A stretch of DNA of 64,000 bases. It comes from Rhizobium sp. CB3090 (GTDB lineage Bacteria > Pseudomonadota > Alphaproteobacteria > Rhizobiales > Rhizobiaceae). Of the stretch, positions 1 to 64,000 are shown one piece after another. The stretch covers positions 1,054,001 through 1,118,000 of the forward strand of contig NZ_CP121662.1 in NCBI RefSeq assembly GCF_029714285.1, in the 5' to 3' direction. How positions within the stretch are numbered: position 1 is the first letter of the stretch; each line of letters begins with the position of its first letter. The position numbers and the translations under genes were made by a program. Below the pieces are notes generated by a model. The model was not told the DNA's origin and searched no databases. It saw nothing but the letters and a program-made list of their open reading frames with translations.

Positions 1-1959
1 ATCGAGACGCCGATCATCTCAAACTTCAAGGAAGGCCTGACCGTGAACGAGTACTTCAACTCGACGCACGGCGCCCGTAAGGGTCTGGCGGACACCGCCT
101 TGAAGACCGCGAACTCCGGCTACCTGACCCGTCGTCTCGTCGACGTCGCGCAGGATTGCATCGTGACGCACATCGATTGCGGCACCGAAACCGGCCTTAC
201 CATGACTGCCATCGTCGATGCCGGTCAGGTCGTCGCCTCGCTCGGCGCCCGCATCCTCGGCCGTACGGCGCTGGACGATATCGATCATCCGGTCACGGGT
301 GAGCGCATCGTCGATGCCGGCAAGATGATCCTCGAGCCGGATGTCGTCGAGATCGAAAAGGCTGGTATCCAGTCGATCCGCATCCGTTCGGCGCTGACCT
401 GCGAAATCCAGACGGGTGTCTGCTCGGTTTGCTACGGCCGTGACCTGGCTCGCGGTACGCCGGTCAACATCGGTGAGGCTGTCGGCGTCATCGCCGCTCA
501 GTCGATCGGTGAGCCGGGCACGCAGCTCACCATGCGTACCTTCCACTTGGGCGGCACGGCGACCGTGGTCGACCAGTCGTTCCTGGAAGCCTCGTATGAA
601 GGCACGGTGCAGATCAAGAACCGCAACATGCTGCGCAACTCCGAAGGCAGCCTGGTTGCCATGGGCCGCAACATGACGGTGCAGATCTTGGACGAACGTG
701 GCGTCGAACGCTCTTCGCAGCGCGTCGCTTACGGCTCCAAGCTCCATGTCGACGAAGGCGATAAGGTGAAGCGCGGTCAGCGTCTCGCAGAATGGGATCC
801 TTATACCCGTCCGATGATGACGGAAGTGGCCGGTACGGTGCACTTCGAAGACGTCATCGACGGTCTCTCGGTTCTCGAAGCGACCGACGAGTCGACCGGC
901 ATCACCAAGCGTCAGGTCATCGACTGGCGTTCGACGCCGCGCGGTTCGGATCTGAAGCCGGCGATCGTCGTCAAGGACGCCAGCGGCAATGTCGCCAAGC
1001 TGTCGCGTGGCGGTGAAGCTCGCTTCCTGCTCTCGGTGGACGCGATCCTGTCCGTCGAGCCGGGTCAGAAGGTGTCGCAGGGTGACGTTCTTGCCCGTTC
1101 GCCGCTGGAAAGCGCCAAGACCAAGGACATCACCGGTGGTCTGCCGCGCGTTGCCGAACTGTTCGAAGCCCGTCGTCCGAAGGACCACGCCATCATCGCA
1201 GAGATCGATGGTACTATCCGCCTCGGCCGCGACTACAAGAACAAGCGCCGCGTCATCATCGAGCCGGCGGAAGACGGTGTCGAGCCGGTCGAATACCTGA
1301 TCCCGAAGGGCAAGCCCTTCCACCTTCAGGAAGGCGACTATATCGAAAAGGGTGACTACATCCTCGACGGTAACCCGGCTCCGCACGACATCCTGGCGAT
1401 CAAGGGCGTGGAGGCTCTGGCTTCCTACCTCGTCAACGAAATCCAGGAAGTTTACCGCCTCCAGGGCGTTGTCATCAACGACAAGCACATCGAGGTGATT
1501 GTCCGTCAGATGCTGCAGAAGGTGGAAATCACCGATGCAGGCGACAGCCAGTACATTGTCGGCGACAATGTCGACCGTATCGAACTGGAAGACGCCAACG
1601 AGCGCCTGATCGAAGAGGGCAAGAAGCCCGCTTATGGCGATCCGGTTCTGCTCGGCATCACCAAGGCGTCGCTGCAGACGCCGTCCTTCATCTCCGCCGC
1701 GTCCTTCCAGGAAACGACGAAGGTGCTGACGGAAGCTGCGATCGCCGGCAAGACCGACGGTCTGCAGGGCCTGAAGGAAAACGTCATCGTCGGCCGTCTC
1801 ATCCCGGCCGGTACCGGTGGCACCATGACGCAAATCCGTCGCATCGCGACGGCTCGCGACGAGCTGATCCTGGAAGAGCGCCGCAAGGGTACGGGTGCCG
1901 CCGTCGCCACGCCGATGCTGCAGGACATGGCCAACGAAAACGCCCCGGCCGCTGAATAA
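1..1959 (+). CDS. rpoC: DNA-directed RNA polymerase subunit beta' (3' part)
   Basis: This is the C-terminal 652 residues of the RNA polymerase beta' subunit; the reading frame is open at base 1, so the 5' part lies outside the window. The segment contains the bridge-helix region ([20 protein letters not shown]), the trigger loop ([11 protein letters not shown]) and the four-cysteine zinc site built from DCGTE and [11 protein letters not shown]. The enzyme carries out transcription in the cytoplasm, and this half supplies much of the active-centre mechanics. It ends with TAA and is followed 25 bp later by a strong intrinsic terminator, so rpoBC transcription probably stops here and does not continue into rpsL. 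Identification is certain. Confidence 0.98.
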
Positions 1960-1984
1960 GCGGCTGGAGTTACGCTGGAATCAA

Positions 1985-2018
1985 AAACCGCCCGGAGCGA
2001 TCCGGGCGGTTTCTTTTT
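1985..2018 (+). terminator. Intrinsic terminator after rpoC
   Basis: A perfect 12-bp stem (AAACCGCCCGGA / TCCGGGCGGTTT) with a GCGA tetraloop is followed by TTCTTTTT. It lies 25 bp after the rpoC stop codon, the expected place for the rpoBC terminator. Confidence 0.9.
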
Positions 2019-2070
2019 GCATCCATGTTGTGAAGAGCAGGCGAGGGTGGGGAAGCGCGATCCCATTTTA

Positions 2071-3123
2071 GAGCGGGATGAATTTAAGCCCGGTCATAGC
2101 CAGCATTTATGAAGTAGTTTGAGCATTCTTGTGGCGCAATGGTGCGGAGGATGTCTCCAAGTACGTCGTAGATGGCCTGACGGGTCCTAGCCTGGGCTTT
2201 TCGCAACCGATGTTTGACCTTTGCGAAGAGCTGTTCGATCGGATTGAGGTCGGGAGAATATTGCGGCAGAAAGAACAAGTGGGCGCCAGCTTTGCGGATG
2301 GCGGTGCGGATCACCTTGGCTTTGTGAGAACCGAGATTATCCATCACAACAATGTCGCCGGGGTTGAGCTCCGGCACCAACACCTGTTCGACATAGATGC
2401 GGAAGCGGTCACCATTGATCGGACCGTCGAGGATGAAGGGCGCACTGACGCGGTCGATGCGCAAGGCGGCGAGGAAGGTCATGGTGTTCCAGTGACCGAA
2501 GGGAGCCTCACCGAGTAGTCGTTCGCCGCGCGGCGCCCAGCCCCTGAGCGGCGCCATATTCGTCTTTGTCCAAGTTTCGTCGATGAAAACCAGGCGGGCA
2601 GGATCGATGCGATGGCGATGCTTCAGCCAGCGAGCTCGTCGCGCGACGACATCGGCCCGTTTGCGTTCGAAGGCGACCAGCGTCTTTTTTTATAACTCAA
2701 CCCTTCGTCATGCACGAAGATCCAGACGGAGCGATAGTCCACTTTCAGACCGCGCGCCTCCAGCTCGTGGACCAAGCCACGCAACGTAAAGGCGCTGCCG
2801 CGACAACGTGCGATCAGCCAGTCCCGATGCTCACCCGAAATCGCCCGTCGCTTGTGCCCACCCATCTGGCCGGGGGCTGCGCTGCCCGTCTCGCGGAAGC
2901 GTCGCACCCAGTCGATGGCGGTACTGATGCCGACGCCGAAGTGTTTGGCCGCTGCCCGGCACGAAAACCCTTCGTGCATCACAGCACCAACAACACGGTC
3001 TCGAAGATCATCCGAAAAAGGTCGCGCCATTCTGCCCGGCCTCCTTTACCGGTCAGAATAAGGAATCTGATTTGCTCACAAAACGGAATCCCAATTCCGA
3101 TTCCGCCTAAATTCATCCCGCTC
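2071..3123 (-). mobile_element. IS630-family insertion sequence, copy 1
   Basis: A 1,053-bp element bounded by inverted repeats. The left end reads GAGCGGGATGAATTTA at 2071-2086 and its exact complement is at 3108-3123. It is flanked by a TA dinucleotide on each side (2069-2070 and 3124-3125), the target duplication typical of the IS630/Tc1-mariner group. Inside is a transposase gene in two overlapping frames. The right-hand TA belongs to the stop codon of the next gene (3123-3416): the terminal G of the element completes a TAG, so that protein is unchanged by the insertion. The element lies between the rpoC terminator and the str operon leader. Confidence 0.9.
2084..3030 (-). CDS. IS630-family transposase, expressed by -1 frameshift
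   Basis: The first frame starts at 3030 ([14 protein letters not shown]) and encodes an N-terminal helix-turn-helix DNA-binding region. It reads to a run of seven A on the coding strand (plus-strand T7 at 2685-2691) that follows a TAT codon. Slipping back one base at A-AAA-AAG continues without a stop into the second frame ([14 protein letters not shown], then [11 protein letters not shown]). That frame carries the catalytic DDE triad: [15 protein letters not shown] and [11 protein letters not shown]. Without slippage the product is a 135-residue DNA-binding fragment. Both halves look intact, so the element may still be active. The frameshift is inferred from the slippery sequence and the continuity of the fold. 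Confidence 0.85.
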
Positions 3124-3416
3124 TAACGGAAGCGAATGATCGCCACTTCGCCTTCCAGCGCGCCCTGATAGGCCGAGGCATGCGGTTCTTCGTCCGGCAC
3201 GTCGGTCAGCATGCCGATCTGATCGAGATCGGCCTCGATGAAGCCTTCCTCCGCAAGGGCGTTCAGCGCTTCGCGCACGGCGGTGTCGTCATCCGGCGCC
3301 TTCAGCATGACATGAAGGTCGACGCCTTCGCCGCCGTCCGTTTCATATCCCTTGCCGATAATGATGAAGACCATGGGGCCGTCGAAATTGTTGTCGTTGT
3401 CTGGCTCAGTGATCAT
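3123..3416 (-). CDS. Conserved hypothetical protein, 97 aa
   Basis: A small acidic protein (MITEPDNDNNFDGPMVFIII...) with no signal peptide or membrane segment. I do not recognise a characterised family; its position between rpoC and rpsL on the opposite strand is plausible for rhizobia. An IS630 element has inserted into the TA of its stop codon. The last sense codon CGT is followed by TA from the target and G from the end of the element, giving TAG. If the insertion is removed, the flanks rejoin as CGT-TAA, so the protein length is the same with or without the IS. Downstream transcription is now interrupted or replaced by the element. Confidence 0.7.
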   Translation of the reverse strand: MITEPDNDNNFDGPMVFIIIGKGYETDGGEGVDLHVMLKAPDDDTAVREALNALAEEGFIEADLDQIGMLTDVPDEEPHASAYQGALEGEVAIIRFR

Positions 3417-3923
3417 AGGCCTTCCTTCGGTGGTATCGATTCGGCCGAGCGATTCTCTGAACTGCCCTTGCTGGCCAGTGAAATTATCTTTCTGTGATTC
3501 CTTATAGGGATTTTAACGAAATACCCAAGTCTATCTTGCCGGAGCGATGCCATTTCCTCATCTGAGGCGTCAAACGGCTGGTTTGGCCCGCATTTTCGGG
3601 GTTTGTGACAAAGATAATTCTTAACCGGCCTTGACGAACCTGCGGGAAACCAGTAGTACCGCCGCCATCGGGACCCATGTGAGGCATGGCTGTTCGGAGC
3701 GACGCGCTCTGGAGTTCACCTCAAACAAGGTTCCAAACGCACGTTGAAGACACGAATGCTGCACGCAAGACGCAATTTACCGCGTCCTCTGCTTTTTTTG
3801 TGGTCCATCTGCGAAAGCGGATCGGGCCACGTTTTGCGCATTGAGGCGAACGTGTGTCGTTGCCGGAGACGGCGAGAGTTAAGCCCGCAAGGGTGTCGAG
3901 ACAGATTCACAAGGGATGGTTGA
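3417..3923. other. Intergenic region and leader of the str operon
   Basis: These 507 bp hold no convincing gene. The left part is upstream of the minus-strand hypothetical gene and the right part is the leader of rpsL. One sigma-70-like promoter candidate is listed separately. No clear riboswitch or ribosomal-protein operator structure could be picked out by eye. Confidence 0.5.
3631..3659 (+). promoter_or_regulatory. Candidate sigma-70-type promoter for the str operon
   Basis: TTGACG at 3631-3636 is separated by 17 bp from TAGTAC at 3654-3659. The -35 matches the alphaproteobacterial CTTGAC preference well, but the -10 is a weak match. The position, about 265 bp before rpsL on its strand, fits a strong constitutive operon promoter with a long leader. 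This is inference from consensus only. Confidence 0.35.
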
Positions 3924-4295
3924 ATGCCTACCGTAAACCAGCTAATCCGCAAGCCTCGCCAGGCGCAGGTAAAGCGTAATAAGGTTCCCGCTCTTCAGGA
4001 GAACCCGCAGAAGCGTGGTGTTTGCACCCGCGTCTACACGACGACGCCGAAGAAGCCGAACTCGGCTCTGCGTAAGGTCGCAAAGATCCGCCTGACCAAC
4101 GGCTTCGAAGTCATTGGCTACATCCCGGGTGAAGGTCACAACCTTCAGGAACACTCCGTCGTCATGATCCGTGGCGGCCGCGTCAAGGACCTTCCGGGTG
4201 TTCGCTACCACATCATCCGCGGCGTTCTCGATACTCAGGGTGTCAAGAACCGCAAGCAGCGCCGTTCCAAGTACGGTGCAAAGCGTCCGAAGTAA
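3924..4295 (+). CDS. rpsL: 30S ribosomal protein S12
   Basis: 123 aa, full length for S12, beginning [14 protein letters not shown]12 lines the decoding centre of the 30S subunit. The loops where streptomycin-resistance substitutions occur read [11 protein letters not shown] and [13 protein letters not shown], with the wild-type lysines in place, so no resistance allele is visible. It is the first gene of the str operon (rpsL-rpsG-fusA-tuf), with 77 bp to rpsG. Confidence 0.98.
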
Positions 4296-4372
4296 TTCGG
4301 TTTCAGGTAATCCGGCGCTGCGCGAGGTTCTCCGCGTTGTAAAGCGCCGCTAACAGTTGAGAGACGAGAAGT

Positions 4373-4843
4373 ATGTCCCGACGTCACAGAGCAGAAAAGC
4401 GCGAGATCAATCCGGACCCGAAGTTCGGCGATCTGGTCGTCACGAAGTTCATGAATGCCATCATGCTGGACGGCAAGAAGTCCGTAGCTGAAAACATCGT
4501 TTACGGCGCATTCGACGCCGTGCAGGGCAAGGCAAAGCAGGAGCCGCTCGGCGTGTTCCATCAGGCTTTGGATAACATCGCTCCGCACGTTGAAGTCCGC
4601 TCGCGCCGCGTTGGTGGTGCTACGTATCAGGTTCCGGTCGACGTTCGTCCCGAGCGCCGTCAGGCTCTTGCCATTCGCTGGCTGATCGCTGCTGCCCGCA
4701 AGCGCAACGAAACCACCATGGTCGACCGTCTCTGCGGCGAACTTCTTGATGCCTCCAACAACCGCGGCTCTGCCGTCAAGAAGCGCGAAGACACGCACAA
4801 GATGGCTGACGCCAACCGTGCGTTCTCGCATTATCGCTGGTAA
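4373..4843 (+). CDS. rpsG: 30S ribosomal protein S7
   Basis: 156 aa, beginning [17 protein letters not shown]7 binds the 3' major domain of 16S rRNA and nucleates assembly of the 30S head near the E site; in other bacteria it is also the autoregulator of the str operon. It lies between rpsL and fusA, with 30 bp to fusA and a clear purine-rich ribosome binding site before each. Confidence 0.98.
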
Positions 4844-4873
4844 TCCCGAACGGTTTCCGAAAGGCAGTCCACT

Positions 4874-6973
4874 ATGGCTCGCGAATATAAAATCGAAGAC
4901 TACCGCAATTTCGGTATCATGGCGCACATCGACGCCGGCAAGACCACGACGACCGAGCGTATTCTTTATTACACCGGCAAGTCGCACAAGATCGGCGAAG
5001 TCCACGACGGCGCAGCCACCATGGACTGGATGGAGCAGGAGCAGGAGCGTGGCATCACGATCACCTCTGCTGCCACCACGACCTTCTGGAAGGGCCGTGA
5101 CGGCAAGATGCGCCGCTTCAACATCATCGACACCCCCGGCCACGTCGACTTCACCATCGAAGTCGAGCGTTCGCTGCGCGTTCTCGACGGTGCTATCGCG
5201 CTGCTCGACGCCAACGCCGGTGTTGAGCCGCAGACGGAAACCGTCTGGCGTCAAGCTGAGAAGTATCATGTTCCGCGCATGATCTTCTGCAACAAGATGG
5301 ACAAGACCGGTGCCGATTTCTATCGCTCGGTCGAGATGATCAAGAGCCGCCTCGGGGCCACCGCCGTCGTCATGCAGCTCCCGATCGGCGCTGAAAGCGA
5401 TTTCAAGGGCGTCGTCGACCTGATCGAGATGAACGCCCTCATCTGGCGCGACGAGTCGCTCGGCGCCCAGTGGGACGTCGTCGAAATCCCGGAAGACATG
5501 AAGGCCAAGGCTGAAGAATATCGCGAAAAGCTGATCGAGACGGTTGTCGAGATCGACGAAGCTGCGACCGAAGCCTATCTGGAAGGCAACCTGCCCGACA
5601 ACGATCAGATCCGCGCGCTCGTCCGTCGCGGCACCATCGACGTCAAGTTCCATCCGATGTTCTGCGGCACCGCCTTCAAGAACAAGGGCGTTCAGCCGCT
5701 GCTCGACGCTGTGGTCGATTACCTGCCGTCTCCGATCGACATTCCGGCGATCAAGGGCATTGACGTCAAGACGGAAGCTGAAATCCACCGTCACGCTGAC
5801 GATGCCGAGCCGCTCTCCATGCTGGCGTTCAAGATCATGAACGACCCCTTCGTCGGTTCGCTGACGTTTGCCCGCATCTACTCCGGCAAGCTCGAAAAGG
5901 GCGCATCGGTCATGAACACGGTCAAGGACAAGCGCGAGCGCGTCGGCCGTATGCTGCAGATGCACTCCAACTCGCGTGAAGACATCGAAGAAGCCTTCGC
6001 TGGCGACATCGTTGCTCTGGCTGGCCTCAAGGAAACCACCACCGGCGATACGCTCTGCGATCCGCTGAAGCCGGTTATCCTCGAGCGCATGGAATTCCCC
6101 GAGCCGGTCATTCAGATCGCGATCGAGCCGAAGACCAAGGGCGACCAGGAAAAGATGGGCCTCGCGCTCAACCGCCTGGCTGCTGAAGATCCGTCCTTCC
6201 GCGTGAAGACGGACCAGGAATCGGGTCAGACGATCATTGCCGGCATGGGTGAACTTCACCTCGACATCATCGTCGACCGCATGCGTCGTGAATTCAAGGT
6301 CGAAGCAACCGTCGGCGCGCCGCAGGTTGCTTACCGCGAAACCATCACGCGTCAGACCGAGAAGGACTACACCCACAAGAAGCAGTCGGGTGGTACCGGT
6401 CAGTTCGCTCGCGTCAAGATCGTGTTCGAACCGAACCCGGAAGGCGACGATTTCAAGTTCGAGTCCAAGATCGTCGGTGGTGCTGTTCCGAAGGAATACA
6501 TCCCGGGCGTTCAGAAGGGCATCGAAAGCGTTCTGTCTTCGGGCCCGCTGGCTGGCTTCCCGATGCTCGGCGTCAAGGCGACGCTGATCGACGGTGCCTT
6601 CCACGACGTCGACTCGTCGGTTCTGGCCTTCGAAATCGCTGCACGTGCGTGCTTCCGTGAAGCAGCCCGCGAAGCCGGTGCTCAACTCCTCGAGCCGATG
6701 ATGAAGGTCGAAGTCGTGACGCCGGAAGATTACGTCGGCGACGTCATCGGCGACCTGAACTCGCGTCGTGGCCAGATCCAGGGTCAGGAAAGCCGCGGTA
6801 TCGCCGTTGTCATCAACGCGAATGTCCCGCTGGCAAACATGTTCAAATACGTCGACAACCTGCGCTCCATGTCTCAGGGCCGCGCGCAGTACACCATGAC
6901 CTTCGATCATTATTCGCCGGTCCCGTCGAACGTCGCACAGGAAATCCAGGCAAAGTATTCCGGTCAGAAGTGA
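4874..6973 (+). CDS. fusA: Elongation factor G
   Basis: 699 aa, the normal length for EF-G. It is the translational GTPase that drives tRNA-mRNA translocation. The G domain shows [13 protein letters not shown] (P loop), the RGITI switch I region, DTPGHVDF and NKMD. The later domains end in the typical [20 protein letters not shown] region. It is third in the str operon, with a 67-bp gap to tuf. Confidence 0.98.
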
Positions 6974-7040
6974 CCGGAATACCAATTGACCGATAACAAG
7001 AATTGATCCCCTCGGGGACAGGAAAAACGGAGAGCCGAAA

Positions 7041-8216
<1,176 letters not shown>

Positions 8217-8526
8217 TTCAAAGTCGGCCACTCCCTCCGAGTGGCCGATTCGATGACAATAATATGATGCAAGCGGCTGTAGCCGCTTGCTTATGACATG
8301 GAAATGTTGCAAATGGCGCGCGAGCGCGATTTGCGCCTGCTTCGGATAACGAAGCGGCCAATGAGATTAACAATAAGGTGGGCCGAAAGGTCTAAAAAAG
8401 TGGATGGGGATGCCGTAGCAGGCGTCCCTCTCGATCTTTGAAACCGGTGGTCCGCCTTAGGAAAAAGAACAATCCGTGCCCTTTTTTAGCGGCACGCGAG
8501 ATAACAAAACACAAGGATAACGTCGA
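8217..8526. other. tuf-rpsJ intergenic region, S10 operon leader
   Basis: 310 bp without a gene. It contains the tuf-proximal hairpin (8224-8248) and a second perfect hairpin, GCAAGCGG CTGTAG CCGCTTGC at 8269-8290. A purine-rich leader then runs to rpsJ. An S10-operon autoregulatory leader would be expected here, but I could not match it to the known gammaproteobacterial L4 leader. Confidence 0.5.
8224..8248 (+). terminator. Hairpin after tuf, probable str operon terminator
   Basis: A 10-bp perfect stem (TCGGCCACTC / GAGTGGCCGA) with a CCTCC loop begins 7 bp after the tuf stop codon. The following bases (TTCGATGACA) are not a U tract, so it may act as a weak or processing hairpin. A second hairpin follows at 8269-8290. 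Confidence 0.6.
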
Positions 8527-8835
8527 ATGAACGGCCAAAATATCCGCATTCGCCTGAAGGCGTTCGATCACCGAATTCTCGATGCTTCCACGCGCGAGAT
8601 CGTGTCGACGGCGAAGCGCACCGGTGCTAGCGTCCGGGGCCCCGTTCCGCTTCCGACTCGTATCGAGAAGTTCACGGTAAACCGGTCCCCGCACATCGAC
8701 AAGAAGAGCCGCGAGCAGTTCGAGATGCGCACTCATAAGCGCCTTCTCGACATCGTTGATCCGACCCCGCAGACGGTAGACGCGCTGATGAAGCTCGATC
8801 TCGCCGCCGGTGTCGATGTTGAGATCAAGCTCTGA
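8527..8835 (+). CDS. rpsJ: 30S ribosomal protein S10 (NusE)
   Basis: 102 aa, beginning [16 protein letters not shown], with the typical [16 protein letters not shown] segment. S10 is part of the 30S head and, as NusE, also joins NusB in antitermination complexes. It is the first gene of the S10 operon and is followed 39 bp later by rplC. Confidence 0.98.
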
Positions 8836-8874
8836 GACCTCTGGTCCTCGAGCTGAGTGAGAAGGATTGAACCG

Positions 8875-9516
8875 ATGCGTTCAGGTGTGATTGCACAGAA
8901 GGTGGGAATGACCCGCGTCTATAACGACGCCGGCGAGCATGTCCCGGTAACCGTATTGCGTTTGGATGGCTGCCAGGTCGTGGCCCAGCGCACAGTAGAA
9001 AAGAATGGCTACACCGCAGTTCAGCTCGGTGCCGGCCAGGCGAAAGTCAAGAACACGACGAAGGCCCTGCGTGGTCACTTCGCCGTTGCCAGCGTAGAGC
9101 CGAAGGCCAAGCTCGTAGAATTCCGTGTCACGGATGACAATCTGCTTGAAGTCGGCACCGAGCTCAACGCAGGTCACTTCACGGCGGGTCAGCTCGTCGA
9201 CGTGACCGGCACGACGATCGGTAAGGGCTTTGCCGGCGCCATCAAGCGCCACGGCTTCGGCGGTCTGCGCGCCACGCACGGCGTATCGGTTTCGCACCGT
9301 TCGCACGGTTCGACCGGCTCGCGCCAGGATCCGGGCAAGGTGTTCAAGAACAAGAAGATGGCTGGTCACATGGGCCAGACCCGCGTCACGACGCAGAACC
9401 TCGAAGTGGTATTGACCGATGAAGATCGCGGTCTGATCCTCGTCAAGGGTGCAGTTCCCGGCTCCAAGGGTGCCTGGATCATCGTGCGCGATGCCGTCAA
9501 GTCGGCCGCGAAGTAA
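8875..9516 (+). CDS. rplC: 50S ribosomal protein L3
   Basis: 213 aa from the ATG at 8875, chosen because it starts [14 protein letters not shown] and has AGAAGG-type purines just upstream; an upstream in-frame start at 8857 would add six unconserved residues. L3 reaches the peptidyl transferase centre through its long loop ([20 protein letters not shown]). It is followed by rplD after 13 bp. Confidence 0.97.
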
Positions 9517-9529
9517 GGGAGCCAAACCA

Positions 9530-10150
9530 ATGGAATTGAACGTCAAGACCCTCGAGGGAAAAGACGCTGGGAAGGTTTCCCTTTCTGATGCGATTTTCGG
9601 CCTCGAGCCGCGTGAGGACATCCTCGCACGCGTCATTCGCTGGCAGCTCGCCAAGAAGCAGCAGGGTACGCACAAGGCCCAGGGCCGCGCTGAAGTGTCC
9701 CGCACCGGCGCCAAGATGTACAAGCAGAAGGGTACGGGCCGCGCTCGTCACCATTCGGCTCGCGCTCCGCAGTTCCGCGGCGGTGGTAAGGCTCACGGCC
9801 CGGTCGTGCGCAGCCATGAACATGATCTGCCGAAGAAGGTTCGCGCCCTCGGCCTGCGTCACGCTCTGTCTGCCAAGCTGAAGTCCGAAGACGTCATTGT
9901 CATCGACAGCCTGGTTGCAGCCGATGCAAAGACCAAGGCTCTGGCCAGCACCTTCGAGACGCTTGGCCTGACCAATGCGCTCTTCATCGGTGGCGCTGAG
10001 CTCGACAACAACTTCAAGCTCGCGGCTCAGAACATCCCGAACATCGATGTTCTGCCGATCCAGGGCATCAACGTTTATGACATCCTGCGCCGCGGCAAGC
10101 TTGTGCTGTCCAAGGCTGCAGTTGAAGCTCTAGAGGAGCGATTCAAGTGA
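9530..10150 (+). CDS. rplD: 50S ribosomal protein L4
   Basis: 206 aa from the ATG at 9530 ([16 protein letters not shown]); extension upstream would run into rplC. The extended loop [20 protein letters not shown], which lines the exit tunnel, is present. L4 is the feedback regulator of the S10 operon in enterobacteria; whether that holds here is unknown. Its stop codon overlaps the GTG start of rplW by 4 bp. Confidence 0.97.
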
Positions 10151-10440
10151 CGGATCTTCGCCATTACGATGTGATCGTTTCTCCTGCGATCACCGAAAAG
10201 TCCACGCTGGTTTCGGATAACAACCAGGTTGTTTTCAACGTTGCCAAGACCGCGACGAAGCCTGAAATCAAGGCTGCCGTCGAAGCGCTGTTCGGCGTCA
10301 AGGTCACGGCCGTCAACACTCTGCTGCGCAAGGGCAAGACCAAGCGATTTAAAGGTCTCGTCGGCAAGCAGAAGGACGTGAAGAAGGCTGTTGTGACGCT
10401 CGCCGAAGGCCAGTCGATCGACGTCTCCACCGGTCTCTGA
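10147..10440 (+). CDS. rplW: 50S ribosomal protein L23
   Basis: 97 aa with a GTG start inside the end of rplD (GTGA overlap), implying translational coupling. It begins [21 protein letters not shown]23 sits at the tunnel exit and docks trigger factor and SRP. rplB follows after 11 bp. Confidence 0.96.
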
Positions 10441-10451
10441 GGAATAAGAAA

Positions 10452-11288
10452 ATGGCATTGAAAACATTCAATCCGACGACCCCGAGCCAGCGACAGCTCG
10501 TCATTGTCGACCGCTCCTCGCTCTACAAGGGCAAGCCGGTCAAGACGCTGACCGAAGGCCTGACTTCTAAGGGTGGCCGCAACAACACCGGTCGCATCAC
10601 CGTGCGTTTCCAGGGTGGCGGTCACAAGCGTACTTATCGCCTGGTTGACTTCAAGCGTCGCAAATTCGACGTCGAGGCAACCGTCGAGCGCATCGAATAC
10701 GACCCGAACCGTACCGCTTACATCGCTCTGGTGAAGTACACGGACGGCGAACTGGCCTATATCCTCGCTCCGCAGCGTCTCGCTGCCGGCGACAAGGTCA
10801 TCGCTTCGGAAAAGGTCGTTGACGTGAAGCCGGGCAACACCATGCCGCTTCAGTTCATCCCGGTCGGCTCCATCATCCATAACGTGGAAATGAAGCCGGG
10901 CAAGGGTGGTCAGATCGCTCGCTCCGCCGGTTCCTACGCTCAGCTCGTCGGTCGTGACCAGGGCATGGCGATTCTTCGCCTTAACTCGGGCGAACAGCGC
11001 CTCGTGCATGGCACCTGCCTTGCAACGATCGGTGCGGTTTCCAACCCGGATCACGGCAACATCAATGACGGCAAGGCCGGTCGTTCGCGTTGGCGTGGCA
11101 AGAAGCCGCATAACCGCGGCGTTGTCATGAACCCGGTCGACCATCCGCACGGCGGTGGTGAAGGCCGCACCTCCGGCGGTCGCCATCCGGTGACCCCGTG
11201 GGGCAAGCCGACTAAGGGCAAGCGTACGCGGTCGAACAAGTCGACCGACAAGATGATTATGCGCTCGCGCCATCAGCGCAAGAAGTAA
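10452..11288 (+). CDS. rplB: 50S ribosomal protein L2
   Basis: 278 aa, beginning [17 protein letters not shown]. The conserved C-terminal stretch [20 protein letters not shown], which approaches the peptidyl transferase centre, is intact. L2 is needed for subunit association. It is fifth in the S10 operon, 15 bp before rpsS. Confidence 0.98.
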
Positions 11289-11303
11289 GAGAGGAAGTCT
11301 CAA

Positions 11304-11582
11304 GTGGCTCGTTCAGTATGGAAAGGTCCGTTTGTTGACGGCTATCTTCTCAAGAAGGCTGAGAAGGTGCGCGAAGGCGGACGCAGCGAAGTAATCAAGA
11401 TGTGGAGCCGTCGCTCCACCATCATGCCGCAGTTCGTTGGTCTCACCTTTGGTGTCTACAACGGCAGCAAGCATATTCCGGTCAGCGTCAATGAAGACAT
11501 GGTCGGACACAAGTTCGGCGAGTTCGCCCCGACCCGTACCTATTATGGTCACGGTGCGGACAAGAAGGCGAAGAGGAAGTAA
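11304..11582 (+). CDS. rpsS: 30S ribosomal protein S19
   Basis: 92 aa with a GTG start preceded by GAGGAAG. It begins [20 protein letters not shown] and has the [21 protein letters not shown] signature. S19 lies in the 30S head and contacts the A-site tRNA and 23S rRNA bridge. rplV follows after 2 bp. Confidence 0.97.
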
Positions 11583-11584
11583 CA

Positions 11585-11974
11585 ATGGGCAAGGCAAAAA
11601 CCGAACGCCGGCTGAAGGACAATGAGGCGCAGGCAGTTGCGCGTACGCTCCGTGTCAGCCCGCAGAAGCTCAACCTGGTCGCGGCTTCGATCCGCGGCAA
11701 GAAGGTTGATCGCGCACTCGCTGAGTTGGAATTTTCGCGCAAGCGCATTGCAGGTGCCGTCAAGAAGACGCTCGAATCTGCGATCGCCAACGCAGAAAAC
11801 AACCACGATCTCGACGTTGATTCGCTGGTTGTGGCAGAAGCCTACGTCGGCAAGTCGATCGTGATGAAGCGTTTCCACGCTCGTGGCCGTGGCCGCGCAT
11901 CTCGTATCGAGCGACCGTTCGCACACCTGACGATCGTCGTTCGTGAAGTGGAAGCTCAAGAGGAGGCCGCATAA
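11585..11974 (+). CDS. rplV: 50S ribosomal protein L22
   Basis: 129 aa, beginning [20 protein letters not shown]. The tunnel-constriction beta-hairpin ([21 protein letters not shown]) is present, the region where macrolide-resistance changes arise in other bacteria. Its TAA stop overlaps the ATG of rpsC by one base. Confidence 0.97.
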
Positions 11975-12699
11975 TGGGTCAGAAAATCAATCCAATCGGT
12001 TTTCGTCTTGGCATCAACCGTACCTGGGATAGCCGCTGGTTTGCGGACAATGCCGAGTATGGCCAGCTCCTTCACGAAGATCTGAAAATGCGCAAGTTCG
12101 TCATGAACGAACTGAAGCAGGCCGGTATCTCCAAGGTGGTGATCGAACGTCCGCATAAGAAGTGCCGCGTCACGATCCACTCGGCTCGTCCGGGCCTGAT
12201 CATCGGCAAGAAGGGCGCTGACATCGACAAGCTCCGCAAGAAGCTGTCGGACATGACGAATTCCGAAACGCATCTCAACATCGTTGAAGTGCGCAAGCCG
12301 GAAGTCGACGCGACGCTGGTTGCCCAGTCGATCGCTCAGCAGCTCGAGCGCCGTGTTGCTTTCCGTCGCGCCATGAAGCGCGCCGTTCAGTCCGCGATGC
12401 GTCTTGGCGCCGAAGGCATCAAGATCACCTGCGCCGGCCGTCTCGGCGGTGCGGAAATCGCTCGTACGGAATGGTACCGTGAAGGTCGCGTGCCGCTGCA
12501 TACGCTGCGCGCCGACATCGACTACGGTACGGCTGAAGCAGAAACCGCTTTCGGCATCTGCGGCATCAAGGTCTGGATCTTCAAGGGCGAAATCCTTGAG
12601 CACGATCCTATGGCCTCCGAACGCCGCGCGCTCGAGGGCGACGCCCAGGGTCCGGCTAGCCGCGATCGCGATAGAGACCGCCGCCGCGAAAACGCTTGA
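11974..12699 (+). CDS. rpsC: 30S ribosomal protein S3
   Basis: 241 aa, beginning [20 protein letters not shown], with the KH-domain motif [14 protein letters not shown] and a charged C-terminal tail. S3 forms part of the mRNA entry channel and its helicase activity. Its start overlaps the stop of rplV (TAATG), and rplP follows after 36 bp. Confidence 0.98.
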
Positions 12700-12735
12700 T
12701 AGCGTTCGTGGCAGATAAGTTCGGAGAATAAGAAA

Positions 12736-13149
12736 ATGTTGCAGCCAAAGCGTACGAAGTACCGCAAGCAATTTAAGGGCCGCATCAAGGGCGTTGCCAA
12801 GGGTGGTTCTGACCTCGCATTCGGCGAATTCGGTTTGAAGTCGCAGGAGCCCAACCGCGTCAACGCTCGTGAGATCGAAGCGGCTCGCCGCGCGATCACG
12901 CGCTATATGAAGCGCGCCGGCCGTGTATGGATCCGCGTGTTCCCGGATGTTCCGGTAACCGCAAAGCCGACCGAAGTCCGTATGGGTAAAGGTAAAGGCT
13001 CTGTCGAATACTGGGCATGCAAGGTCAAGCCCGGCCGTATGATGTTCGAGATCGATGGTGTGAGCGAAGAAATCGCTCGTGAGGCTCTGCGCCTCGGCGC
13101 CGCCAAGCTCTCGGTCAAGACGCGCTTCGTGCAGCGCATTGCAGAGTAA
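12736..13149 (+). CDS. rplP: 50S ribosomal protein L16
   Basis: 137 aa, beginning [20 protein letters not shown]16 binds near the A-site tRNA and 5S rRNA. The conserved arginine-rich N terminus and the [20 protein letters not shown] segment are intact. rpmC follows after 11 bp. Confidence 0.98.
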
Positions 13150-13160
13150 GGAAGAAGCTC

Positions 13161-13361
13161 ATGAAAGCCGCAGATGTTCGCGCCCTGAGCGCCGACCAAC
13201 TCAAGGATGAGCTTGCCAAGCTGAAGAAGGAGCAGTTCAATCTGCGCTTTCAGAAGGCGACCGGCCAGCTTGAAAAGTCCTCGCGCATCAACGAAGTTCG
13301 CAAGGACATCGCTCGCGTGAAAACCATTGCCCGCCAGAAGGCGGCAGAAGCAAAGGCCTAA
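13161..13361 (+). CDS. rpmC: 50S ribosomal protein L29
   Basis: 66 aa, beginning [20 protein letters not shown], with the typical [13 protein letters not shown] segment. L29 is a helical protein at the tunnel exit beside L23. rpsQ follows after 12 bp. Confidence 0.96.
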
Positions 13362-13373
13362 AGGAAGAATAAC

Positions 13374-13613
13374 ATGCCGAAGCGCATTCTGCAGGGCGTC
13401 GTGGTCAGCGACAAGAACGAGAAGACGGTAGTTGTCCGCGTTGAGCGTCGTTTCGCTCACCCGCTGCTCCAGAAGACCGTTCGTCGTTCCAAGAAGTACA
13501 AGGCTCACGACGAAAACAATCAGTACAAGGTCGGCGACGTCGTTTCCATTGAGGAATGCGCGCCGATCTCCAAGGACAAGACCTGGACGGTCGTTTCCGC
13601 CCAGGCCAAGTAA
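13374..13613 (+). CDS. rpsQ: 30S ribosomal protein S17
   Basis: 79 aa, beginning [20 protein letters not shown], an OB-fold primary 16S rRNA-binding protein. It is unusual in the operon for the 225-bp gap that follows it, which contains two hairpins, before rplN. Confidence 0.97.
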
Positions 13614-13617
13614 CAGA

Positions 13618-13649
13618 ATTTCGCTCAGGCCCTTGCGCTTGGGCGAAAT
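13618..13649 (+). other. Hairpin in the rpsQ-rplN gap
   Basis: ATTTCGC at 13618-13624 pairs with GCGAAAT at 13643-13649, extendable by about three pairs inside. It starts 5 bp after rpsQ. It could be an attenuator, an mRNA processing site or a 3'-end stabiliser. Confidence 0.4.
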
Positions 13650-13679
13650 ATCTGTATGAAGCACGAGCTTGGAAGCAGG

Positions 13680-13710
13680 ACGCTCGAGAACGGGCGTTCT
13701 TTTGCTTTAT
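13680..13710 (+). terminator. Possible attenuator between rpsQ and rplN
   Basis: ACGCTC at 13680-13685 pairs with GGGCGT at 13692-13697 (one G-U pair), followed by TCTTTTGCTTTATT. The stem is short, so only partial termination is likely. It would separate the S10 part from the spc part of the cluster. Confidence 0.35.
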
Positions 13711-13838
13711 TGATGACCGGCGAAGGCGACCCAGGTGGTCGCGAATGCCGGAGAAATCAGACAAGACACTAGTCCATAAGCCGGGGTAGGGGGCTGTTTT
13801 GCCCAACCATTCCGGTAACAACAAGAAGGCGACCTGAC

Positions 13839-14207
13839 ATGATTCAGATGCAAACAAACCTCGACGTGGCGGATAATTCCGGCGCTCGTCGTGTCATGTG
13901 CATCAAGGTGCTGGGCGGCTCGAAGCGCAAGTATGCCTCGATCGGCGACGTCATCGTCGTTTCGATCAAGGAAGCCATTCCGCGCGGCCGCGTGAAGAAG
14001 GGTGACGTGATGAAGGCGGTTGTCGTTCGCACCGCCAAGGACATCCGTCGTCCGGATGGCAGCGTCATCCGCTTCGATACCAATGCAGCAGTCCTCATCG
14101 ACAACAAGAAAGAGCCGATCGGCACCCGTATCTTCGGACCGGTTCCGCGCGAACTTCGCGCCAAGAACCACATGAAGATCATCTCGCTGGCTCCAGAAGT
14201 ACTTTAA
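13839..14207 (+). CDS. rplN: 50S ribosomal protein L14
   Basis: 122 aa, beginning [20 protein letters not shown], with the [12 protein letters not shown] and [10 protein letters not shown] segments. L14 forms an intersubunit bridge and binds RsfS. It opens the spc part of the cluster after an unusually long gap, and rplX follows after 11 bp. Confidence 0.98.
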
Positions 14208-14218
14208 GGAGCGGAGCG

Positions 14219-14527
14219 ATGCAAAAGATCCGTAAAGGCGACAAGGTCGTCGTATTGACCGGCAAGGACAAGGGCCGTACCGGCGAAGTTATTCAAGTGC
14301 TGCCGAAGGAAGACCGCGCGGTCGTCCGTGGCGTCAACGTCATCAAGCGCCACCAGCGCCAGACGCAGACCCAGGAAGCCGGCATCATCAGCAAGGAAGC
14401 CCCGCTTCACCTGTCCAACATTGCGATCGTCGACAAGGACGGCAAGCCGACCCGCGTCGGCTTCAAGGTTGTAGATGGTAAGAAGGTCCGTGTGGCCAAG
14501 ACCTCGGGAGAAGTGATCGATGGCTGA
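14219..14527 (+). CDS. rplX: 50S ribosomal protein L24
   Basis: 102 aa, beginning [20 protein letters not shown], the KOW-motif assembly initiator of the 50S subunit. Its last 8 bases overlap the start of rplE, which suggests coupled translation. Confidence 0.97.
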
Positions 14528-15077
14528 GGCAAAGTACGAGCCGCGGCTCAAGAAAGAATACGTTGCTCGCATCCGTGCAGCCATGCAGGAGAAGTTCTCC
14601 TACGCTAACGAGATGCAGATCCCGAAGCTGGACAAGATCGTGATCAACATGGGCGTTGGCGAAGCGACGGCTGATTCGAAGAAGCCGACCGTTGCTGCTG
14701 CCGACCTGGCGGCTATCGCTGGCCAGAAGCCGGTCATCACCCGTGCACGCAACTCCATCGCTGGCTTCAAGGTCCGCGAAAACATGCCGATCGGCGCCAA
14801 GGTGACGCTGCGCGGCGCCCGCATGTATGAGTTCCTGGATCGTCTGGTCAACATCGCGCTTCCGCGCGTTCGCGACTTCCGCGGCCTGAACCCGAAAAGC
14901 TTTGACGGTCGTGGCAATTTCGCCATGGGCATCAAGGAGCACATTGTGTTCCCTGAGATCAACTACGACAAGGTTGATCAGATGTGGGGCATGGACATCA
15001 TCGTTTGCACGACGGCGACAACGGACGACGAAGCTCGGGCTCTTCTGAAAGAGTTCAACTTCCCGTTCCGTCAATAA
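14520..15077 (+). CDS. rplE: 50S ribosomal protein L5
   Basis: 185 aa, beginning [20 protein letters not shown], overlapping the end of rplX by 8 bp. L5 binds 5S rRNA and contacts the P-site tRNA; the [20 protein letters not shown] segment is typical. rpsN follows after 33 bp. Confidence 0.98.
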
Positions 15078-15110
15078 CCGTAACGACGAGCGTAGAAAAG
15101 GAACCCTGAT

Positions 15111-15416
15111 ATGGCGAAGACAAGCGCAGTCGAAAAGAACAAGCGCCGCCGCAATACGGTTGCCAACCAGTCCGCGAAGCGGGCTGCCCTGAAGGCAATC
15201 ATCATGAACCAGTCCCTTCCGATCGAAGACCGGTTCAAGGCCACCCTGAAGCTGGCATCGCTCCCGCGCGATGGATCGAAGACCCGCATTCGCAATCGTT
15301 GCGAAGTGTCGGGCCGCCCGCGCGCCTATTACCGCAAACTGCGCATGTCGCGTATCGCGCTGCGTGAACTCGGCAACCTCGGCAAAGTGCCGGGCGTCGT
15401 CAAGTCGAGCTGGTAA
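15111..15416 (+). CDS. rpsN: 30S ribosomal protein S14 (zinc-free form)
   Basis: 101 aa, beginning [20 protein letters not shown]. It is the long form of S14 and lacks the CxxC pairs of the zinc-binding short form; only one cysteine ([15 protein letters not shown]) is present. S14 is a 30S head protein. rpsH follows after 12 bp. Confidence 0.97.
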
Positions 15417-15428
15417 GGAGCAGATTAG

Positions 15429-15827
15429 ATGACTATGACTGATCCTTTGGGCGATATGCTCACCCGTATCCGCAACGGTGCTTCGCGCCGCAAGTCGTCG
15501 GTTTCGACGCCTGCGTCCAAGCTTCGTGCGCGTGTTCTCGATGTTCTGCAGGCTGAAGGCTACATCCGTGGCTACTCCGTCGTCGATTTCGGCAACGGCA
15601 AGTCTGAGCTCAACATCGAGCTCAAGTACTATGAAGGCGCATCGGTGATCCGTGAGATCGGCCGTGTGTCCAAGCCGGGCCGCCGAGTTTATGTCTCGGT
15701 CAAGTCCATTCCGCAGGTCGCGAACGGCCTCGGCATCACCATCCTTTCGACTCCGAAGGGTGTGATGGCCGATCACCAGGCTCGCGAACAGAATGTTGGT
15801 GGCGAGGTTCTCTGCTCGGTCTTCTAA
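15429..15827 (+). CDS. rpsH: 30S ribosomal protein S8
   Basis: 132 aa, beginning [20 protein letters not shown]; a second ATG two codons later is an alternative start. S8 is a primary 16S rRNA binder and the spc-operon regulator in enterobacteria. The C-terminal GGEVLCSVF is typical. rplF follows after 41 bp. Confidence 0.98.
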
Positions 15828-15868
15828 GATCGAACAGGGATCTCCTTCGAAACAGACAGGTTTGAAAA

Positions 15869-16402
15869 ATGTCTCGTATCGGTAAAAAGCCCGTTCAGGT
15901 GCCTGCAGGAATCACGGCCTCGGTTGAAGGCCAGAAGGTGACTGCTAAGGGCCCCAAGGGCGAACTGGTTTTCGTTGCTAACGACGAAATCGGTCTCAAG
16001 CTGGAAAACAACGCAATTGTCGTAACGCCGCTCAGCAACTCCAAGGATGCTCGCGCAAAGTGGGGCATGTCCCGCACGATGATCGAGAACATCCTGAAGG
16101 GTGTCAAGGACGGCTACGAGCGCAAGCTCGAAATCAACGGCGTCGGCTACCGTGCCGCCATGCAGGGCAAGAACCTGCAGCTCGCGCTCGGCTTCAGCCA
16201 TGACGTGGTTTATGAGCCGCCGCAGGGCATCACGATCGCTGTGCCGAAGCCGACGGAAATCGTCGTCACCGGCATCAACAAGCAGCAGGTTGGCCAGGTT
16301 GCCGCTGAAATCCGCGAATACCGCGGTCCCGAGCCCTACAAGGGCAAGGGCGTGAAGTATGCCGAAGAGCGGATCGTCCGCAAAGAAGGCAAGAAGAAGT
16401 AA
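15869..16402 (+). CDS. rplF: 50S ribosomal protein L6
   Basis: 177 aa, beginning [20 protein letters not shown], with the duplicated L6 fold and the C-terminal [20 protein letters not shown] segment. L6 lies near the sarcin-ricin loop. rplR follows after 12 bp. Confidence 0.98.
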
Positions 16403-16414
16403 GGATCACGCGAA

Positions 16415-16777
16415 ATGGCTAGCAGGAAAGAAGCACTTGCGCGTCGCGCCAACCGCGTGCGCCGTCAACTCAAGTCGGTGGCCAATGGCCGTCCGCGCCT
16501 GTCGGTTCATCGCTCGTCGAAGAACATCTACGCCCAGGTCATCGATGATGTGGCCGGCAAGACGCTTGCGTCTGCCTCCACCCTCGACAAGGATCTGCGC
16601 GGTTCTCTGAAGACCGGTGCCGACACCGCAGCCGCTGCCCTGGTTGGCAAGCTCGTTGCCGAGCGCGCCTCCAAGGCCGGCGTCAAGGAAGTCGTGTTCG
16701 ACCGCGGCGCCTTCATCTATCACGGCCGCATTAAGGCTCTGGCCGATGCAGCCCGCGAAGGCGGTCTGACCTTCTGA
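16415..16777 (+). CDS. rplR: 50S ribosomal protein L18
   Basis: 120 aa, beginning [20 protein letters not shown], with the basic 5S-rRNA-binding N terminus and the [20 protein letters not shown] segment. A strong hairpin lies in the 128-bp gap before rpsE. Confidence 0.97.
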
Positions 16778-16784
16778 ACAAGTT

Positions 16785-16815
16785 TCCGGCCGGTAGCTTT
16801 CGAGCGCCGGCCGGA
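16785..16815 (+). other. Intercistronic hairpin between rplR and rpsE
   Basis: TCCGGCCGG at 16785-16793 pairs perfectly with CCGGCCGGA at 16807-16815 around a 13-base loop. No U tract follows (TATCACC), so it looks like an mRNA processing or stability element and not a terminator. Confidence 0.5.
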
Positions 16816-16905
16816 TATCACCGGACCGCTGATCTCCTTCGGGAGGTCGATGCGGTCTTCGTTTTGTTTGCCGATTGCACCCGGAAAAGAAAAAGGAAGA
16901 GGACA

Positions 16906-17475
16906 ATGGCACAGGAAAAGAGGGCTCCGCGGGAAGACCGCCAGAGCCGTGAAGAGCGCGATAGCGAATTCGTCGACAAGCTGGTCGCGATCAACCGCGT
17001 CGCCAAGGTCGTAAAGGGTGGCCGCCGTTTCGGTTTCGCCGCTCTCGTCGTCGTCGGTGACCAGAAGGGCCGCGTAGGCTTCGGTCATGGCAAGGCACGC
17101 GAAGTACCGGAAGCGATCCGTAAGGCCACCGAGAGCGCCAAGCGCGACATGATCTTCGTACCGCTGCGTGACGGCCGTACGCTGCATCACGATGTTCATG
17201 GCCGCCATGGCGCCGGCAAGGTTCTGCTGCGCTCGGCCAAGGTCGGTACCGGTATCATCGCCGGCGGCCCGATGCGCGCCGTTTTCGAAACGCTCGGCGT
17301 TCATGACGTCGTCGCTAAGTCGACCGGTTCGTCGAACCCCTACAACATGGTTCGCGCCACGTTCGACGCCCTGAAGCACCAGGTTCACCCGAAGGACATC
17401 GCAGCTCAGCGCGGCATCAAGTATGCCACCCTGCAGGCTCGCCGTACCTCCTCGGGCAACGCCTCCGAAGAATAA
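16906..17475 (+). CDS. rpsE: 30S ribosomal protein S5
   Basis: 189 aa from the ATG at 16906 ([16 protein letters not shown]), chosen because AGGAAGAGG lies just upstream; an in-frame ATG at 16864 would add an unusual basic leader. S5 helps control decoding fidelity and mRNA unwinding; the [20 protein letters not shown] motif is typical. rpmD follows after 13 bp. Confidence 0.97.
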
Positions 17476-17488
17476 GGGAGTTTGACCT

Positions 17489-17701
17489 ATGGCCAAGACG
17501 ACCAAGAAGGCTGAAGCCAAGGCGACCGTTACGGTCGAGCAGATTGGCAGCCCGATCCGCCGTCCGGATGTTCAGCAGAAGACGCTGATCGGTCTCGGAC
17601 TGAACAAGATGCACCGTCGCCGCACGCTGGAAGACACTCCGGCCGTTCGTGGCATGATCCGTGCTGTCCAGCATCTCGTTCGCGTTGTCGACGAGAAGTG
17701 A
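17489..17701 (+). CDS. rpmD: 50S ribosomal protein L30
   Basis: 70 aa, with an N-terminal lysine/alanine-rich stretch ([20 protein letters not shown]) and the conserved [20 protein letters not shown] segment. rplO follows after 16 bp. Confidence 0.95.
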
Positions 17702-17717
17702 GCCGGAGGTATTCGCT

Positions 17718-18188
17718 ATGAAACTGAATGAGATCAAGGATAACGAAGGCTCGACCCATAGCCGCAAGCGCCTCGGCCGCGGCATCGGCTCCGGCTCCGG
17801 CAAGACCGGCGGCCGTGGTGTGAAGGGTCAGAAGTCCCGTTCGGGTGTTGCCATCAACGGCTTCGAAGGCGGTCAGATGCCCATCTACCGTCGTCTGCCG
17901 AAGCGCGGCTTCACCAACATCTTCGCTGCCGATTATGTCGTCGTGTCGCTGGCTCGCATCCAGGCTGCCGTCGATGCCGGCAAGCTCGATGCAAAAGCAA
18001 CCGTCGATGCTGCAGCTCTGAAGGCTGCAGGCGTGATTCGCCGCGTCAAGGACGGCGTACGCGTTCTCTCGGACGGCGAACTGAAGGCTAAGCTTTCGCT
18101 GGAAGTTGCAGGTGCCTCCAAGCCGGCGGTCGAAAAGATCGAAAAGGCTGGCGGTTCCATCAAGCTGCTCGCTTCTGTCGCAGAATAA
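17718..18188 (+). CDS. rplO: 50S ribosomal protein L15
   Basis: 156 aa from the ATG at 17718 ([20 protein letters not shown]), which has GCCGGAGG upstream. The glycine-rich N-terminal region ([20 protein letters not shown]) is typical of L15, a late 50S assembly protein. It is followed 11 bp later by a terminator-like hairpin that separates it from secY. Confidence 0.97.
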
Positions 18189-18199
18189 TCTTATCAATA

Positions 18200-18233
18200 A
18201 ATCGCCCGGGGTGCTTCACACCGGGCGATTTTG
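18200..18233 (+). terminator. Terminator-like hairpin between rplO and secY
   Basis: AATCGCCCGG at 18200-18209 pairs perfectly with CCGGGCGATT at 18221-18230, with further inner pairs, and is followed by a short T run. It lies 11 bp after rplO, so secY and the alpha operon probably also have their own promoter in the next 180 bp. Confidence 0.7.
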
Positions 18234-18412
18234 CTCCCATATGTGAGCCTCACGAACCTGAACGACGCAGCGGTGTCTTTTCAGGGAATAACGGGAACCA
18301 AGGGTGAGGCATCCGATTGCAGTGCAATCCGTCCAAAGCCCGGCTTTTGAACAATTAAAGACTGATTCCGGACCCGGCCGATTATGCCGGAATTGGTAAT
18401 GCGGAGATTTGC

Positions 18413-19753
18413 ATGGCTTCTGCAGCGGAACAATTGGCATCCAATCTCAATTTTTCGACCTTTGCCAAAGCCGAGGATCTCAAGAAGCGACTGTGGTTCA
18501 CGCTCGGCGCTCTCCTCGTCTACCGTCTGGGTACGCACATCCCGATCCCTGGCCTCAATCCGGCGGCCTATGCCCAAGCCTTTCACAATCAGTCCGGCGG
18601 CATCCTCGGCCTTTTCAACATGTTTTCCGGCGGCGCCGTGCAGCGTATGGCAATTTTCGCGCTCGGTATCATGCCCTATATTTCCGCTTCGATCATCGTG
18701 CAGCTCATGACCTCGGTCGTGCCGGCGCTCGAAAACCTCAAGAAGGAAGGCGAGCAGGGCCGCAAGATCATCAACCAGTACACCCGTTACGGCACGGTGC
18801 TGCTCGGCGCCCTGCAGGCCTATGGCATTGCAATCGGCCTGGAGCACGGTAACGGCGTGGTCATCGATCCAGGCTGGTTCTTCCGCCTTTCGACTGTCGT
18901 CACGCTGCTCGGCGGCACGATGTTCCTTATGTGGCTTGGTGAACAGGTCACCTCGCGCGGCATCGGCAACGGTATTTCTCTGATCATCTTTGCTGGTATC
19001 GCAGCAGGCCTGCCGACCGCGGTTGCCGGTACGCTGGAGCTCGGTCGTACAGGCGCTTTGTCGACCGGCCTTATTCTGGCCGTGCTCGTTGTGGCTGTCC
19101 TGGTCATCGGGCTTATCGTCTTCGTGGAGCGCGCACAGCGCCGCCTGTTGATCCAGTATCCGAAGCGCCAGGTCGGCACCCGCATGTTTCAGGGCGATAC
19201 CTCGCACCTGCCGCTGAAGCTCAATACATCAGGTGTTATTCCAGCGATCTTCGCATCGTCGCTGCTGCTGCTGCCTGCGACCGTCGCCGGCCTTGGCAAC
19301 AACACGGCCCTGCCGACGTGGGTCACCTCCATCGTTGCGGCCCTCGGTCACGGGCAGCCGGTCTACATGGTGCTCTACGGTGCCCTGATCGCCTTTTTCG
19401 CCTTCTTCTACACCGCGCTCGTCTTCAATCCAAAGGATACGGCCGACAATCTGAAGAAGCATGGCGGCTTCATTCCAGGCATTCGCCCGGGTGAGCGCAC
19501 CGCCGAGTATATCGATTATGTGCTGACCCGAATCACGGTGATCGGCGCGATCTACCTTGTCTTCGTCTGCATTCTGCCCGAAATTCTCGTGTCCCAGACA
19601 GGTATTCCGCTGTCCCTGGGTGGCACTTCGCTTCTGATCGTGGTTAGCGTAACGCTCGATACGGTGGCACAGATTCAGGGTCACCTGATTGCACAGCAAT
19701 ATGAAGGCCTGATCAAGAAATCGAAGCTGCGTGGAGGAAAGAGGGGGCGATGA
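18413..19753 (+). CDS. secY: Preprotein translocase subunit SecY
   Basis: 446 aa, beginning [20 protein letters not shown], with the ten hydrophobic segments of the Sec channel. Conserved stretches include [15 protein letters not shown] residues in the first helix, the plug region [20 protein letters not shown], and [20 protein letters not shown]. It forms the inner-membrane channel for secretory and membrane proteins with SecE and SecG. The 224-bp gap before it holds a terminator-like hairpin. Its last 4 bases overlap the start of adk (ATGA). Confidence 0.98.
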
Positions 19754-20400
19754 GATTGATACTTTTGGGGCCGCCGGGAGCAGGTAAGGGGACCCAGGCC
19801 CAGCGTATCGTGGAAAGGTACGGCATTCCGCAGCTTTCCACGGGCGACATGCTGAGAGCCGCGGTGGCAGCCGGGACAGACGTTGGCAAGCGCGCCAAAG
19901 CTGTCATGGACGCCGGCAAGCTCGTTTCAGACGAAATAGTCAACGCGATCGTGTCCGAGCGTATCGACCAACCGGATTGCGCCAAGGGCTTCATTCTTGA
20001 CGGTTATCCGCGCACGCTTGTTCAAGCTGATGCGACGGAGGCGATGCTGAGGGAGAAAGGTCTCAACCTTTCCGCCGTGATCGAGATCAAGGTGGATGAC
20101 GCCGTACTCGCCGATCGTATTTCGGGCCGTTACACTTGCGCCAACTGTGGCTCCGGTTATCACGACGAAAACTTGAAGCCGAGGGTAGAAGGGGTGTGTG
20201 ACCGCTGCGGTTCCACGCATTTCAAGCGCCGCGCCGACGACAATAGAGAAACGGTCGTGGAGCGTCTGCAGGTCTACTACAAGGAAACGTCGCCGCTCAT
20301 CGGCTATTACTATGCCAAGGGCAAGCTGCAGTCGGTAGACGGCATGGCCGATATCGAACATGTGACCGCCGATATCGAGGCCATCCTGTCCAAGCTGTAG
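19750..20400 (+). CDS. adk: Adenylate kinase, zinc-LID type
   Basis: 216 aa, beginning [20 protein letters not shown] (P loop GPPGAGKGT). It interconverts ATP + AMP and 2 ADP in the cytoplasm. The LID domain carries CANCGSGYH and CDRCGSTHF, a four-cysteine zinc-binding set as in Gram-positive enzymes; the E. coli enzyme lacks it. It overlaps secY by 4 bp, the usual secY-adk coupling. Confidence 0.98.
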
Positions 20401-20618
20401 GTGGTCTAAAATAAACTTGCCGGAGCGGTTGCTTTTTTGCGCTGATTCCGCTAAACACCGCGCCAACTCGCGACATGCCATGCGATCGGCGCGGATTTCC
20501 GTAGGGAAGTCCGGGTACGGTCGTTTTGACGTGTTGCGGACCCAAGTTTGAACAAGCAGCTCCAGGGCTGCATAACAAAGACCTCTGCCCGGGCGGAGGG
20601 AATGCAAGGAGAACAGGC

Positions 20619-20987
20619 GTGGCTCGTATCGCTGGCGTCAACATCCCGACTGCAAAGCGCGTAGTAATTGCGCTTCGTTACATTCACGGGATCGGACCGA
20701 AGTTTGCACAGGAAATCTGCGAGAAGGTCGGTATTCCGGCTGAGCGTCGCGTCAATCAGTTGACGGACGCAGAAGTTCTGCAGATCCGCGAAACCATCGA
20801 CCGCGACTATCAGGTCGAAGGCGACCTTCGTCGCGAAACCGCAATGAACATCAAGCGTCTGATGGACCTTGGCAGCTACCGCGGCCTGCGTCATCGTCGC
20901 GGCCTGCCGGTTCGCGGCCAGCGCACCCATACCAATGCCCGCACCCGCAAGGGTCCGGCAAAGGCTATTGCTGGTAAGAAGAAGTAA
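20619..20987 (+). CDS. rpsM: 30S ribosomal protein S13
   Basis: 122 aa from the GTG at 20619, with AGGAGAAC upstream. It begins [20 protein letters not shown] and ends [21 protein letters not shown]13 contacts the P-site tRNA and forms an intersubunit bridge. A 218-bp gap separates it from adk, so a promoter for the alpha operon may lie there. Confidence 0.97.
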
Positions 20988-21120
20988 TTTCCGGGAAGCC
21001 GGATTTGGGAGGCTGGCGGTCTGCGCCGGCCTCTTTTGAATTTGGAACGGGGCTATACAGGCGTCGTTCCGGTGTAGCCGCTGGCATTACGGCGGTGAAG
21101 AGATCCAAGAAAGGACTACC

Positions 21121-21510
21121 ATGGCCAAGGAAGCCGTCCGCGTTCGCCGTCGCGAGCGCAAGAATATCACGTCGGGCGTTGCGCACGTCAATTCGACCTT
21201 CAACAACACGATGATCACCATCACCGACGCACAGGGCAACGCCATTGCCTGGTCGTCCGCTGGTGCCAAGGGCTTCAAGGGTTCGCGCAAGTCGACTCCG
21301 TTCGCTGCTCAGATCGCTGCTGAAGACTGCGCCAAGAAGGCCCAGGAACATGGCATGAAGTCGCTGGAAGTCGAAGTTTGCGGTCCGGGCTCCGGCCGTG
21401 AATCTGCTCTGCGCGCGCTCCAGGCTGCCGGTTTCATGATCACGTCCATCCGCGACGTGACCCCGATCCCGCACAATGGTTGCCGCCCGCGCAAGAAGCG
21501 CCGCGTCTGA
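21121..21510 (+). CDS. rpsK: 30S ribosomal protein S11
   Basis: 129 aa, beginning [20 protein letters not shown], with the conserved [20 protein letters not shown] stretch and the C-terminal [17 protein letters not shown]11 is on the 30S platform near the mRNA exit. rpoA follows after 103 bp. Confidence 0.98.
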
Positions 21511-21613
21511 TCATCGCCACTCACGGCACCAGCCGGCGCATTTGTGTCCGGCTCGGTGCTTCTCAAGCTCGGTTGTCACGATTGGATGGTGGCAACGAAC
21601 GGAAGGCAAGAAC

Positions 21614-22624
21614 ATGATTCAGAAAAACTGGCAGGAACTGATCAAGCCGAACAAGGTCGAGTTCTCCTCGGGCGGTCGCACCAAGGCGACGCTCGTGGCT
21701 GAACCGCTGGAACGTGGCTTCGGTCTCACCCTCGGCAACGCGCTGCGTCGCGTTCTGCTGTCCTCTTTGCGCGGCGCCGCTGTGACGGCCGTGCAGATCG
21801 ACGGCGTGCTGCATGAGTTCTCCTCTATCCCGGGTGTTCGGGAAGACGTGACGGACATCGTGCTGAACATCAAGGAAATCGCCATCAAGATGGACGGCGA
21901 TGACAGCAAGCGCATGGTCGTCCGCAAGCAGGGCCCAGGCGTGGTAACGGCTGGCGACATCCAGACGGTCGGCGATATCGAAATCCTCAACCCCGAGCAT
22001 GTCATCTGCACGCTCGACGAGGGCGCCGAAATCCGCATGGAGTTCACCGTCAACAACGGCAAGGGCTATGTGCCCGCCGAGCGCAATCGTGCGGAAGATG
22101 CTCCGATCGGCCTCATCCCGGTCGACAGCCTCTATTCGCCGGTCAAGAAGGTGTCCTACAAGGTTGAAAACACCCGCGAAGGACAGGTTCTCGACTACGA
22201 CAAGCTGAGCATGTCGATCGAAACCGATGGCTCGATCACCGGTGAAGATGCCGTCGCTTTTGCGGCTCGCATCCTCCAGGATCAGCTTGGCGTCTTCGTC
22301 AACTTCGACGAGCCGCAGAAGGAAGCCGAAGAAGAAGCAGTCACCGAACTTGCTTTCAACCCGGCGCTCCTCAAGAAGGTGGACGAACTGGAACTGTCTG
22401 TTCGCTCGGCAAACTGCCTGAAGAACGACAACATCGTCTATATCGGCGACCTCATTCAGAAGACCGAAGCAGAAATGCTCCGCACGCCGAATTTTGGTCG
22501 CAAGTCGCTGAACGAAATCAAGGAAGTTCTCGCTTCCATGGGCCTGCATCTCGGCATGGAAGTGCCGGCATGGCCGCCGGAGAACATCGAAGATCTCGCC
22601 AAGCGTTACGAAGACCAATACTAA
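21614..22624 (+). CDS. rpoA: DNA-directed RNA polymerase subunit alpha
   Basis: 336 aa from the ATG at 21614 ([20 protein letters not shown]). The N-terminal assembly domain is followed by an acidic linker and the C-terminal DNA- and activator-binding domain ([20 protein letters not shown]). The length is normal for alphaproteobacteria. It is co-transcribed with rpsM, rpsK and rplQ. Confidence 0.98.
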
Positions 22625-22669
22625 CCAATCAAACTGCGGGCGAATGTCTGCAAGTGAAGGAGAATAGCC

Positions 22670-23092
22670 ATGCGCCACGGTAAAGCCGGCCGCAAGCTGA
22701 ATAGAACCGCTAGCCACCGTAAGGCGATGTTCGCCAACATGGCGGCTTCGCTCATTACCCATGAGCAGATCGTCACCACGCTCCCGAAGGCGAAGGAAAT
22801 TCGTCCGATCGTCGAGAAGCTGGTCACCCTCGGCAAGCGCGGCGACCTGCACGCTCGTCGTCAGGCCATCTCGCAGATCCGCGACGCAGCCGTCGTTTCG
22901 AAGCTGTTCGACACGATCGCTTCGCGCTACGCCACCCGCAACGGCGGCTATCTGCGCATCATGAAGGCTGGCTTCCGCCAGGGCGACAACGCCGCTCTCG
23001 CAGTCGTCGAATTCGTCGATCGCGACACGCTCGCCAAGGGCGCAGCCGACAAGGCTCGCGTTGCTGCTGAAGAAGAAGCTGCAGCCGCTTAA
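22670..23092 (+). CDS. rplQ: 50S ribosomal protein L17
   Basis: 140 aa, beginning [20 protein letters not shown], with the typical [20 protein letters not shown] segment and an alanine/glutamate-rich C-terminal tail. It is the last gene of the alpha operon, closed by a strong terminator. Confidence 0.98.
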
Positions 23093-23120
23093 TCGGCTCG
23101 CTTCGAATATAGAATTAAGA

Positions 23121-23148
23121 GGCCGGATGAGTGATCATCCGGCCTTTT
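23121..23148 (+). terminator. Intrinsic terminator after rplQ
   Basis: GGCCGGATGA and TCATCCGGCC form a perfect 10-bp stem with a GTGA tetraloop followed by TTTT. It ends the ribosomal-protein gene block, 28 bp after rplQ. Confidence 0.88.
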
Positions 23149-23270
23149 GTCGTTTACGGTCCACCACGGTCCGCCGGGGCGGACTTTTATGCCCCAGATC
23201 GCTATGGAATAGCGGCGCTGCATTGCTGCGTCGCGTGCTGGCCTGTGCGCATTTGTCAGTGAGGATGCCG

Positions 23271-23687
23271 ATGGACACGCAGGGAAAAAAGACACGCGAA
23301 AGGGTATTTTTGTTCTCGGCACTGCTGCTGACCATAATCAGCGGCCTGGCGCTTCGGCGATATGGCTATGCGATGCATCTGACCTTTGTCGCCGTCAAAT
23401 ATGGCGGCTCGCTATTGTGGGGAGCGATGGTCTATTGGCTCCTGGCGATAATCTTCGTTTCGGCAGGTCGTTTCAGGATCGCCTCGGTGGCGCTTATCTT
23501 GGCTGTGTTGGTTGAGCTATTCAGGCTTTGGCATATGCCGGCGCTGGACGCATTTCGATTGACCACCGCCGGAGCTTTGTTGCTGGGTCGAGTCTTTTCG
23601 CTCTGGAATATCCTGGCCTATGTCATCGGTATTGCGGTGGCGCTGGTACTTGATCGTGCGCTGCCAAGGCCTAAACCTTCGGTTTGA
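23271..23687 (+). CDS. DUF2809-like integral membrane protein
   Basis: 138 aa from the ATG at 23271 (MDTQGKKTRERVFLFSALLL), which has GAGG 6 bp upstream; an ATG at 23265 is an alternative. Four hydrophobic helices are visible, and the layout (RRYG after helix 1, VKYGGSLLWGAMVYWLL, and VELFRLWHMPALDAFRLT) matches the uncharacterised DUF2809 family. Function is unknown. It stands alone, convergent with msrQ, 25 bp away. Confidence 0.7.
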   Translation: MDTQGKKTRERVFLFSALLLTIISGLALRRYGYAMHLTFVAVKYGGSLLWGAMVYWLLAIIFVSAGRFRIASVALILAVLVELFRLWHMPALDAFRLTTAGALLLGRVFSLWNILAYVIGIAVALVLDRALPRPKPSV

Positions 23688-23712
23688 ACGCTATTCAAAG
23701 ATCGCGATCGCT

Positions 23713-24366
23713 TCAGGCGGCCCTGGAGCGGGAAACGGCTATCGGTTTCCGCGCTGCCCTGCGCTTCTCCATCATGATCGGCCGATACGACCGATAGAGG
23801 ATCATGACGATCAGCAAGCCGATATAGATATATTGCTCCAGCGACAGCACTTTGGTCGACAGCGCGAAATGCAGCGCGCCGCAGGCGGCGATGATATAGA
23901 CCAGCCGATGCAGCCAGATCCATGTCTTGCCAAGACGTTTGATCGAAAAATTGTTGGACGTCACGGCCAGCGCCAGCAGCATGACCAGCCCCGCCATGCC
24001 GAACATGATGAAGGGCCGCTTCAGCACATCGTCGATGACGGCCTGCACGTCGAGCGCCTGGTCGAGGATCATGTAAACGGCCAGGTGAAACAGCGCGTAG
24101 TAGAAGCAAAGCAGGCCGAGCGCTCTCCGGTAGCGTAGGTAGTTCCACCCAAAGAGATCGCGTGCCGGAGTGATGGCGAGCGTCAGAAGCAGAAAGCGGA
24201 TTGCCCAGAGCCCGAGGAAGAGCTCGAAGGTCTTCACCGCATCGGCGCCGAGCTGATCCGTGGCGCCGAGATAGAATTCCCATGCGGCCGGTATCAGACC
24301 GATGACATAAAGCGCCCAGACGGAAGCCGGCTGCCAGCGTTTGGGCAGGGCGAGGGAAAGAGCCAT
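23713..24366 (-). CDS. msrQ: Heme-binding membrane subunit MsrQ
   Basis: 217 aa from the ATG at 24366 ([20 protein letters not shown]). It has about six membrane segments with conserved histidines (ALFHLAVYMIL, WIWLHRLVYI), the pattern of the b-haem ferric-reductase-like family. MsrQ passes electrons from the quinone pool to MsrP to repair oxidised methionine in periplasmic proteins. Its start overlaps the msrP stop by one base (ATGA), so the two are co-translated. A longer frame running back to 24732 only overlaps msrP and was rejected. Confidence 0.92.
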   Translation of the reverse strand: MALSLALPKRWQPASVWALYVIGLIPAAWEFYLGATDQLGADAVKTFELFLGLWAIRFLLLTLAITPARDLFGWNYLRYRRALGLLCFYYALFHLAVYMILDQALDVQAVIDDVLKRPFIMFGMAGLVMLLALAVTSNNFSIKRLGKTWIWLHRLVYIIAACGALHFALSTKVLSLEQYIYIGLLIVMILYRSYRPIMMEKRRAARKPIAVSRSRAA

Positions 24367-25313
24367 CAGAAATTCGCCCTCAGGTCCATGCCGGCGTAGA
24401 GGCTTGCGACCTGATCGGCATAGCCGTTGAAGGGCAGGGTGGGGTGACGATTGGCGCCGAAGAAGCCGCCTTCGCCGATGCGGCGCTCGGTCGCCTGGCT
24501 CCAGCGCGGATGATCCACCGCCGGATTGACGTTGGCATAGAAGCCATATTCCTGGCCGTTGGTCGCTTGCCAAGTGTTTATTGGCTGCTTGTCGGTGAGG
24601 GTGATGCGCACGATCGACTTGATGCCCTTGAAGCCATATTTCCACGGCACGACAAGGCGGATCGGCGCGCCGTTCGCATTCGGCAATGTCTCGCCGTAGA
24701 GACCGACAGCCAAAAGTGTCAGCGGATTGCACGCTTCATCGAGCCGCAGGCCTTCGACATAGGGCCAGTTCAGCGACTGGAAAACGCCTGACTGCCCGGG
24801 CATCTCCTCCGGCCGTACGACCGTTTCGAAGGCGATGAATTTGGCACTGCCCAGCGGCTCGACCTTGTCGAGCAGGGCCGAGAGAGGAAAGCCGTCCCAG
24901 GGGATGACCATCGACCAGGCCTCGACGCAGCGCATGCGGTAGACGCGCTCTTCCGTCGGAAACTCCTTGATCAGCGCATCGATGTCGAATGTGCCGGGTT
25001 TGCCGACCATGCCATCGACCTTGACGGTCCAGGGCCGCGGCTTGAAGTTGCCCGAAAGCCTCGCCGGATCGGCCTTGTCGAGACCGAATTCATAGAAATT
25101 GTTGTAGGTGGTGACGTCCTTGAGCGGCGTCAGCTTCTCGTCGACCGTATAGTTGCTCTTGGTGGCGTTCAACGTAGCGGCAAAAGCGCTTTTGCCGCTG
25201 GCAATCGCAAGGCCGGCGCCGGCCGCAGCCGTCAGGAATTCCCGGCGCCTCAGATAGACCGAGCGCGGCGTGATCTCGGAAGAGGCGATCTTCGGCGGGC
25301 GATAGGACGGCAT
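24366..25313 (-). CDS. msrP: Periplasmic methionine sulfoxide reductase catalytic subunit MsrP
   Basis: 315 aa from the ATG at 25313 ([20 protein letters not shown]), preceded by AAGGA. A Tat signal is visible ([19 protein letters not shown]), as expected for a protein exported with its molybdenum cofactor. The cofactor-ligand cysteine is C129 in [15 protein letters not shown]. MsrP reduces both methionine sulfoxide diastereomers in the periplasm. A perfect 14-bp palindrome lies just upstream of the ribosome binding site and may be an operator. Confidence 0.94.
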
Positions 25314-25326
25314 TACGATATTCCTT

Positions 25327-25340
25327 TCTACGATCGTAGA
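25327..25340. promoter_or_regulatory. 14-bp palindrome upstream of msrPQ
   Basis: TCTACGATCGTAGA is a perfect palindrome 14 bp from the msrP start codon, immediately before the AAGGA ribosome binding site. A dimeric repressor there would block initiation. The regulator is not identifiable from sequence. Confidence 0.5.
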
Positions 25341-25657
25341 GATGATACGGCCTCTACGCGGGAGAAACATGATTTGTTACCGTCTTACGACGTTATTTCT
25401 TTTCAACGGAAACCAACTTTTTGTGTGCTTCCGTGATGGAATAAACAGCCCTTTGTGTTGTCTATGTCATTTCGCTGATGACTGAGCCAGAGACTAGCTT
25501 GCCCTTGCGGCGTACCGGATTCGGTCGAGTTGATAGTGACAGTCCGGCTCGATTGGATTAGGACATTTCCAAAAAGCAGGAATGTCGGCGCTCCTTTCGG
25601 CGCAAAGCCTCTGGCCGGCCGGCGCCTCACAATTTCCAAGACGACGAGGAAGACACG
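25341..25657. other. Divergent msrP-ilvD intergenic region
   Basis: About 317 bp between two divergent genes. Apart from the palindrome near msrP, no gene, leader peptide or attenuator for branched-chain amino acids could be recognised. Promoters for both genes must lie here. Confidence 0.4.
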
Positions 25658-27496
25658 ATGCCAGCTTATCGTTCCAGAACCACGACCCACGGGCGCAACA
25701 TGGCCGGTGCGCGCGGCCTTTGGCGCGCGACGGGCATGAAGGATAGCGATTTCGGCAAGCCCATCATTGCGGTGGTCAACTCCTTCACGCAGTTCGTGCC
25801 CGGCCATGTCCACCTCAAGGACCTCGGCCAGCTCGTGGCGCGCGAAATCGAAGCCGCCGGCGGCGTCGCCAAGGAGTTCAACACCATCGCCGTCGACGAC
25901 GGTATCGCCATGGGCCATGACGGCATGCTCTATTCGCTGCCGTCGCGCGAGCTGATTGCCGACAGCGTCGAATATATGGTCAATGCCCATTGCGCCGATG
26001 CCATGGTCTGCATCTCCAATTGCGACAAGATCACCCCCGGCATGCTGATGGCCTCACTGCGCCTGAACATCCCGACGGTCTTCGTTTCCGGCGGCCCTAT
26101 GGAAGCCGGCAAGGTCGTCCTGCACGGCAAGAAGCATGCGCTCGATCTCGTCGACGCCATGGTTGCCGCGGCCGACGACAAGATCAGCGATGAAGACGTT
26201 CAGGTTATCGAGCGTTCGGCCTGTCCGACCTGCGGCTCCTGCTCGGGCATGTTCACGGCCAATTCGATGAACTGCCTGACCGAGGCTCTCGGCTTGTCGC
26301 TGCCGGGCAACGGCTCGACGCTTGCCACGCATGGCGACCGCAAGCGCCTCTTCGTCGAAGCCGGCCATCTGATCGTCGATCTCGCCCGCCGCTATTACGA
26401 GCAGGAGGACGCATCCGTCCTGCCGCGTTCCATCGCTTCGAAGCAGGCTTTCGAGAACGCTATGGCGCTCGACATTGCCATGGGCGGCTCCACCAACACG
26501 GTTCTGCACATTCTCGCGGCCGCGCATGAAGGCGAAGTCGATTTCACCATGGCCGACATCGACGCCCTGTCGCGTCGCGTGCCCTGCCTGTCGAAGGTCG
26601 CACCCGCCAAGAGCGACGTACATATGGAAGATGTGCATCGCGCCGGCGGCATCATGTCGATCCTCGGCGAACTCGACAAGGGTGGCCTGATCAACCGCGA
26701 TTGCCCGACCGTTCACGCCGAAACCCTCGGCGATGCCATCGACCGCTGGGACATCACCCGCACCAACAGCGAAAGCGTGCGGGAGTTCTTCCGCGCAGCA
26801 CCGGGCGGCATTCCGACCCAGGTTGCTTTCAGCCAGAACGCACGTTGGGAAGAACTCGACACCGACCGTCAGAATGGTGTTATCCGCTCTATGGAACATC
26901 CCTTCTCCAAGGATGGCGGTCTCGCTGTTCTCAAGGGCAATCTCGCGCTCGATGGCTGCATCGTGAAGACGGCCGGCGTCGATGAATCGATCCTGAAATT
27001 CTCTGGCCCGGCCCGGGTCTTCGAAAGCCAGGACGCATCCGTCAAGGCGATCCTCAGCAATGAGATCAAGGCCGGCGACGTCGTCGTTATCCGCTATGAA
27101 GGCCCGAAGGGCGGCCCGGGCATGCAGGAAATGCTCTACCCGACCAGCTATCTGAAGTCGAAGGGCCTCGGCAAAGCCTGCGCGCTGATCACCGACGGCC
27201 GCTTCTCCGGCGGCACTTCGGGCCTCTCCATCGGCCACGTTTCGCCTGAAGCCGCCAATGGTGGCATGATCGGCCTGGTGCGTGAAGGCGACATGATCGA
27301 CATCGACATCCCGAATCGCACCATCAGCCTGCGCGTCGACGAAAAGGAACTCGCTGCCCGCCGCGAAGCGCAGAACGCTAAGGGCTGGCACCCGGCAGAA
27401 CAGCGCAAGCGCAACGTTACGACGGCGCTGAAGGCCTATGCGGCCTTCGCGACCAGTGCTGACCGTGGCGCAGTTAGGGATTTGGGCGGGAAGTAA
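25658..27496 (+). CDS. ilvD: Dihydroxy-acid dehydratase
   Basis: 612 aa, beginning [20 protein letters not shown]. It dehydrates 2,3-dihydroxy-3-methyl acids to 2-keto acids in valine, leucine and isoleucine synthesis. The iron-sulfur cysteines are in SNCDKITPG and [12 protein letters not shown], and [20 protein letters not shown] is the family signature. Length is normal. It stands alone with an intergenic hairpin repeat just downstream. Confidence 0.97.
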
Positions 27497-27500
27497 TCAA

Positions 27501-27534
27501 GCCCTTCGCTCCGTCCTGAGCTTGTCGAAGGGGC
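27501..27534. repeat. Intergenic hairpin repeat of alphaproteobacterial type
   Basis: GCCCTTCG and CGAAGGGGC pair around CTCCGTCCTGAGCTTGT. The complement contains CTTCG(A)CAAGCTCAGGAC, a motif I associate with short dispersed repeats common between genes in alphaproteobacteria. It could also serve as a terminator for ilvD. Dispersal within this genome cannot be tested from one window. Confidence 0.45.
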
Positions 27535-27702
27535 GGGGAGGAGGTGGGCTGGGACAATTGAGCACAGCGAAATTGTCCCAAGTCGGATGAGGGCCTTCTC
27601 GAAATCAGCCGCGACGGCAGAGTTTGCCGGACCGCGGTAGCCCCTTACCGTAGCCCTCTCCTCGTTTACACGGGGCGAGGAGACGACAGAGCAAGAGGCC
27701 CG

Positions 27703-28050
27703 CTAAAGCGGCCGATTGATCCGCTTATACGTCTCATCCAGCGCTTTCAGCCGTTCGTCATAAGCTCCCTTGATGCAAGCGGCATCGGCACCACATGCCT
27801 GCCGCTTCTTCAGCCAGGCCGTCTGCTCGTCTTGCAGCGTGCCGCGTGAGCCCATTGCGAGCAGGCCGGAGAGCAGGTCGAAGGTCGTCACCATCTTCAC
27901 GTCGGCATCGTTGAGCGCTCTATTATCGCAGATCGTCTTCTCGTCCGGTTGAAGGGTCTGCGAATTGCAATTGAAGCTCGCGGCCTCCGACGTGTTGGCC
28001 GTCGCTAGGGAGGTAACGAGAAAGACTGCCGCAAGGCTGGTTGATCGCAT
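27703..28050 (-). CDS. Secreted LprI-like protein
   Basis: 115 aa starting at MRSTSLAAVFLVTSLATANT; an upstream in-frame start at 28152 would place 34 hydrophilic residues before a good signal peptide, so it was not used. The mature part has four cysteines (FNCNSQTL, KTICDNRAL, QACGADAACIKGAYDERL), the spacing of LprI/YecT-type periplasmic proteins. Some members inhibit lysozyme; no function can be assigned here. It is divergent from the protease gene. Confidence 0.65.
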   Translation of the reverse strand: MRSTSLAAVFLVTSLATANTSEAASFNCNSQTLQPDEKTICDNRALNDADVKMVTTFDLLSGLLAMGSRGTLQDEQTAWLKKRQACGADAACIKGAYDERLKALDETYKRINRPL

Positions 28051-28225
28051 GATTTTGCTCCATCTGCCGGTTTCCGAAACGAAATGCGCAATCACGCGTT
28101 TTTGTTCATCATACCTGTTCTTCCCGCGCGTGGACCACCAATTATACTTCATGCTTCCGCCCTCTTTTCTTTCTAGCGTCGGACGCTACAACGTTGTTTC
28201 AAGAGCATTAAAGAAGGAAAATTCC

Positions 28226-29629
28226 ATGCAGGTCCTGCTGAAGCGCACCGCCATTTCGATGATCGCCGTCATCATGACGATGCCGCTTTCTGCCGAGGCG
28301 CAGACTGCCAAGTCCGTGCCGCAGAGCCAGATGCAAATGCAGCTTTCGTTCGCACCGCTGGTCAAGCAGACGGCCGGCGCTGTGGTCAATGTCTATGCAG
28401 AGCGGCAGGTACAGCAACGGTCGCCTTTTGCCGGCGATCCCTTCTTCGAACAGTTCTTCGGTCAGCGCATGCCGAATCGCACCGAGAAGCAGGCCTCGCT
28501 AGGCTCCGGTGTCATCGTCGAGGCGAACGGCACCGTCATCACCAACAACCACGTCATCGATGGCGCTGATGATATCAAGATCGCGCTGTCTGATGGCCGC
28601 GAGTTTCCCTGTGATGTCGTCCTGAAGGATGATCGGGTCGATCTCGCTGTCCTGAAGATCCAATCAAAGAGTCAGAGCTTCCCCGCCCTGCCAATCGGCA
28701 ATTCCGATGCCGTCGAAGTGGGCGATCTCGTGCTGGCAATCGGCAACCCCTTTGGCGTCGGCCAGACGGTGACGAGCGGCATCGTGTCGGCGCTGGCGCG
28801 CAACCAGGTGAAGAACGAGGTCGGCTTCTTCATCCAGACCGATGCCTCGATCAATCCCGGCAATTCCGGTGGCGCTCTGATGAACATGACGGGCGAACTG
28901 ATTGGCCTCAACACGGCCATCTTTTCCCAGGGCGGTGGCTCGAATGGCATCGGCTTTGCCATCCCCGCCAATCTGGTCAAGGTTTTTCTCGCTGCCGCCG
29001 ATCGCGGCGACAAGACCTTCGATCGCCCCTATATCGGCGCTTCCTTTGAACCGGTCACGTCTGATGTTGCCGAAGCGCTCGGGCTCGACAAGGTGCGCGG
29101 TGCGCTTGTGACAAAGGTGGTCGAAGGCGGGCCTGCGGCGAAGGCTGGCCTGAAGGTTGGTGAGGTCGTCACGGCCGTCAACAATATCCCCGTCGAACAT
29201 CCGGATGCGCTTGGTTACCGTCTGACGACCGCCGGCCTCGGTGCGACCGTTGATTTGACCGTTCTGGACAACGGCAAGGAACAGCACGACAGCATGACGC
29301 TTGCTGCGGCGCCGGAATCCACGCCGCGGGAGGAAAAGCTGATCCAGGGCAACAATCCCTTCTCGGGTGCGACCGTCGCCAACCTGTCGCCGCGCGTCGC
29401 CGATGAATTGCATCTGCCGCCGGATGCGAACGGCGTCGTGGTCGAGAATCTGAAGGCGGATTCGCCGGCCGAGCGCCTTGGTTTTGCGCCGAAGGATATC
29501 GTCGTTTCCGTCAACGGCGTCGCGATCACCTCGACGGACGTGCTGCAGCAGGCCGTTACCGGCAATCCGAGCTTCTGGCGCGTCGAAATCGAGCGTGACG
29601 GCCAACGCATCCGGCAGTTCTTCCGATGA
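28226..29629 (+). CDS. Do/DegP-family periplasmic serine protease
   Basis: 467 aa from the ATG at 28226 with AGAAGGAAA upstream. A signal peptide ends at AEA (about residue 25). The trypsin-like domain has the catalytic triad H109 (TNNHVIDG), D139 (DDRVDLAVL) and S214 (NPGNSGGAL), followed by two PDZ domains from about residue 265 to the C terminus. Such proteases degrade or refold damaged periplasmic proteins. Its last 4 bases overlap the start of rarA (ATGA). DegP and DegQ types cannot be told apart safely. Confidence 0.93.
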   Translation: MQVLLKRTAISMIAVIMTMPLSAEAQTAKSVPQSQMQMQLSFAPLVKQTAGAVVNVYAERQVQQRSPFAGDPFFEQFFGQRMPNRTEKQASLGSGVIVEANGTVITNNHVIDGADDIKIALSDGREFPCDVVLKDDRVDLAVLKIQSKSQSFPALPIGNSDAVEVGDLVLAIGNPFGVGQTVTSGIVSALARNQVKNEVGFFIQTDASINPGNSGGALMNMTGELIGLNTAIFSQGGGSNGIGFAIPANLVKVFLAAADRGDKTFDRPYIGASFEPVTSDVAEALGLDKVRGALVTKVVEGGPAAKAGLKVGEVVTAVNNIPVEHPDALGYRLTTAGLGATVDLTVLDNGKEQHDSMTLAAAPESTPREEKLIQGNNPFSGATVANLSPRVADELHLPPDANGVVVENLKADSPAERLGFAPKDIVVSVNGVAITSTDVLQQAVTGNPSFWRVEIERDGQRIRQFFR

Positions 29630-30942
29630 GCGATGATCTGTTTGCACCACGGATACCGGAGGAGGTCGCCAAGAGGCGGCCTCTCGCCGACCGTCTGCGG
29701 CCGCAAACCTTGGCAGATGTCACCGGTCAGCCACATCTGACCGGCGAGGACGGAGCGCTGCGGCGGATGATCGACTCCGGCTCGCTCGGCTCCATGATCT
29801 TCTGGGGGCCGCCCGGCACCGGCAAGACGACGGTAGCACGGCTGCTGTCGGGCGAGGCGGGTTTGGCCTTCGAGCAAATCTCGGCAATCTTCTCCGGCGT
29901 CGCCGACCTGAAGAAGGTGTTTGAAGCCGCACGCCTGCGTCGCATGGATGGCCGCCAAACGCTGCTTTTCGTTGATGAGATCCATCGCTTCAACCGCGCC
30001 CAGCAGGATAGCTTCCTGCCGGTCATGGAGGATGGCACTGTCATCCTGGTCGGTGCGACCACCGAGAATCCGTCTTTCGAGCTCAACGCCGCTCTCCTGT
30101 CCCGCGCGCGCGTCCTGACCTTTCGCGCGCATGACGAGGAAAGCCTGGAAGAACTGCTGCGTCGCGCTGAGCAGGCGGAAGGCCGGCCGCTGCCATTGAC
30201 CGAGGATGCCCGCGCCAGCCTGATCCGCATGGCCGATGGCGATGGCCGCTCTGTGCTGACGCTTGCCGAAGAAGTCTGGCGTGCCGCGCGCAAGGACGAG
30301 CTTTTCGATCCCGACGCGTTGGTCAAGATCGTGCAGCGCCGGGCGCCGGTCTACGACAAGGCGCAGGACGGCCATTACAATCTGATCTCGGCTCTGCATA
30401 AGTCCGTGCGCGGCTCCGACCCCGATGCGGCGCTCTACTATCTCGCCCGCATGTTCGACGCCGGCGAAGACCCGCTTTATCTCGGAAGGCGGCTGGTGCG
30501 CATGGCGGTGGAGGATATCGGTCTTGCCGATCCGCAGGCGCTGGTCATCTGCAACGCCGCCAAGGATGCCTATGATTATCTGGGGTCACCGGAAGGTGAA
30601 TTGGCGCTAGCCGAGGCCTGCGTCTATCTCGCCACCGCCCCGAAATCGAACGCCGTCTACACCGCCTTCAAGGCCGCCACGCAGGCCGCCAAGCAGAACG
30701 GCTCATTGCTGCCGCCCAAACATATCCTCAATGCACCGACGAAGCTGATGCGCACGGAGGGATATGGCGACGGCTACCGCTACGATCACGACGAACCCGA
30801 TGCCTTTTCGGGCCAGAATTATTTTCCGGAGAAGATGGGCCGCCAGATCTTCTACGATCCGCCGGAGCGTGGGTTCGAGCGCGAAATCCGCAAGCGGCTG
30901 GACTGGTGGGCGAAGCTGCGCAAGGAGCGCGGTGAACAATAG
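29626..30942 (+). CDS. rarA: Replication-associated recombination protein RarA (MgsA)
   Basis: 438 aa, beginning MSDDLFAPRIPEEVAKRRPL. An AAA+ ATPase with Walker A GPPGTGKTTVAR and Walker B LLFVDEIHRFNR, followed by the clamp-loader-like C-terminal domain. It acts at stalled replication forks. It overlaps the upstream protease gene by 4 bp, so the pair is co-translated, an arrangement without an obvious functional link. Confidence 0.95.
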   Translation: MSDDLFAPRIPEEVAKRRPLADRLRPQTLADVTGQPHLTGEDGALRRMIDSGSLGSMIFWGPPGTGKTTVARLLSGEAGLAFEQISAIFSGVADLKKVFEAARLRRMDGRQTLLFVDEIHRFNRAQQDSFLPVMEDGTVILVGATTENPSFELNAALLSRARVLTFRAHDEESLEELLRRAEQAEGRPLPLTEDARASLIRMADGDGRSVLTLAEEVWRAARKDELFDPDALVKIVQRRAPVYDKAQDGHYNLISALHKSVRGSDPDAALYYLARMFDAGEDPLYLGRRLVRMAVEDIGLADPQALVICNAAKDAYDYLGSPEGELALAEACVYLATAPKSNAVYTAFKAATQAAKQNGSLLPPKHILNAPTKLMRTEGYGDGYRYDHDEPDAFSGQNYFPEKMGRQIFYDPPERGFEREIRKRLDWWAKLRKERGEQ

Positions 30943-30947
30943 GATAG

Positions 30948-30970
30948 ACGTCACCTGGCGGTGACGTTTT
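30948..30970 (+). terminator. Terminator after rarA
   Basis: ACGTCACC and GGTGACGT form a perfect stem with a TGGC loop followed by TTTT. It starts 6 bp after rarA and lies within the last codons of the convergent DUF1883 gene. Confidence 0.55.
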
Positions 30971-31280
30971 CCGCTGCCTTCTGTATGCGCGGCGCCGAGG
31001 CCTTGTCGATCATCTTCACGCTCGATTCCGCCAACCCGTTATGGCCCTCCATGTCCACGACCAGATGCCAATGGCCCGTCTCCGGAATGGACAGCCGGAT
31101 CGGCGATTTCTTGGCGACGCCGCCGAGGAACTGATGCTTCAGAGTTTCCGTAAAGCGCTCGAAATTCGAGCTGTTCATCAACCGGACATTGGCGATGGCC
31201 GACAGCGTGATCTCGATCACGGTGCCGGCACGTTGCTCGCCTAGATCGTAATGGCTGTAACGGAAGGCAGGCTTTGACAT
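30951..31280 (-). CDS. DUF1883 domain protein
   Basis: 109 aa from the ATG at 31280 (MSKPAFRYSHYDLGEQRAGT). The stretch HQFLGGVAKKSPIRLSIPETGHWHLVVDMEGHNGLAESSVKM is characteristic of DUF1883, a small soluble family whose function is not known. It is convergent with rarA, 8 bp apart. An upstream extension to 31802 lies over the divergent glyoxalase-like gene and is not credible. Confidence 0.75.
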   Translation of the reverse strand: MSKPAFRYSHYDLGEQRAGTVIEITLSAIANVRLMNSSNFERFTETLKHQFLGGVAKKSPIRLSIPETGHWHLVVDMEGHNGLAESSVKMIDKASAPRIQKAAENVTAR

Positions 31281-31562
31281 TGCTCTTTTACTCTGGTGAC
31301 ACCCGGCCGTTATTTTAAGCAAGTGCCGGTTAAGGAAGCGTTGGACCGGGTGCCGTGAGGCGATCGAAGCCTGTTTCGAATTGCTACGATGTAGGTTTGG
31401 GGATAATCGCCAAACCATCGAGCTCGAACATCCATCCCTGCGGAGTGTGTATATATCGGCTGGATTATAGTTGCATTCCTTCGTCGCGAAATGCAGTGCC
31501 GCGGCCGTTGTTAGGGGAGGCGACAGCTCGTAGATTGAAACGACTTCTTGGAGATTGGAAAC

Positions 31563-32009
31563 ATGACGCTCAAGCGGATGGACAACGTAGGAATCGTCGT
31601 CGAAGACCTCGAAGGGACGATTGATTTCTTTCGCGAACTCGGCCTCGAACTGGAAGGTCGGGCCACGATCGAAGGAGAATGGGCCGGACGTGTCACTGGA
31701 CTGGGCGATCAGCGTGTCGAGATTGCCATGATGCGCACGCCAGACGGCCACAGCAGGATCGAGCTCTCCCGCTTCCTCACGCCCCCTGTCGTCGCAGATC
31801 ACCGGAATGCCCCGGTCAACGCCCTGGGATATCTCCGCGTCATGTTCGCCGTGGACGACCTCGACGGGACGCTTGAAAGGCTCCGTACGCGCGGCGCGCA
31901 GCTTGTAGGTGAAGTCGTGCAGTATAAAGACGCGTATCAGCTCTGCTACATTCGTGGGCCTGAAGGGCTTCTAATCGGACTCGCCCAAGAACTTAGCCGA
32001 GCGCAATAG
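31563..32009 (+). CDS. VOC (glyoxalase/bleomycin-resistance) fold protein
   Basis: 148 aa from the ATG at 31563 (MTLKRMDNVGIVVEDLEGTI) with GGAG upstream; a TTG at 31548 is an alternative. Two beta-alpha-beta-beta-beta modules are visible, the second ending YIRGPEGLLIGLAQEL. The VOC fold binds a metal for lyase, isomerase or dioxygenase chemistry or sequesters drugs; the substrate cannot be inferred. Confidence 0.8.
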   Translation: MTLKRMDNVGIVVEDLEGTIDFFRELGLELEGRATIEGEWAGRVTGLGDQRVEIAMMRTPDGHSRIELSRFLTPPVVADHRNAPVNALGYLRVMFAVDDLDGTLERLRTRGAQLVGEVVQYKDAYQLCYIRGPEGLLIGLAQELSRAQ

Positions 32010-32069
32010 AAGTAGGGGTGATCGTGCTTCGCTCCCTTGCCGAGGGCGCCTTTGGCTGCGGGGACAGGC

Positions 32070-33086
32070 TTATCCCGCCGCCCGCAAGTTCTCCCGGTCC
32101 AACTGCGTCACCAGCGTCAGGATTGTCGCTGAGGTCGGTGTCGGGACACCGGTGAGCTTGCCGAGCGAGACGACCATGCCGACCAGCGGCGTGATTTCCA
32201 GCGGCTTGCCGGCCAGCAGATCCTGCAGCATCGAGGTGCGTACCGGGCCGATCCGGCGGGAGCGCTCGAGGCGTTCGTCGACGGAAATCGCCAGACGCGC
32301 GCCCAAGGCTTCCGCAACGACTCTCACCTCGTTCATCACCTGGCCGACCATGGCAGAAAGGGCAGGGTTGTTCATGATGTCGGACATCAGCGCCCGTGTG
32401 AGAGCGCTGATCGGATTGAAGGCGGCATTGCCCATCAGCTTGCTCCAGATCTCGTCGCGAATGCGTGGTGAGATTGAGACATTGATACTGGCCTGCTTCA
32501 GGAGAGCCGCGATCGTTTCGATGTCGCCGGTTACTTCGCCGGAGGGTTCCCCGAGGACGAAATGGCCGTTGTTGCTGAGCCTGATCTCGCCGGGATTGAT
32601 AACCTCGGCGCCCTGATAGGCGACGCAACCGATAACGCGCTCAGGCCCGATCAGTCGCCAAAGATTGCCGTTCGGATCGAGCTCTTCCATCTGGCGTTCG
32701 GCGTGGCCGCTTTGCTCATCCCGATGGAAATACCACCAGGGTATGCCGTTCAGAACCATCACGACACGCGTCCGGTCATGCAGGAGCTTAGCGATGCCGG
32801 GCGCTGCCGCATCGAGCTGATGGCCCTTGAGCCCTGTGATTATCAAGTCCTGCGGCGGGAGCTCCGCCGCATTGTCGGTTGCGGTCACCTGCGCCACGAG
32901 CGGACTGTCCGCTTGAGCCTCCCAGACCTGCAAGCCACCCGCGCGGATGCCTCCCAAATGCTCGCCGCGCGCCACGACTGAAACGGTCGCCCGCTCTCTC
33001 AATCCCAAAGCCAGTTTCGCCGCAATTGTGCCGCCGAGCGCGCCTGCGCCGTAGATGCAGATGGTTCTGAGCGAAAGGGGTGCCAT
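32070..33086 (-). CDS. Ketopantoate reductase family (PanE/ApbA) protein
   Basis: 338 aa. The N-terminal NADPH-binding Rossmann motif is IYGAGALGGTIAAKLA, and the C-terminal helical domain has the conserved EIWSKLMGNAAFNPISALTR stretch. Ketopantoate reductase makes pantoate for coenzyme A, but many paralogues act on other 2-keto acids; the genomic context gives no support for pantothenate synthesis, so no symbol is assigned. Confidence 0.85.
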   Translation of the reverse strand: MAPLSLRTICIYGAGALGGTIAAKLALGLRERATVSVVARGEHLGGIRAGGLQVWEAQADSPLVAQVTATDNAAELPPQDLIITGLKGHQLDAAAPGIAKLLHDRTRVVMVLNGIPWWYFHRDEQSGHAERQMEELDPNGNLWRLIGPERVIGCVAYQGAEVINPGEIRLSNNGHFVLGEPSGEVTGDIETIAALLKQASINVSISPRIRDEIWSKLMGNAAFNPISALTRALMSDIMNNPALSAMVGQVMNEVRVVAEALGARLAISVDERLERSRRIGPVRTSMLQDLLAGKPLEITPLVGMVVSLGKLTGVPTPTSATILTLVTQLDRENLRAAG

Positions 33087-33315
33087 ATCCTTGATCTCCG
33101 GGTCTGTAACGATCGGAGGAAGTTAGTGCTCTTCGATGGGCACTTCTACCCTTCTTAGAACAAGTATCACGTTCAAGCTCCGCATCGTCGGCTCGGGCTA
33201 TTCTTTACCACAATCGCATTTTAACCTCGGGAGCGCCGCTGGACCAGAAACAACCAGTGCGGTATCGGTTGATCGCTGGTCCTTTTAAAGTTGATCGTGT
33301 CGCCGAGGAAGATCG

Positions 33316-34764
33316 TTGCGTTTCGAAGCCTTAAACCGCCTCTGGGAGACCGTTCGGGAGACTAGCCATGATTTCCAGGCCTCTACCGACGTGTTTCCTG
33401 TTGTCGATATCGAGAAGCTGAGCACAACGCTCGGCCTGAAGGAGAAGGGCGCGGCTAATGGCGGTCTCAACCGGCCAGCGCAAAGCGCTCAGTCTTTCGA
33501 TGAGACCGAGCAGCGCGTCATCGCTTGGGTGGAGGCGGAAAAGAAAAGCTCTTACCAGGTCCTCGAAGACCAGTTCCAGACTTTCGACAGCCGCTTGCGC
33601 AATCTCGATTTCGAAGGTCAGTTCGGGCTGATACGCCAAGCGAATGCGTCCAGCGTTTCGGATTTCAAGGCGGAGGTCGCGAGCGGCGTGGACGAGCTGC
33701 ACGGCCTGCGCCGTAATCTGAAGACCGCCGAGGACGAGATGGTCGACTTCAAGTCTCGGCACAGGCTGCAGCGCGCAGCAAAGGTTTCCAGCAAGGCTGC
33801 CTGGGGCTTCAAGGTCTCGCTGATCATCTTCCTCATTCTCATAGAGATGGTGATGAACGGCAGCTTCCTTGCCAAGGGGAGCGAGCAGGGCATTGTCGGC
33901 GGCGTCACCGAGGCGGCGGCCTTCGCCTTCCTGAACATCGGCGCGGCGTTGATGTTTTCCTTCTTCTGCGTGCGTTTCCTTGTACACAGGTCGTTCTTCT
34001 TGAAGCTGCTCGGTCTGCTCGGCTTGATCGCCTATGTCGCCGTGGCGCTCGCGATCAATATCGCGCTGGCGCATTACCGCGAAGTGTCGGCGACCATCCT
34101 CTCTGGCGCCGGAACGGAGGTCATGCAGCGGCTGAAGGCTGCGCCGCTGGGTCTGCAGGAGCTGAATTCCTGGATGCTGTTTGGCGTCGGCTTGATGTTC
34201 TCGCTCATCGCCTTCATTGATGGCTGTTACCTGACCGATCCCTATCCGGGGTTCGCCGGCGTGCAGAAACGCCTCGATGCGGCGCGAAGCAATTACATCG
34301 CCCGCAAGCTCGATCTGATCGACGATCTCCGGGATATCCGCGACGAACACAATGGCAAGATCGAAGAGATCATCCGCGATCTCAGCATGCGCCGGCAGGA
34401 GATCGCCGCCATTATCGCTCATCGCGCCAGAACGGCCGGCCTCTTCCTGGAACATCAAAATCATCTCGAGCGCACTGCCAACACGCTCCTGACCATCTAT
34501 CGCGAGGCCAACAGAGGCGCGCGCGCAGAGCCGGAGCCTGCTTATTTCGCATCGTCCTATCGGCTAGAGCGCCTGACGCCGGTTCTGCACACGGACGAGG
34601 AATGGGACGACAAGGTGCTCGGTGAGCGCATTCAGAGCGCTCAGACCGAATTGACTCAGCAGATCATGCGGATCGGTGACGAGTTCGAAAGCGCCATCGA
34701 GAAATATCACAAGCTCGATAATCTTTTCCCGGAGGGCATCATTGGCACGACGCAAGCGGCGTAG
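33316..34764 (+). CDS. Four-helix membrane protein with coiled coils, unknown function
   Basis: 482 aa from a TTG at 33316 with GAGGAAG 5 bp upstream; no ATG lies near. Residues 1-160 are soluble and predicted coiled-coil (LRRNLKTAEDEMVDFKSRHR). Four hydrophobic helices follow at about 164-182, 202-225, 226-252 and 285-305, then a second coiled-coil region (LDLIDDLRDIRDEHNGKIEE) to the end. I do not recognise the family. It is the first of four tightly packed genes ending in a stator-like pair; the next start lies inside its last codons. A cytoplasmic scaffold or sensor role is possible but not shown. Confidence 0.75.
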   Translation: MRFEALNRLWETVRETSHDFQASTDVFPVVDIEKLSTTLGLKEKGAANGGLNRPAQSAQSFDETEQRVIAWVEAEKKSSYQVLEDQFQTFDSRLRNLDFEGQFGLIRQANASSVSDFKAEVASGVDELHGLRRNLKTAEDEMVDFKSRHRLQRAAKVSSKAAWGFKVSLIIFLILIEMVMNGSFLAKGSEQGIVGGVTEAAAFAFLNIGAALMFSFFCVRFLVHRSFFLKLLGLLGLIAYVAVALAINIALAHYREVSATILSGAGTEVMQRLKAAPLGLQELNSWMLFGVGLMFSLIAFIDGCYLTDPYPGFAGVQKRLDAARSNYIARKLDLIDDLRDIRDEHNGKIEEIIRDLSMRRQEIAAIIAHRARTAGLFLEHQNHLERTANTLLTIYREANRGARAEPEPAYFASSYRLERLTPVLHTDEEWDDKVLGERIQSAQTELTQQIMRIGDEFESAIEKYHKLDNLFPEGIIGTTQAA

Positions 34765-35560
34765 CCGAGCCGGCAGTTCGGCCGGCCTTATCATCGCGAC
34801 GGTTTGCCTCGCCGTTCTGTCCCTCGGTATCGTCGGCGCCTATGGTTGGCTGCGCTACAAGGCTAGCGGCAATGTCGCGGTCGACCAGGCCTCGCTCTGC
34901 CCAGTGGACGGCCCGAAAGCGGAAACGGCGATCCTGCTCGATGTCACCGATCCGATCGCGGACACGACGGCGCTTGACCTGCGCAATCAGTTCCAGAAAA
35001 TCGTCTCCGACGTGCCGGTCGGCGGCGCGATCGACATCTACGCGCTGACGGAGAAAGAGGGCGAGCTCATCCAGACCTTCCACGGCTGCAATCCGGGAAG
35101 CGGTGCCAGTGTCGACGAATGGACCAGCAATCCCCGCCTGGCCCAAGCGCGCTGGGAAAAAGGTTTCGCAAAGCCGCTTGCCGATATCGCCGGCAAACTG
35201 AGTGTCGGGGAGGCGGGTAAGCAATCGCCGATCATGGCCGCCATCCAGAAGATCAATCTGGAAGTCTTTGCGAGCGCTGCCGGTGGCATACCGAAACATC
35301 TCTACATCGCCTCCGACATGATCGAACATACCGACGCCTTCTCGAACTATCGCGACGGCGCTTCCTATCAGAAATTCCAGCAGAGCCCGGCGCGTGATAA
35401 ATTCCGGACGTCACTGGATGGTGTCATGATCAAGATCCTCGCCTTTCAAAGGCCGAACATGAAGTTCAGTATGGAGCAGCTTGCAAATTTCTGGGCGCAG
35501 TGGATCAAGAGCAATAATGGCTATTTCGACGGCTTCGTCCGATTGGAGGGGATACGCTGA
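34742..35560 (+). CDS. Single-pass periplasmic protein, vWA-like, unknown function
   Basis: 272 aa from a TTG at 34742, which has GGAGGG 5-6 bp upstream and overlaps the end of the previous gene by 23 bp. A basic N terminus (MARRKRRSRAGSS) precedes one membrane helix (about residues 15-38), so the rest should be periplasmic. The stretch ETAILLDVTDPIADTTALDL followed by alternating strands and helices resembles a von Willebrand A fold, but the metal-site DxSxS is replaced by DVTDP. Its TGA overlaps the ATG of the next gene (ATGA). Family not recognised. Confidence 0.75.
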   Translation: MARRKRRSRAGSSAGLIIATVCLAVLSLGIVGAYGWLRYKASGNVAVDQASLCPVDGPKAETAILLDVTDPIADTTALDLRNQFQKIVSDVPVGGAIDIYALTEKEGELIQTFHGCNPGSGASVDEWTSNPRLAQARWEKGFAKPLADIAGKLSVGEAGKQSPIMAAIQKINLEVFASAAGGIPKHLYIASDMIEHTDAFSNYRDGASYQKFQQSPARDKFRTSLDGVMIKILAFQRPNMKFSMEQLANFWAQWIKSNNGYFDGFVRLEGIR

Positions 35561-36561
35561 TGGCCGATGTTGAAGCGAGGCTGGCCATACGCGACTATGG
35601 GCCGATGGTCCTCTTCGGGCTGGTCACGGTCGGCGGCATGATTTTCATCTGGACGTCCAAGCTTCTTGGTTGGCCGCTGCCGATCGTGACCGGCGTGCCG
35701 CTGCTGCTGATGGCAGTCTATTTCGGGATCTCGGTGGCTTTTGCCGGATTTCGCCTGCACAACGAGCAGGCGGGCGACAATCTCTACTACATGGGATTTC
35801 TGTTCACCCTGTCGAGCCTCGGCGTATCGCTCTACCTCTTTGCCGGCGAGACGTCGATCGAGACGATCGTCCGCAATTTCGGCATCGCCGTCACCTCAAC
35901 CATTGCCGGCGTCACGCTCCGTATTCTCTTCAACCAGATGCGCCGCGATCCGATCGATATCGAGCGCAGCGTCCGCCACGAACTGGCCGAGATGACCCGC
36001 CGTGTGCGCTCGGAACTGGACTCTTCGTCGCGCGAGTTTTCTCACTATCGGCGCGTCAGCAACCAGATGCTGTCCGAGGGGTTCGAGGAAATCGCGCGCC
36101 AGGCCGAGCGCAGTGGCGAGGAGATCCAGAAGATTCTGGAAGTCCTGGCGAAGCAGGCGGTCACGCCGATCAACGAGGCGGCAGCGCAACTGACCGAAAC
36201 GACGTCGCAGCTTTCCGAGATCATTGGGAAATTCGGCACAGCCGTCGAAACCGTCGGTAAAAAGCTTGAGGAAATCCGCTCGCCCGAAGACGTTGTTCGG
36301 GCCGAGCTGGCGCCCGCCATTGCTGCCATCAAGGAAATGGCCGAGGCGCAGTTGCAGCCGTTAAAGAATATCGAGCAGACGCTGAGCCGCATGGCGGACT
36401 TGCCGGGACGATCGTTTTCACCTGAATTCAAGCCGGTCGATTCCCAGGTTGTACCCGTGAAGGATGAGCCGCCCTCCGCGGCGATTACAGCGGTCACGGC
36501 CAACGAAAACGAACCGCCGGCGGATGCGCCAAGGCGTAAGCGACGGTGGCATCTATGGTGA
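35560..36561 (+). CDS. Putative stator-like membrane protein with coiled-coil tail
   Basis: 333 aa, overlapping the previous stop by one base. About four hydrophobic helices lie at 14-32, 40-64, 75-94 and 107-126; the last (FGIAVTSTIAGVTLRILFNQ) resembles the final helix of TolQ/MotA/ZorA-type proteins. A long charged coiled coil follows (about 127-290), then a proline-rich linker and a basic end (PRRKRRWHLW). The next gene encodes an OmpA/MotB-like partner, the usual arrangement for proton-driven stators and the Zorya defence pair ZorAB. The assignment to that superfamily is inference from layout, not clear homology. Confidence 0.65.
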   Translation: MADVEARLAIRDYGPMVLFGLVTVGGMIFIWTSKLLGWPLPIVTGVPLLLMAVYFGISVAFAGFRLHNEQAGDNLYYMGFLFTLSSLGVSLYLFAGETSIETIVRNFGIAVTSTIAGVTLRILFNQMRRDPIDIERSVRHELAEMTRRVRSELDSSSREFSHYRRVSNQMLSEGFEEIARQAERSGEEIQKILEVLAKQAVTPINEAAAQLTETTSQLSEIIGKFGTAVETVGKKLEEIRSPEDVVRAELAPAIAAIKEMAEAQLQPLKNIEQTLSRMADLPGRSFSPEFKPVDSQVVPVKDEPPSAAITAVTANENEPPADAPRRKRRWHLW

Positions 36562-37568
36562 TGCGCGTCTCGGATACTGCGCCAAAGCTGGAGCACAAGG
36601 GCTATAATCGCGGGCTGATCCTCGGCCTGACCATGGCCGAATCCATGCTGCTGCTGGTCTTCTGCCTGCTTCTGGTCGCAGCCGCCATGATTTCCGCGGA
36701 GAGGAACCATCGTTATGAGACCGAGCGGAAACTGAAAGACGCCGAGCAACGGCTTGTGCTGCTGGAAAAGAAACAATCCGAGCAGGCGGCGCGTCTGGTG
36801 CAACTGCAAGCGAAACTGATTTCCGGCGACCTCTCGGCGGCCGACCGGGCGACGCTGGAAAAGGAGTGGCGTGAACTGGTCGAGGCGCGTGAAACTTTGG
36901 ACAGTATGGGCACTGATGGGACGAAGCCGGAGGATCTGCAGGAGCTTGCCAAGATCGCTGACGTGCTGAAGCAACATGGCGTCGATCTCGCCAAGGCGCC
37001 GGACGAGGTGAGCAAGTTGCTGGCGGGACAGGGCGGCGGAAAAGGCGCTCATGATTGGCCGCCGATCATCAATCTCGACGACGCCAAGAAGAACTATTTC
37101 CAGTCGGGCAGCGCCGAATTGACCAAGACCTTTGAGCGCATGCTCGACACGACGATCTCGAATGAGATTGCCAGCAACCTCAGCCTCTATGACGCCGACA
37201 TTGTCGAGGTGATCGGCCACACGGATGAGCAGCGCGTATCGCGGACAAGCTCGAACCTCGACGATACGCTGATTGGGGCCATGGACGGCAAACTGCCGAT
37301 ATCGGCCGTCGAGCCTGCGGACAATGCCGGGCTTGGACTGGCGCGCGCGGTCGCCGTCGCCAATGTCCTCAAGGCCAATCCGAAGCTGAAGAACGTCACC
37401 ATCCTGCCGATGTCGGCCGCCCAATTGATCCTGCCCGGCGATACGATCACAGCAGGGCAGGCGGGCGCCGTGGAATCCCGCCGGCGCATCGAGATCCGGG
37501 TCCGCGGCAGGACCACGCCGGTTGCCGTGATCAATGCCGGCGTTACGGCGTCGACGAATACGCAATAG
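36561..37568 (+). CDS. OmpA/MotB-like peptidoglycan-binding membrane protein
   Basis: 335 aa from the ATG at 36561, chosen for the TGATG overlap with the upstream stop; an ATG at 36555 or a GTG at 36546 would add two to five residues. A single N-terminal membrane helix carries an acidic residue at its start (GLTMAESMLLLVFCLLLVAA; E27), the place of the proton-binding Asp in MotB, TolR and ZorB. A coiled coil follows. The C-terminal OmpA domain has NYFQSGSAEL, VIGHTDEQ, GLGLARAVAVANVL and ESRRRIEIR, with the peptidoglycan-binding Asp and Arg present. Confidence 0.85.
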   Translation: MRVSDTAPKLEHKGYNRGLILGLTMAESMLLLVFCLLLVAAAMISAERNHRYETERKLKDAEQRLVLLEKKQSEQAARLVQLQAKLISGDLSAADRATLEKEWRELVEARETLDSMGTDGTKPEDLQELAKIADVLKQHGVDLAKAPDEVSKLLAGQGGGKGAHDWPPIINLDDAKKNYFQSGSAELTKTFERMLDTTISNEIASNLSLYDADIVEVIGHTDEQRVSRTSSNLDDTLIGAMDGKLPISAVEPADNAGLGLARAVAVANVLKANPKLKNVTILPMSAAQLILPGDTITAGQAGAVESRRRIEIRVRGRTTPVAVINAGVTASTNTQ

Positions 37569-37584
37569 CGCCGAGTTCGGCGAA

Positions 37585-39207
37585 TCAGCCTCGCAGACCG
37601 GGTGCCTCGTAGCCGGTGCGCTCCACATATTCGGTATAGCCGCCGGTATATTGATGAACGCCCTCCGGCGTTAGTTCCAGCACGCGATTGGAGAGCGCCG
37701 CCAGGAAATGCCGATCGTGCGAGACGAATAGCATCGTGCCTTCATATTGCGACAGCGCCTGGATGAGCATCTCTTTCGTATCGAGATCGAGATGGTTGGT
37801 CGGCTCATCCAGCACCAGCAGGTTCGGCGGATCGAAGAGCATGATCGCCATCACCAGCCGCGCCTTCTCGCCGCCTGAGAGCACTCGGCATCTCTTTTCG
37901 ACATCGTCACCGGAAAAACCGAAACATCCCGCCAGCGCGCGCAATGAGCCTTGCCCCGCCTGCGGGAACTCGTGTTCCAGCGTCTCGAATATGGTGCGTT
38001 CGCCATCCAGCAGATCCATGGCATGCTGGGCGAAATACCCCATCTTCACGCTGGCGCCCAGAGCGACGCTGCCGTCATCCGGCTGCGTGGAACCGGCTAC
38101 CAGCTTCAGCAGGGTGGACTTGCCGGCGCCGTTGATGCCCATGATGCACCAGCGCTCCCTGCGCCGCACCATGAAGTCCAGCCCTTCATAGATGACACGG
38201 CTGCCGTACTTCTTGTGGACGCCCTTGAGATTGATCACATCTTCGCCCGAGCGCGGCGCCGGCTGGAATTCGAAGGCGACGGTCTGGCGCCGTTTCGGCG
38301 GCTCCACCCGATCGATCTTCTCCAGCTTCTTCACGCGGCTCTGCACTTGCGAGGCATGCGAGGCACGCGCCTTGAAGCGTTCGATGAATTTGATTTCCTT
38401 GGCAAGCATTGCCTGCTGGCGTTCGAACTGAGCCTGCTGCTGCTTCTCGTTCTGTGCCCGCTGCTGTTCGTAGAATGCATAATCGCCGGAATAGCTGCTC
38501 AATGAGCCGCCGTCGATCTCGATGATCTTGGTGACGATGCGGTTCATGAACTCGCGATCGTGCGAGGTCATCAGCAAAGCGCCCTCGTAACCTCTGAGGA
38601 ATTCTTCCAGCCAGATGAGGCTTTCCAGATCCAGATGGTTGCTCGGCTCGTCGAGCAGCATGACATCGGGGCGCATGAGGAGAATGCGGGCAAGCGCCAC
38701 GCGCATTTTCCAGCCGCCCGACAGCGCGCCGACATCGCCGTCCATCATCTCCTGGCTGAAACTGAGGCCCGCCAGCACTTCGCGGGCACGCCCTTCGAGG
38801 GCATAGCCGTCCAGCTCCTCGTAACGCGCCTGCACTTCGCCATAACGCTCGATGATCTCGTCCATCTTGTCGGCCAGGTCCGGATCGACCATCGCGGCTT
38901 CCAGCTCGCGCAGCTCGGCGGCAACCGCGCTGACGGAGCCAGCGCCTTCCATCACTTCGGAGACGGCGCTGCGGCCCGCCATTTCGCCGACATCCTGATT
39001 GAAGTAGCCGATGGTGACGCCCTTATCGACGGAAACCTGCCCCTCATCGGGCAGCTCCTGTCCGGTGATCATCCGGAAAAGCGTCGTCTTGCCGGCGCCG
39101 TTCGGGCCGACGAGCCCGACGCTCTCGCCCCTGTTGAGCGCCGCGGATGCCTCGATGAAGAGGATGCGATGGCTGTTCTGCTTGCTGATATTCTCGATAC
39201 GAATCAT
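37585..39207 (-). CDS. ABC-F family ATP-binding protein
   Basis: 540 aa with two ABC ATPase domains and no membrane segments. Walker A motifs are GPNGAGKTT and GINGAGKST; signatures are LSGGWKMRVALA and LSGGEKARLVMA. A charged linker lies between (QQRAQNEKQQQAQFERQQAM). ABC-F proteins work on the ribosome, rescuing stalled peptidyl transfer. The pattern is closest to the YbiT subgroup as I recall it, but this is not certain. It is convergent with the stator-like operon, 16 bp away. Confidence 0.9.
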   Translation of the reverse strand: MIRIENISKQNSHRILFIEASAALNRGESVGLVGPNGAGKTTLFRMITGQELPDEGQVSVDKGVTIGYFNQDVGEMAGRSAVSEVMEGAGSVSAVAAELRELEAAMVDPDLADKMDEIIERYGEVQARYEELDGYALEGRAREVLAGLSFSQEMMDGDVGALSGGWKMRVALARILLMRPDVMLLDEPSNHLDLESLIWLEEFLRGYEGALLMTSHDREFMNRIVTKIIEIDGGSLSSYSGDYAFYEQQRAQNEKQQQAQFERQQAMLAKEIKFIERFKARASHASQVQSRVKKLEKIDRVEPPKRRQTVAFEFQPAPRSGEDVINLKGVHKKYGSRVIYEGLDFMVRRRERWCIMGINGAGKSTLLKLVAGSTQPDDGSVALGASVKMGYFAQHAMDLLDGERTIFETLEHEFPQAGQGSLRALAGCFGFSGDDVEKRCRVLSGGEKARLVMAIMLFDPPNLLVLDEPTNHLDLDTKEMLIQALSQYEGTMLFVSHDRHFLAALSNRVLELTPEGVHQYTGGYTEYVERTGYEAPGLRG

Positions 39208-39396
39208 GTTTACGCGAGGCCCGAAGAAAGTTTTGGCGCCTTATGCCACGGGTCGCGAGCTCTGTCGCAGCTTTTTGGTCAAAAGATGAGATCGATGACA
39301 AACCGATGTCAGTCGCGGTGATTTTCGAGGCACTGAGGCATGAAGCGACCATTCGCCCGTCGGTATCCGCCACATCCAGTCTGTACGTCAACCGCT

Positions 39397-40386
39397 CTAC
39401 GCCGGCTGCGGGCGTGGCGGTCGCATTTTTCGGAGTATCGGACGCTCTATGAAAAGGTAGCAGATGATCGCGAAGGCCAGCGAACCCAATACGAGGAACG
39501 CAGGCTGCGCGGCGTGCGGCACGCCAGCGCGCAACAGCAGCGCCGTTACTATGACGCCGGTGAGCACGTGCCAAACGTAGATGGAATAAGAGGCGTCACC
39601 AAGGAAGTGCAGGAATGCGAGTTTGGGAGCACCTCGCTCCCGTTCTGCGAAAACAGCGCCCGACAACAGCAGCACCGCAGGTATGCCCCAGCGAACCGCC
39701 CGGTCGACATGGGGTATCAGGTCACTCGCCATCAACAGCACCAATCCGGCGATCATCAAGCCGATAGCGGCGTGAAAAGACAGCCGAAAACCCTGCTTCC
39801 ACAAGCGTCCGATGACGACTCCGGCCGCAAATTCAAGAATGACCGGCTCCGTGAAAACACTGATATAGCCGAGTGGCAGCAGGTAGTGCGTAATGACGAC
39901 GGCCACCAAAGCCACCATCAGGAACCATAGCCGTCTGAGTTCGGGCAGAAACAGCGAAATGGAAAAGATGAGATAAAAGAACATCTCATAGGACAGGGTC
40001 CATCCCTGCTCGACAATGGGATGCATTGCTTCGCCCTTCATGACGGGCAGGAAAAGCAGTGAGCCGATCAAATTCCCGATGCTCGTGTCTATGTTGAAGA
40101 AGAACTGCGGTTTCAACACAGCCATGACGAATGTCGCCGCCGTCGCAATCCAGTAAAGCGGCACTATTCTGAACAGCCGGCGCACCATGAACTCTTGCGG
40201 ACCGACCGATCTTCCCTCGGTCGTGACCCACATGATGAAGCCGCTGATGACAAAGAAAATATCGACCCCCGCTGCTCCGACCCTGAAGTTAAGGCCGTAT
40301 GCGGCGCTGCCATGGAAGCAGAGGACGGAAATCGCGGCGATAGCCCGCAGATACTGAATGCTTGTGATGTCATTGCCGATTTTCAA
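39397..40386 (-). CDS. Acyltransferase-3 family membrane protein
   Basis: About 329 aa from a TTG at 40386, placed just before the first conserved segment (ITSIQYLRAIAAISVLCFHG); an ATG at 40575 would add 63 unconserved residues and has no ribosome binding site. Around ten membrane helices are visible, with the catalytic histidine region CFHGSAAYG and VGVDIFFVISGF-like VGAAGVDIFFVISGFIM. Family members O-acetylate or O-succinylate exopolysaccharide, lipopolysaccharide or Nod-type sugars. The substrate is unknown. Confidence 0.85.
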   Translation of the reverse strand: MKIGNDITSIQYLRAIAAISVLCFHGSAAYGLNFRVGAAGVDIFFVISGFIMWVTTEGRSVGPQEFMVRRLFRIVPLYWIATAATFVMAVLKPQFFFNIDTSIGNLIGSLLFLPVMKGEAMHPIVEQGWTLSYEMFFYLIFSISLFLPELRRLWFLMVALVAVVITHYLLPLGYISVFTEPVILEFAAGVVIGRLWKQGFRLSFHAAIGLMIAGLVLLMASDLIPHVDRAVRWGIPAVLLLSGAVFAERERGAPKLAFLHFLGDASYSIYVWHVLTGVIVTALLLRAGVPHAAQPAFLVLGSLAFAIICYLFIERPILRKMRPPRPQPA

Positions 40387-40802
40387 GACGGTGCCCCGCG
40401 CGACTGGACTGCCACCGCCAAGGCCTTGCCGGCCGGTTTGGCGATAAAATGAGTCGAAAGGCCGGACACTCACACAGAACAGCTTGGAGCGCACGGCGGA
40501 CCGAATGTTGCTGGCAGCAACAATTTCAATGAAACCCGATGATTTCCCGCCGGTTTCGTGACGAAAATCGGGCATTTCGGATGTGGGACGGTTGTGGCGA
40601 TAAATTGTGGGCGCTCTTTATGCGCGAAAAGCTTGCCTATCGGCCGAATATCCCGCATTTTGTCTGAATGGTCCTTCGCGCAGAGATTGTTTTTTATTTA
40701 TTTCAGTTAGTAATTTCAGGCGCTCTGATTACCTGAAATCTTCAAATACTTTACGGGCAAGCACAGCGCTGAAGTGATGAGGGGCAAAATAATAGGTGCA
40801 TC
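40387..40802. other. Intergenic region before the second IS630 element
   Basis: About 416 bp, more AT-rich towards the IS. It contains an inverted repeat ATTTCAGG (40713-40720) / CCTGAAAT (40732-40739). No convincing gene. Part may encode an N-terminal extension of the acyltransferase if it starts at 40575. Confidence 0.4.
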
Positions 40803-40804
40803 TA

Positions 40805-41851
40805 GAGCGTTTCCCATTCATGCTGGATCGTATCCACATGAGTTGAAGTAGTTTCGGGCCTCTTGTGGGTCGACCCGCCCAATCAGCTTGCCGATGCGAT
40901 CCCATAGACCGGTTACGGTTCTCTCGGCAGCTTTTCGCAGGAGTGCCTTCAGCTTGGAGAAGGCCTTTTCTATGGGATTGAAGTCCGGGCTGTAGGGCGG
41001 AAGGAACATCATGGTCGCACCTGCCGCTTCGATCATCTCTCGCGCCGCCGGTCGTTTGTGGCTGGATAGATTATCGAGAATGACGACATCACCCGGCTTC
41101 AAGGTTGGAAGCAGGACCTGAGCGACATAGGCTTCGAACCACTCACCGTTGATCGGCCCGTCGATGACAAGCGGTGCCACTATTCCCGTGCTGCGTAGGC
41201 CTGCAACCAGTGTGGTTGTCTTGCGGTGACCATGCGGAAACCCCATTCGCAACCGCTCACCCTTGCGGCATCGTCCATGAGTGCGGGCCATATTGGTTGC
41301 CGTCCAGGTCTCGTCGATGAACACAAGCCGCTCCGGGTCGAGATCGAGTTGGTCCTCGAACCAGGCTTGCCGCTTTTCCAGGATGTCCGGACGGCTCTGC
41401 TCTACCGCATGGCCAGTCTTTTTTTGCGCGTCTGGTTGTGCCGAACGAGAAACCGGTGCAGGGCCGACTTGCTCGCGATGATGCCTTGGGCCGCAAGAGC
41501 GTCACGAAGCTCAAATAGCGTCCCATCCCGGTGCTCTGCAAGCCAAGCCATTATCAGATCGGCATGAGCTTCAATCTTATGGGAACTGCGGTCGCCACCA
41601 AGCGGACCGGGACGAACGTTTCCATGCCGAATTTGCAGGTTACGCCAACGGCTCACGCTGGCTGCGCTCACACCAAAACGCTCGGCTGCCTCCCTATGAG
41701 ATGCTCCGCCATCGACGGCGGCAAGCACACGTATGCGAAGATCAACGGAAAGGGCTTTCGACATATCTGCCGACCTCCATCGGCAGATAGGTTGAATCAG
41801 AATGCAAGTGATTTGAAAAGCAATTCGATTCAATCAGTCAGGGAAGCGCTC
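40805..41851 (-). mobile_element. IS630-family insertion sequence, copy 2 (different subtype)
   Basis: A 1,047-bp element with short imperfect ends, GAGCGTTTCCC at the left and the complement of GAGCGCTTCCC at the right, flanked by TA at 40803-40804 and 41852-41853. Its ends and transposase differ from those of the copy at 2071-3123, so it is another member of the family. It too is inserted in the TA of a stop codon, that of the ImmA-like gene (41851-42459), and its terminal G rebuilds TAG. Confidence 0.88.
40818..41764 (-). CDS. IS630-family transposase, expressed by -1 frameshift
   Basis: The first frame starts at 41764 (MSKALSVDLRIRVLAAVDGG) with a helix-turn-helix region and reads to seven A on the coding strand (plus-strand T7 at 41419-41425). 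The second frame continues from the same site (RKKKTGHAVEQSRPDILEKR) to the DDE catalytic core: FIDETWTATNM, ILDNLSSHK and NPIEKAFSKLK. The slippery site is the same A-AAA-AAG type as in the first copy. Both frames look intact. Confidence 0.85.
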
Positions 41852-42459
41852 TAAAGCTCGAGGGTGTGCTGCGAACTGAGGAGGTCTCGTCTCATTCGAA
41901 TGGCGCGTACCTCTTGCCGTTTCGACATCGTGATATTGCCTTTTGAAATCCGTACCGGAACGCCGGCGAGCGCAGCTAACGCCTCAGGTTGCTGGCGATG
42001 TTCAAACGCGATATGTGGCGGAAGAAGAAAGTGCCTAGCAAACATATCGGCTTGGTCTTCGGTGCTTTCCATCGCGTTCATATTCTTGAACCGTTGCACA
42101 GCGCCATTTGGATCCTTATGCATCTGAACATTCCGATCTCGATGCAAAAGGAAGTGTCCAAGCTCATGGGCGAGAGTCAGGCGCGCTTCTGCATCATCGT
42201 TACAGGCCGCGCGATAAACCGATCGTTTCACCACAATCCGATCCCTGTGAGGTTCCGCGACAGCGTCTTCCTTCATCTCGGCATCGAGGACGATAATGAG
42301 CCTGAAGTTTGGAAACAGTCGAACCAGCTTGAATTCGAGGATCGACACGACGTCGATGCGATCGACATGAGCCACCTCGAATTCAGTCCGATACTTCAAG
42401 GCTTCAATCATCATCTCAGGAGTGGTTAGACCTCTGGATGTGAAGTAGTCCTTTGCCAT
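41851..42459 (-). CDS. ImmA/IrrE family zinc metallopeptidase
   Basis: 202 aa. The zinc protease motif HELGHFLLHRD lies in the middle, followed by EDQADMFARHFLLPP, the third-ligand region of the ImmA/IrrE family. Such proteases cleave a partner XRE repressor to switch on stress or mobile-element genes. The partner is next door: an XRE protein whose gene overlaps the start of this one by 34 bp. The stop codon is shared with an IS630 insertion but the protein sequence is unaffected. Confidence 0.88.
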   Translation of the reverse strand: MAKDYFTSRGLTTPEMMIEALKYRTEFEVAHVDRIDVVSILEFKLVRLFPNFRLIIVLDAEMKEDAVAEPHRDRIVVKRSVYRAACNDDAEARLTLAHELGHFLLHRDRNVQMHKDPNGAVQRFKNMNAMESTEDQADMFARHFLLPPHIAFEHRQQPEALAALAGVPVRISKGNITMSKRQEVRAIRMRRDLLSSQHTLEL

Positions 42460-42794
42460 TTCTCGCGATGCCTCTGTAAATCCACGACATTAGTCGCGCC
42501 GGTTTCATCGACGATGGACGCGATAGTCGCTGTCGCGACCCTTGTTTGTTCTTTCCGCAAGAGCTTTGGGAAAGCATCGATATCGATGCCTAAGAACTCG
42601 CAGAGTTTCTCACGCTCGATTTCTGAGCCAACGTTCTCGCCAGCTTCAAGCTGGCTGATGATATTTTCATCGATGCCAAGCTTCTCGGCCAGCCTACAGA
42701 AGCTCCATTCGCTTTTTTGACGGTTGCGCCGAAGCATGTCACCGAAAATCCGAAGCGCAGCCTTCAGGCTGGCATCCTCTATTTCACTACTCAT
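42426..42794 (-). CDS. XRE-family helix-turn-helix regulator
   Basis: 122 aa. A Cro/CI-type HTH is visible (WSFCRLAEKLGIDENIISQL), within about residues 15-70. It overlaps the ImmA-like protease gene by 34 bp, the usual ImmR/ImmA arrangement in which the protease destroys the repressor. It probably autoregulates from the region around 42800-43000. Confidence 0.85.
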   Translation of the reverse strand: MSSEIEDASLKAALRIFGDMLRRNRQKSEWSFCRLAEKLGIDENIISQLEAGENVGSEIEREKLCEFLGIDIDAFPKLLRKEQTRVATATIASIVDETGATNVVDLQRHREKWQRTTSHPEV

Positions 42795-42866
42795 CGCTAA
42801 ACCTCATTCTATAGGAAATGATTACAGAGGGGGAGGCACCCTTTCGCGGGCGCCTCCAATGTCTGC

Positions 42867-43022
42867 TTATTTACGCCGGCTCGGCTCACTTTTGGTATCG
42901 CCGTAACCGGGCTTCGGAACGCGCTCGACAGTGGTCGTATTCGGTCGGCGCTCGGCTTCCTTCACAGGAATGAACTGGCCCGACTTAGAGTCTCTGCCGA
43001 CATCGAATGTCTTTCTGGTCAT
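42867..43022 (-). CDS. Small basic protein, 51 aa, upstream of the XRE/ImmA pair
   Basis: MTRKTFDVGRDSKSGQFIPV... ending GYGDTKSEPSRRK, preceded by GAAAGGG. It has a stop codon and codon use like its neighbours and is oriented with the XRE/ImmA pair, 72 bp upstream of the XRE start. No family recognised. It may be the first gene of the same operon or an unrelated small protein. Confidence 0.5.
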   Translation of the reverse strand: MTRKTFDVGRDSKSGQFIPVKEAERRPNTTTVERVPKPGYGDTKSEPSRRK

Positions 43023-43606
43023 CTCAAAACCCTTTCTGGGTGTGGAAAATGCCCTGAGCTAACCTCGACATTCAGAACCGAATCCTCCTATAGTGCTCTT
43101 GCTTAAGGGGCAGTCGGATGAAGTTCTGTCTGCCATGCGAACGCTCAAAGCTTATTCGCAAATTGCCGTAATCGTGGCCGCGGTCCCGGTTACGGCATCG
43201 CGGATACAGGTTCAAATCTCAAATTTTCCGGCTTTTTAGTGCCTCCTTCGTGCTGATTCGGCATCGAAGATAGGGTAAATTGCTGCACCTGTAAATGAAA
43301 AACCGTAAAAATATCGTTAAATTACAGTATTCTGTAGAATTTCTCGCGCGTTTCAGGTGAGAATTAGAATGTAACGTGAATTTTCTATTCAAGAATTTAA
43401 TCAAGGAGACTCGGCGATGCTTGCTGCACGCCGATTCTCCCTCCGATTTATGCTTCCAGTCGCTTGGAGACTGTCGGTTAATTCCAAGGATAGCTTTCCA
43501 AAATCGACAATTTTTTTGCTTTCTTCCTGATGCTAGTTCCGGACATCGAATGTGTTCGGAACCATTATTTATTTGCGCAATTCTAGGCTCGTTTTGAGTA
43601 GCTGCC
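43023..43606. other. AT-rich intergenic region left of the Tn7-like element
   Basis: 584 bp, clearly more AT-rich than the chromosome around it. It contains an inverted repeat GCCGTAA (43165-43171) / TTACGGC (43190-43196). A minus-strand open frame at 43219-43755 has atypical composition and is not credited. No gene recognised. Confidence 0.4.
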
Positions 43607-43608
43607 TG

Positions 43609-43650
43609 TGTAGTCTGACACCAACAATGTCGCGCGTTAACTAAGAAAAG
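43609..43650 (+). repeat. Candidate left end of the Tn7-like element
   Basis: Reads inward as TGT...TGACA...CAAT-GTCGCGCG (43629-43636) and ACTAAGAAAAGC. A second related block, GTAAAAATCGCAATG, lies at 43689-43703. Together they resemble an array of transposase-binding sites. The right end shows the same blocks inverted. Confidence 0.5.
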
Positions 43651-43730
43651 CGGGTAAATACAGATAGCCTTGCGACAACATCTGTGTCGTAAAAATCGCA
43701 ATGCTGTGTCACAGCTTGATGCCAGGCGAT

Positions 43731-43762
43731 CCAAAAAATGGTTTGATTGGTCCATTTTTTGG
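43731..43762. promoter_or_regulatory. 11-bp inverted repeat upstream of the HTH-nucleotidyltransferase remnant
   Basis: CCAAAAAATGG (43731-43741) and CCATTTTTTGG (43752-43762) form a perfect inverted repeat with a 10-bp spacer, about 64 bp before the start of the next gene. It may be the operator of that winged-helix protein. A T run follows, so a weak terminator is the alternative. Confidence 0.5.
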
Positions 43763-43825
43763 TTTTTTCTTTGTATTATCAGAAGAGTTGATTAGGTTTC
43801 GCCGTGTGTCTAGCGGGGCGAGAAC

Positions 43826-44383
43826 ATGTCACTGGTCGACTTTTTATTTTCAGTTCGTCAGCAGAATATGCTTCGTGCCTTGCTTCTTCATCCGGGGAAG
43901 CACTACGGTACGAACTAACTTATCTCCATCGGCGGAGCCGGTGTCGGCGCTGGACGCCACGTGCTTCAGGCTATGGAACGCTCGGGAATTGTGGTGAAGT
44001 CCTCGCGGGGAAACCAGCGTCTGTATTCGATCAATATTCACAGTCCGATCTATCGCGAGCTCAGGTCAATCTGCTTGAAGACTTTCGGGATGGCGGACGT
44101 GATCCGACAGGAACTGGAAGCAGTCCGGAGCCGCGTAGAGCTTGCGTTTCTGTTTAGATCGATGGTTCGAGGCGACGACAGGGCAGATAGCGACGTCGAT
44201 ATTCTAATCGTCGCCGACCTTGATCTTTTTGATCTGGGAGCGATGATCGAAAAGCTGCAGGATGTCTTTCAGAGGGAGATCGACCTAAGCCTCTATTCAC
44301 CTCAGGAATGGAAGGCGTTAACCGACGACATTGTTGTCAACAAAATCAAAAATGGGGAAAGGATCGACCTGATCGTTCGCTGA
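43826..44383 (+). pseudogene. Winged-HTH nucleotidyltransferase, inactivated
   Basis: From the ATG at 43826 the frame reads MSLVDFLFSVRQQNMLRALL, a winged-helix start, but meets a TAA at 43916-43918. The same frame continues to 44383 through the HTH (VLQAMERSGIVVKSSRGNQR) and a MNT-type nucleotidyltransferase domain. The catalytic GSxxRG motif reads FRSMVRG, with Arg replacing the conserved Gly, though SDVDILIV keeps the two aspartates. So it carries two damaging changes. A shorter product could start at 43949 or 43961. It lies inside the Tn7-like element as cargo. Confidence 0.75.
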
Positions 44384-44429
44384 CCCCGAGGACAATGCTT
44401 GTCGCATCAGGGGTGAAGCCTCGCCCTGA

Positions 44430-46283
44430 TTATCTGAACCAAGTGTAAGACGTGTCATCTCGCTCGCCTGGAACCGTGATATTCTCAACCTCCTTCAAGG
44501 CGTTTGAAACTTCGGAGCAGAGGTAGAATTCGGGAAATCGGCCGGCCTTTGCAATGACGGCCTTAACGTTTGAAAGACGAAGAGCAAGCTGTAGCCGTTT
44601 CAAGGTGACTTGGTGGCGTCTTACTGCTCCACGCACAGTTGCGTATTTATCATAGAATGCATGCAAATCTTCGGCGACAATGTATCGGATCAGTCGGTTC
44701 TGGCTGTTCTTTGCCATGTAGCTCGTGACGTAGCCGGCGTTGCAGAGCACTTTCAGATTATCGACTCCAATCCGTAGTATTTCGTCAGCTTCCGCCATCG
44801 TTAAATCGACAAGCGCAGCCGTACGGCACAACGACTGGATTTCTTTGGGATCCACTCGGATGGCGTCGAAGCCGACTTTATGGTTGTCCCAGGTGAGATT
44901 CCGCAGCCTCTTGGACTGAAGTAGCAATATGATTTCGGGCATTTGCAGACCACACGCTTTTGCAGCAGCGTTGAGTGGTAGCAGGTCTTCGAAGGACCCG
45001 GTCCTGTCGGGCCGTAGGCCGTCGACTACCGCTTGGAGAGCTTTTCTCGAAAACCTTTCGTTCAGCCCCACCTGACGCATTGCCTTGATGCTTGGAGAGA
45101 ATATCCCTGCTTGCCGGAATTTTGTGAATTGGGCATACGACACACCAACCATCGCCGCAGCCTCGGCTGGGAGAATGGAATCTTCCATGAGCTCGTAAGC
45201 CTTGTAAGCTGCCTCCCTGGACATCGCCCCAGAGTTCGATGAACAAACGTCCATCAAGTTCATGGCTACGGCGAATTTGCGTAGCAGGGTCGGCCTGACG
45301 CCGAACGTCTGCCGCAACTCTTTCTCTGAGAGATACCTTGCCGTATCGCTAGTGCCAAACACGTTGGCAGACTTGCTTAGAGGCAGACTTGCAAACGCAT
45401 ACTCATGCATCGCCTTTTTAACGTCGTCCCATGCCGGATCTTTCTGATGCCACATGATGCTGTAGAACCGGCCGTAGAGCTTGCCTCCGCCAATGACGGA
45501 AACGTAGTTCTTGGCTCTTTCATGAAAGACGTCCATCGCGTCATGTAATCCCGTGACGCCGCGGGAAAGGTAGTTGTACCCCTCCGCACCGGCTTGCCAC
45601 AACCGTTCGTCATCGAGAGATTCTTGATCGGCATCTTTCCCAAACAGGAGGCCGGTGCCAATGATCTGCGCTAAGTAGCCACCACGGTCCAGGCTCATAG
45701 CGTCGAGGATGCTGCCATGCCGACGAATGCCGTTGAGCCGATCGATTGCAAAACGCTCGAAGTCCGTCATCGGTCTTGGTCGGACAGCGCCGAATCCCGG
45801 ATCGATTTCTGCTACCGACAGGTTTTCGATCAGATCGTGGCAGCGTATCGAAGTTAACAAGGACCGTCCAAAATCGTTTAATGCGCAATTGTGATGCTGG
45901 CAGGTTCTGACGAATTGCAGAGGCCAGATCTTGCGCATGTAGCGCCGCGTACCGGGCATGCGTTCTGACGACTTCTCATCCTCGGCAAAACACAATGGGC
46001 AAACTCGCAAACCGGTGCGGACGTAAAACTTCTCCAGTATCGCTTCGCCGCCAACGATCCAATTCTTGCCGTCTTTTCCGATAGAGGCCCGCCGTATCTG
46101 ATCGATCGATATGCGGCTCAGCTCGGCTAATGTCTGTATGGCGACTTCTTTTCCGTTGATGACGTCGGAATACTGAAAGCCCATATCCAGACAGAAATCC
46201 GGCGCGCTCTTTACGTTTGCTGCAGCAAACCTCGAGCAGAAGCTGGTGAGGCTTTCATCTTCAAGCAACGGTACGCGGTACAT
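44430..46283 (-). CDS. tniQ: TniQ-family transposition targeting protein
   Basis: 617 aa from the ATG at 46283 (MYRVPLLEDESLTSFCSRFA). The N-terminal TniQ domain has its zinc-binding residues in VCPLCF (C95, C98) and CQHHNC (C128, H131, C133). The long C-terminal half has several helix-turn-helix-like segments (DLTMAEADEILRIGVDNLKV), as in TnsD-type target-site binders. TniQ/TnsD proteins bridge the chosen target DNA and the TnsC ring. It is last in the transposition operon, 8 bp after the ATPase gene. Confidence 0.88.
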   Translation of the reverse strand: MYRVPLLEDESLTSFCSRFAAANVKSAPDFCLDMGFQYSDVINGKEVAIQTLAELSRISIDQIRRASIGKDGKNWIVGGEAILEKFYVRTGLRVCPLCFAEDEKSSERMPGTRRYMRKIWPLQFVRTCQHHNCALNDFGRSLLTSIRCHDLIENLSVAEIDPGFGAVRPRPMTDFERFAIDRLNGIRRHGSILDAMSLDRGGYLAQIIGTGLLFGKDADQESLDDERLWQAGAEGYNYLSRGVTGLHDAMDVFHERAKNYVSVIGGGKLYGRFYSIMWHQKDPAWDDVKKAMHEYAFASLPLSKSANVFGTSDTARYLSEKELRQTFGVRPTLLRKFAVAMNLMDVCSSNSGAMSREAAYKAYELMEDSILPAEAAAMVGVSYAQFTKFRQAGIFSPSIKAMRQVGLNERFSRKALQAVVDGLRPDRTGSFEDLLPLNAAAKACGLQMPEIILLLQSKRLRNLTWDNHKVGFDAIRVDPKEIQSLCRTAALVDLTMAEADEILRIGVDNLKVLCNAGYVTSYMAKNSQNRLIRYIVAEDLHAFYDKYATVRGAVRRHQVTLKRLQLALRLSNVKAVIAKAGRFPEFYLCSEVSNALKEVENITVPGERDDTSYTWFR

Positions 46284-46290
46284 GGCCTGC

Positions 46291-47370
46291 CTACTCCTCC
46301 GACGACTTCTTCGGACTACGCTTGGTGGCCGGCGCAAACACGCCGGCACGGTTGACGGGGCGAATGATCGTCCTCCACTCAGCGGAGGCCATGACGTTGG
46401 TCTCCAGCTCGTAGTCGCCGTTCACAAGGCGGCGGTAGCCTTCCTCCCAGCTCTCCTGAGTGACCGTGTCCTTCCCGTTCTCCAGCGCGTCTTCGATCGA
46501 GTGGTATATGATTTTCATCACCAATCCCCACCTGTAATGCCCGCCGTACATCAGCCGCTCGATGAAGTCCGGCTCGACTTCGGGAGAAAGCTTGAGACCC
46601 GCACGCTGTTCGACGAGTTCGATGATGATCGCTGCCAGGTATTCGCCGTCATTCTCGAGCGTCATGTTCAAGAGGGCGAAATCATCGACACGCCGTAGCA
46701 ACTGATCCTTGGGGTCGCGCAAGACGACTTCCTTGATTTCGGGGAGTCCGACCAAGACTACGAAGATCGGCCATGTCGGATGCTGAAGCATATTCTTGAT
46801 CGTGTCCGCGATGTGAGATGGACCCTTGTATTGCGGCGACTCCAAGACGTGTTGAAAGTCGTCGATGATGACGACCCTCGTTCCCCGCCGCCTGAGATAT
46901 CGCCGAACGTCCTGAACCATCCCCTCTGTGCTTTTTCTTCGGATCACTTCGTAGTTCATTGCGCTGAGAAGCGCTTCGGCCAGATCCGGGACCGATGCCT
47001 TCGACGGCGCCTTGATATACAGAGCCGGGTAGTAAAAATTGCCATAGCCGTCCGGGACGGGCTGAAATGCCTCCTCGTCCTTCAAGACCTGCTCGATGAG
47101 GGCCGACTTTCCCATCCCGGTTTCGGCATGGATGGTCACCGCGAACGTTTCCGGGTCGAACTGTGAGACCGCCCTTTGCATCCGTTTGAGGGGCACGTCG
47201 ATCCACTTGTCGTTGGGGGTCGAGTAGTAAGCCAACTTGACCGAATGCATGATAGCGGCCGCCTTCCGCTGCATCGGAGTAAGCGCTTGAGACATCGCGT
47301 CGGCGACGGCGATGGCACCAGGATCGCCCGCGCTCGCCATTGGTGGCTTGTCAGTCTTGGAGATGGTCAT
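46291..47370 (-). CDS. tniB: TniB/TnsC-family AAA+ ATPase
   Basis: 359 aa. Walker A is AETGMGKSA (82-90) and Walker B VVIIDDF (166-172), with a sensor region VVLVGLPEIKEVV. In Tn7-like elements this ATPase polymerises on target DNA and activates the transposase once TniQ has marked a site. It is 3 bp from the transposase gene, so the two are co-translated. Confidence 0.9.
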   Translation of the reverse strand: MTISKTDKPPMASAGDPGAIAVADAMSQALTPMQRKAAAIMHSVKLAYYSTPNDKWIDVPLKRMQRAVSQFDPETFAVTIHAETGMGKSALIEQVLKDEEAFQPVPDGYGNFYYPALYIKAPSKASVPDLAEALLSAMNYEVIRRKSTEGMVQDVRRYLRRRGTRVVIIDDFQHVLESPQYKGPSHIADTIKNMLQHPTWPIFVVLVGLPEIKEVVLRDPKDQLLRRVDDFALLNMTLENDGEYLAAIIIELVEQRAGLKLSPEVEPDFIERLMYGGHYRWGLVMKIIYHSIEDALENGKDTVTQESWEEGYRRLVNGDYELETNVMASAEWRTIIRPVNRAGVFAPATKRSPKKSSEE

Positions 47371-47373
47371 GTT

Positions 47374-49749
47374 TTACTCGTCGTCTTTCCAGTCTGATTT
47401 GAAGATCGGGGGGCGCCCTGCCTTTCGAGGAGGCGCCATCGGCTCTGTAGCCGCCTGGAAACGTGTTCCCCGCATGAGGTCGGTCACCTGCACCTTGCGC
47501 GGCGGAGGTTCGTCCTTCTTTTTGCGAGGCTTCTTGTCCTTGACGGCGGGCGGCGTCGACATTGGCTCCGGGACGCCGTCCTCAGCTCGACGTGAAGCGA
47601 ATTCGTCCGGGTTGAACGTTCCTTTCGAGGGACCGATCACGGACCGCGCATCGCGGGCGTCTTCCTCGGCGCCCGCTTTCGCGTCAGAGCCGTTGTCCGG
47701 CTCGTATTCATCCTTAATATCTTCGTCGGGAAGGTTTTCGACGAGGAACAGTTGGGGGTCTGGATCGTAGTCCGGCGTCAGACGGTTGCCGGCCACATAT
47801 CCGTTGAACACCTGCTTCTCGAAGTTATCGTAGTCGTCCTTCGTGACGATGTGCGAAGCGACGCTGTGCTTGTCTTCAGAGAACTTTGCGGTGCTCATAA
47901 CCTGTCGGAGCGCCGCTCCGATGACCTTCATGTCCTGGATGTCGTGCTGGGAGTACGAAGCGTCCATAAGCCGTTTTGTCGTGACCCACTCGATCGCGGA
48001 TACGCCGTCGAAACCTGGGATCGCCGCCTTCACCCAAAAGAAGCCGTCGTCGGCGACAGTCCGGAACCCCAAAAGGCCGAGGTTGTAGGGGTTGGCCTTG
48101 ATGATCACTTCCTTGTTCGTGTAATGCGCGAAAAGGGCCTGCACTTCGGTGCTGTAGTACGGGATCCCCAGGCAGACGATGCCGGATCTCGAAATCGTGC
48201 GAGTCCCGGCCTTCATGCCGAAGATCAGTCCTTCCTTTTCAGGGTCGGTAAGCGTCAGCACGGGGTGACGGTTCGTCATCGTAGCCCAGGCATCGATAGG
48301 CTTCTGGCCATCGAGGCCCTTGTGTTTGGTGAGATGGTAACAATCGACGATAAGTCGAACGAGGCACCGAGCAAGCTCCTCGAAATCCATCGAAGCGTTT
48401 GCTTCGGATTCATAAGCACCACGGACGATGGGGTTGGAAAACGTTTGCCCGGTAAAAAGTCGAAGCCAGCGTTTGCCGGTCCTGAAAAACCGCTCGATGC
48501 GGCCGCGCAGGCGGGGCGTCCCCAACGGGGGCATGAGATGACTGCCGCAAAGCGCGAGGACGGTGTCCTGGAACTCCTCGTCGAGGTACGCACCGCCGTG
48601 GTCCGTCGCAACCTCTTCGGGAATACCATGCTGGATCCAGTCGGTCTCGGTGCCGGCCGCCCTGGCGAAGTTGTCTTTCGGCATGACCGCCATGTGCAGC
48701 GTGGCGACGCCGGACCTCCCGTTCGGGTTGGAGTCCAGGAGCCGCAGCGCAAGAATTGATCGAGTCCCGCAATCGATAGCGACCGAAGCCCAGAAACGAT
48801 CTTTCAGAGTTTCAATCTGCTCCTGATATCTCGGGCTTATGACATTCCACAGTCGCGTCTTCTTCAACAGCGTTATGATGTCGAGCTTGTCTTCGTCCAT
48901 CTCGATGCGCTCGAGAGGTCGGTACTTTCGGTTGGCGGATTTCGAGAGCTCGTTCTTGTCCCTTGCCGTCTCCTCGCCAAGCCGTCCCAGGTCGAGTAGC
49001 ATGCGCTTCTGCTCGGCAACACGCCGATAGAAGGTCCGGATGTTCTTAGGGAGAGGCAGGGGGTCGGCGCTGACTTCGTTCTCTGCATTGAGAAGCTGCC
49101 ATTGCAGGGCGATGTCGGGCTGCTTGGAAGACGCGAGCTTCCTGGCCTCGGCGTCCAGCAACTTGTTCACCCGCGGATCAAGTTTGCGCTTTGGCGGCTT
49201 CTCGTCGCCGGGATGCCCTCCATACATTAGGCAAAACGGGCTTCGGTTCCCTTCTTCAAACCTATCGAGGAGCCGCATGAAGTGGCGCGGGGTGCACATG
49301 TGATGCGTCTCGACGACAATCTTCTTCTGCCCGCCGCGCGGCGTCGGCATGCACCGTTCGAAGTCTTCGGCATACTCTTCGTAAAACTCCAATATGCTGT
49401 CATCGGACCGGGATCGAAGTCCGACTGCCTGTTCGTCAAGAAACCTAGTGAGCATTCTGGCGCGATAATTGATGTGCGGCGGGATGATCGCCGGATCGAC
49501 CATTTTTCGCTTTCGCTCGAGAGCTGCTTCCTCGGTATAGTGGTCTCTTTTGATAACGATCGCGCGGAGACGGATGCGCCGCGCGATTTCTGCATAGGAA
49601 TGAAACTCGACAGACCCTTCGCCGCCGATCTCCGTGAAGAAGTAGCCATGCTCCTTGGGAACGGGCTTAACGCGAAAGGCGGCGCCCTTCATCTCAACCC
49701 GATCGAAGATCGTGAGACGTGTCGAGGTAAAGGGTTTCATGTCGTCCAT
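47374..49749 (-). CDS. tniA: TnsB/TniA-family DDE transposase
   Basis: 791 aa. The integrase-core (RNase H-like) catalytic residues are D285 (RIEMDEDKLDI), D383 (VATDHGGAYLDEEF) and E419 (RGRIERFFRTG), and the intervening strand SVAIDCGTRSILALRL is typical. The N-terminal part contains helix-turn-helix DNA-binding domains; the C-terminal 100 residues are disordered and basic (KDKKPRKKKDEPPPRKVQVT), the TnsC contact in relatives. It cuts and joins the transposon ends. Its start overlaps the stop of the TnsA-like gene by one base. Confidence 0.92.
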   Translation of the reverse strand: MDDMKPFTSTRLTIFDRVEMKGAAFRVKPVPKEHGYFFTEIGGEGSVEFHSYAEIARRIRLRAIVIKRDHYTEEAALERKRKMVDPAIIPPHINYRARMLTRFLDEQAVGLRSRSDDSILEFYEEYAEDFERCMPTPRGGQKKIVVETHHMCTPRHFMRLLDRFEEGNRSPFCLMYGGHPGDEKPPKRKLDPRVNKLLDAEARKLASSKQPDIALQWQLLNAENEVSADPLPLPKNIRTFYRRVAEQKRMLLDLGRLGEETARDKNELSKSANRKYRPLERIEMDEDKLDIITLLKKTRLWNVISPRYQEQIETLKDRFWASVAIDCGTRSILALRLLDSNPNGRSGVATLHMAVMPKDNFARAAGTETDWIQHGIPEEVATDHGGAYLDEEFQDTVLALCGSHLMPPLGTPRLRGRIERFFRTGKRWLRLFTGQTFSNPIVRGAYESEANASMDFEELARCLVRLIVDCYHLTKHKGLDGQKPIDAWATMTNRHPVLTLTDPEKEGLIFGMKAGTRTISRSGIVCLGIPYYSTEVQALFAHYTNKEVIIKANPYNLGLLGFRTVADDGFFWVKAAIPGFDGVSAIEWVTTKRLMDASYSQHDIQDMKVIGAALRQVMSTAKFSEDKHSVASHIVTKDDYDNFEKQVFNGYVAGNRLTPDYDPDPQLFLVENLPDEDIKDEYEPDNGSDAKAGAEEDARDARSVIGPSKGTFNPDEFASRRAEDGVPEPMSTPPAVKDKKPRKKKDEPPPRKVQVTDLMRGTRFQAATEPMAPPRKAGRPPIFKSDWKDDE

Positions 49750-50486
49750 CAGTTCACCTTCCGAGCGCGGACGAACGACACGGGTTCGAACGTCAGCGCC
49801 TTGTCATCGGTGACGTGCTCGGCCAGGCCGTCACCCATCAAATTCCAAAGTGCGATCCATCCATTCCCTTCGTTGCCGAACTCCTGCACCAGCTCGAAGG
49901 CGCGGACCGGCTTGGTCTTCGTCTTGAGCAGTTCGAGCATTCGTACGCAGTCAGGAGAATTCTTGAGGCGTCGCGCCGACAAGATTTCACGTGCTCGGTA
50001 AATTTCGGCTTTCGTCACAACCTTCTCCGTGAGGATTTCAATGCGATGCGCGTAATACTTGAGGGCATGGTTACGAATATCCTCCACCGCTGCCTTCAAC
50101 AGTCCGCGCTTGTCCTTGTTCACCGGGCGCACGCAATAGAGAACCACTTCTCCATTGTCATAGACCACCTTCAAGTCGGCCCAGTGCTCACGCTCGATGC
50201 CGCAGCGATCGGTGTACTTGATAGGGCCGAACTGCGCTTCAACGGATCGGACGCCCTGCATCGCCCAGAAGACGACCGCGCAGTCCCGCTCGAAAAGGCT
50301 CTCAAACACCAAGTAGACGTTCGTGCCGGGCGCGCACATGAGGATGCGGCAGGAGGAGCGCGACTTCTTGGCTACGCGACGGCCGGCAGGTGAGGCTACG
50401 ACGTCGCGGTAAACCGTGAGACCGTAAACCTCCTCGATCGACTGCTTATATTTGCGCGCCTCGGTCGATCGTCGACACGATGCCAC
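49749..50486 (-). CDS. TnsA-like endonuclease, with an altered active-site residue
   Basis: 245 aa. The restriction-endonuclease-like core is recognisable: E62 (VFESLFERD), D104 (REHWADLKVVYDNGEV) and then VLYCVRPVNK, where relatives usually have VEVKP. The catalytic Lys therefore appears as Arg (R120), although K124 lies close by. The C-terminal half has a winged-helix-like region (AEIYRAREILSARRLKNSPD). TnsA nicks the 5' ends so that transposition is cut-and-paste. It precedes the transposase gene directly, which supports the assignment. The start overlaps the small upstream gene. Confidence 0.75.
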   Translation of the reverse strand: MASCRRSTEARKYKQSIEEVYGLTVYRDVVASPAGRRVAKKSRSSCRILMCAPGTNVYLVFESLFERDCAVVFWAMQGVRSVEAQFGPIKYTDRCGIEREHWADLKVVYDNGEVVLYCVRPVNKDKRGLLKAAVEDIRNHALKYYAHRIEILTEKVVTKAEIYRAREILSARRLKNSPDCVRMLELLKTKTKPVRAFELVQEFGNEGNGWIALWNLMGDGLAEHVTDDKALTFEPVSFVRARKVN

Positions 50487-50604
50487 CTCGGTAGCCTTCG
50501 TCAGGTTCCGCTACGTACGTCTTGCGTTCATAGGTGGCCTTCCAAGGCATATAGCCGGCGCGGACATAGTAGACCGCCTCGAGACGAGAAAGAGCCTGAA
50601 TCAT
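50446..50604 (-). CDS. Small transposon-encoded protein, 52 aa
   Basis: Starts at the ATG at 50604 (MIQALSRLEAVYYVRAGYMP) with GGAAG upstream and ends within the first codons of the TnsA-like gene (41-bp overlap). It lies 21 bp after the accessory gene at 50625 in the same operon. No family recognised; the tight packing supports that it is real. Confidence 0.55.
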   Translation of the reverse strand: MIQALSRLEAVYYVRAGYMPWKATYERKTYVAEPDEGYRGGIVSTIDRGAQI

Positions 50605-50624
50605 GGCGATGCTTCCCTTCGCAA

Positions 50625-51077
50625 TCAGACCGCTTCGCAGACAGCCATCTGGGAACCAGGACGCAAGTCGCGAACACGTTTCAGAAACGTCTTGTAGGAA
50701 CCCGTACGAAGGCCCATGCGATAGGCTTCCGCGCTTAGAAGGAGCCAGCCGAAGCTTAGCGGCTTCTTGAACGGACAATAGTAGGTGACGTATTCCAGGG
50801 CAAAGATGCACTGAATGACCGTCTCGTCATAGCTGAAAGCCTTGCTGCGCTGGCGCTGAAACCATTCGCGGAGTGCGACCGATCGGTTGATGCGGTCTTC
50901 GAAGCCGCGCACGTAGTCGATCTGAAACGTTATGCGGAACTCCTCGTTCACGAATACCAGGTCTTTCGCTGGATCGGGCTTCGCAGCCTCGCTGAGACGG
51001 CTTCCCAGACGGTAGTCTGAGAAGAGCTTGTTCTCGAGATTCTCGTAATCCTGCTTGGTCGTTGCGATATTCATCAC
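50625..51077 (-). CDS. Transposon accessory protein B, unknown function
   Basis: 150 aa, mostly helical. It shares a clear pattern with the product of the next upstream gene (51084-51554): WFQRQRSKAFSYDETVIQC against WLERQRGRYFTREETTLQC, and SYKTFLKRVRDL against SYSTFRARVADL. The pair are therefore diverged duplicates. The SYxTF..RV.DL segment recalls helix-turn-helix parts of Mu/TniA-type transposases, which suggests DNA binding. No known Tn7 component is matched. Confidence 0.7.
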   Translation of the reverse strand: MMNIATTKQDYENLENKLFSDYRLGSRLSEAAKPDPAKDLVFVNEEFRITFQIDYVRGFEDRINRSVALREWFQRQRSKAFSYDETVIQCIFALEYVTYYCPFKKPLSFGWLLLSAEAYRMGLRTGSYKTFLKRVRDLRPGSQMAVCEAV

Positions 51078-51083
51078 AGCCCC

Positions 51084-51554
51084 CTACGACTGGTTCGAAA
51101 CGATAGCGTCGAAGCGCGAGACGAGCGCTGTCACCGAAGGACGGCCGTCATCGACCCCCATGCGCGCCTTCCACACGAATCCGCGCGGCAGATCCGCGAC
51201 GCGGGCACGGAACGTGCTGTAGGAGGGCAGGCGCATCGGACGGCGGCCAGGCATCATGCGCGCATCCTTCAAGATGAGCGTCTGAAGGTACTGCCAGAGC
51301 TCGCGGACGGTGGGGCGAGTGAGGTCGGCATAACGCAACGCGACGACGCACTGCAGGGTCGTTTCCTCACGCGTGAAGTAGCGGCCGCGCTGACGCTCGA
51401 GCCACAGGTTGATTTCGTCGCGATATTCGAGGTCCAAAGCCTCGGCATCGTTCGACGGCACGCTGGAGAGGGGCAGACCCGTCTCGATGAGAGCGTCCAC
51501 GCGATCAAGCGCGCGCTTCCTGAGGAACTGTTTGGTTTCGGGAACCGTATTCAT
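51084..51554 (-). CDS. Transposon accessory protein A, unknown function
   Basis: 156 aa from the ATG at 51554 (MNTVPETKQFLRKRALDRVD); ATGs at 51566 and 51626 are in frame but would add poorly supported residues. Paralogue of the adjacent gene at 50625-51077 (see there). It is the first gene of the minus-strand transposon operon; the promoter should lie between it and the right end at about 52101. Function unknown, probably a DNA-binding accessory to transposition. Confidence 0.68.
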   Translation of the reverse strand: MNTVPETKQFLRKRALDRVDALIETGLPLSSVPSNDAEALDLEYRDEINLWLERQRGRYFTREETTLQCVVALRYADLTRPTVRELWQYLQTLILKDARMMPGRRPMRLPSYSTFRARVADLPRGFVWKARMGVDDGRPSVTALVSRFDAIVSNQS

Positions 51555-52283
51555 GTCAATCACCATCCACTTGGCGGTTCCGGCGGCGTCGACGCACGAC
51601 TGCACGACCGGGAACCAAAGTTGCATCGGCTTCGAGAACGATCGACGACGGCGCGGACCGAACGGAAGAAGACCTCCGGACGGGCTAGGCTGCCGTCGGG
51701 AACGCTTGGAAGCGTTGTTGGAGATGGATGAAGTGGAGAGCCTTGTTCGTCATGTCTACTTCCTCAATTCCGGGATTACGGGAACATTCTCGAGGAGTGC
51801 CGGCGGCATCGTATTGTGCCGCGGCAGATACCACGGCGCTTTACGACGCTTGCCGACCACCTTGTTGGCCGTATGCTGGTACCTTCGACTTCATGACTAT
51901 ATGTCTCGTTTCGTTGCCGCTCCGTTCGGAACGGTGGCGCAATATGGCGCAGATCTTGTGCGGACTGTCAAGAAAAATATTCCAGTGAACAGGCGTAATT
52001 GGCATGCGCTTTTTCAGATGTGGGGAAATGTGACTTGTTATGCAATCTGATTGCTAGATTTTTAGTAAAATTTCGCGCGACGTATTGAGGCTTTGTCAAC
52101 AATTGGGGCCACGTCCGATCGGTCTCACGAGTCCTTGGTTGGCATGGGATCCGCGACGACGGTTATTTTATTCAAAGGTCGGGGCTGCCTCGTCTTTCGT
52201 CACGGATTACCCGTTGTCGTCGTAGTCGGGGTTTGTCATTCTCCGCCAGTTCCTCTCGGCACTCCAATGAGGATTGACGCCGC
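51555..52283. other. Right end of the Tn7-like element and flanking DNA
   Basis: About 730 bp without a credible gene. The transposon operon promoter and the right inverted end (52053-52101) lie here. A plus-strand frame at 51409-52050 is antisense to accessory gene A and is not credited. Beyond 52101 is ordinary flanking DNA up to the PIN gene. Confidence 0.45.
52053..52101 (-). repeat. Candidate right end of the Tn7-like element
   Basis: On the minus strand this reads inward from TGTTGACAAAG, then CAATACGTCGCGCG and ACTAAAAATCTAGC. These match the blocks at the left end (43609-43650) in inverted orientation with small spacing changes. Another related block, CTGAAAAAGCGC, lies at 52006-52017. 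Confidence 0.5.
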
Positions 52284-52847
52284 CTAGCCGGCCGGGGCGA
52301 TCATCCGACGCCAATCCAGGCCGGATGAACTGAGTTCCTCCGGGATGCGCCATCGGTTGTCCGGCCTTACATGCCAGACGCCGTCCCTTGGGCAATAGAG
52401 GCCGGGAAGGCGAAAGCGGCTGCTAATCTTGAGGTAGTCCCCGACGTCTTGGGTGGCGAGTGGCATGCCATAGACGATGGCAACGGCCGCTATCTCAGGA
52501 TCGCAGCCAAATTCCAGTCTCGGAGGGTCTCCATGACTGCGCCAGAAGCGCGCAAACTCAGGAACCGTGGCCATGCTGGCCAGGAGCCGTTTCACTTCCG
52601 AATCCACCGGAGGAATCCAGATGTCGGTCTTCAGGAGCTCGTCCAGCCATTTCGATAATTTGGCGCCCCTGACTGGATCAGTTCTCGAAAGATTTAGGGC
52701 GCCGCGTTCAAGCTCAAAAATCGCGGTTGGAGGAACGGCGATCGATGCCGGTGGTATCTGATCGAGAAAGAAAATGACGTCTTCGTCCGGCTCCGTGCGC
52801 CGGGCTTCGCTGAGGACGCTGGTATCCAGTAGTATGAAGTTCGCCAT
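52284..52847 (-). CDS. PIN-domain toxin (VapC-like)
   Basis: 187 aa from the ATG at 52847 (MANFILLDTSVLSEARRTEP). The first acidic residue of the PIN nuclease site is in LLDTSVLSE, and E is in IFELERGAL; the later aspartates are in GCDPEIAAVAIVYGMPLATQD. These residues bind metal for RNA cleavage. A C-terminal extension of about 40 residues follows the PIN fold. A Phd-like antitoxin gene is divergent, 104 bp away, where a co-directional one would be expected. Confidence 0.85.
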   Translation of the reverse strand: MANFILLDTSVLSEARRTEPDEDVIFFLDQIPPASIAVPPTAIFELERGALNLSRTDPVRGAKLSKWLDELLKTDIWIPPVDSEVKRLLASMATVPEFARFWRSHGDPPRLEFGCDPEIAAVAIVYGMPLATQDVGDYLKISSRFRLPGLYCPRDGVWHVRPDNRWRIPEELSSSGLDWRRMIAPAG

Positions 52848-52951
52848 TCCGCGAATCCCTCTCGCGGTTGAATCCGTGAATTTGACGCCGGTTATGGTTA
52901 TCAAATGGTAAACAAATGAGTATAAGGATTCGCTAGGCGCAGGAGCTGGTG

Positions 52952-53152
52952 ATGGATCGCGACAACAGATGGAAGATGCGTGAGGTATTGAACGATGTCC
53001 GGCTCCTTTTCGCGGCGGCAAAGAAAGACGGCCCTCAGCATGTTTTTGACAACGATGGTGTTTTCACCGTCTCTTTTTCCGAACGCGGAGAGAAGGGCAG
53101 TGCGCGGAGCTTTTTGACGAGCGGCGGTCCTGACGATAGCCGATCCTCCTGA
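52952..53152 (+). CDS. Phd/YefM-like antitoxin
   Basis: 66 aa from the ATG at 52952 with AGGAG upstream. WKMREVLNDVRLLFAAAKKD followed by GPQHVFDNDGVFTVSF follows the Phd pattern (WxLxxAK..F..L...A...GPQ.V...G...VV), though diverged. Phd antitoxins bind DNA through the N terminus and neutralise the toxin through the C-terminal tail, here rich in Ser and Gly. Its natural partner is probably the PIN toxin on the other strand. Confidence 0.65.
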   Translation: MDRDNRWKMREVLNDVRLLFAAAKKDGPQHVFDNDGVFTVSFSERGEKGSARSFLTSGGPDDSRSS

Positions 53153-53408
53153 CCACGCGATCCGAATAATTGGGCCGATCACGCGGATAGCCCGGTCACG
53201 TCCTCCTACCGAGCGTGATGACGTTCGATGGCATGCAAGCAACCGCTGGTTCGGCGTGCGGCAATTATTGCGGAAAAGTGCTGCCGATTTCATTTATGAG
53301 CTGCACCCATAATTGCTAGCGCGACGAGGCACCTAATCTTCAGAAGTCATGGTGCTACATAGGCTCCGAGAACGGGCAGCCCTGCCCGTCCAGTAAAGGA
53401 GCTTTACG

Positions 53409-53807
53409 ATGAAGATCGACAAGAATGGCACTCAGTCCTCCGGCAAGGGTCCTGCCGACTGGTTCACTGGCACAGTACGCATCGACCCGCTGTTCGCCAC
53501 GAATGAGGCCCGCCGTGGCGCAGCCGGGGCGGTGACATTCGAACCGGGGGCGCGCACTGCATGGCACACCCATCCGCTTGGGCAGACGCTGATAGTCACG
53601 GCTGGCTTCGGGCTTGTCCAGCGCGAGGATGGCCCGATCGAGGAGATCCGTCCGGGCGACGTGGTCTGGTTCGAGCCGGGTGAGAAGCATTGGCATGGTG
53701 CTTCGCCAACGACAGCGATGACCCACATCGCCATTCAGGAGAACCTCAACGGCAAGGTTGTCGACTGGATGGAGCATGTTACCGACGAACAATACTCCGG
53801 CCAATGA
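53409..53807 (+). CDS. Cupin-domain protein
   Basis: 132 aa with AAAGGAG upstream. A single cupin barrel with the metal ligands in [15 protein letters not shown] and in EKHWHGA. This type is often found beside carboxymuconolactone decarboxylase-like and quinone/aldehyde redox genes, as here; some relatives act as hydroxynitrile lyases. Its stop overlaps an ATG leading into the decayed gene downstream. Substrate unknown. Confidence 0.82.
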
Positions 53808-53811
53808 GGAC

Positions 53812-53982
53812 GAGGAGCTGGCCATTCGTCCGCGCGTTGTCTGCCACATGACGAGCTCGGTCGACGGCCGTCAGCTCATGGACCGCCGGAACGAAGCCGG
53901 CGGCGGGAATCGCGCGCGGCGCCCTTCGTCGCCACTACGACGAAATCTACAGGCCGCTTGAGCCTAACGAAGCTTCGCAGAC
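53812..53982 (+). pseudogene. Remnant of a RibD/dihydrofolate reductase-fold gene
   Basis: One frame gives RPRVVCHMTSSVDGRQLMDR up to about 53900, and after a one-base shift the next frame gives GIARGALRRHYDEIYRPLEP to about 53975. Together they match the N terminus of RibD-C/DHFR-like proteins, which normally continue for over 150 more residues that are absent. The gene is therefore frameshifted and truncated. It directly follows the cupin gene. Confidence 0.55.
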
Positions 53983-55129
<1,147 letters not shown>

Positions 55130-55130
<1 letters not shown>

Positions 55131-55150
55131 GCAGACTCTACAAGTCTGCT
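55130..55150. terminator. Hairpin between convergent genes
   Basis: AGCAGACT and AGTCTGCT form a perfect 8-bp stem around CTACA, starting at the last base of the aldo/keto reductase gene. No U tract follows, so termination is only possible. Confidence 0.4.
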
Positions 55151-55174
55151 GCGCTGGGGCTGCTGGGCAACCCA

Positions 55175-56068
55175 TCAATCTCGATGGCGCAGTGCATCCA
55201 AGACGATCGAAAAGGCCAGCGAAGGCGGCTTCCGGCTCGGATAATAAAGGTGGTAACCGGTCCACGGCGGCGTCCAATCCTTGAGCACTCTGATGAGCCG
55301 TCCTTCGTCGACATATGACTGTGCGAGTGCCTCGGGCATGTAGCCGAGACCATACCCGTCGAGGCAGGCGTTCAGGATCTGGTTGATGCCGTTGAAGGTC
55401 ATCTGACCCTCGACGCGGACGCGGATTTCCTCGTTGTCCTTCTCGAACTCCCAGACATAGTTGCCGCCGTGCGTCGGCAGACGGAGATTGATGCACTTGT
55501 GGGCGGTAAGCTCCTGCGGAACCTTCGGCTCTTTCCGCTCGGCGAAGTACGACGAGGAGCCGACGACGGCAAAGGCCAGATCGGGTGCGATGCGGACCGC
55601 CACCATGCCCTGGGCGACCGTCTGCCCCAGACGGATTCCGGCGTCGTAGCGCTCCGCGACAATGTCCGTCAGGCCGTAGTCGACGGAGATTTCGACATTG
55701 ATGTCAGGGTACTCCTTCATTACCTTCGCTAGCTTCGGCCAGACGAACCGGTCGACGGCATAGTCGACGGCGGTGAGCTTGACCGTCCCAGCCGGCTTTT
55801 CACCCATTTCCGTCACCGCGGCCAGTTCCTGTTCGATCTCCAGGAACTTTGGCGCGAGGTTGGCGAGAAGGCGTTCGCCGGCGGGCGTCGGACTGACGTT
55901 GCGCGTCGTCCTCGTCAGAAGGCGGACGCCCATCCGGTCCTCGAGTTGCTTGACGGTATGGCTAAGGGCGGATTGTGAGACGCCGAGCTGCGACGCGGCC
56001 CTTGTGAAGCTGCGCTCGCGCGCGACGACCAGGAAGAACAGCAGATCGTTCACGTTGTCGCGGAGCAT
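55175..56068 (-). CDS. LysR-family transcriptional regulator 1
   Basis: 297 aa. The N-terminal winged helix-turn-helix is ARERSFTRAASQLGVSQSAL, and a periplasmic-binding-protein-like effector domain follows from about residue 90. It is divergent from the MFS transporter gene (107 bp apart) and convergent with the aldo/keto reductase gene, both likely targets. It is clearly related to the second LysR protein at 57820-58713. Confidence 0.92.
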   Translation of the reverse strand: MLRDNVNDLLFFLVVARERSFTRAASQLGVSQSALSHTVKQLEDRMGVRLLTRTTRNVSPTPAGERLLANLAPKFLEIEQELAAVTEMGEKPAGTVKLTAVDYAVDRFVWPKLAKVMKEYPDINVEISVDYGLTDIVAERYDAGIRLGQTVAQGMVAVRIAPDLAFAVVGSSSYFAERKEPKVPQELTAHKCINLRLPTHGGNYVWEFEKDNEEIRVRVEGQMTFNGINQILNACLDGYGLGYMPEALAQSYVDEGRLIRVLKDWTPPWTGYHLYYPSRKPPSLAFSIVLDALRHRD

Positions 56069-56087
56069 TTATAAATCGACCTCATAA
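56069..56087. promoter_or_regulatory. LysR-type site TTAT-N11-ATAA, copy 1
   Basis: TTAT, 11 bases, then ATAA, directly touching the start codon of LysR regulator 1 and covering its ribosome binding region. The T-N11-A layout is the LysR consensus. The same motif with the same spacing and position is found before LysR regulator 2. Confidence 0.6.
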
Positions 56088-56175
56088 GTCTTAGCAAGTT
56101 TCATCGTATTATCATATAAGCCGTGAACGTCTACAAGTCGAACATCAACACTTCAGACCCCAGTGGAGATTTCGG

Positions 56176-57375
56176 ATGACCGAAGTTCCGATGCAGGAAT
56201 CGGAGACGTCGCGCCTGGCGATCCCGCTTCTTCCGATCATGACGGCGGTGTTCGTCGCCTTCCTTGTCATAGGATTGGCGCTGCCGGTCCTACCGATGCA
56301 CGTCCACGACGGGCTGGGATTGGGAGGATTTGCCGTCGGCGTTGTCGCGGGAGCGCAGTTCGCGGCATCGCTCGTCTCCCGCGTCTGGGCCGGCCACTTC
56401 GCCGACAACAGAGGCGGAAAGCTCGCGGTCGTCTGCGGGCTGGTCGGCGCCTCGGTCGCCGGCCTCCTGTACCTGGTGTCGCTGGAGTTCGAAAGCACGC
56501 CGGTCGCCTCCGTCTCGATCCTGGTTGCCGGGCGCGCCGTTCTGGGCGGTGCGGAGAGCTTCATCATCACTGGGGCCGTCGGCTGGGGCCTCGTGCTCGG
56601 CAGCCCTGCCAATACGGGAAAGGTTATCGCCTGGATCGGAACCGCGATGTACGCGGCGTTCGCAGTCGGTGCGCCGATCGGCGGATCGCTCTACGACGCC
56701 TTCGGCTTTGTGTCCGTTGCGTTGGCGACCATCCTTGTTCCCGCCTTGACACTGTCGGTCGTCGTGCCGATGAAGGCCGTCGCGTCACCGCATAGGGAAC
56801 CTGCTGCGATCCGGGCCGTGCTCGGCGCCATCTGGGTGCCGGGCGTAGGTCTGGCGATGGCGAGCCTCGGCTTTGGAGCGATGATGACCTTCGCCTCGCT
56901 GCTCTTCGCCGAGCGCGGCTGGACGCCCGTATGGATCGGTGTCACCGTCTTCGCGGTGTCCTTCATCTGCGCACGTGTTTTCTGCGGCCACCTGGCCGAC
57001 CGGTTGGGCGGCGCCACTGTCGCGCTCGCCTGCCTTGTCCTCGAGGCGCTTGGGTTGGCCGTTATCTGGTATTCGCCGTGGGAGCTCCTCGCTGTTCTTG
57101 GCGCGGCTCTCACCGGCTTCGGCTACTCGCTTGTCTATCCGGGCCTGGGCGTCGAAGCGATCCGGCGAGCACCTGCAAAGAGCAACGGCCTGGCGATGGG
57201 AACCTATACCGCGTTCCTCGATCTTGCGCTCGGTTTCGCAAGTCCTCTGCTCGGCCTGCTGGCGGGAGGGGCGGGGACGCGGAGCGTGTTTCTCGCTTCG
57301 GCGATCGTGGTCGCCTGCGCCTGCCCTGTCGCCGCCTGGCTCAAGAAGCGGACGGTGGCGACCACGCGACAATAG
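56176..57375 (+). CDS. MFS transporter
   Basis: 399 aa with GGAG upstream. Twelve hydrophobic segments; the loop 2-3 motif is GHFADNRGGK and the equivalent in the second half is GHLADRLGGA. The pattern resembles YhhS/arabinose-efflux type exporters. It is probably an inner-membrane exporter of a small organic compound, driven from the LysR-controlled divergent promoter. A tautomerase gene follows after 50 bp. Confidence 0.88.
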   Translation: MTEVPMQESETSRLAIPLLPIMTAVFVAFLVIGLALPVLPMHVHDGLGLGGFAVGVVAGAQFAASLVSRVWAGHFADNRGGKLAVVCGLVGASVAGLLYLVSLEFESTPVASVSILVAGRAVLGGAESFIITGAVGWGLVLGSPANTGKVIAWIGTAMYAAFAVGAPIGGSLYDAFGFVSVALATILVPALTLSVVVPMKAVASPHREPAAIRAVLGAIWVPGVGLAMASLGFGAMMTFASLLFAERGWTPVWIGVTVFAVSFICARVFCGHLADRLGGATVALACLVLEALGLAVIWYSPWELLAVLGAALTGFGYSLVYPGLGVEAIRRAPAKSNGLAMGTYTAFLDLALGFASPLLGLLAGGAGTRSVFLASAIVVACACPVAAWLKKRTVATTRQ

Positions 57376-57425
57376 CTCTTCGCGCGAGAGCGTTTCGTTC
57401 GCGCGCCAGAGGAAAGGAGAAAAAC

Positions 57426-57659
57426 ATGCCGCACGTCCTCGTGAAAATGATGGAAGGCCGCTCCGAGGAGCAGAAGAAACAGCTTGCCGAAAAGATGGCG
57501 GGCGTGGTGATGGCCGTGCTCGGCAGTGACGAAGGATCGATATCGGTGGCGATCGAGGACGTCCCGGCCGGGCGATGGGAATTCGACGTCTTTGTTCCGG
57601 AGATCAAAGGCCGCAAGGAGTCGCTATACAAGAGACCCGGCTACGCATCCGTCGACTGA
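57426..57659 (+). CDS. 4-oxalocrotonate tautomerase-family protein
   Basis: 77 aa with AAAGGAG upstream. After removal of Met the N-terminal Pro (MPHVLVKMMEGRSEEQKKQL) is the catalytic base. Family members tautomerise or isomerise unsaturated keto acids from aromatic breakdown. It is probably co-transcribed with the MFS gene. Confidence 0.88.
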   Translation: MPHVLVKMMEGRSEEQKKQLAEKMAGVVMAVLGSDEGSISVAIEDVPAGRWEFDVFVPEIKGRKESLYKRPGYASVD

Positions 57660-57819
57660 GTTGAACATCCACGCAATCAAGCAGCAAAGGGAGAAGGCGC
57701 TCGTCGCCTCCCGGCATCCGCTCATCACGGCTGGGGCACCTTCGAAAATGGAGACCAAGGCCGCGAGGAGCTTGGGGTTGTAGTCGCCGCTGGCAGTTGA
57801 TCGCGCAAAAGCCTCGTCT

Positions 57820-58713
57820 TCACGCCTTGTACCTCAGCGCCTCCACCAGGAGCGTGAAGGCGGGCGAGGGGTGTCGGCGAGACGGATAGTACAGATGATA
57901 ACCAGGAAACGGCGGCGACCATTCGGCTAGCACCTGGACGAGCCGTCCGTCGTCCAGATATTCCCGAACGACGTCTTCGTGGACATAAGCGAGACCAAAT
58001 CCGTCGAGAGCCGCTCTCACAAGCTGCGGCACGCCGTTGAACGCCACCTGGCCATCCACCCGGACCCGAAAATCATGGCCGTCGCGCTCGAATTCCCAGG
58101 CGTAGAAGCCGCCGTAGCTCGGCAGGCGCATGTTGATGCAGCGGTGCGTGGCCAGCTCCTGCGGCGTCCTTGGCGGTGGCCGGTCGCTGAGGCAGGACGG
58201 CGCCGCCACGACGATCATTCGTGCCAAGGGTCCGATGCGGACAGCGATCATATCCTTCTGAACCTGGTCCCCCAGACGAACTCCGGCGTCGCAGCGCTCC
58301 GCCACGATGTCCGTCAGTGCCGACTCGGCGACCAGCTCGACTCTTATGTCGGGAAAATCTGCGAGAAACTTGGAGAGCTTTGGCCAGAGGATCGTGTCGA
58401 TCGCGTGCTGGCCCGCCGTGATCCGGAAGCTTCCCGCCGGTTTGTCTCTGAACTCGCTAAGCGCTGACAACTGGGCCTCGATGGTCCCGAGCGCAGGGCC
58501 CAGGGTGGAAAGCAGTTGTTCGCCCGCCGCCGTTGGAGAGAGGCTTCGCGTCGTGCGCGTCAGCAGGCGCAGGCCTAGCCTCGCTTCCAGCCGCTTGATG
58601 ATAAGGCTGAGCGAAGACTGCGACGTGCCTAGCCTCGCGGCTGCCTTCGTGAAGCTCTTCTCCTCGGAGACCACAAGGAAGGCCATCAGATCTCCGAGTT
58701 CTTCCCGTTTCAT
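57820..58713 (-). CDS. LysR-family transcriptional regulator 2
   Basis: 297 aa, HTH in SEEKSFTKAAARLGTSQSSL, effector domain behind. It has the same length and strong similarity throughout to LysR regulator 1 (for instance GYHLYYPSR near the end of both). It is divergent from the flavodoxin-like gene, 118 bp away, its probable target. Confidence 0.92.
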   Translation of the reverse strand: MKREELGDLMAFLVVSEEKSFTKAAARLGTSQSSLSLIIKRLEARLGLRLLTRTTRSLSPTAAGEQLLSTLGPALGTIEAQLSALSEFRDKPAGSFRITAGQHAIDTILWPKLSKFLADFPDIRVELVAESALTDIVAERCDAGVRLGDQVQKDMIAVRIGPLARMIVVAAPSCLSDRPPPRTPQELATHRCINMRLPSYGGFYAWEFERDGHDFRVRVDGQVAFNGVPQLVRAALDGFGLAYVHEDVVREYLDDGRLVQVLAEWSPPFPGYHLYYPSRRHPSPAFTLLVEALRYKA

Positions 58714-58732
58714 TTATTGATCTCCGATATAA
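58714..58732. promoter_or_regulatory. LysR-type site TTAT-N11-ATAA, copy 2
   Basis: TTAT, 11 bases, then ATAA, directly touching the start codon of LysR regulator 2 and overlapping its GGAG ribosome binding site. Binding there should repress the regulator's own translation or transcription and may activate the divergent gene. Confidence 0.6.
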
Positions 58733-58831
58733 GTTCAATCTCATATTACCGTCTAATCGAAATAATTAGTTGCGTCCATATTTTCCTGAGCAAGCGGCGC
58801 AGCGCCGTTCAACTTATGGAAAGCGAGACAG

Positions 58832-59434
58832 ATGAAGGTATCGATTGTCTACGACAGCGGTTTCGGCCACACCGCCAGGCAGGCCCAGGCGGTGGCTGAA
58901 GGAATAGCGGAGGTCAAGGACGTCGAAACGAGCCTGATCGCCGTTGCCGATAGCTCTATCCCGTGGGAGACGCTGGAGGCCAGCGACGCGATCATCTTCG
59001 GGTCGCCGACGTATAACGGGCTGGTGAGCGCCAGATTCAAGCAGTTCATGGAGGACTCCACCAAGGCGGCATGGTCGCAACAGAAGTGGCGTAACAAGAT
59101 CGCTGCCGGCTTCACCAATTCCGGTGCTCAGCATGGCGACAAGCTGAACTCGCTGATCTCGATGTCCCTGTTCGCGGCACAGCATGGAATGATCTGGGTG
59201 GGGCTGGATCTCATGCCGGGCAACAGCAGCAGCAAAGGCACTGTCGAGGACCTGAACCGACATGGAGTCTGGCTCGGCGCCATGGCGCAGTCCAACACGG
59301 ACGAAAGCCCCGACGCCACGCCTGGCGCGAGCGATTTGCGGACGGCTGCCTACCTAGGCCAAAGGGTGGCCGAGATCGCCGGCAGATTCAACAAACGTGT
59401 AGTGGATGCCCCTGGGCAATTCTTGTCCATCTGA
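58832..59434 (+). CDS. Flavodoxin-like NAD(P)H-dependent oxidoreductase
   Basis: 200 aa, beginning MKVSIVYDSGFGHTARQAQA, with the FMN phosphate-binding loop YDSGFGHTARQA and the isoalloxazine-binding FGSPTYNGLVS and FTNSGAQHGDKLNSL, as in WrbA-type quinone reductases. It probably reduces quinones by two electrons to limit redox cycling. It heads a plus-strand run with the CMD-domain and DUF2255 genes. Confidence 0.88.
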   Translation: MKVSIVYDSGFGHTARQAQAVAEGIAEVKDVETSLIAVADSSIPWETLEASDAIIFGSPTYNGLVSARFKQFMEDSTKAAWSQQKWRNKIAAGFTNSGAQHGDKLNSLISMSLFAAQHGMIWVGLDLMPGNSSSKGTVEDLNRHGVWLGAMAQSNTDESPDATPGASDLRTAAYLGQRVAEIAGRFNKRVVDAPGQFLSI

Positions 59435-59471
59435 AGGTGAAGTAGAAGACCCAGCTCAATCGGAGAGAACA

Positions 59472-60209
59472 ATGTCGAACCCGCACCCCGCGTCTCGCGC
59501 ACTGACAATGGAAGAAGTACGATCTGTGTCACCTGCCTTGGCCGACTACACGCAGAAGATCATCGCCGGCGACCTCTGGAGCAGGCCGCACCTTTCCGCG
59601 CGTGACCGCAGCATCGTCACGCTCGCCGCTCTTATCGCCCGCGCACAAACGATTGGGATGCCCCACTACTTCAACGTAGCGCTCGACAACGGCGTCACGC
59701 CCACGGAACTATCCGAGATCATCACGCATCTCGCCTTCTACAGCGGATGGTCGAGCGCATTTTTCGCCGTCGAGGTTCTGAAGGGAATCTATTCCGCCCG
59801 CGGGATCGGACCGGACCAGCTCCCCGAGGAGCCCGTGGAACACCTTCCGATCGACGAGGAATCAGAGGCGCTGCGGGCCGCTACCGTGCAAGAGAATTTC
59901 GGCGAGGTTTCACAGGGGCTCGTCGACTACACGAGAGAGGTGGTGTTCCGGGACCTATGGCTCCGGCCGGGGCTGACGGCGCGAGACCGCAGCCTGATCA
60001 CCGTGTCGGCACTTGTGGCGTCCGGACAGCAGGCGCAGATCACATACCACCTCAACCGTGCGATGGACAATGGACTGACCCAAGCGCAGGCGTCCGAGAT
60101 GCTCGTCCAGATCGCCTACTACTCCGGCTGGCCCAGCGCCTTTTCGGCAATGCCGGTTGTGAAGGATGTCTTCGCGGACCGGAGAAAACGCGCTGGTTCG
60201 GCCGGCTAG
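59472..60209 (+). CDS. Tandem carboxymuconolactone decarboxylase-domain protein
   Basis: 245 aa from the ATG at 59472 (MSNPHPASRALTMEEVRSVS), with GGAGA upstream. Two CMD domains in tandem, each with the same core: LSARDRSIVTLAALIARAQT and LTARDRSLITVSALVASGQQ. The AhpD peroxidase CxxC is absent from both, so a thiol peroxidase role is unlikely. Function unknown; the setting suggests aromatic or quinone metabolism. DUF2255 gene follows after 22 bp. Confidence 0.85.
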   Translation: MSNPHPASRALTMEEVRSVSPALADYTQKIIAGDLWSRPHLSARDRSIVTLAALIARAQTIGMPHYFNVALDNGVTPTELSEIITHLAFYSGWSSAFFAVEVLKGIYSARGIGPDQLPEEPVEHLPIDEESEALRAATVQENFGEVSQGLVDYTREVVFRDLWLRPGLTARDRSLITVSALVASGQQAQITYHLNRAMDNGLTQAQASEMLVQIAYYSGWPSAFSAMPVVKDVFADRRKRAGSAG

Positions 60210-60231
60210 ATCACACAGGAAGGTTTCTCCT

Positions 60232-60603
60232 ATGACTTGGCAACAGCAGGAACTTCAAAGTGTCGCGAAGGCCGATGATCTGCATATCTCGCCGTTGCGC
60301 GGGGATGGCAGAACCTATGGTACGCCGACCTGGATATGGTCGGTGGTCGTGGATGGCGGCTTGTACGTCCGCGCGTACAACGGGCAAAACTCGCGCTGGT
60401 ACCAGTCGGCGATCAAGCAGCAGGCTGGCCGCATCAGTGTCGCCGGAATGACGAAAGAGGTGTCGTTCCGACCCGTGGAAGGCGATGTCAACGATCGCAT
60501 CGATGATGCCTATCGCGTGAAATATTCTTCCAGCCCGTATCTGAAATCCATGATAAGCGGGCGTGCACGTGCCGCCACGGTCATGATAAGCCCCAGGGAC
60601 TAG
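60232..60603 (+). CDS. DUF2255 family protein
   Basis: 123 aa (MTWQQQELQSVAKADDLHIS). The stretch GTPTWIWSVVVDGGLYVRAY followed by NGQNSRWYQSAI is typical of the uncharacterised DUF2255 family, which has a small beta-barrel fold like that of flavin reductase-type proteins. It is the third gene of the plus-strand run. Function unknown. Confidence 0.72.
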   Translation: MTWQQQELQSVAKADDLHISPLRGDGRTYGTPTWIWSVVVDGGLYVRAYNGQNSRWYQSAIKQQAGRISVAGMTKEVSFRPVEGDVNDRIDDAYRVKYSSSPYLKSMISGRARAATVMISPRD

Positions 60604-60869
60604 GTGCTTCGTTCGCCAATGCCGCGAAGTTCACGTTGGATCGCGCTCAAGGCCGCACCGGTCACGCAGAACCCTACTTCGTCCGTCGCATTCGAGATCT
60701 CCGAAATGGTAAAGCCAAGCTAACATTCATCGGCAATCATATTGGCGAAGCGCGCTGTTGGCGACGCCTTCCGGCGCCAAGACGGTCGGGGGCACCAGGC
60801 CAGCGAAAGAAGTGCGATGACGAGGTCGCTGAAGTCGCTGCAACAGCAGCGACCTCGCCGATGGCGGAT

Positions 60870-61886
60870 TTAGACTCTCAGCAACGTCTTGATGGCGCGG
60901 CGCTCGTCCATGGCGCGATATCCTTCGGCTACGTCGGACAGCGGCAGTTCGAGGTCGAAGACCTTGCCAGGATTGATCTTCCGTTCAAGCACAAGATCCA
61001 TCAGATAGGGCAGATAGCGGCGGACCGGCGCCGGACCGCCGAGCAGGCTCTTCTGTTGGAAGAAGAGATTCTGTCCGTCGAAGGTGACGCCATGGGGAAC
61101 GCCGACAAAGCCGATCTTGCCGCCGGGGCGCGCGCAGTTGATCGCCTGTGACATGGATTCCTGAGTGCCGACGCATTCGAGGACCGATTCCGCTCCGACC
61201 CCGTTAGTCAGTTGCTTGATACGGGCTATCCCTTCTTCGCCACGTTCGGAGACAATGTCGGTCGCACCGAACTCGAGCGCAAGGTCCTGACGGGTCTTGT
61301 GACGACTCATGGCGATGATGCGCGATGCCCCCATCTGCTTGGCGGACAGGACGCCCATCAGGCCAACGGCGCCATCGCCGACGACGATGGCGGTCGAACC
61401 TTCCTGCACGCCGGCCGCGTCGGCCGCGTACCAGCCGGTTCCAAGGACGTCCGAAACTGCGAGAAGACTCGGGATCAGATCGTCAGCCGGCATTTCTGCG
61501 GTTGCGACGAGCGTGCCGTCTGCCAGCGGCACACGCGCCAGCGGGGCCTGGGCACCGCTCATGAATTCCCGCTGCTCGCAAGACGACTGGAACCCGAACT
61601 TGCAGTGCGGGCAGGTGTTGTCCGATATGCAGAAGGAGCCGACGACGAACTGGCCGGGCTTGACCGTGGTGACGGCACTGCCGACCTCCACGACGACGCC
61701 GCAATACTCATGGCCCATGGCCATGGGAGCGGTGACTTCGTTCGCTCCGCGGAACGGCCAAAGATCGGACCCGCATATGCAGGATGCCGAGAGACGGATA
61801 ATCGCGTCGGTCGGTTTGAGTATCTTGGGTTCGGCAACTTCTTCGCATCGGACGTCGCCGGGCGCATAGAGCATGGTGGCAAGCAT
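60870..61886 (-). CDS. Zinc-dependent alcohol dehydrogenase
   Basis: 338 aa from the ATG at 61886 (MLATMLYAPGDVRCEEVAEP). A medium-chain dehydrogenase with catalytic zinc ligands in CICGSD and GHEYCG, a structural-zinc lobe reduced to CPHCKFGFQSSC, and the NAD(P)-binding GDGAVGLMGVLSA. It oxidises alcohols or reduces aldehydes; substrate unknown. It precedes nothing on its strand for 265 bp and lies downstream of the cytochrome c gene, 108 bp away. Confidence 0.9.
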   Translation of the reverse strand: MLATMLYAPGDVRCEEVAEPKILKPTDAIIRLSASCICGSDLWPFRGANEVTAPMAMGHEYCGVVVEVGSAVTTVKPGQFVVGSFCISDNTCPHCKFGFQSSCEQREFMSGAQAPLARVPLADGTLVATAEMPADDLIPSLLAVSDVLGTGWYAADAAGVQEGSTAIVVGDGAVGLMGVLSAKQMGASRIIAMSRHKTRQDLALEFGATDIVSERGEEGIARIKQLTNGVGAESVLECVGTQESMSQAINCARPGGKIGFVGVPHGVTFDGQNLFFQQKSLLGGPAPVRRYLPYLMDLVLERKINPGKVFDLELPLSDVAEGYRAMDERRAIKTLLRV

Positions 61887-61994
61887 TGTTTGTTCCTTTC
61901 TTGGCTGCGCGGCTTCCATGGGAAGCGGTCGAAATAGCCGACGAGGGAAGCGCTTTGCGCCGGCATAACATTGCAGGTGACGCGGGAGGAGGGA

Positions 61995-63338
61995 TCAGCG
62001 CATCTGCAAGATGATCGGGTTGCTGGTCGCCGGGTCTGTGTGCTCCCTCAATGCCTTGACGTCCTCTGCCCGCACGGCGCTGCCGCGGTTGCCCCAGGTG
62101 GACCGGACATAGGTCAGCACGTCGGCGATCTGCTGGTCCGACAACTGCTCGCGGAACGGCGGCATGCGATATGCGTCCGGCACGCCGGCTGTGACAACGC
62201 GGCTCGATCCATTGAGCGTCACGTTCACCTGCGAGTCGGTATGCCCGATCAGCGAGGAGGCGGCGCCCGCGAGCGGCGGGATCCATTGATTCTGCCCCTT
62301 TCCGTCGGGGCCGTGACAAAAGCTGCAGCGCGCCGCATATGTCTGAGCTCCAGGCGTCCGGTTCGAACCGGCGGCCGAGATCGAAGTCGCCGTCGTGTCG
62401 CTCCAGGGACTGCTGTCGCGGGCGGGGTCGCCGGGAAGTGACTTCAGGTAATGACTGATGGCTCTCAAGTCGTCGTCGGTCATGAACTGTGTGGAATTAT
62501 TATACGCCTCCGTCATCGATCCGAAGACGACGGCATGCTGATTCCTGCCATTCTTGAGGAATTGGAAGATGTCCTCCTCGCTCCAGCGGCCGAGGCCGGT
62601 GTTGTGATCCTGACGGAGGCTCGGCGCGTACCAGCCATCCAGTAGAGCGCCGGACAGGAACAGCGAGCTCGTTTCGTCGGACGCCTTTTCGTTCATGGCG
62701 ACGCTTCGTGGCGTATGGCAGGCACCGCAATGGCCGGCTCCTTGGACGAGATAGGCGCCGCGGTTCCACTGCTCGTCCTGCTGCGGCTTCGACACGTAGG
62801 TGTTGGCGTCGACGAAGACGGCGTTCCACAGCGCCAGCGGCCAGCGCATGTTCAGAGGCCAGCCGATCCCGCTCGGCCGGTTCGCCTGGTTTGCGGGTCG
62901 AACGCCGTTCATGAAGAACGCGTAAAGCGCCTGAACGTCGTCATCCGTCATCTTCACATAGGATGGATAGGGCATAGCCGGATACAGCCGACGCCCGCCC
63001 GGCGTCACCCCATGGCGAACGGCGCGGTCGAAGTCGGCGAGGCTGTAGTTGCCGATACCGGTCTCCCTGTCCGGGGTTATGTTTGTCGCGAAGATCGAGC
63101 CGAGCGGCGTTCCCATTTCGAGACCACCGACGAACGGCTTGCTGTCCGGCGTGCTATGGCATGCGACACAGTCCGCTTGCCGGGCTACCATCTCGCCGCG
63201 TTGGACGAGGTCGGCCGAAGCCGGGATCGATGCTGCGGCCGTATCGAAGGGCGATGAGGGCGAGCGGTTGACGAACCATGTCAAACCACCTCCGACCACG
63301 ATCACGATGGCAAGAAGAACGAGAAGGAATCTCTTCAA
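61995..63338 (-). CDS. Tri-haem c-type cytochrome, alcohol/aldehyde dehydrogenase electron-transfer subunit
   Basis: 447 aa. An N-terminal membrane anchor (LLVLLAIVIVVGGGLTWFV) is followed by three CxxCH haem sites: C57-H61 (CVACH), C204-H208 (CGACH) and C338-H342 (CSFCH). Such subunits pass electrons from periplasmic alcohol, aldehyde or isoquinoline-type molybdoenzymes to quinone. The molybdopterin subunit gene lies 120 bp upstream on the same strand, supporting this. Confidence 0.92.
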   Translation of the reverse strand: MKRFLLVLLAIVIVVGGGLTWFVNRSPSSPFDTAAASIPASADLVQRGEMVARQADCVACHSTPDSKPFVGGLEMGTPLGSIFATNITPDRETGIGNYSLADFDRAVRHGVTPGGRRLYPAMPYPSYVKMTDDDVQALYAFFMNGVRPANQANRPSGIGWPLNMRWPLALWNAVFVDANTYVSKPQQDEQWNRGAYLVQGAGHCGACHTPRSVAMNEKASDETSSLFLSGALLDGWYAPSLRQDHNTGLGRWSEEDIFQFLKNGRNQHAVVFGSMTEAYNNSTQFMTDDDLRAISHYLKSLPGDPARDSSPWSDTTATSISAAGSNRTPGAQTYAARCSFCHGPDGKGQNQWIPPLAGAASSLIGHTDSQVNVTLNGSSRVVTAGVPDAYRMPPFREQLSDQQIADVLTYVRSTWGNRGSAVRAEDVKALREHTDPATSNPIILQMR

Positions 63339-63458
63339 GAACAGTCCATCCTCTGCAAGGGCTGGCTAGGCAGGCGCCACGACCAGCGTCGATGCCGTCG
63401 GGGCATTGCTCGCGTACGTCGTCGGCCAAAGCTTGAATGCCGCGCCGACGACGTTGCG
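63339..63458. other. Gap between the molybdoenzyme and cytochrome c genes
   Basis: 120 bp without a gene. The same-strand arrangement suggests one operon, though a separate promoter cannot be excluded. Confidence 0.4.
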
Positions 63459-64000
63459 TTAGCTTTGAAAGGTATAGCGGGAGAGCGGCATGCTGCGGAC
63501 GCGCTGACCGGTCAGCGTCGAGACGGCGTTCGCGACCGCCGGGGGCACCGCGGGCAGGCCGGGTTCGCCGATCCCTCCCATCTTTTCCCCGCTCTCGATG
63601 ATCCGGGTGTGTACACGCGGCATGCGAGCCGGCGGCAGGATGGGATAGAGATCATAGTTATGTGCAACCGGCTCGCCTTTCTGGTAGACCGCCTCTTCGA
63701 GAAGAACCTGCGAGACGCCCAGCGCCACCGCGGAGTTGATCTGAGCTTCGATGATCGCCGGGTTGACGATGCTGCCGGGATCGATCGCCTCCCACACGTC
63801 GTGAACCACCACCTCTCCCGATTGGATAGAGACTTCGGCGATCGCAGCGGTATGGCTGCCGAATGGCGAGGCCATGCCGATGCCGCGCGCGCGCCGGGTA
63901 CCGTCTTCCGCCGTGAATGGGCCTCGCTTCCAGCCACCCGACAAATCGCCTGCCGCCTTCAGCAGGTTGCTCAGCCGCGCGTTGTCTTTCAGAAGCTGCA
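63459..64000 (-). CDS. Molybdopterin-binding oxidoreductase subunit, IorB/aldehyde oxidase type (3' part)
   Basis: The last 180 or so residues of a xanthine-dehydrogenase-family protein; the frame is open to the window edge. GIGMASPFGSHTAAIAEVSI, AQINSAVALGVSQVLLEEAV and the active-site glutamate region GEKMGGIGEPGLPAVPPAVA (E preceding PGLP) are visible. With a multi-haem cytochrome c partner it most resembles isoquinoline 1-oxidoreductase beta-subunit type aldehyde dehydrogenases. The small iron-sulfur subunit should lie just beyond the window. Confidence 0.88.
   Translation of the reverse strand, partial: QLLKDNARLSNLLKAAGDLSGGWKRGPFTAEDGTRRARGIGMASPFGSHTAAIAEVSIQSGEVVVHDVWEAIDPGSIVNPAIIEAQINSAVALGVSQVLLEEAVYQKGEPVAHNYDLYPILPPARMPRVHTRIIESGEKMGGIGEPGLPAVPPAVANAVSTLTGQRVRSMPLSRYTFQS

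Follow-up and report, generated by a model that had tools for sequence, protein, structure and literature searches.

A four-gene membrane operon recurrent in rhizobia, with a motor-like protein pair and a possible role in defence against incoming DNA

The window, a stretch of 64,000 nucleotides from Rhizobium sp. CB3090 (contig NZ_CP121662.1, positions 1,054,001 to 1,118,000), contains four open reading frames (ORFs) arranged head to tail on the plus strand, here called g1 to g4 (Table 1). A sequence-only reading had described them as a four-gene operon, and their positions, as well as the TTG starts of two of them, g1 and g2, are as it gave them. One of its junctions has to be corrected: g1 and g2 indeed overlap by 23 bp, and TGATG is present, but it is found at both the g2/g3 and g3/g4 junctions (read from the sequence, with a 1-bp overlap each), and the ATGA also reported is not there. 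The same four genes in the same order are found in relatives, which confirms the operon, and chance is excluded as the source of this arrangement. Directly next to the operon lie one PanE-like and one ABC-F gene, and none of the annotated neighbours in the window is flagellar.

Table 1. Genes and features of the operon, in positions of the window.
Feature	Position	Strand	Description
g1	33316..34764	+	482-aa membrane protein with long parts on both sides of the membrane segments; TTG start
g1 hydrophobic segments (n = 4)	33814-34233	+	residues 167-306, by hydropathy
g2	34742..35560	+	272 aa, vWA-fold single-pass protein, presumably periplasmic; TTG start
g2 N-terminal membrane helix	34781..34867	+	residues 14-42; one hydrophobic segment (14-32) by hydropathy
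g3	35560..36561	+	333 aa, MotA/ZorA-like channel protein with a long helical tail
g3 channel core	35773..35934	+	GDNxYYxGFLFTLSSL and FGIAxxSTIxGxxxR stretches; includes T83, S113 and T114
g4	36561..37568	+	335 aa, MotB/ZorB-like, OmpA-domain, N-anchored
Glu27 codon in g4 membrane helix	36639..36641	+	place of the ion-carrying Asp in MotB/ZorB, by pattern
g4 OmpA-like peptidoglycan-binding domain	37095..37409	+	residues 179-283; Pfam OmpA 8.1e-07

The first two products have no match at the cut-off in Pfam, NCBIfam, PADLOC or PHROGs, and their profiles find none below E 0.3 among PDB sequences. The hydropathy of g1 bears out its description as a four-helix membrane protein. Fold comparison assigns g2 to the Rossmann-like vWA fold, and this fold and the one N-terminal helix agree with the single-pass protein with a vWA-like stretch that had been proposed. 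The canonical MIDAS motif, DxSxS, is absent from g2; the corresponding stretch reads D67-x-T/S-D70, and Pro occupies the third position in 69/77. The g2 helix in the window has no acidic residue.

In g4, one hydrophobic segment (residues 28-46) precedes the OmpA domain matched by Pfam, as expected of the N-anchored OmpA-domain protein described earlier, and the layout is that of MotB/PomB, an N-terminal transmembrane helix followed by an OmpA-like domain. The g4 profile aligns to PomB/MotB (8bri, 8zyv, 8zyz) with E 5e-6 to 1.9e-5, over stretches from profile position 24 or 28 to 266-270. Its match to the ZorB1 model is weak (8.3e-05). As the carboxylate in the transmembrane helix, 90 of 92 rows have Glu, and so do 30/30 of another set.

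The assignment of g3 is less direct. Hydropathy gives two strong segments, and two more polar ones at about 80-95 and 107-125 fall below the cut-off used; of the four helices claimed, this script thus bears out two. The putative coiled-coil tail matches coiled-coil families. Residues of the channel core are strongly conserved: T83 in 94/94, S113 as Ser in 92 and Thr in one of 94, T114 in 92/94, and R121 in 93/94. Matches in Pfam, NCBIfam, PADLOC and PHROGs are of the coiled-coil type only; those to apolipoprotein, chemotaxis receptors and spike proteins were taken as coiled-coil artefacts, and the NCBIfam model ZorA_1 reaches 17.3 bits in the tail region, with a cut-off of 190. A diversified g3 profile compared by hhalign finds ZorA at 74.6% (E 2.6e-5). 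Without the distant rows this value falls to 4.7%, and the alignment takes in the coiled-coil tail; with reversed profiles as controls, 1.7% (ZorA), 4.7% (ExbB) and 7.4% (g1) were reached. ExbB/TolQ and the MotA_ExbB-family proteins of the host genome (L107, L108) were considered as identities of g3 and gave no hhalign match. A placement of g3 in a family unrelated to MotA/TolQ was not obtained; the diversified profile finds ZorA, not ExbB. Taken together, g3 and g4 look like a motor pair. The proposal that they form a wall-anchored, ion-driven complex gains from this appearance, g4 being similar to PomB/MotB and g3 moderately to ZorA. The g4 carboxylate is Glu instead of the usual Asp.

For the distribution of the operon, g3 was searched in the contigs of one genome per species from 84,980 species, and the best 80 of 107 relatives, together with five plasmid loci, make up a set of 85. 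All four genes were matched by tblastn in 85/85 loci, and four ORFs stand in the same order in 83, with the usual length in 81; the exceptions are contig ends (L032, L056), a g2 frame that was not extracted (L062) and short frames (L104). When distant whole-genome loci were added and duplicates dropped, the four genes were together in 96 of 103 loci, the other seven being two contig ends (L032, L187) and five loci with g1 and g2 only (L142, L143, L182, L189, L191). This set omits L145, with a full core and an SNase upstream, and L021, L144 and L148, duplicates of L073, L093 and L032, respectively; near-identical loci of different genomes (e.g., L093-L095, L097 and L105) are counted separately in it and merged in the g1 clusters mentioned below. 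The idea that g1 and g2 are new cytoplasmic and periplasmic partners of g3 and g4 is consistent with the 96 loci as to partnership, but not as to the cytoplasm, g1 being an integral membrane protein. Separation of the two pairs in other genomes, which had been named as an argument against partnership, is seen in part, in the five loci with g1 and g2 only.

The spread is patchy: the operon occurs in 18 of 61 relatives and, within the genus, in 16 of 37 genomes (its own among them), and positive genomes are 7/299 in a phylum sample (all seven in the window's class), 13/385 in a class sample and 5/345 in one distant family. The family is recurrent in rhizobia, on plasmids too; g3 is found on 24 plasmid records, 11 of them typed conjugative. 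Throughout the window's clade (the R. tropici group), the operon occupies one chromosomal site, and PanE-like and ABC-F genes flank it in 32 of 33 loci, the remaining one being a short contig. Many loci of this clade have an extra gene between PanE and g1. A search for empty sites found an ABC-F match within 1.5 kb on either side of PanE in none of the 30 PanE loci examined. No relatives of g4 were found in viral contigs, and none of g3 in phage records. In the annotations examined, family members are named hypothetical, OmpA-family or chemotaxis proteins.

Outside the window's clade, clustering of flanking genes shows SNase as the commonest one, in 33 of 52 loci (a set that counts both L021 and its duplicate L073) and always within 2.9 kb. 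Its position varies among downstream convergent, upstream co-directional, downstream co-directional and upstream divergent. Counting both fusions and genes no more than 3 kb away, a nuclease is linked to the operon in 41 of the 64 full loci outside the clade and in 25 of 32 full-core g1 clusters (70% identity; hand count). The 23 full loci outside the clade without one include L087, where another survey shows an SNase, and within the window's clade the count is 0/32. These nucleases lie outside what the window itself shows. A second recurrent neighbour, a DUF4236 protein, is found in 14 of the 52 loci and was confirmed by Pfam in two. SNase matches number 0-4 per genome in 61 relatives, a lower bound from a list in which the SNase of L146 is absent; with so few per genome, an SNase within a few kb of a given operon should rarely occur by chance.

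Furthermore, g4 itself is fused to nuclease domains in several loci. By Pfam, an OmpA domain is followed by an SNase domain in L181, L183, L188 and L190; SNase is above the cut-off in all four, and OmpA in L181 and L190, with 27.0 of the 27.2 bits needed in L188 and 19.1 in L183. In L140 (OmpA 28.7 bits) and L180 (26.2 bits, just under the cut-off), OmpA is followed by GmrSD_C, a predicted HNH nuclease according to PMC4619093. Pfam also detects SNase in the partner gene of L021. Six positions, which we take from staphylococcal nuclease as those of the active site, are intact in all 29 SNase sequences compared, a set from which weaker-scoring linked SNases are mostly excluded; four of the 29 are fused and one is the host genome's own. 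An N-terminal export-type segment, judged by eye, is typical of the separate linked SNases. A g1 tree built from 37 selected rows requires at least 18 changes of arrangement; counted separately, linkage changes at least nine times and fusion at least three times. In this tree, the HNH fusions L140 and L180 share one supported clade with the SNase fusion L181, a pattern expected of an exchangeable effector. The host genome has one SNase match, distant from the operon (C1:1682471), with an intact active site and an N-terminal hydrophobic segment by eye; it may or may not be a trans effector of the operon. The effector of the window's own copy, which has no linked nuclease, may be a trans-encoded SNase or none.

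Among known systems, Zorya is the nearest. Like it, the operon encodes a long-tailed channel protein with a MotB-like, OmpA-domain partner, the g3 profile is closest to ZorA, g4 matches ZorB1 weakly, and nucleases serve as effectors or candidates for them. On the other hand, none of ZorC, D, E, F and G lies beside the window operon, nothing in Zorya corresponds to g1 and g2, and g4 has Glu where ZorB has Asp. The nuclease of the relatives is also placed differently: it is linked to g4 or fused to its periplasmic end, and the effectors of Zorya are cytoplasmic. The earlier statement that no ZorC, D or E is nearby holds: besides the PanE-like and ABC-F neighbours, ten downstream genes and the four operon proteins were without ZorC-G, and among the PADLOC families listed (25 of 35) for 81 flanking proteins of relatives there is none either. 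According to PMC11890865, Zorya function depends on peptidoglycan binding, the ZorA tail and ion flow, and ZorE is a nickase. MotAB/PomAB is similar in that the g4 profile aligns to PomB/MotB from the transmembrane helix through the OmpA domain, but g3 has no hhalign match to L107 or L108, annotated neighbours are not flagellar, and there are additional vWA and four-transmembrane partners. For TolQ/ExbB-type motors, PMC12204202 describes a membrane-tethered vWA protein encoded alongside the channel gene, acting as a TolA-like transducer or replacing TolR and bearing the Asp helix; here, by contrast, the vWA protein (g2) and the MotB-like protein (g4) are separate, the g2 helix is non-acidic, and g3 is unmatched to ExbB. 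That no known system is present, as had been claimed, agrees with PADLOC 2.0 and with the literature searched, which lay mostly outside subscription papers and preprints and listed nothing tying Zorya to a thermonuclease, or an OmpA/MotB protein to SNase in defence. We could not find the family described; it is near Zorya, yet not Zorya, as both the gene set and the Asp of Zorya are missing.

Defence genes are a minority around the relatives: for the 81 flanking proteins, taken from 150 listed with a few added, every one of the 25 listed PADLOC families (of 35) except one matches a single protein. PADLOC PD-Lambda-1, which from its domains we take to be SNIPE, is represented by proteins with DUF4041 and T5orf172 in two loci: in L022, 1.2 kb away from g4 (E 5.8e-170), and in L180, 0.25 kb away from g1 (E 1.5e-159). 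In addition, LmuA lies at 2.3 kb in L180, a SIR2-STAND protein at 3.4 kb in L179 and an OLD-like ATPase at 2.7 kb in L185. The ten proteins considered for defence context were hand-picked by eye, and enrichment is therefore not claimed. As described in PMC13190303, SNIPE, whose homologues are these neighbours in L022 and L180, resembles the present family as a membrane-linked nuclease acting on entering DNA, and differs in being a single DUF4041 and GIY-YIG protein with its nuclease on the cytoplasmic side and no motor.

On balance, we favour reading the operon as the central part of an envelope machine that resembles Zorya, has not been described before and acts as a defence against incoming DNA, possibly of viruses, because DNA-cutting enzymes adjoin or are fused to the wall-binding subunit in relatives. 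The g3 channel, probably a pentamer, and a g4 dimer would form a 5:2 ion-driven motor in the inner membrane, held to peptidoglycan by the OmpA domain, with Glu27 facing the Ser/Thr residues of g3; g1 and g2 may be sensing or relay partners. Beyond the window's clade, most lineages would send a DNA nuclease to the periplasm, as an adjoining SNase or as an SNase or HNH domain fused to g4 after its OmpA domain. The motor might be triggered by envelope disturbance or by DNA crossing the periplasm during phage injection, possibly also conjugation, and the nuclease would then cut the incoming DNA there, sparing host DNA because it is never present in the periplasm. That the nuclease of relatives sits in the periplasm stands on firmer ground than a role against phages. 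Points for defence are the conserved four-gene core, the recurrent linkage and fusion of nucleases despite their low number per genome, the intact SNase active sites, the similarity of g4 to PomB/MotB and of g3 to ZorA, the defence genes near some loci and the patchy spread, partly on plasmids. Points against it are the nuclease-free clade of the window with its one chromosomal site, the 23 other full loci without a linked nuclease, the few defence neighbours, the moderate g3-ZorA match, the five loci with g1 and g2 only, and the absence of g4 relatives from viral contigs and of g3 relatives from phage records.

A housekeeping machine of the Tol/Ton kind is unlikely, but the best of the alternatives: the motor would pull on or organise the wall via g2 and g4, and an exported nuclease would be optional, for extracellular DNA or matrix turnover. 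The chromosomal, syntenic and nuclease-free clade of the window fits such a machine, as do flanking proteins with an SH3 domain (6/81) or of the transglycosylase/PBP type (2/81) and the vWA proteins beside TolQ-like motors described in PMC12204202; the patchy, often plasmid-borne distribution, the recurrent linkage, fusion and exchange of nucleases, and the defence genes near some distant loci speak against it. Rather improbable is a plasmid or conjugation barrier, in which a periplasmic nuclease would destroy DNA arriving by conjugation or natural uptake and protect resident replicons. The plasmid records of g3 would suit it, and L182, a divergent g1/g2 pair, adjoins a VirD4-like ATPase (by eye), but type IV secretion probably spans the periplasm, and the defence genes nearby are of the phage-defence type. 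A machine that takes up DNA from outside, binding and degrading it in the periplasm as a nutrient or for transformation, is very improbable. The intact active sites of linked SNases and a ComEC-annotated gene 6 kb downstream in L024 would suit it; against it, no competence gene was seen adjoining the operon in the annotated loci L021, L022, L023 and L025.

If the defence reading is right, the family could tentatively be regarded as a new class of immunity, in which a wall-anchored, ion-driven motor carries or commands a periplasmic nuclease, self and non-self DNA are separated by compartment alone, the effector is exchangeable between SNase and HNH, and Glu replaces the Asp of MotB, ExbD/TolR and ZorB. 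Zorya is the precedent for a stator-like motor able to trigger a nuclease. As the nuclease of the relatives is on the opposite side of the membrane from that of Zorya, discrimination by compartment would be directly testable, and the natural swap of Glu for Asp would offer a probe of the ion path in 5:2 motors.

Besides the SNase nuclease, proteins of the DUF4236 type are a second recurrent partner of the g1-g4 operon. In related loci L084-L086, L088-L090, L092-L095 and L105, such a gene follows g4, the gene for the MotB/ZorB-like OmpA-domain protein, and it lies at or overlaps the g4 stop codon. DUF4236-type proteins are also encoded near the operon in L077, L079 and L083, and that of L079 carries a C-terminal SH3 domain.

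Diverged pairs of g1 (four-segment membrane protein) and g2 (vWA-fold protein) are found without g3 and g4 in L142, L143, L182, L189 and L191. By eye, a VirD4-like ATPase gene adjoins the pair of L182, and caspase-like (a weak match) and SUMF1-like genes adjoin that of L189.

A Pfam scan of the g4 homologue of L185 returned 0 families. The MotA/ZorA-like g3 gave no match to L108, another MotA_ExbB-family protein, encoded in the genome that holds the window.

The putative GHKL/Toprim-like gene of L140 sits immediately upstream of the operon. In the window, a Tn7-like element lies downstream of g1-g4, and a metallopeptidase/HTH pair bears weak likeness to RmrA/capP defence models.

Coordinates of features in the window and in related loci
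Feature	Position	Strand	Remark
L108, MotA_ExbB-family	C1:2602954		long C-terminal tail
GHKL/Toprim-like protein	L140:5787-8027	-	just under Pfam cut-offs
g4 homologue	L185:11563-12573		C-terminal part unlike OmpA by eye
g4 homologue	L186:11458-12615		C-terminal part unlike OmpA by eye
IrrE-like M78 metallopeptidase, upstream HTH protein	window 41851-42794	-	
Tn7-like element	window 44430-49749	-	
TniQ	window 44430-46349	-	
TniB	window 46291-47370	-	
TnsB-like transposase	window 47374-49749	-
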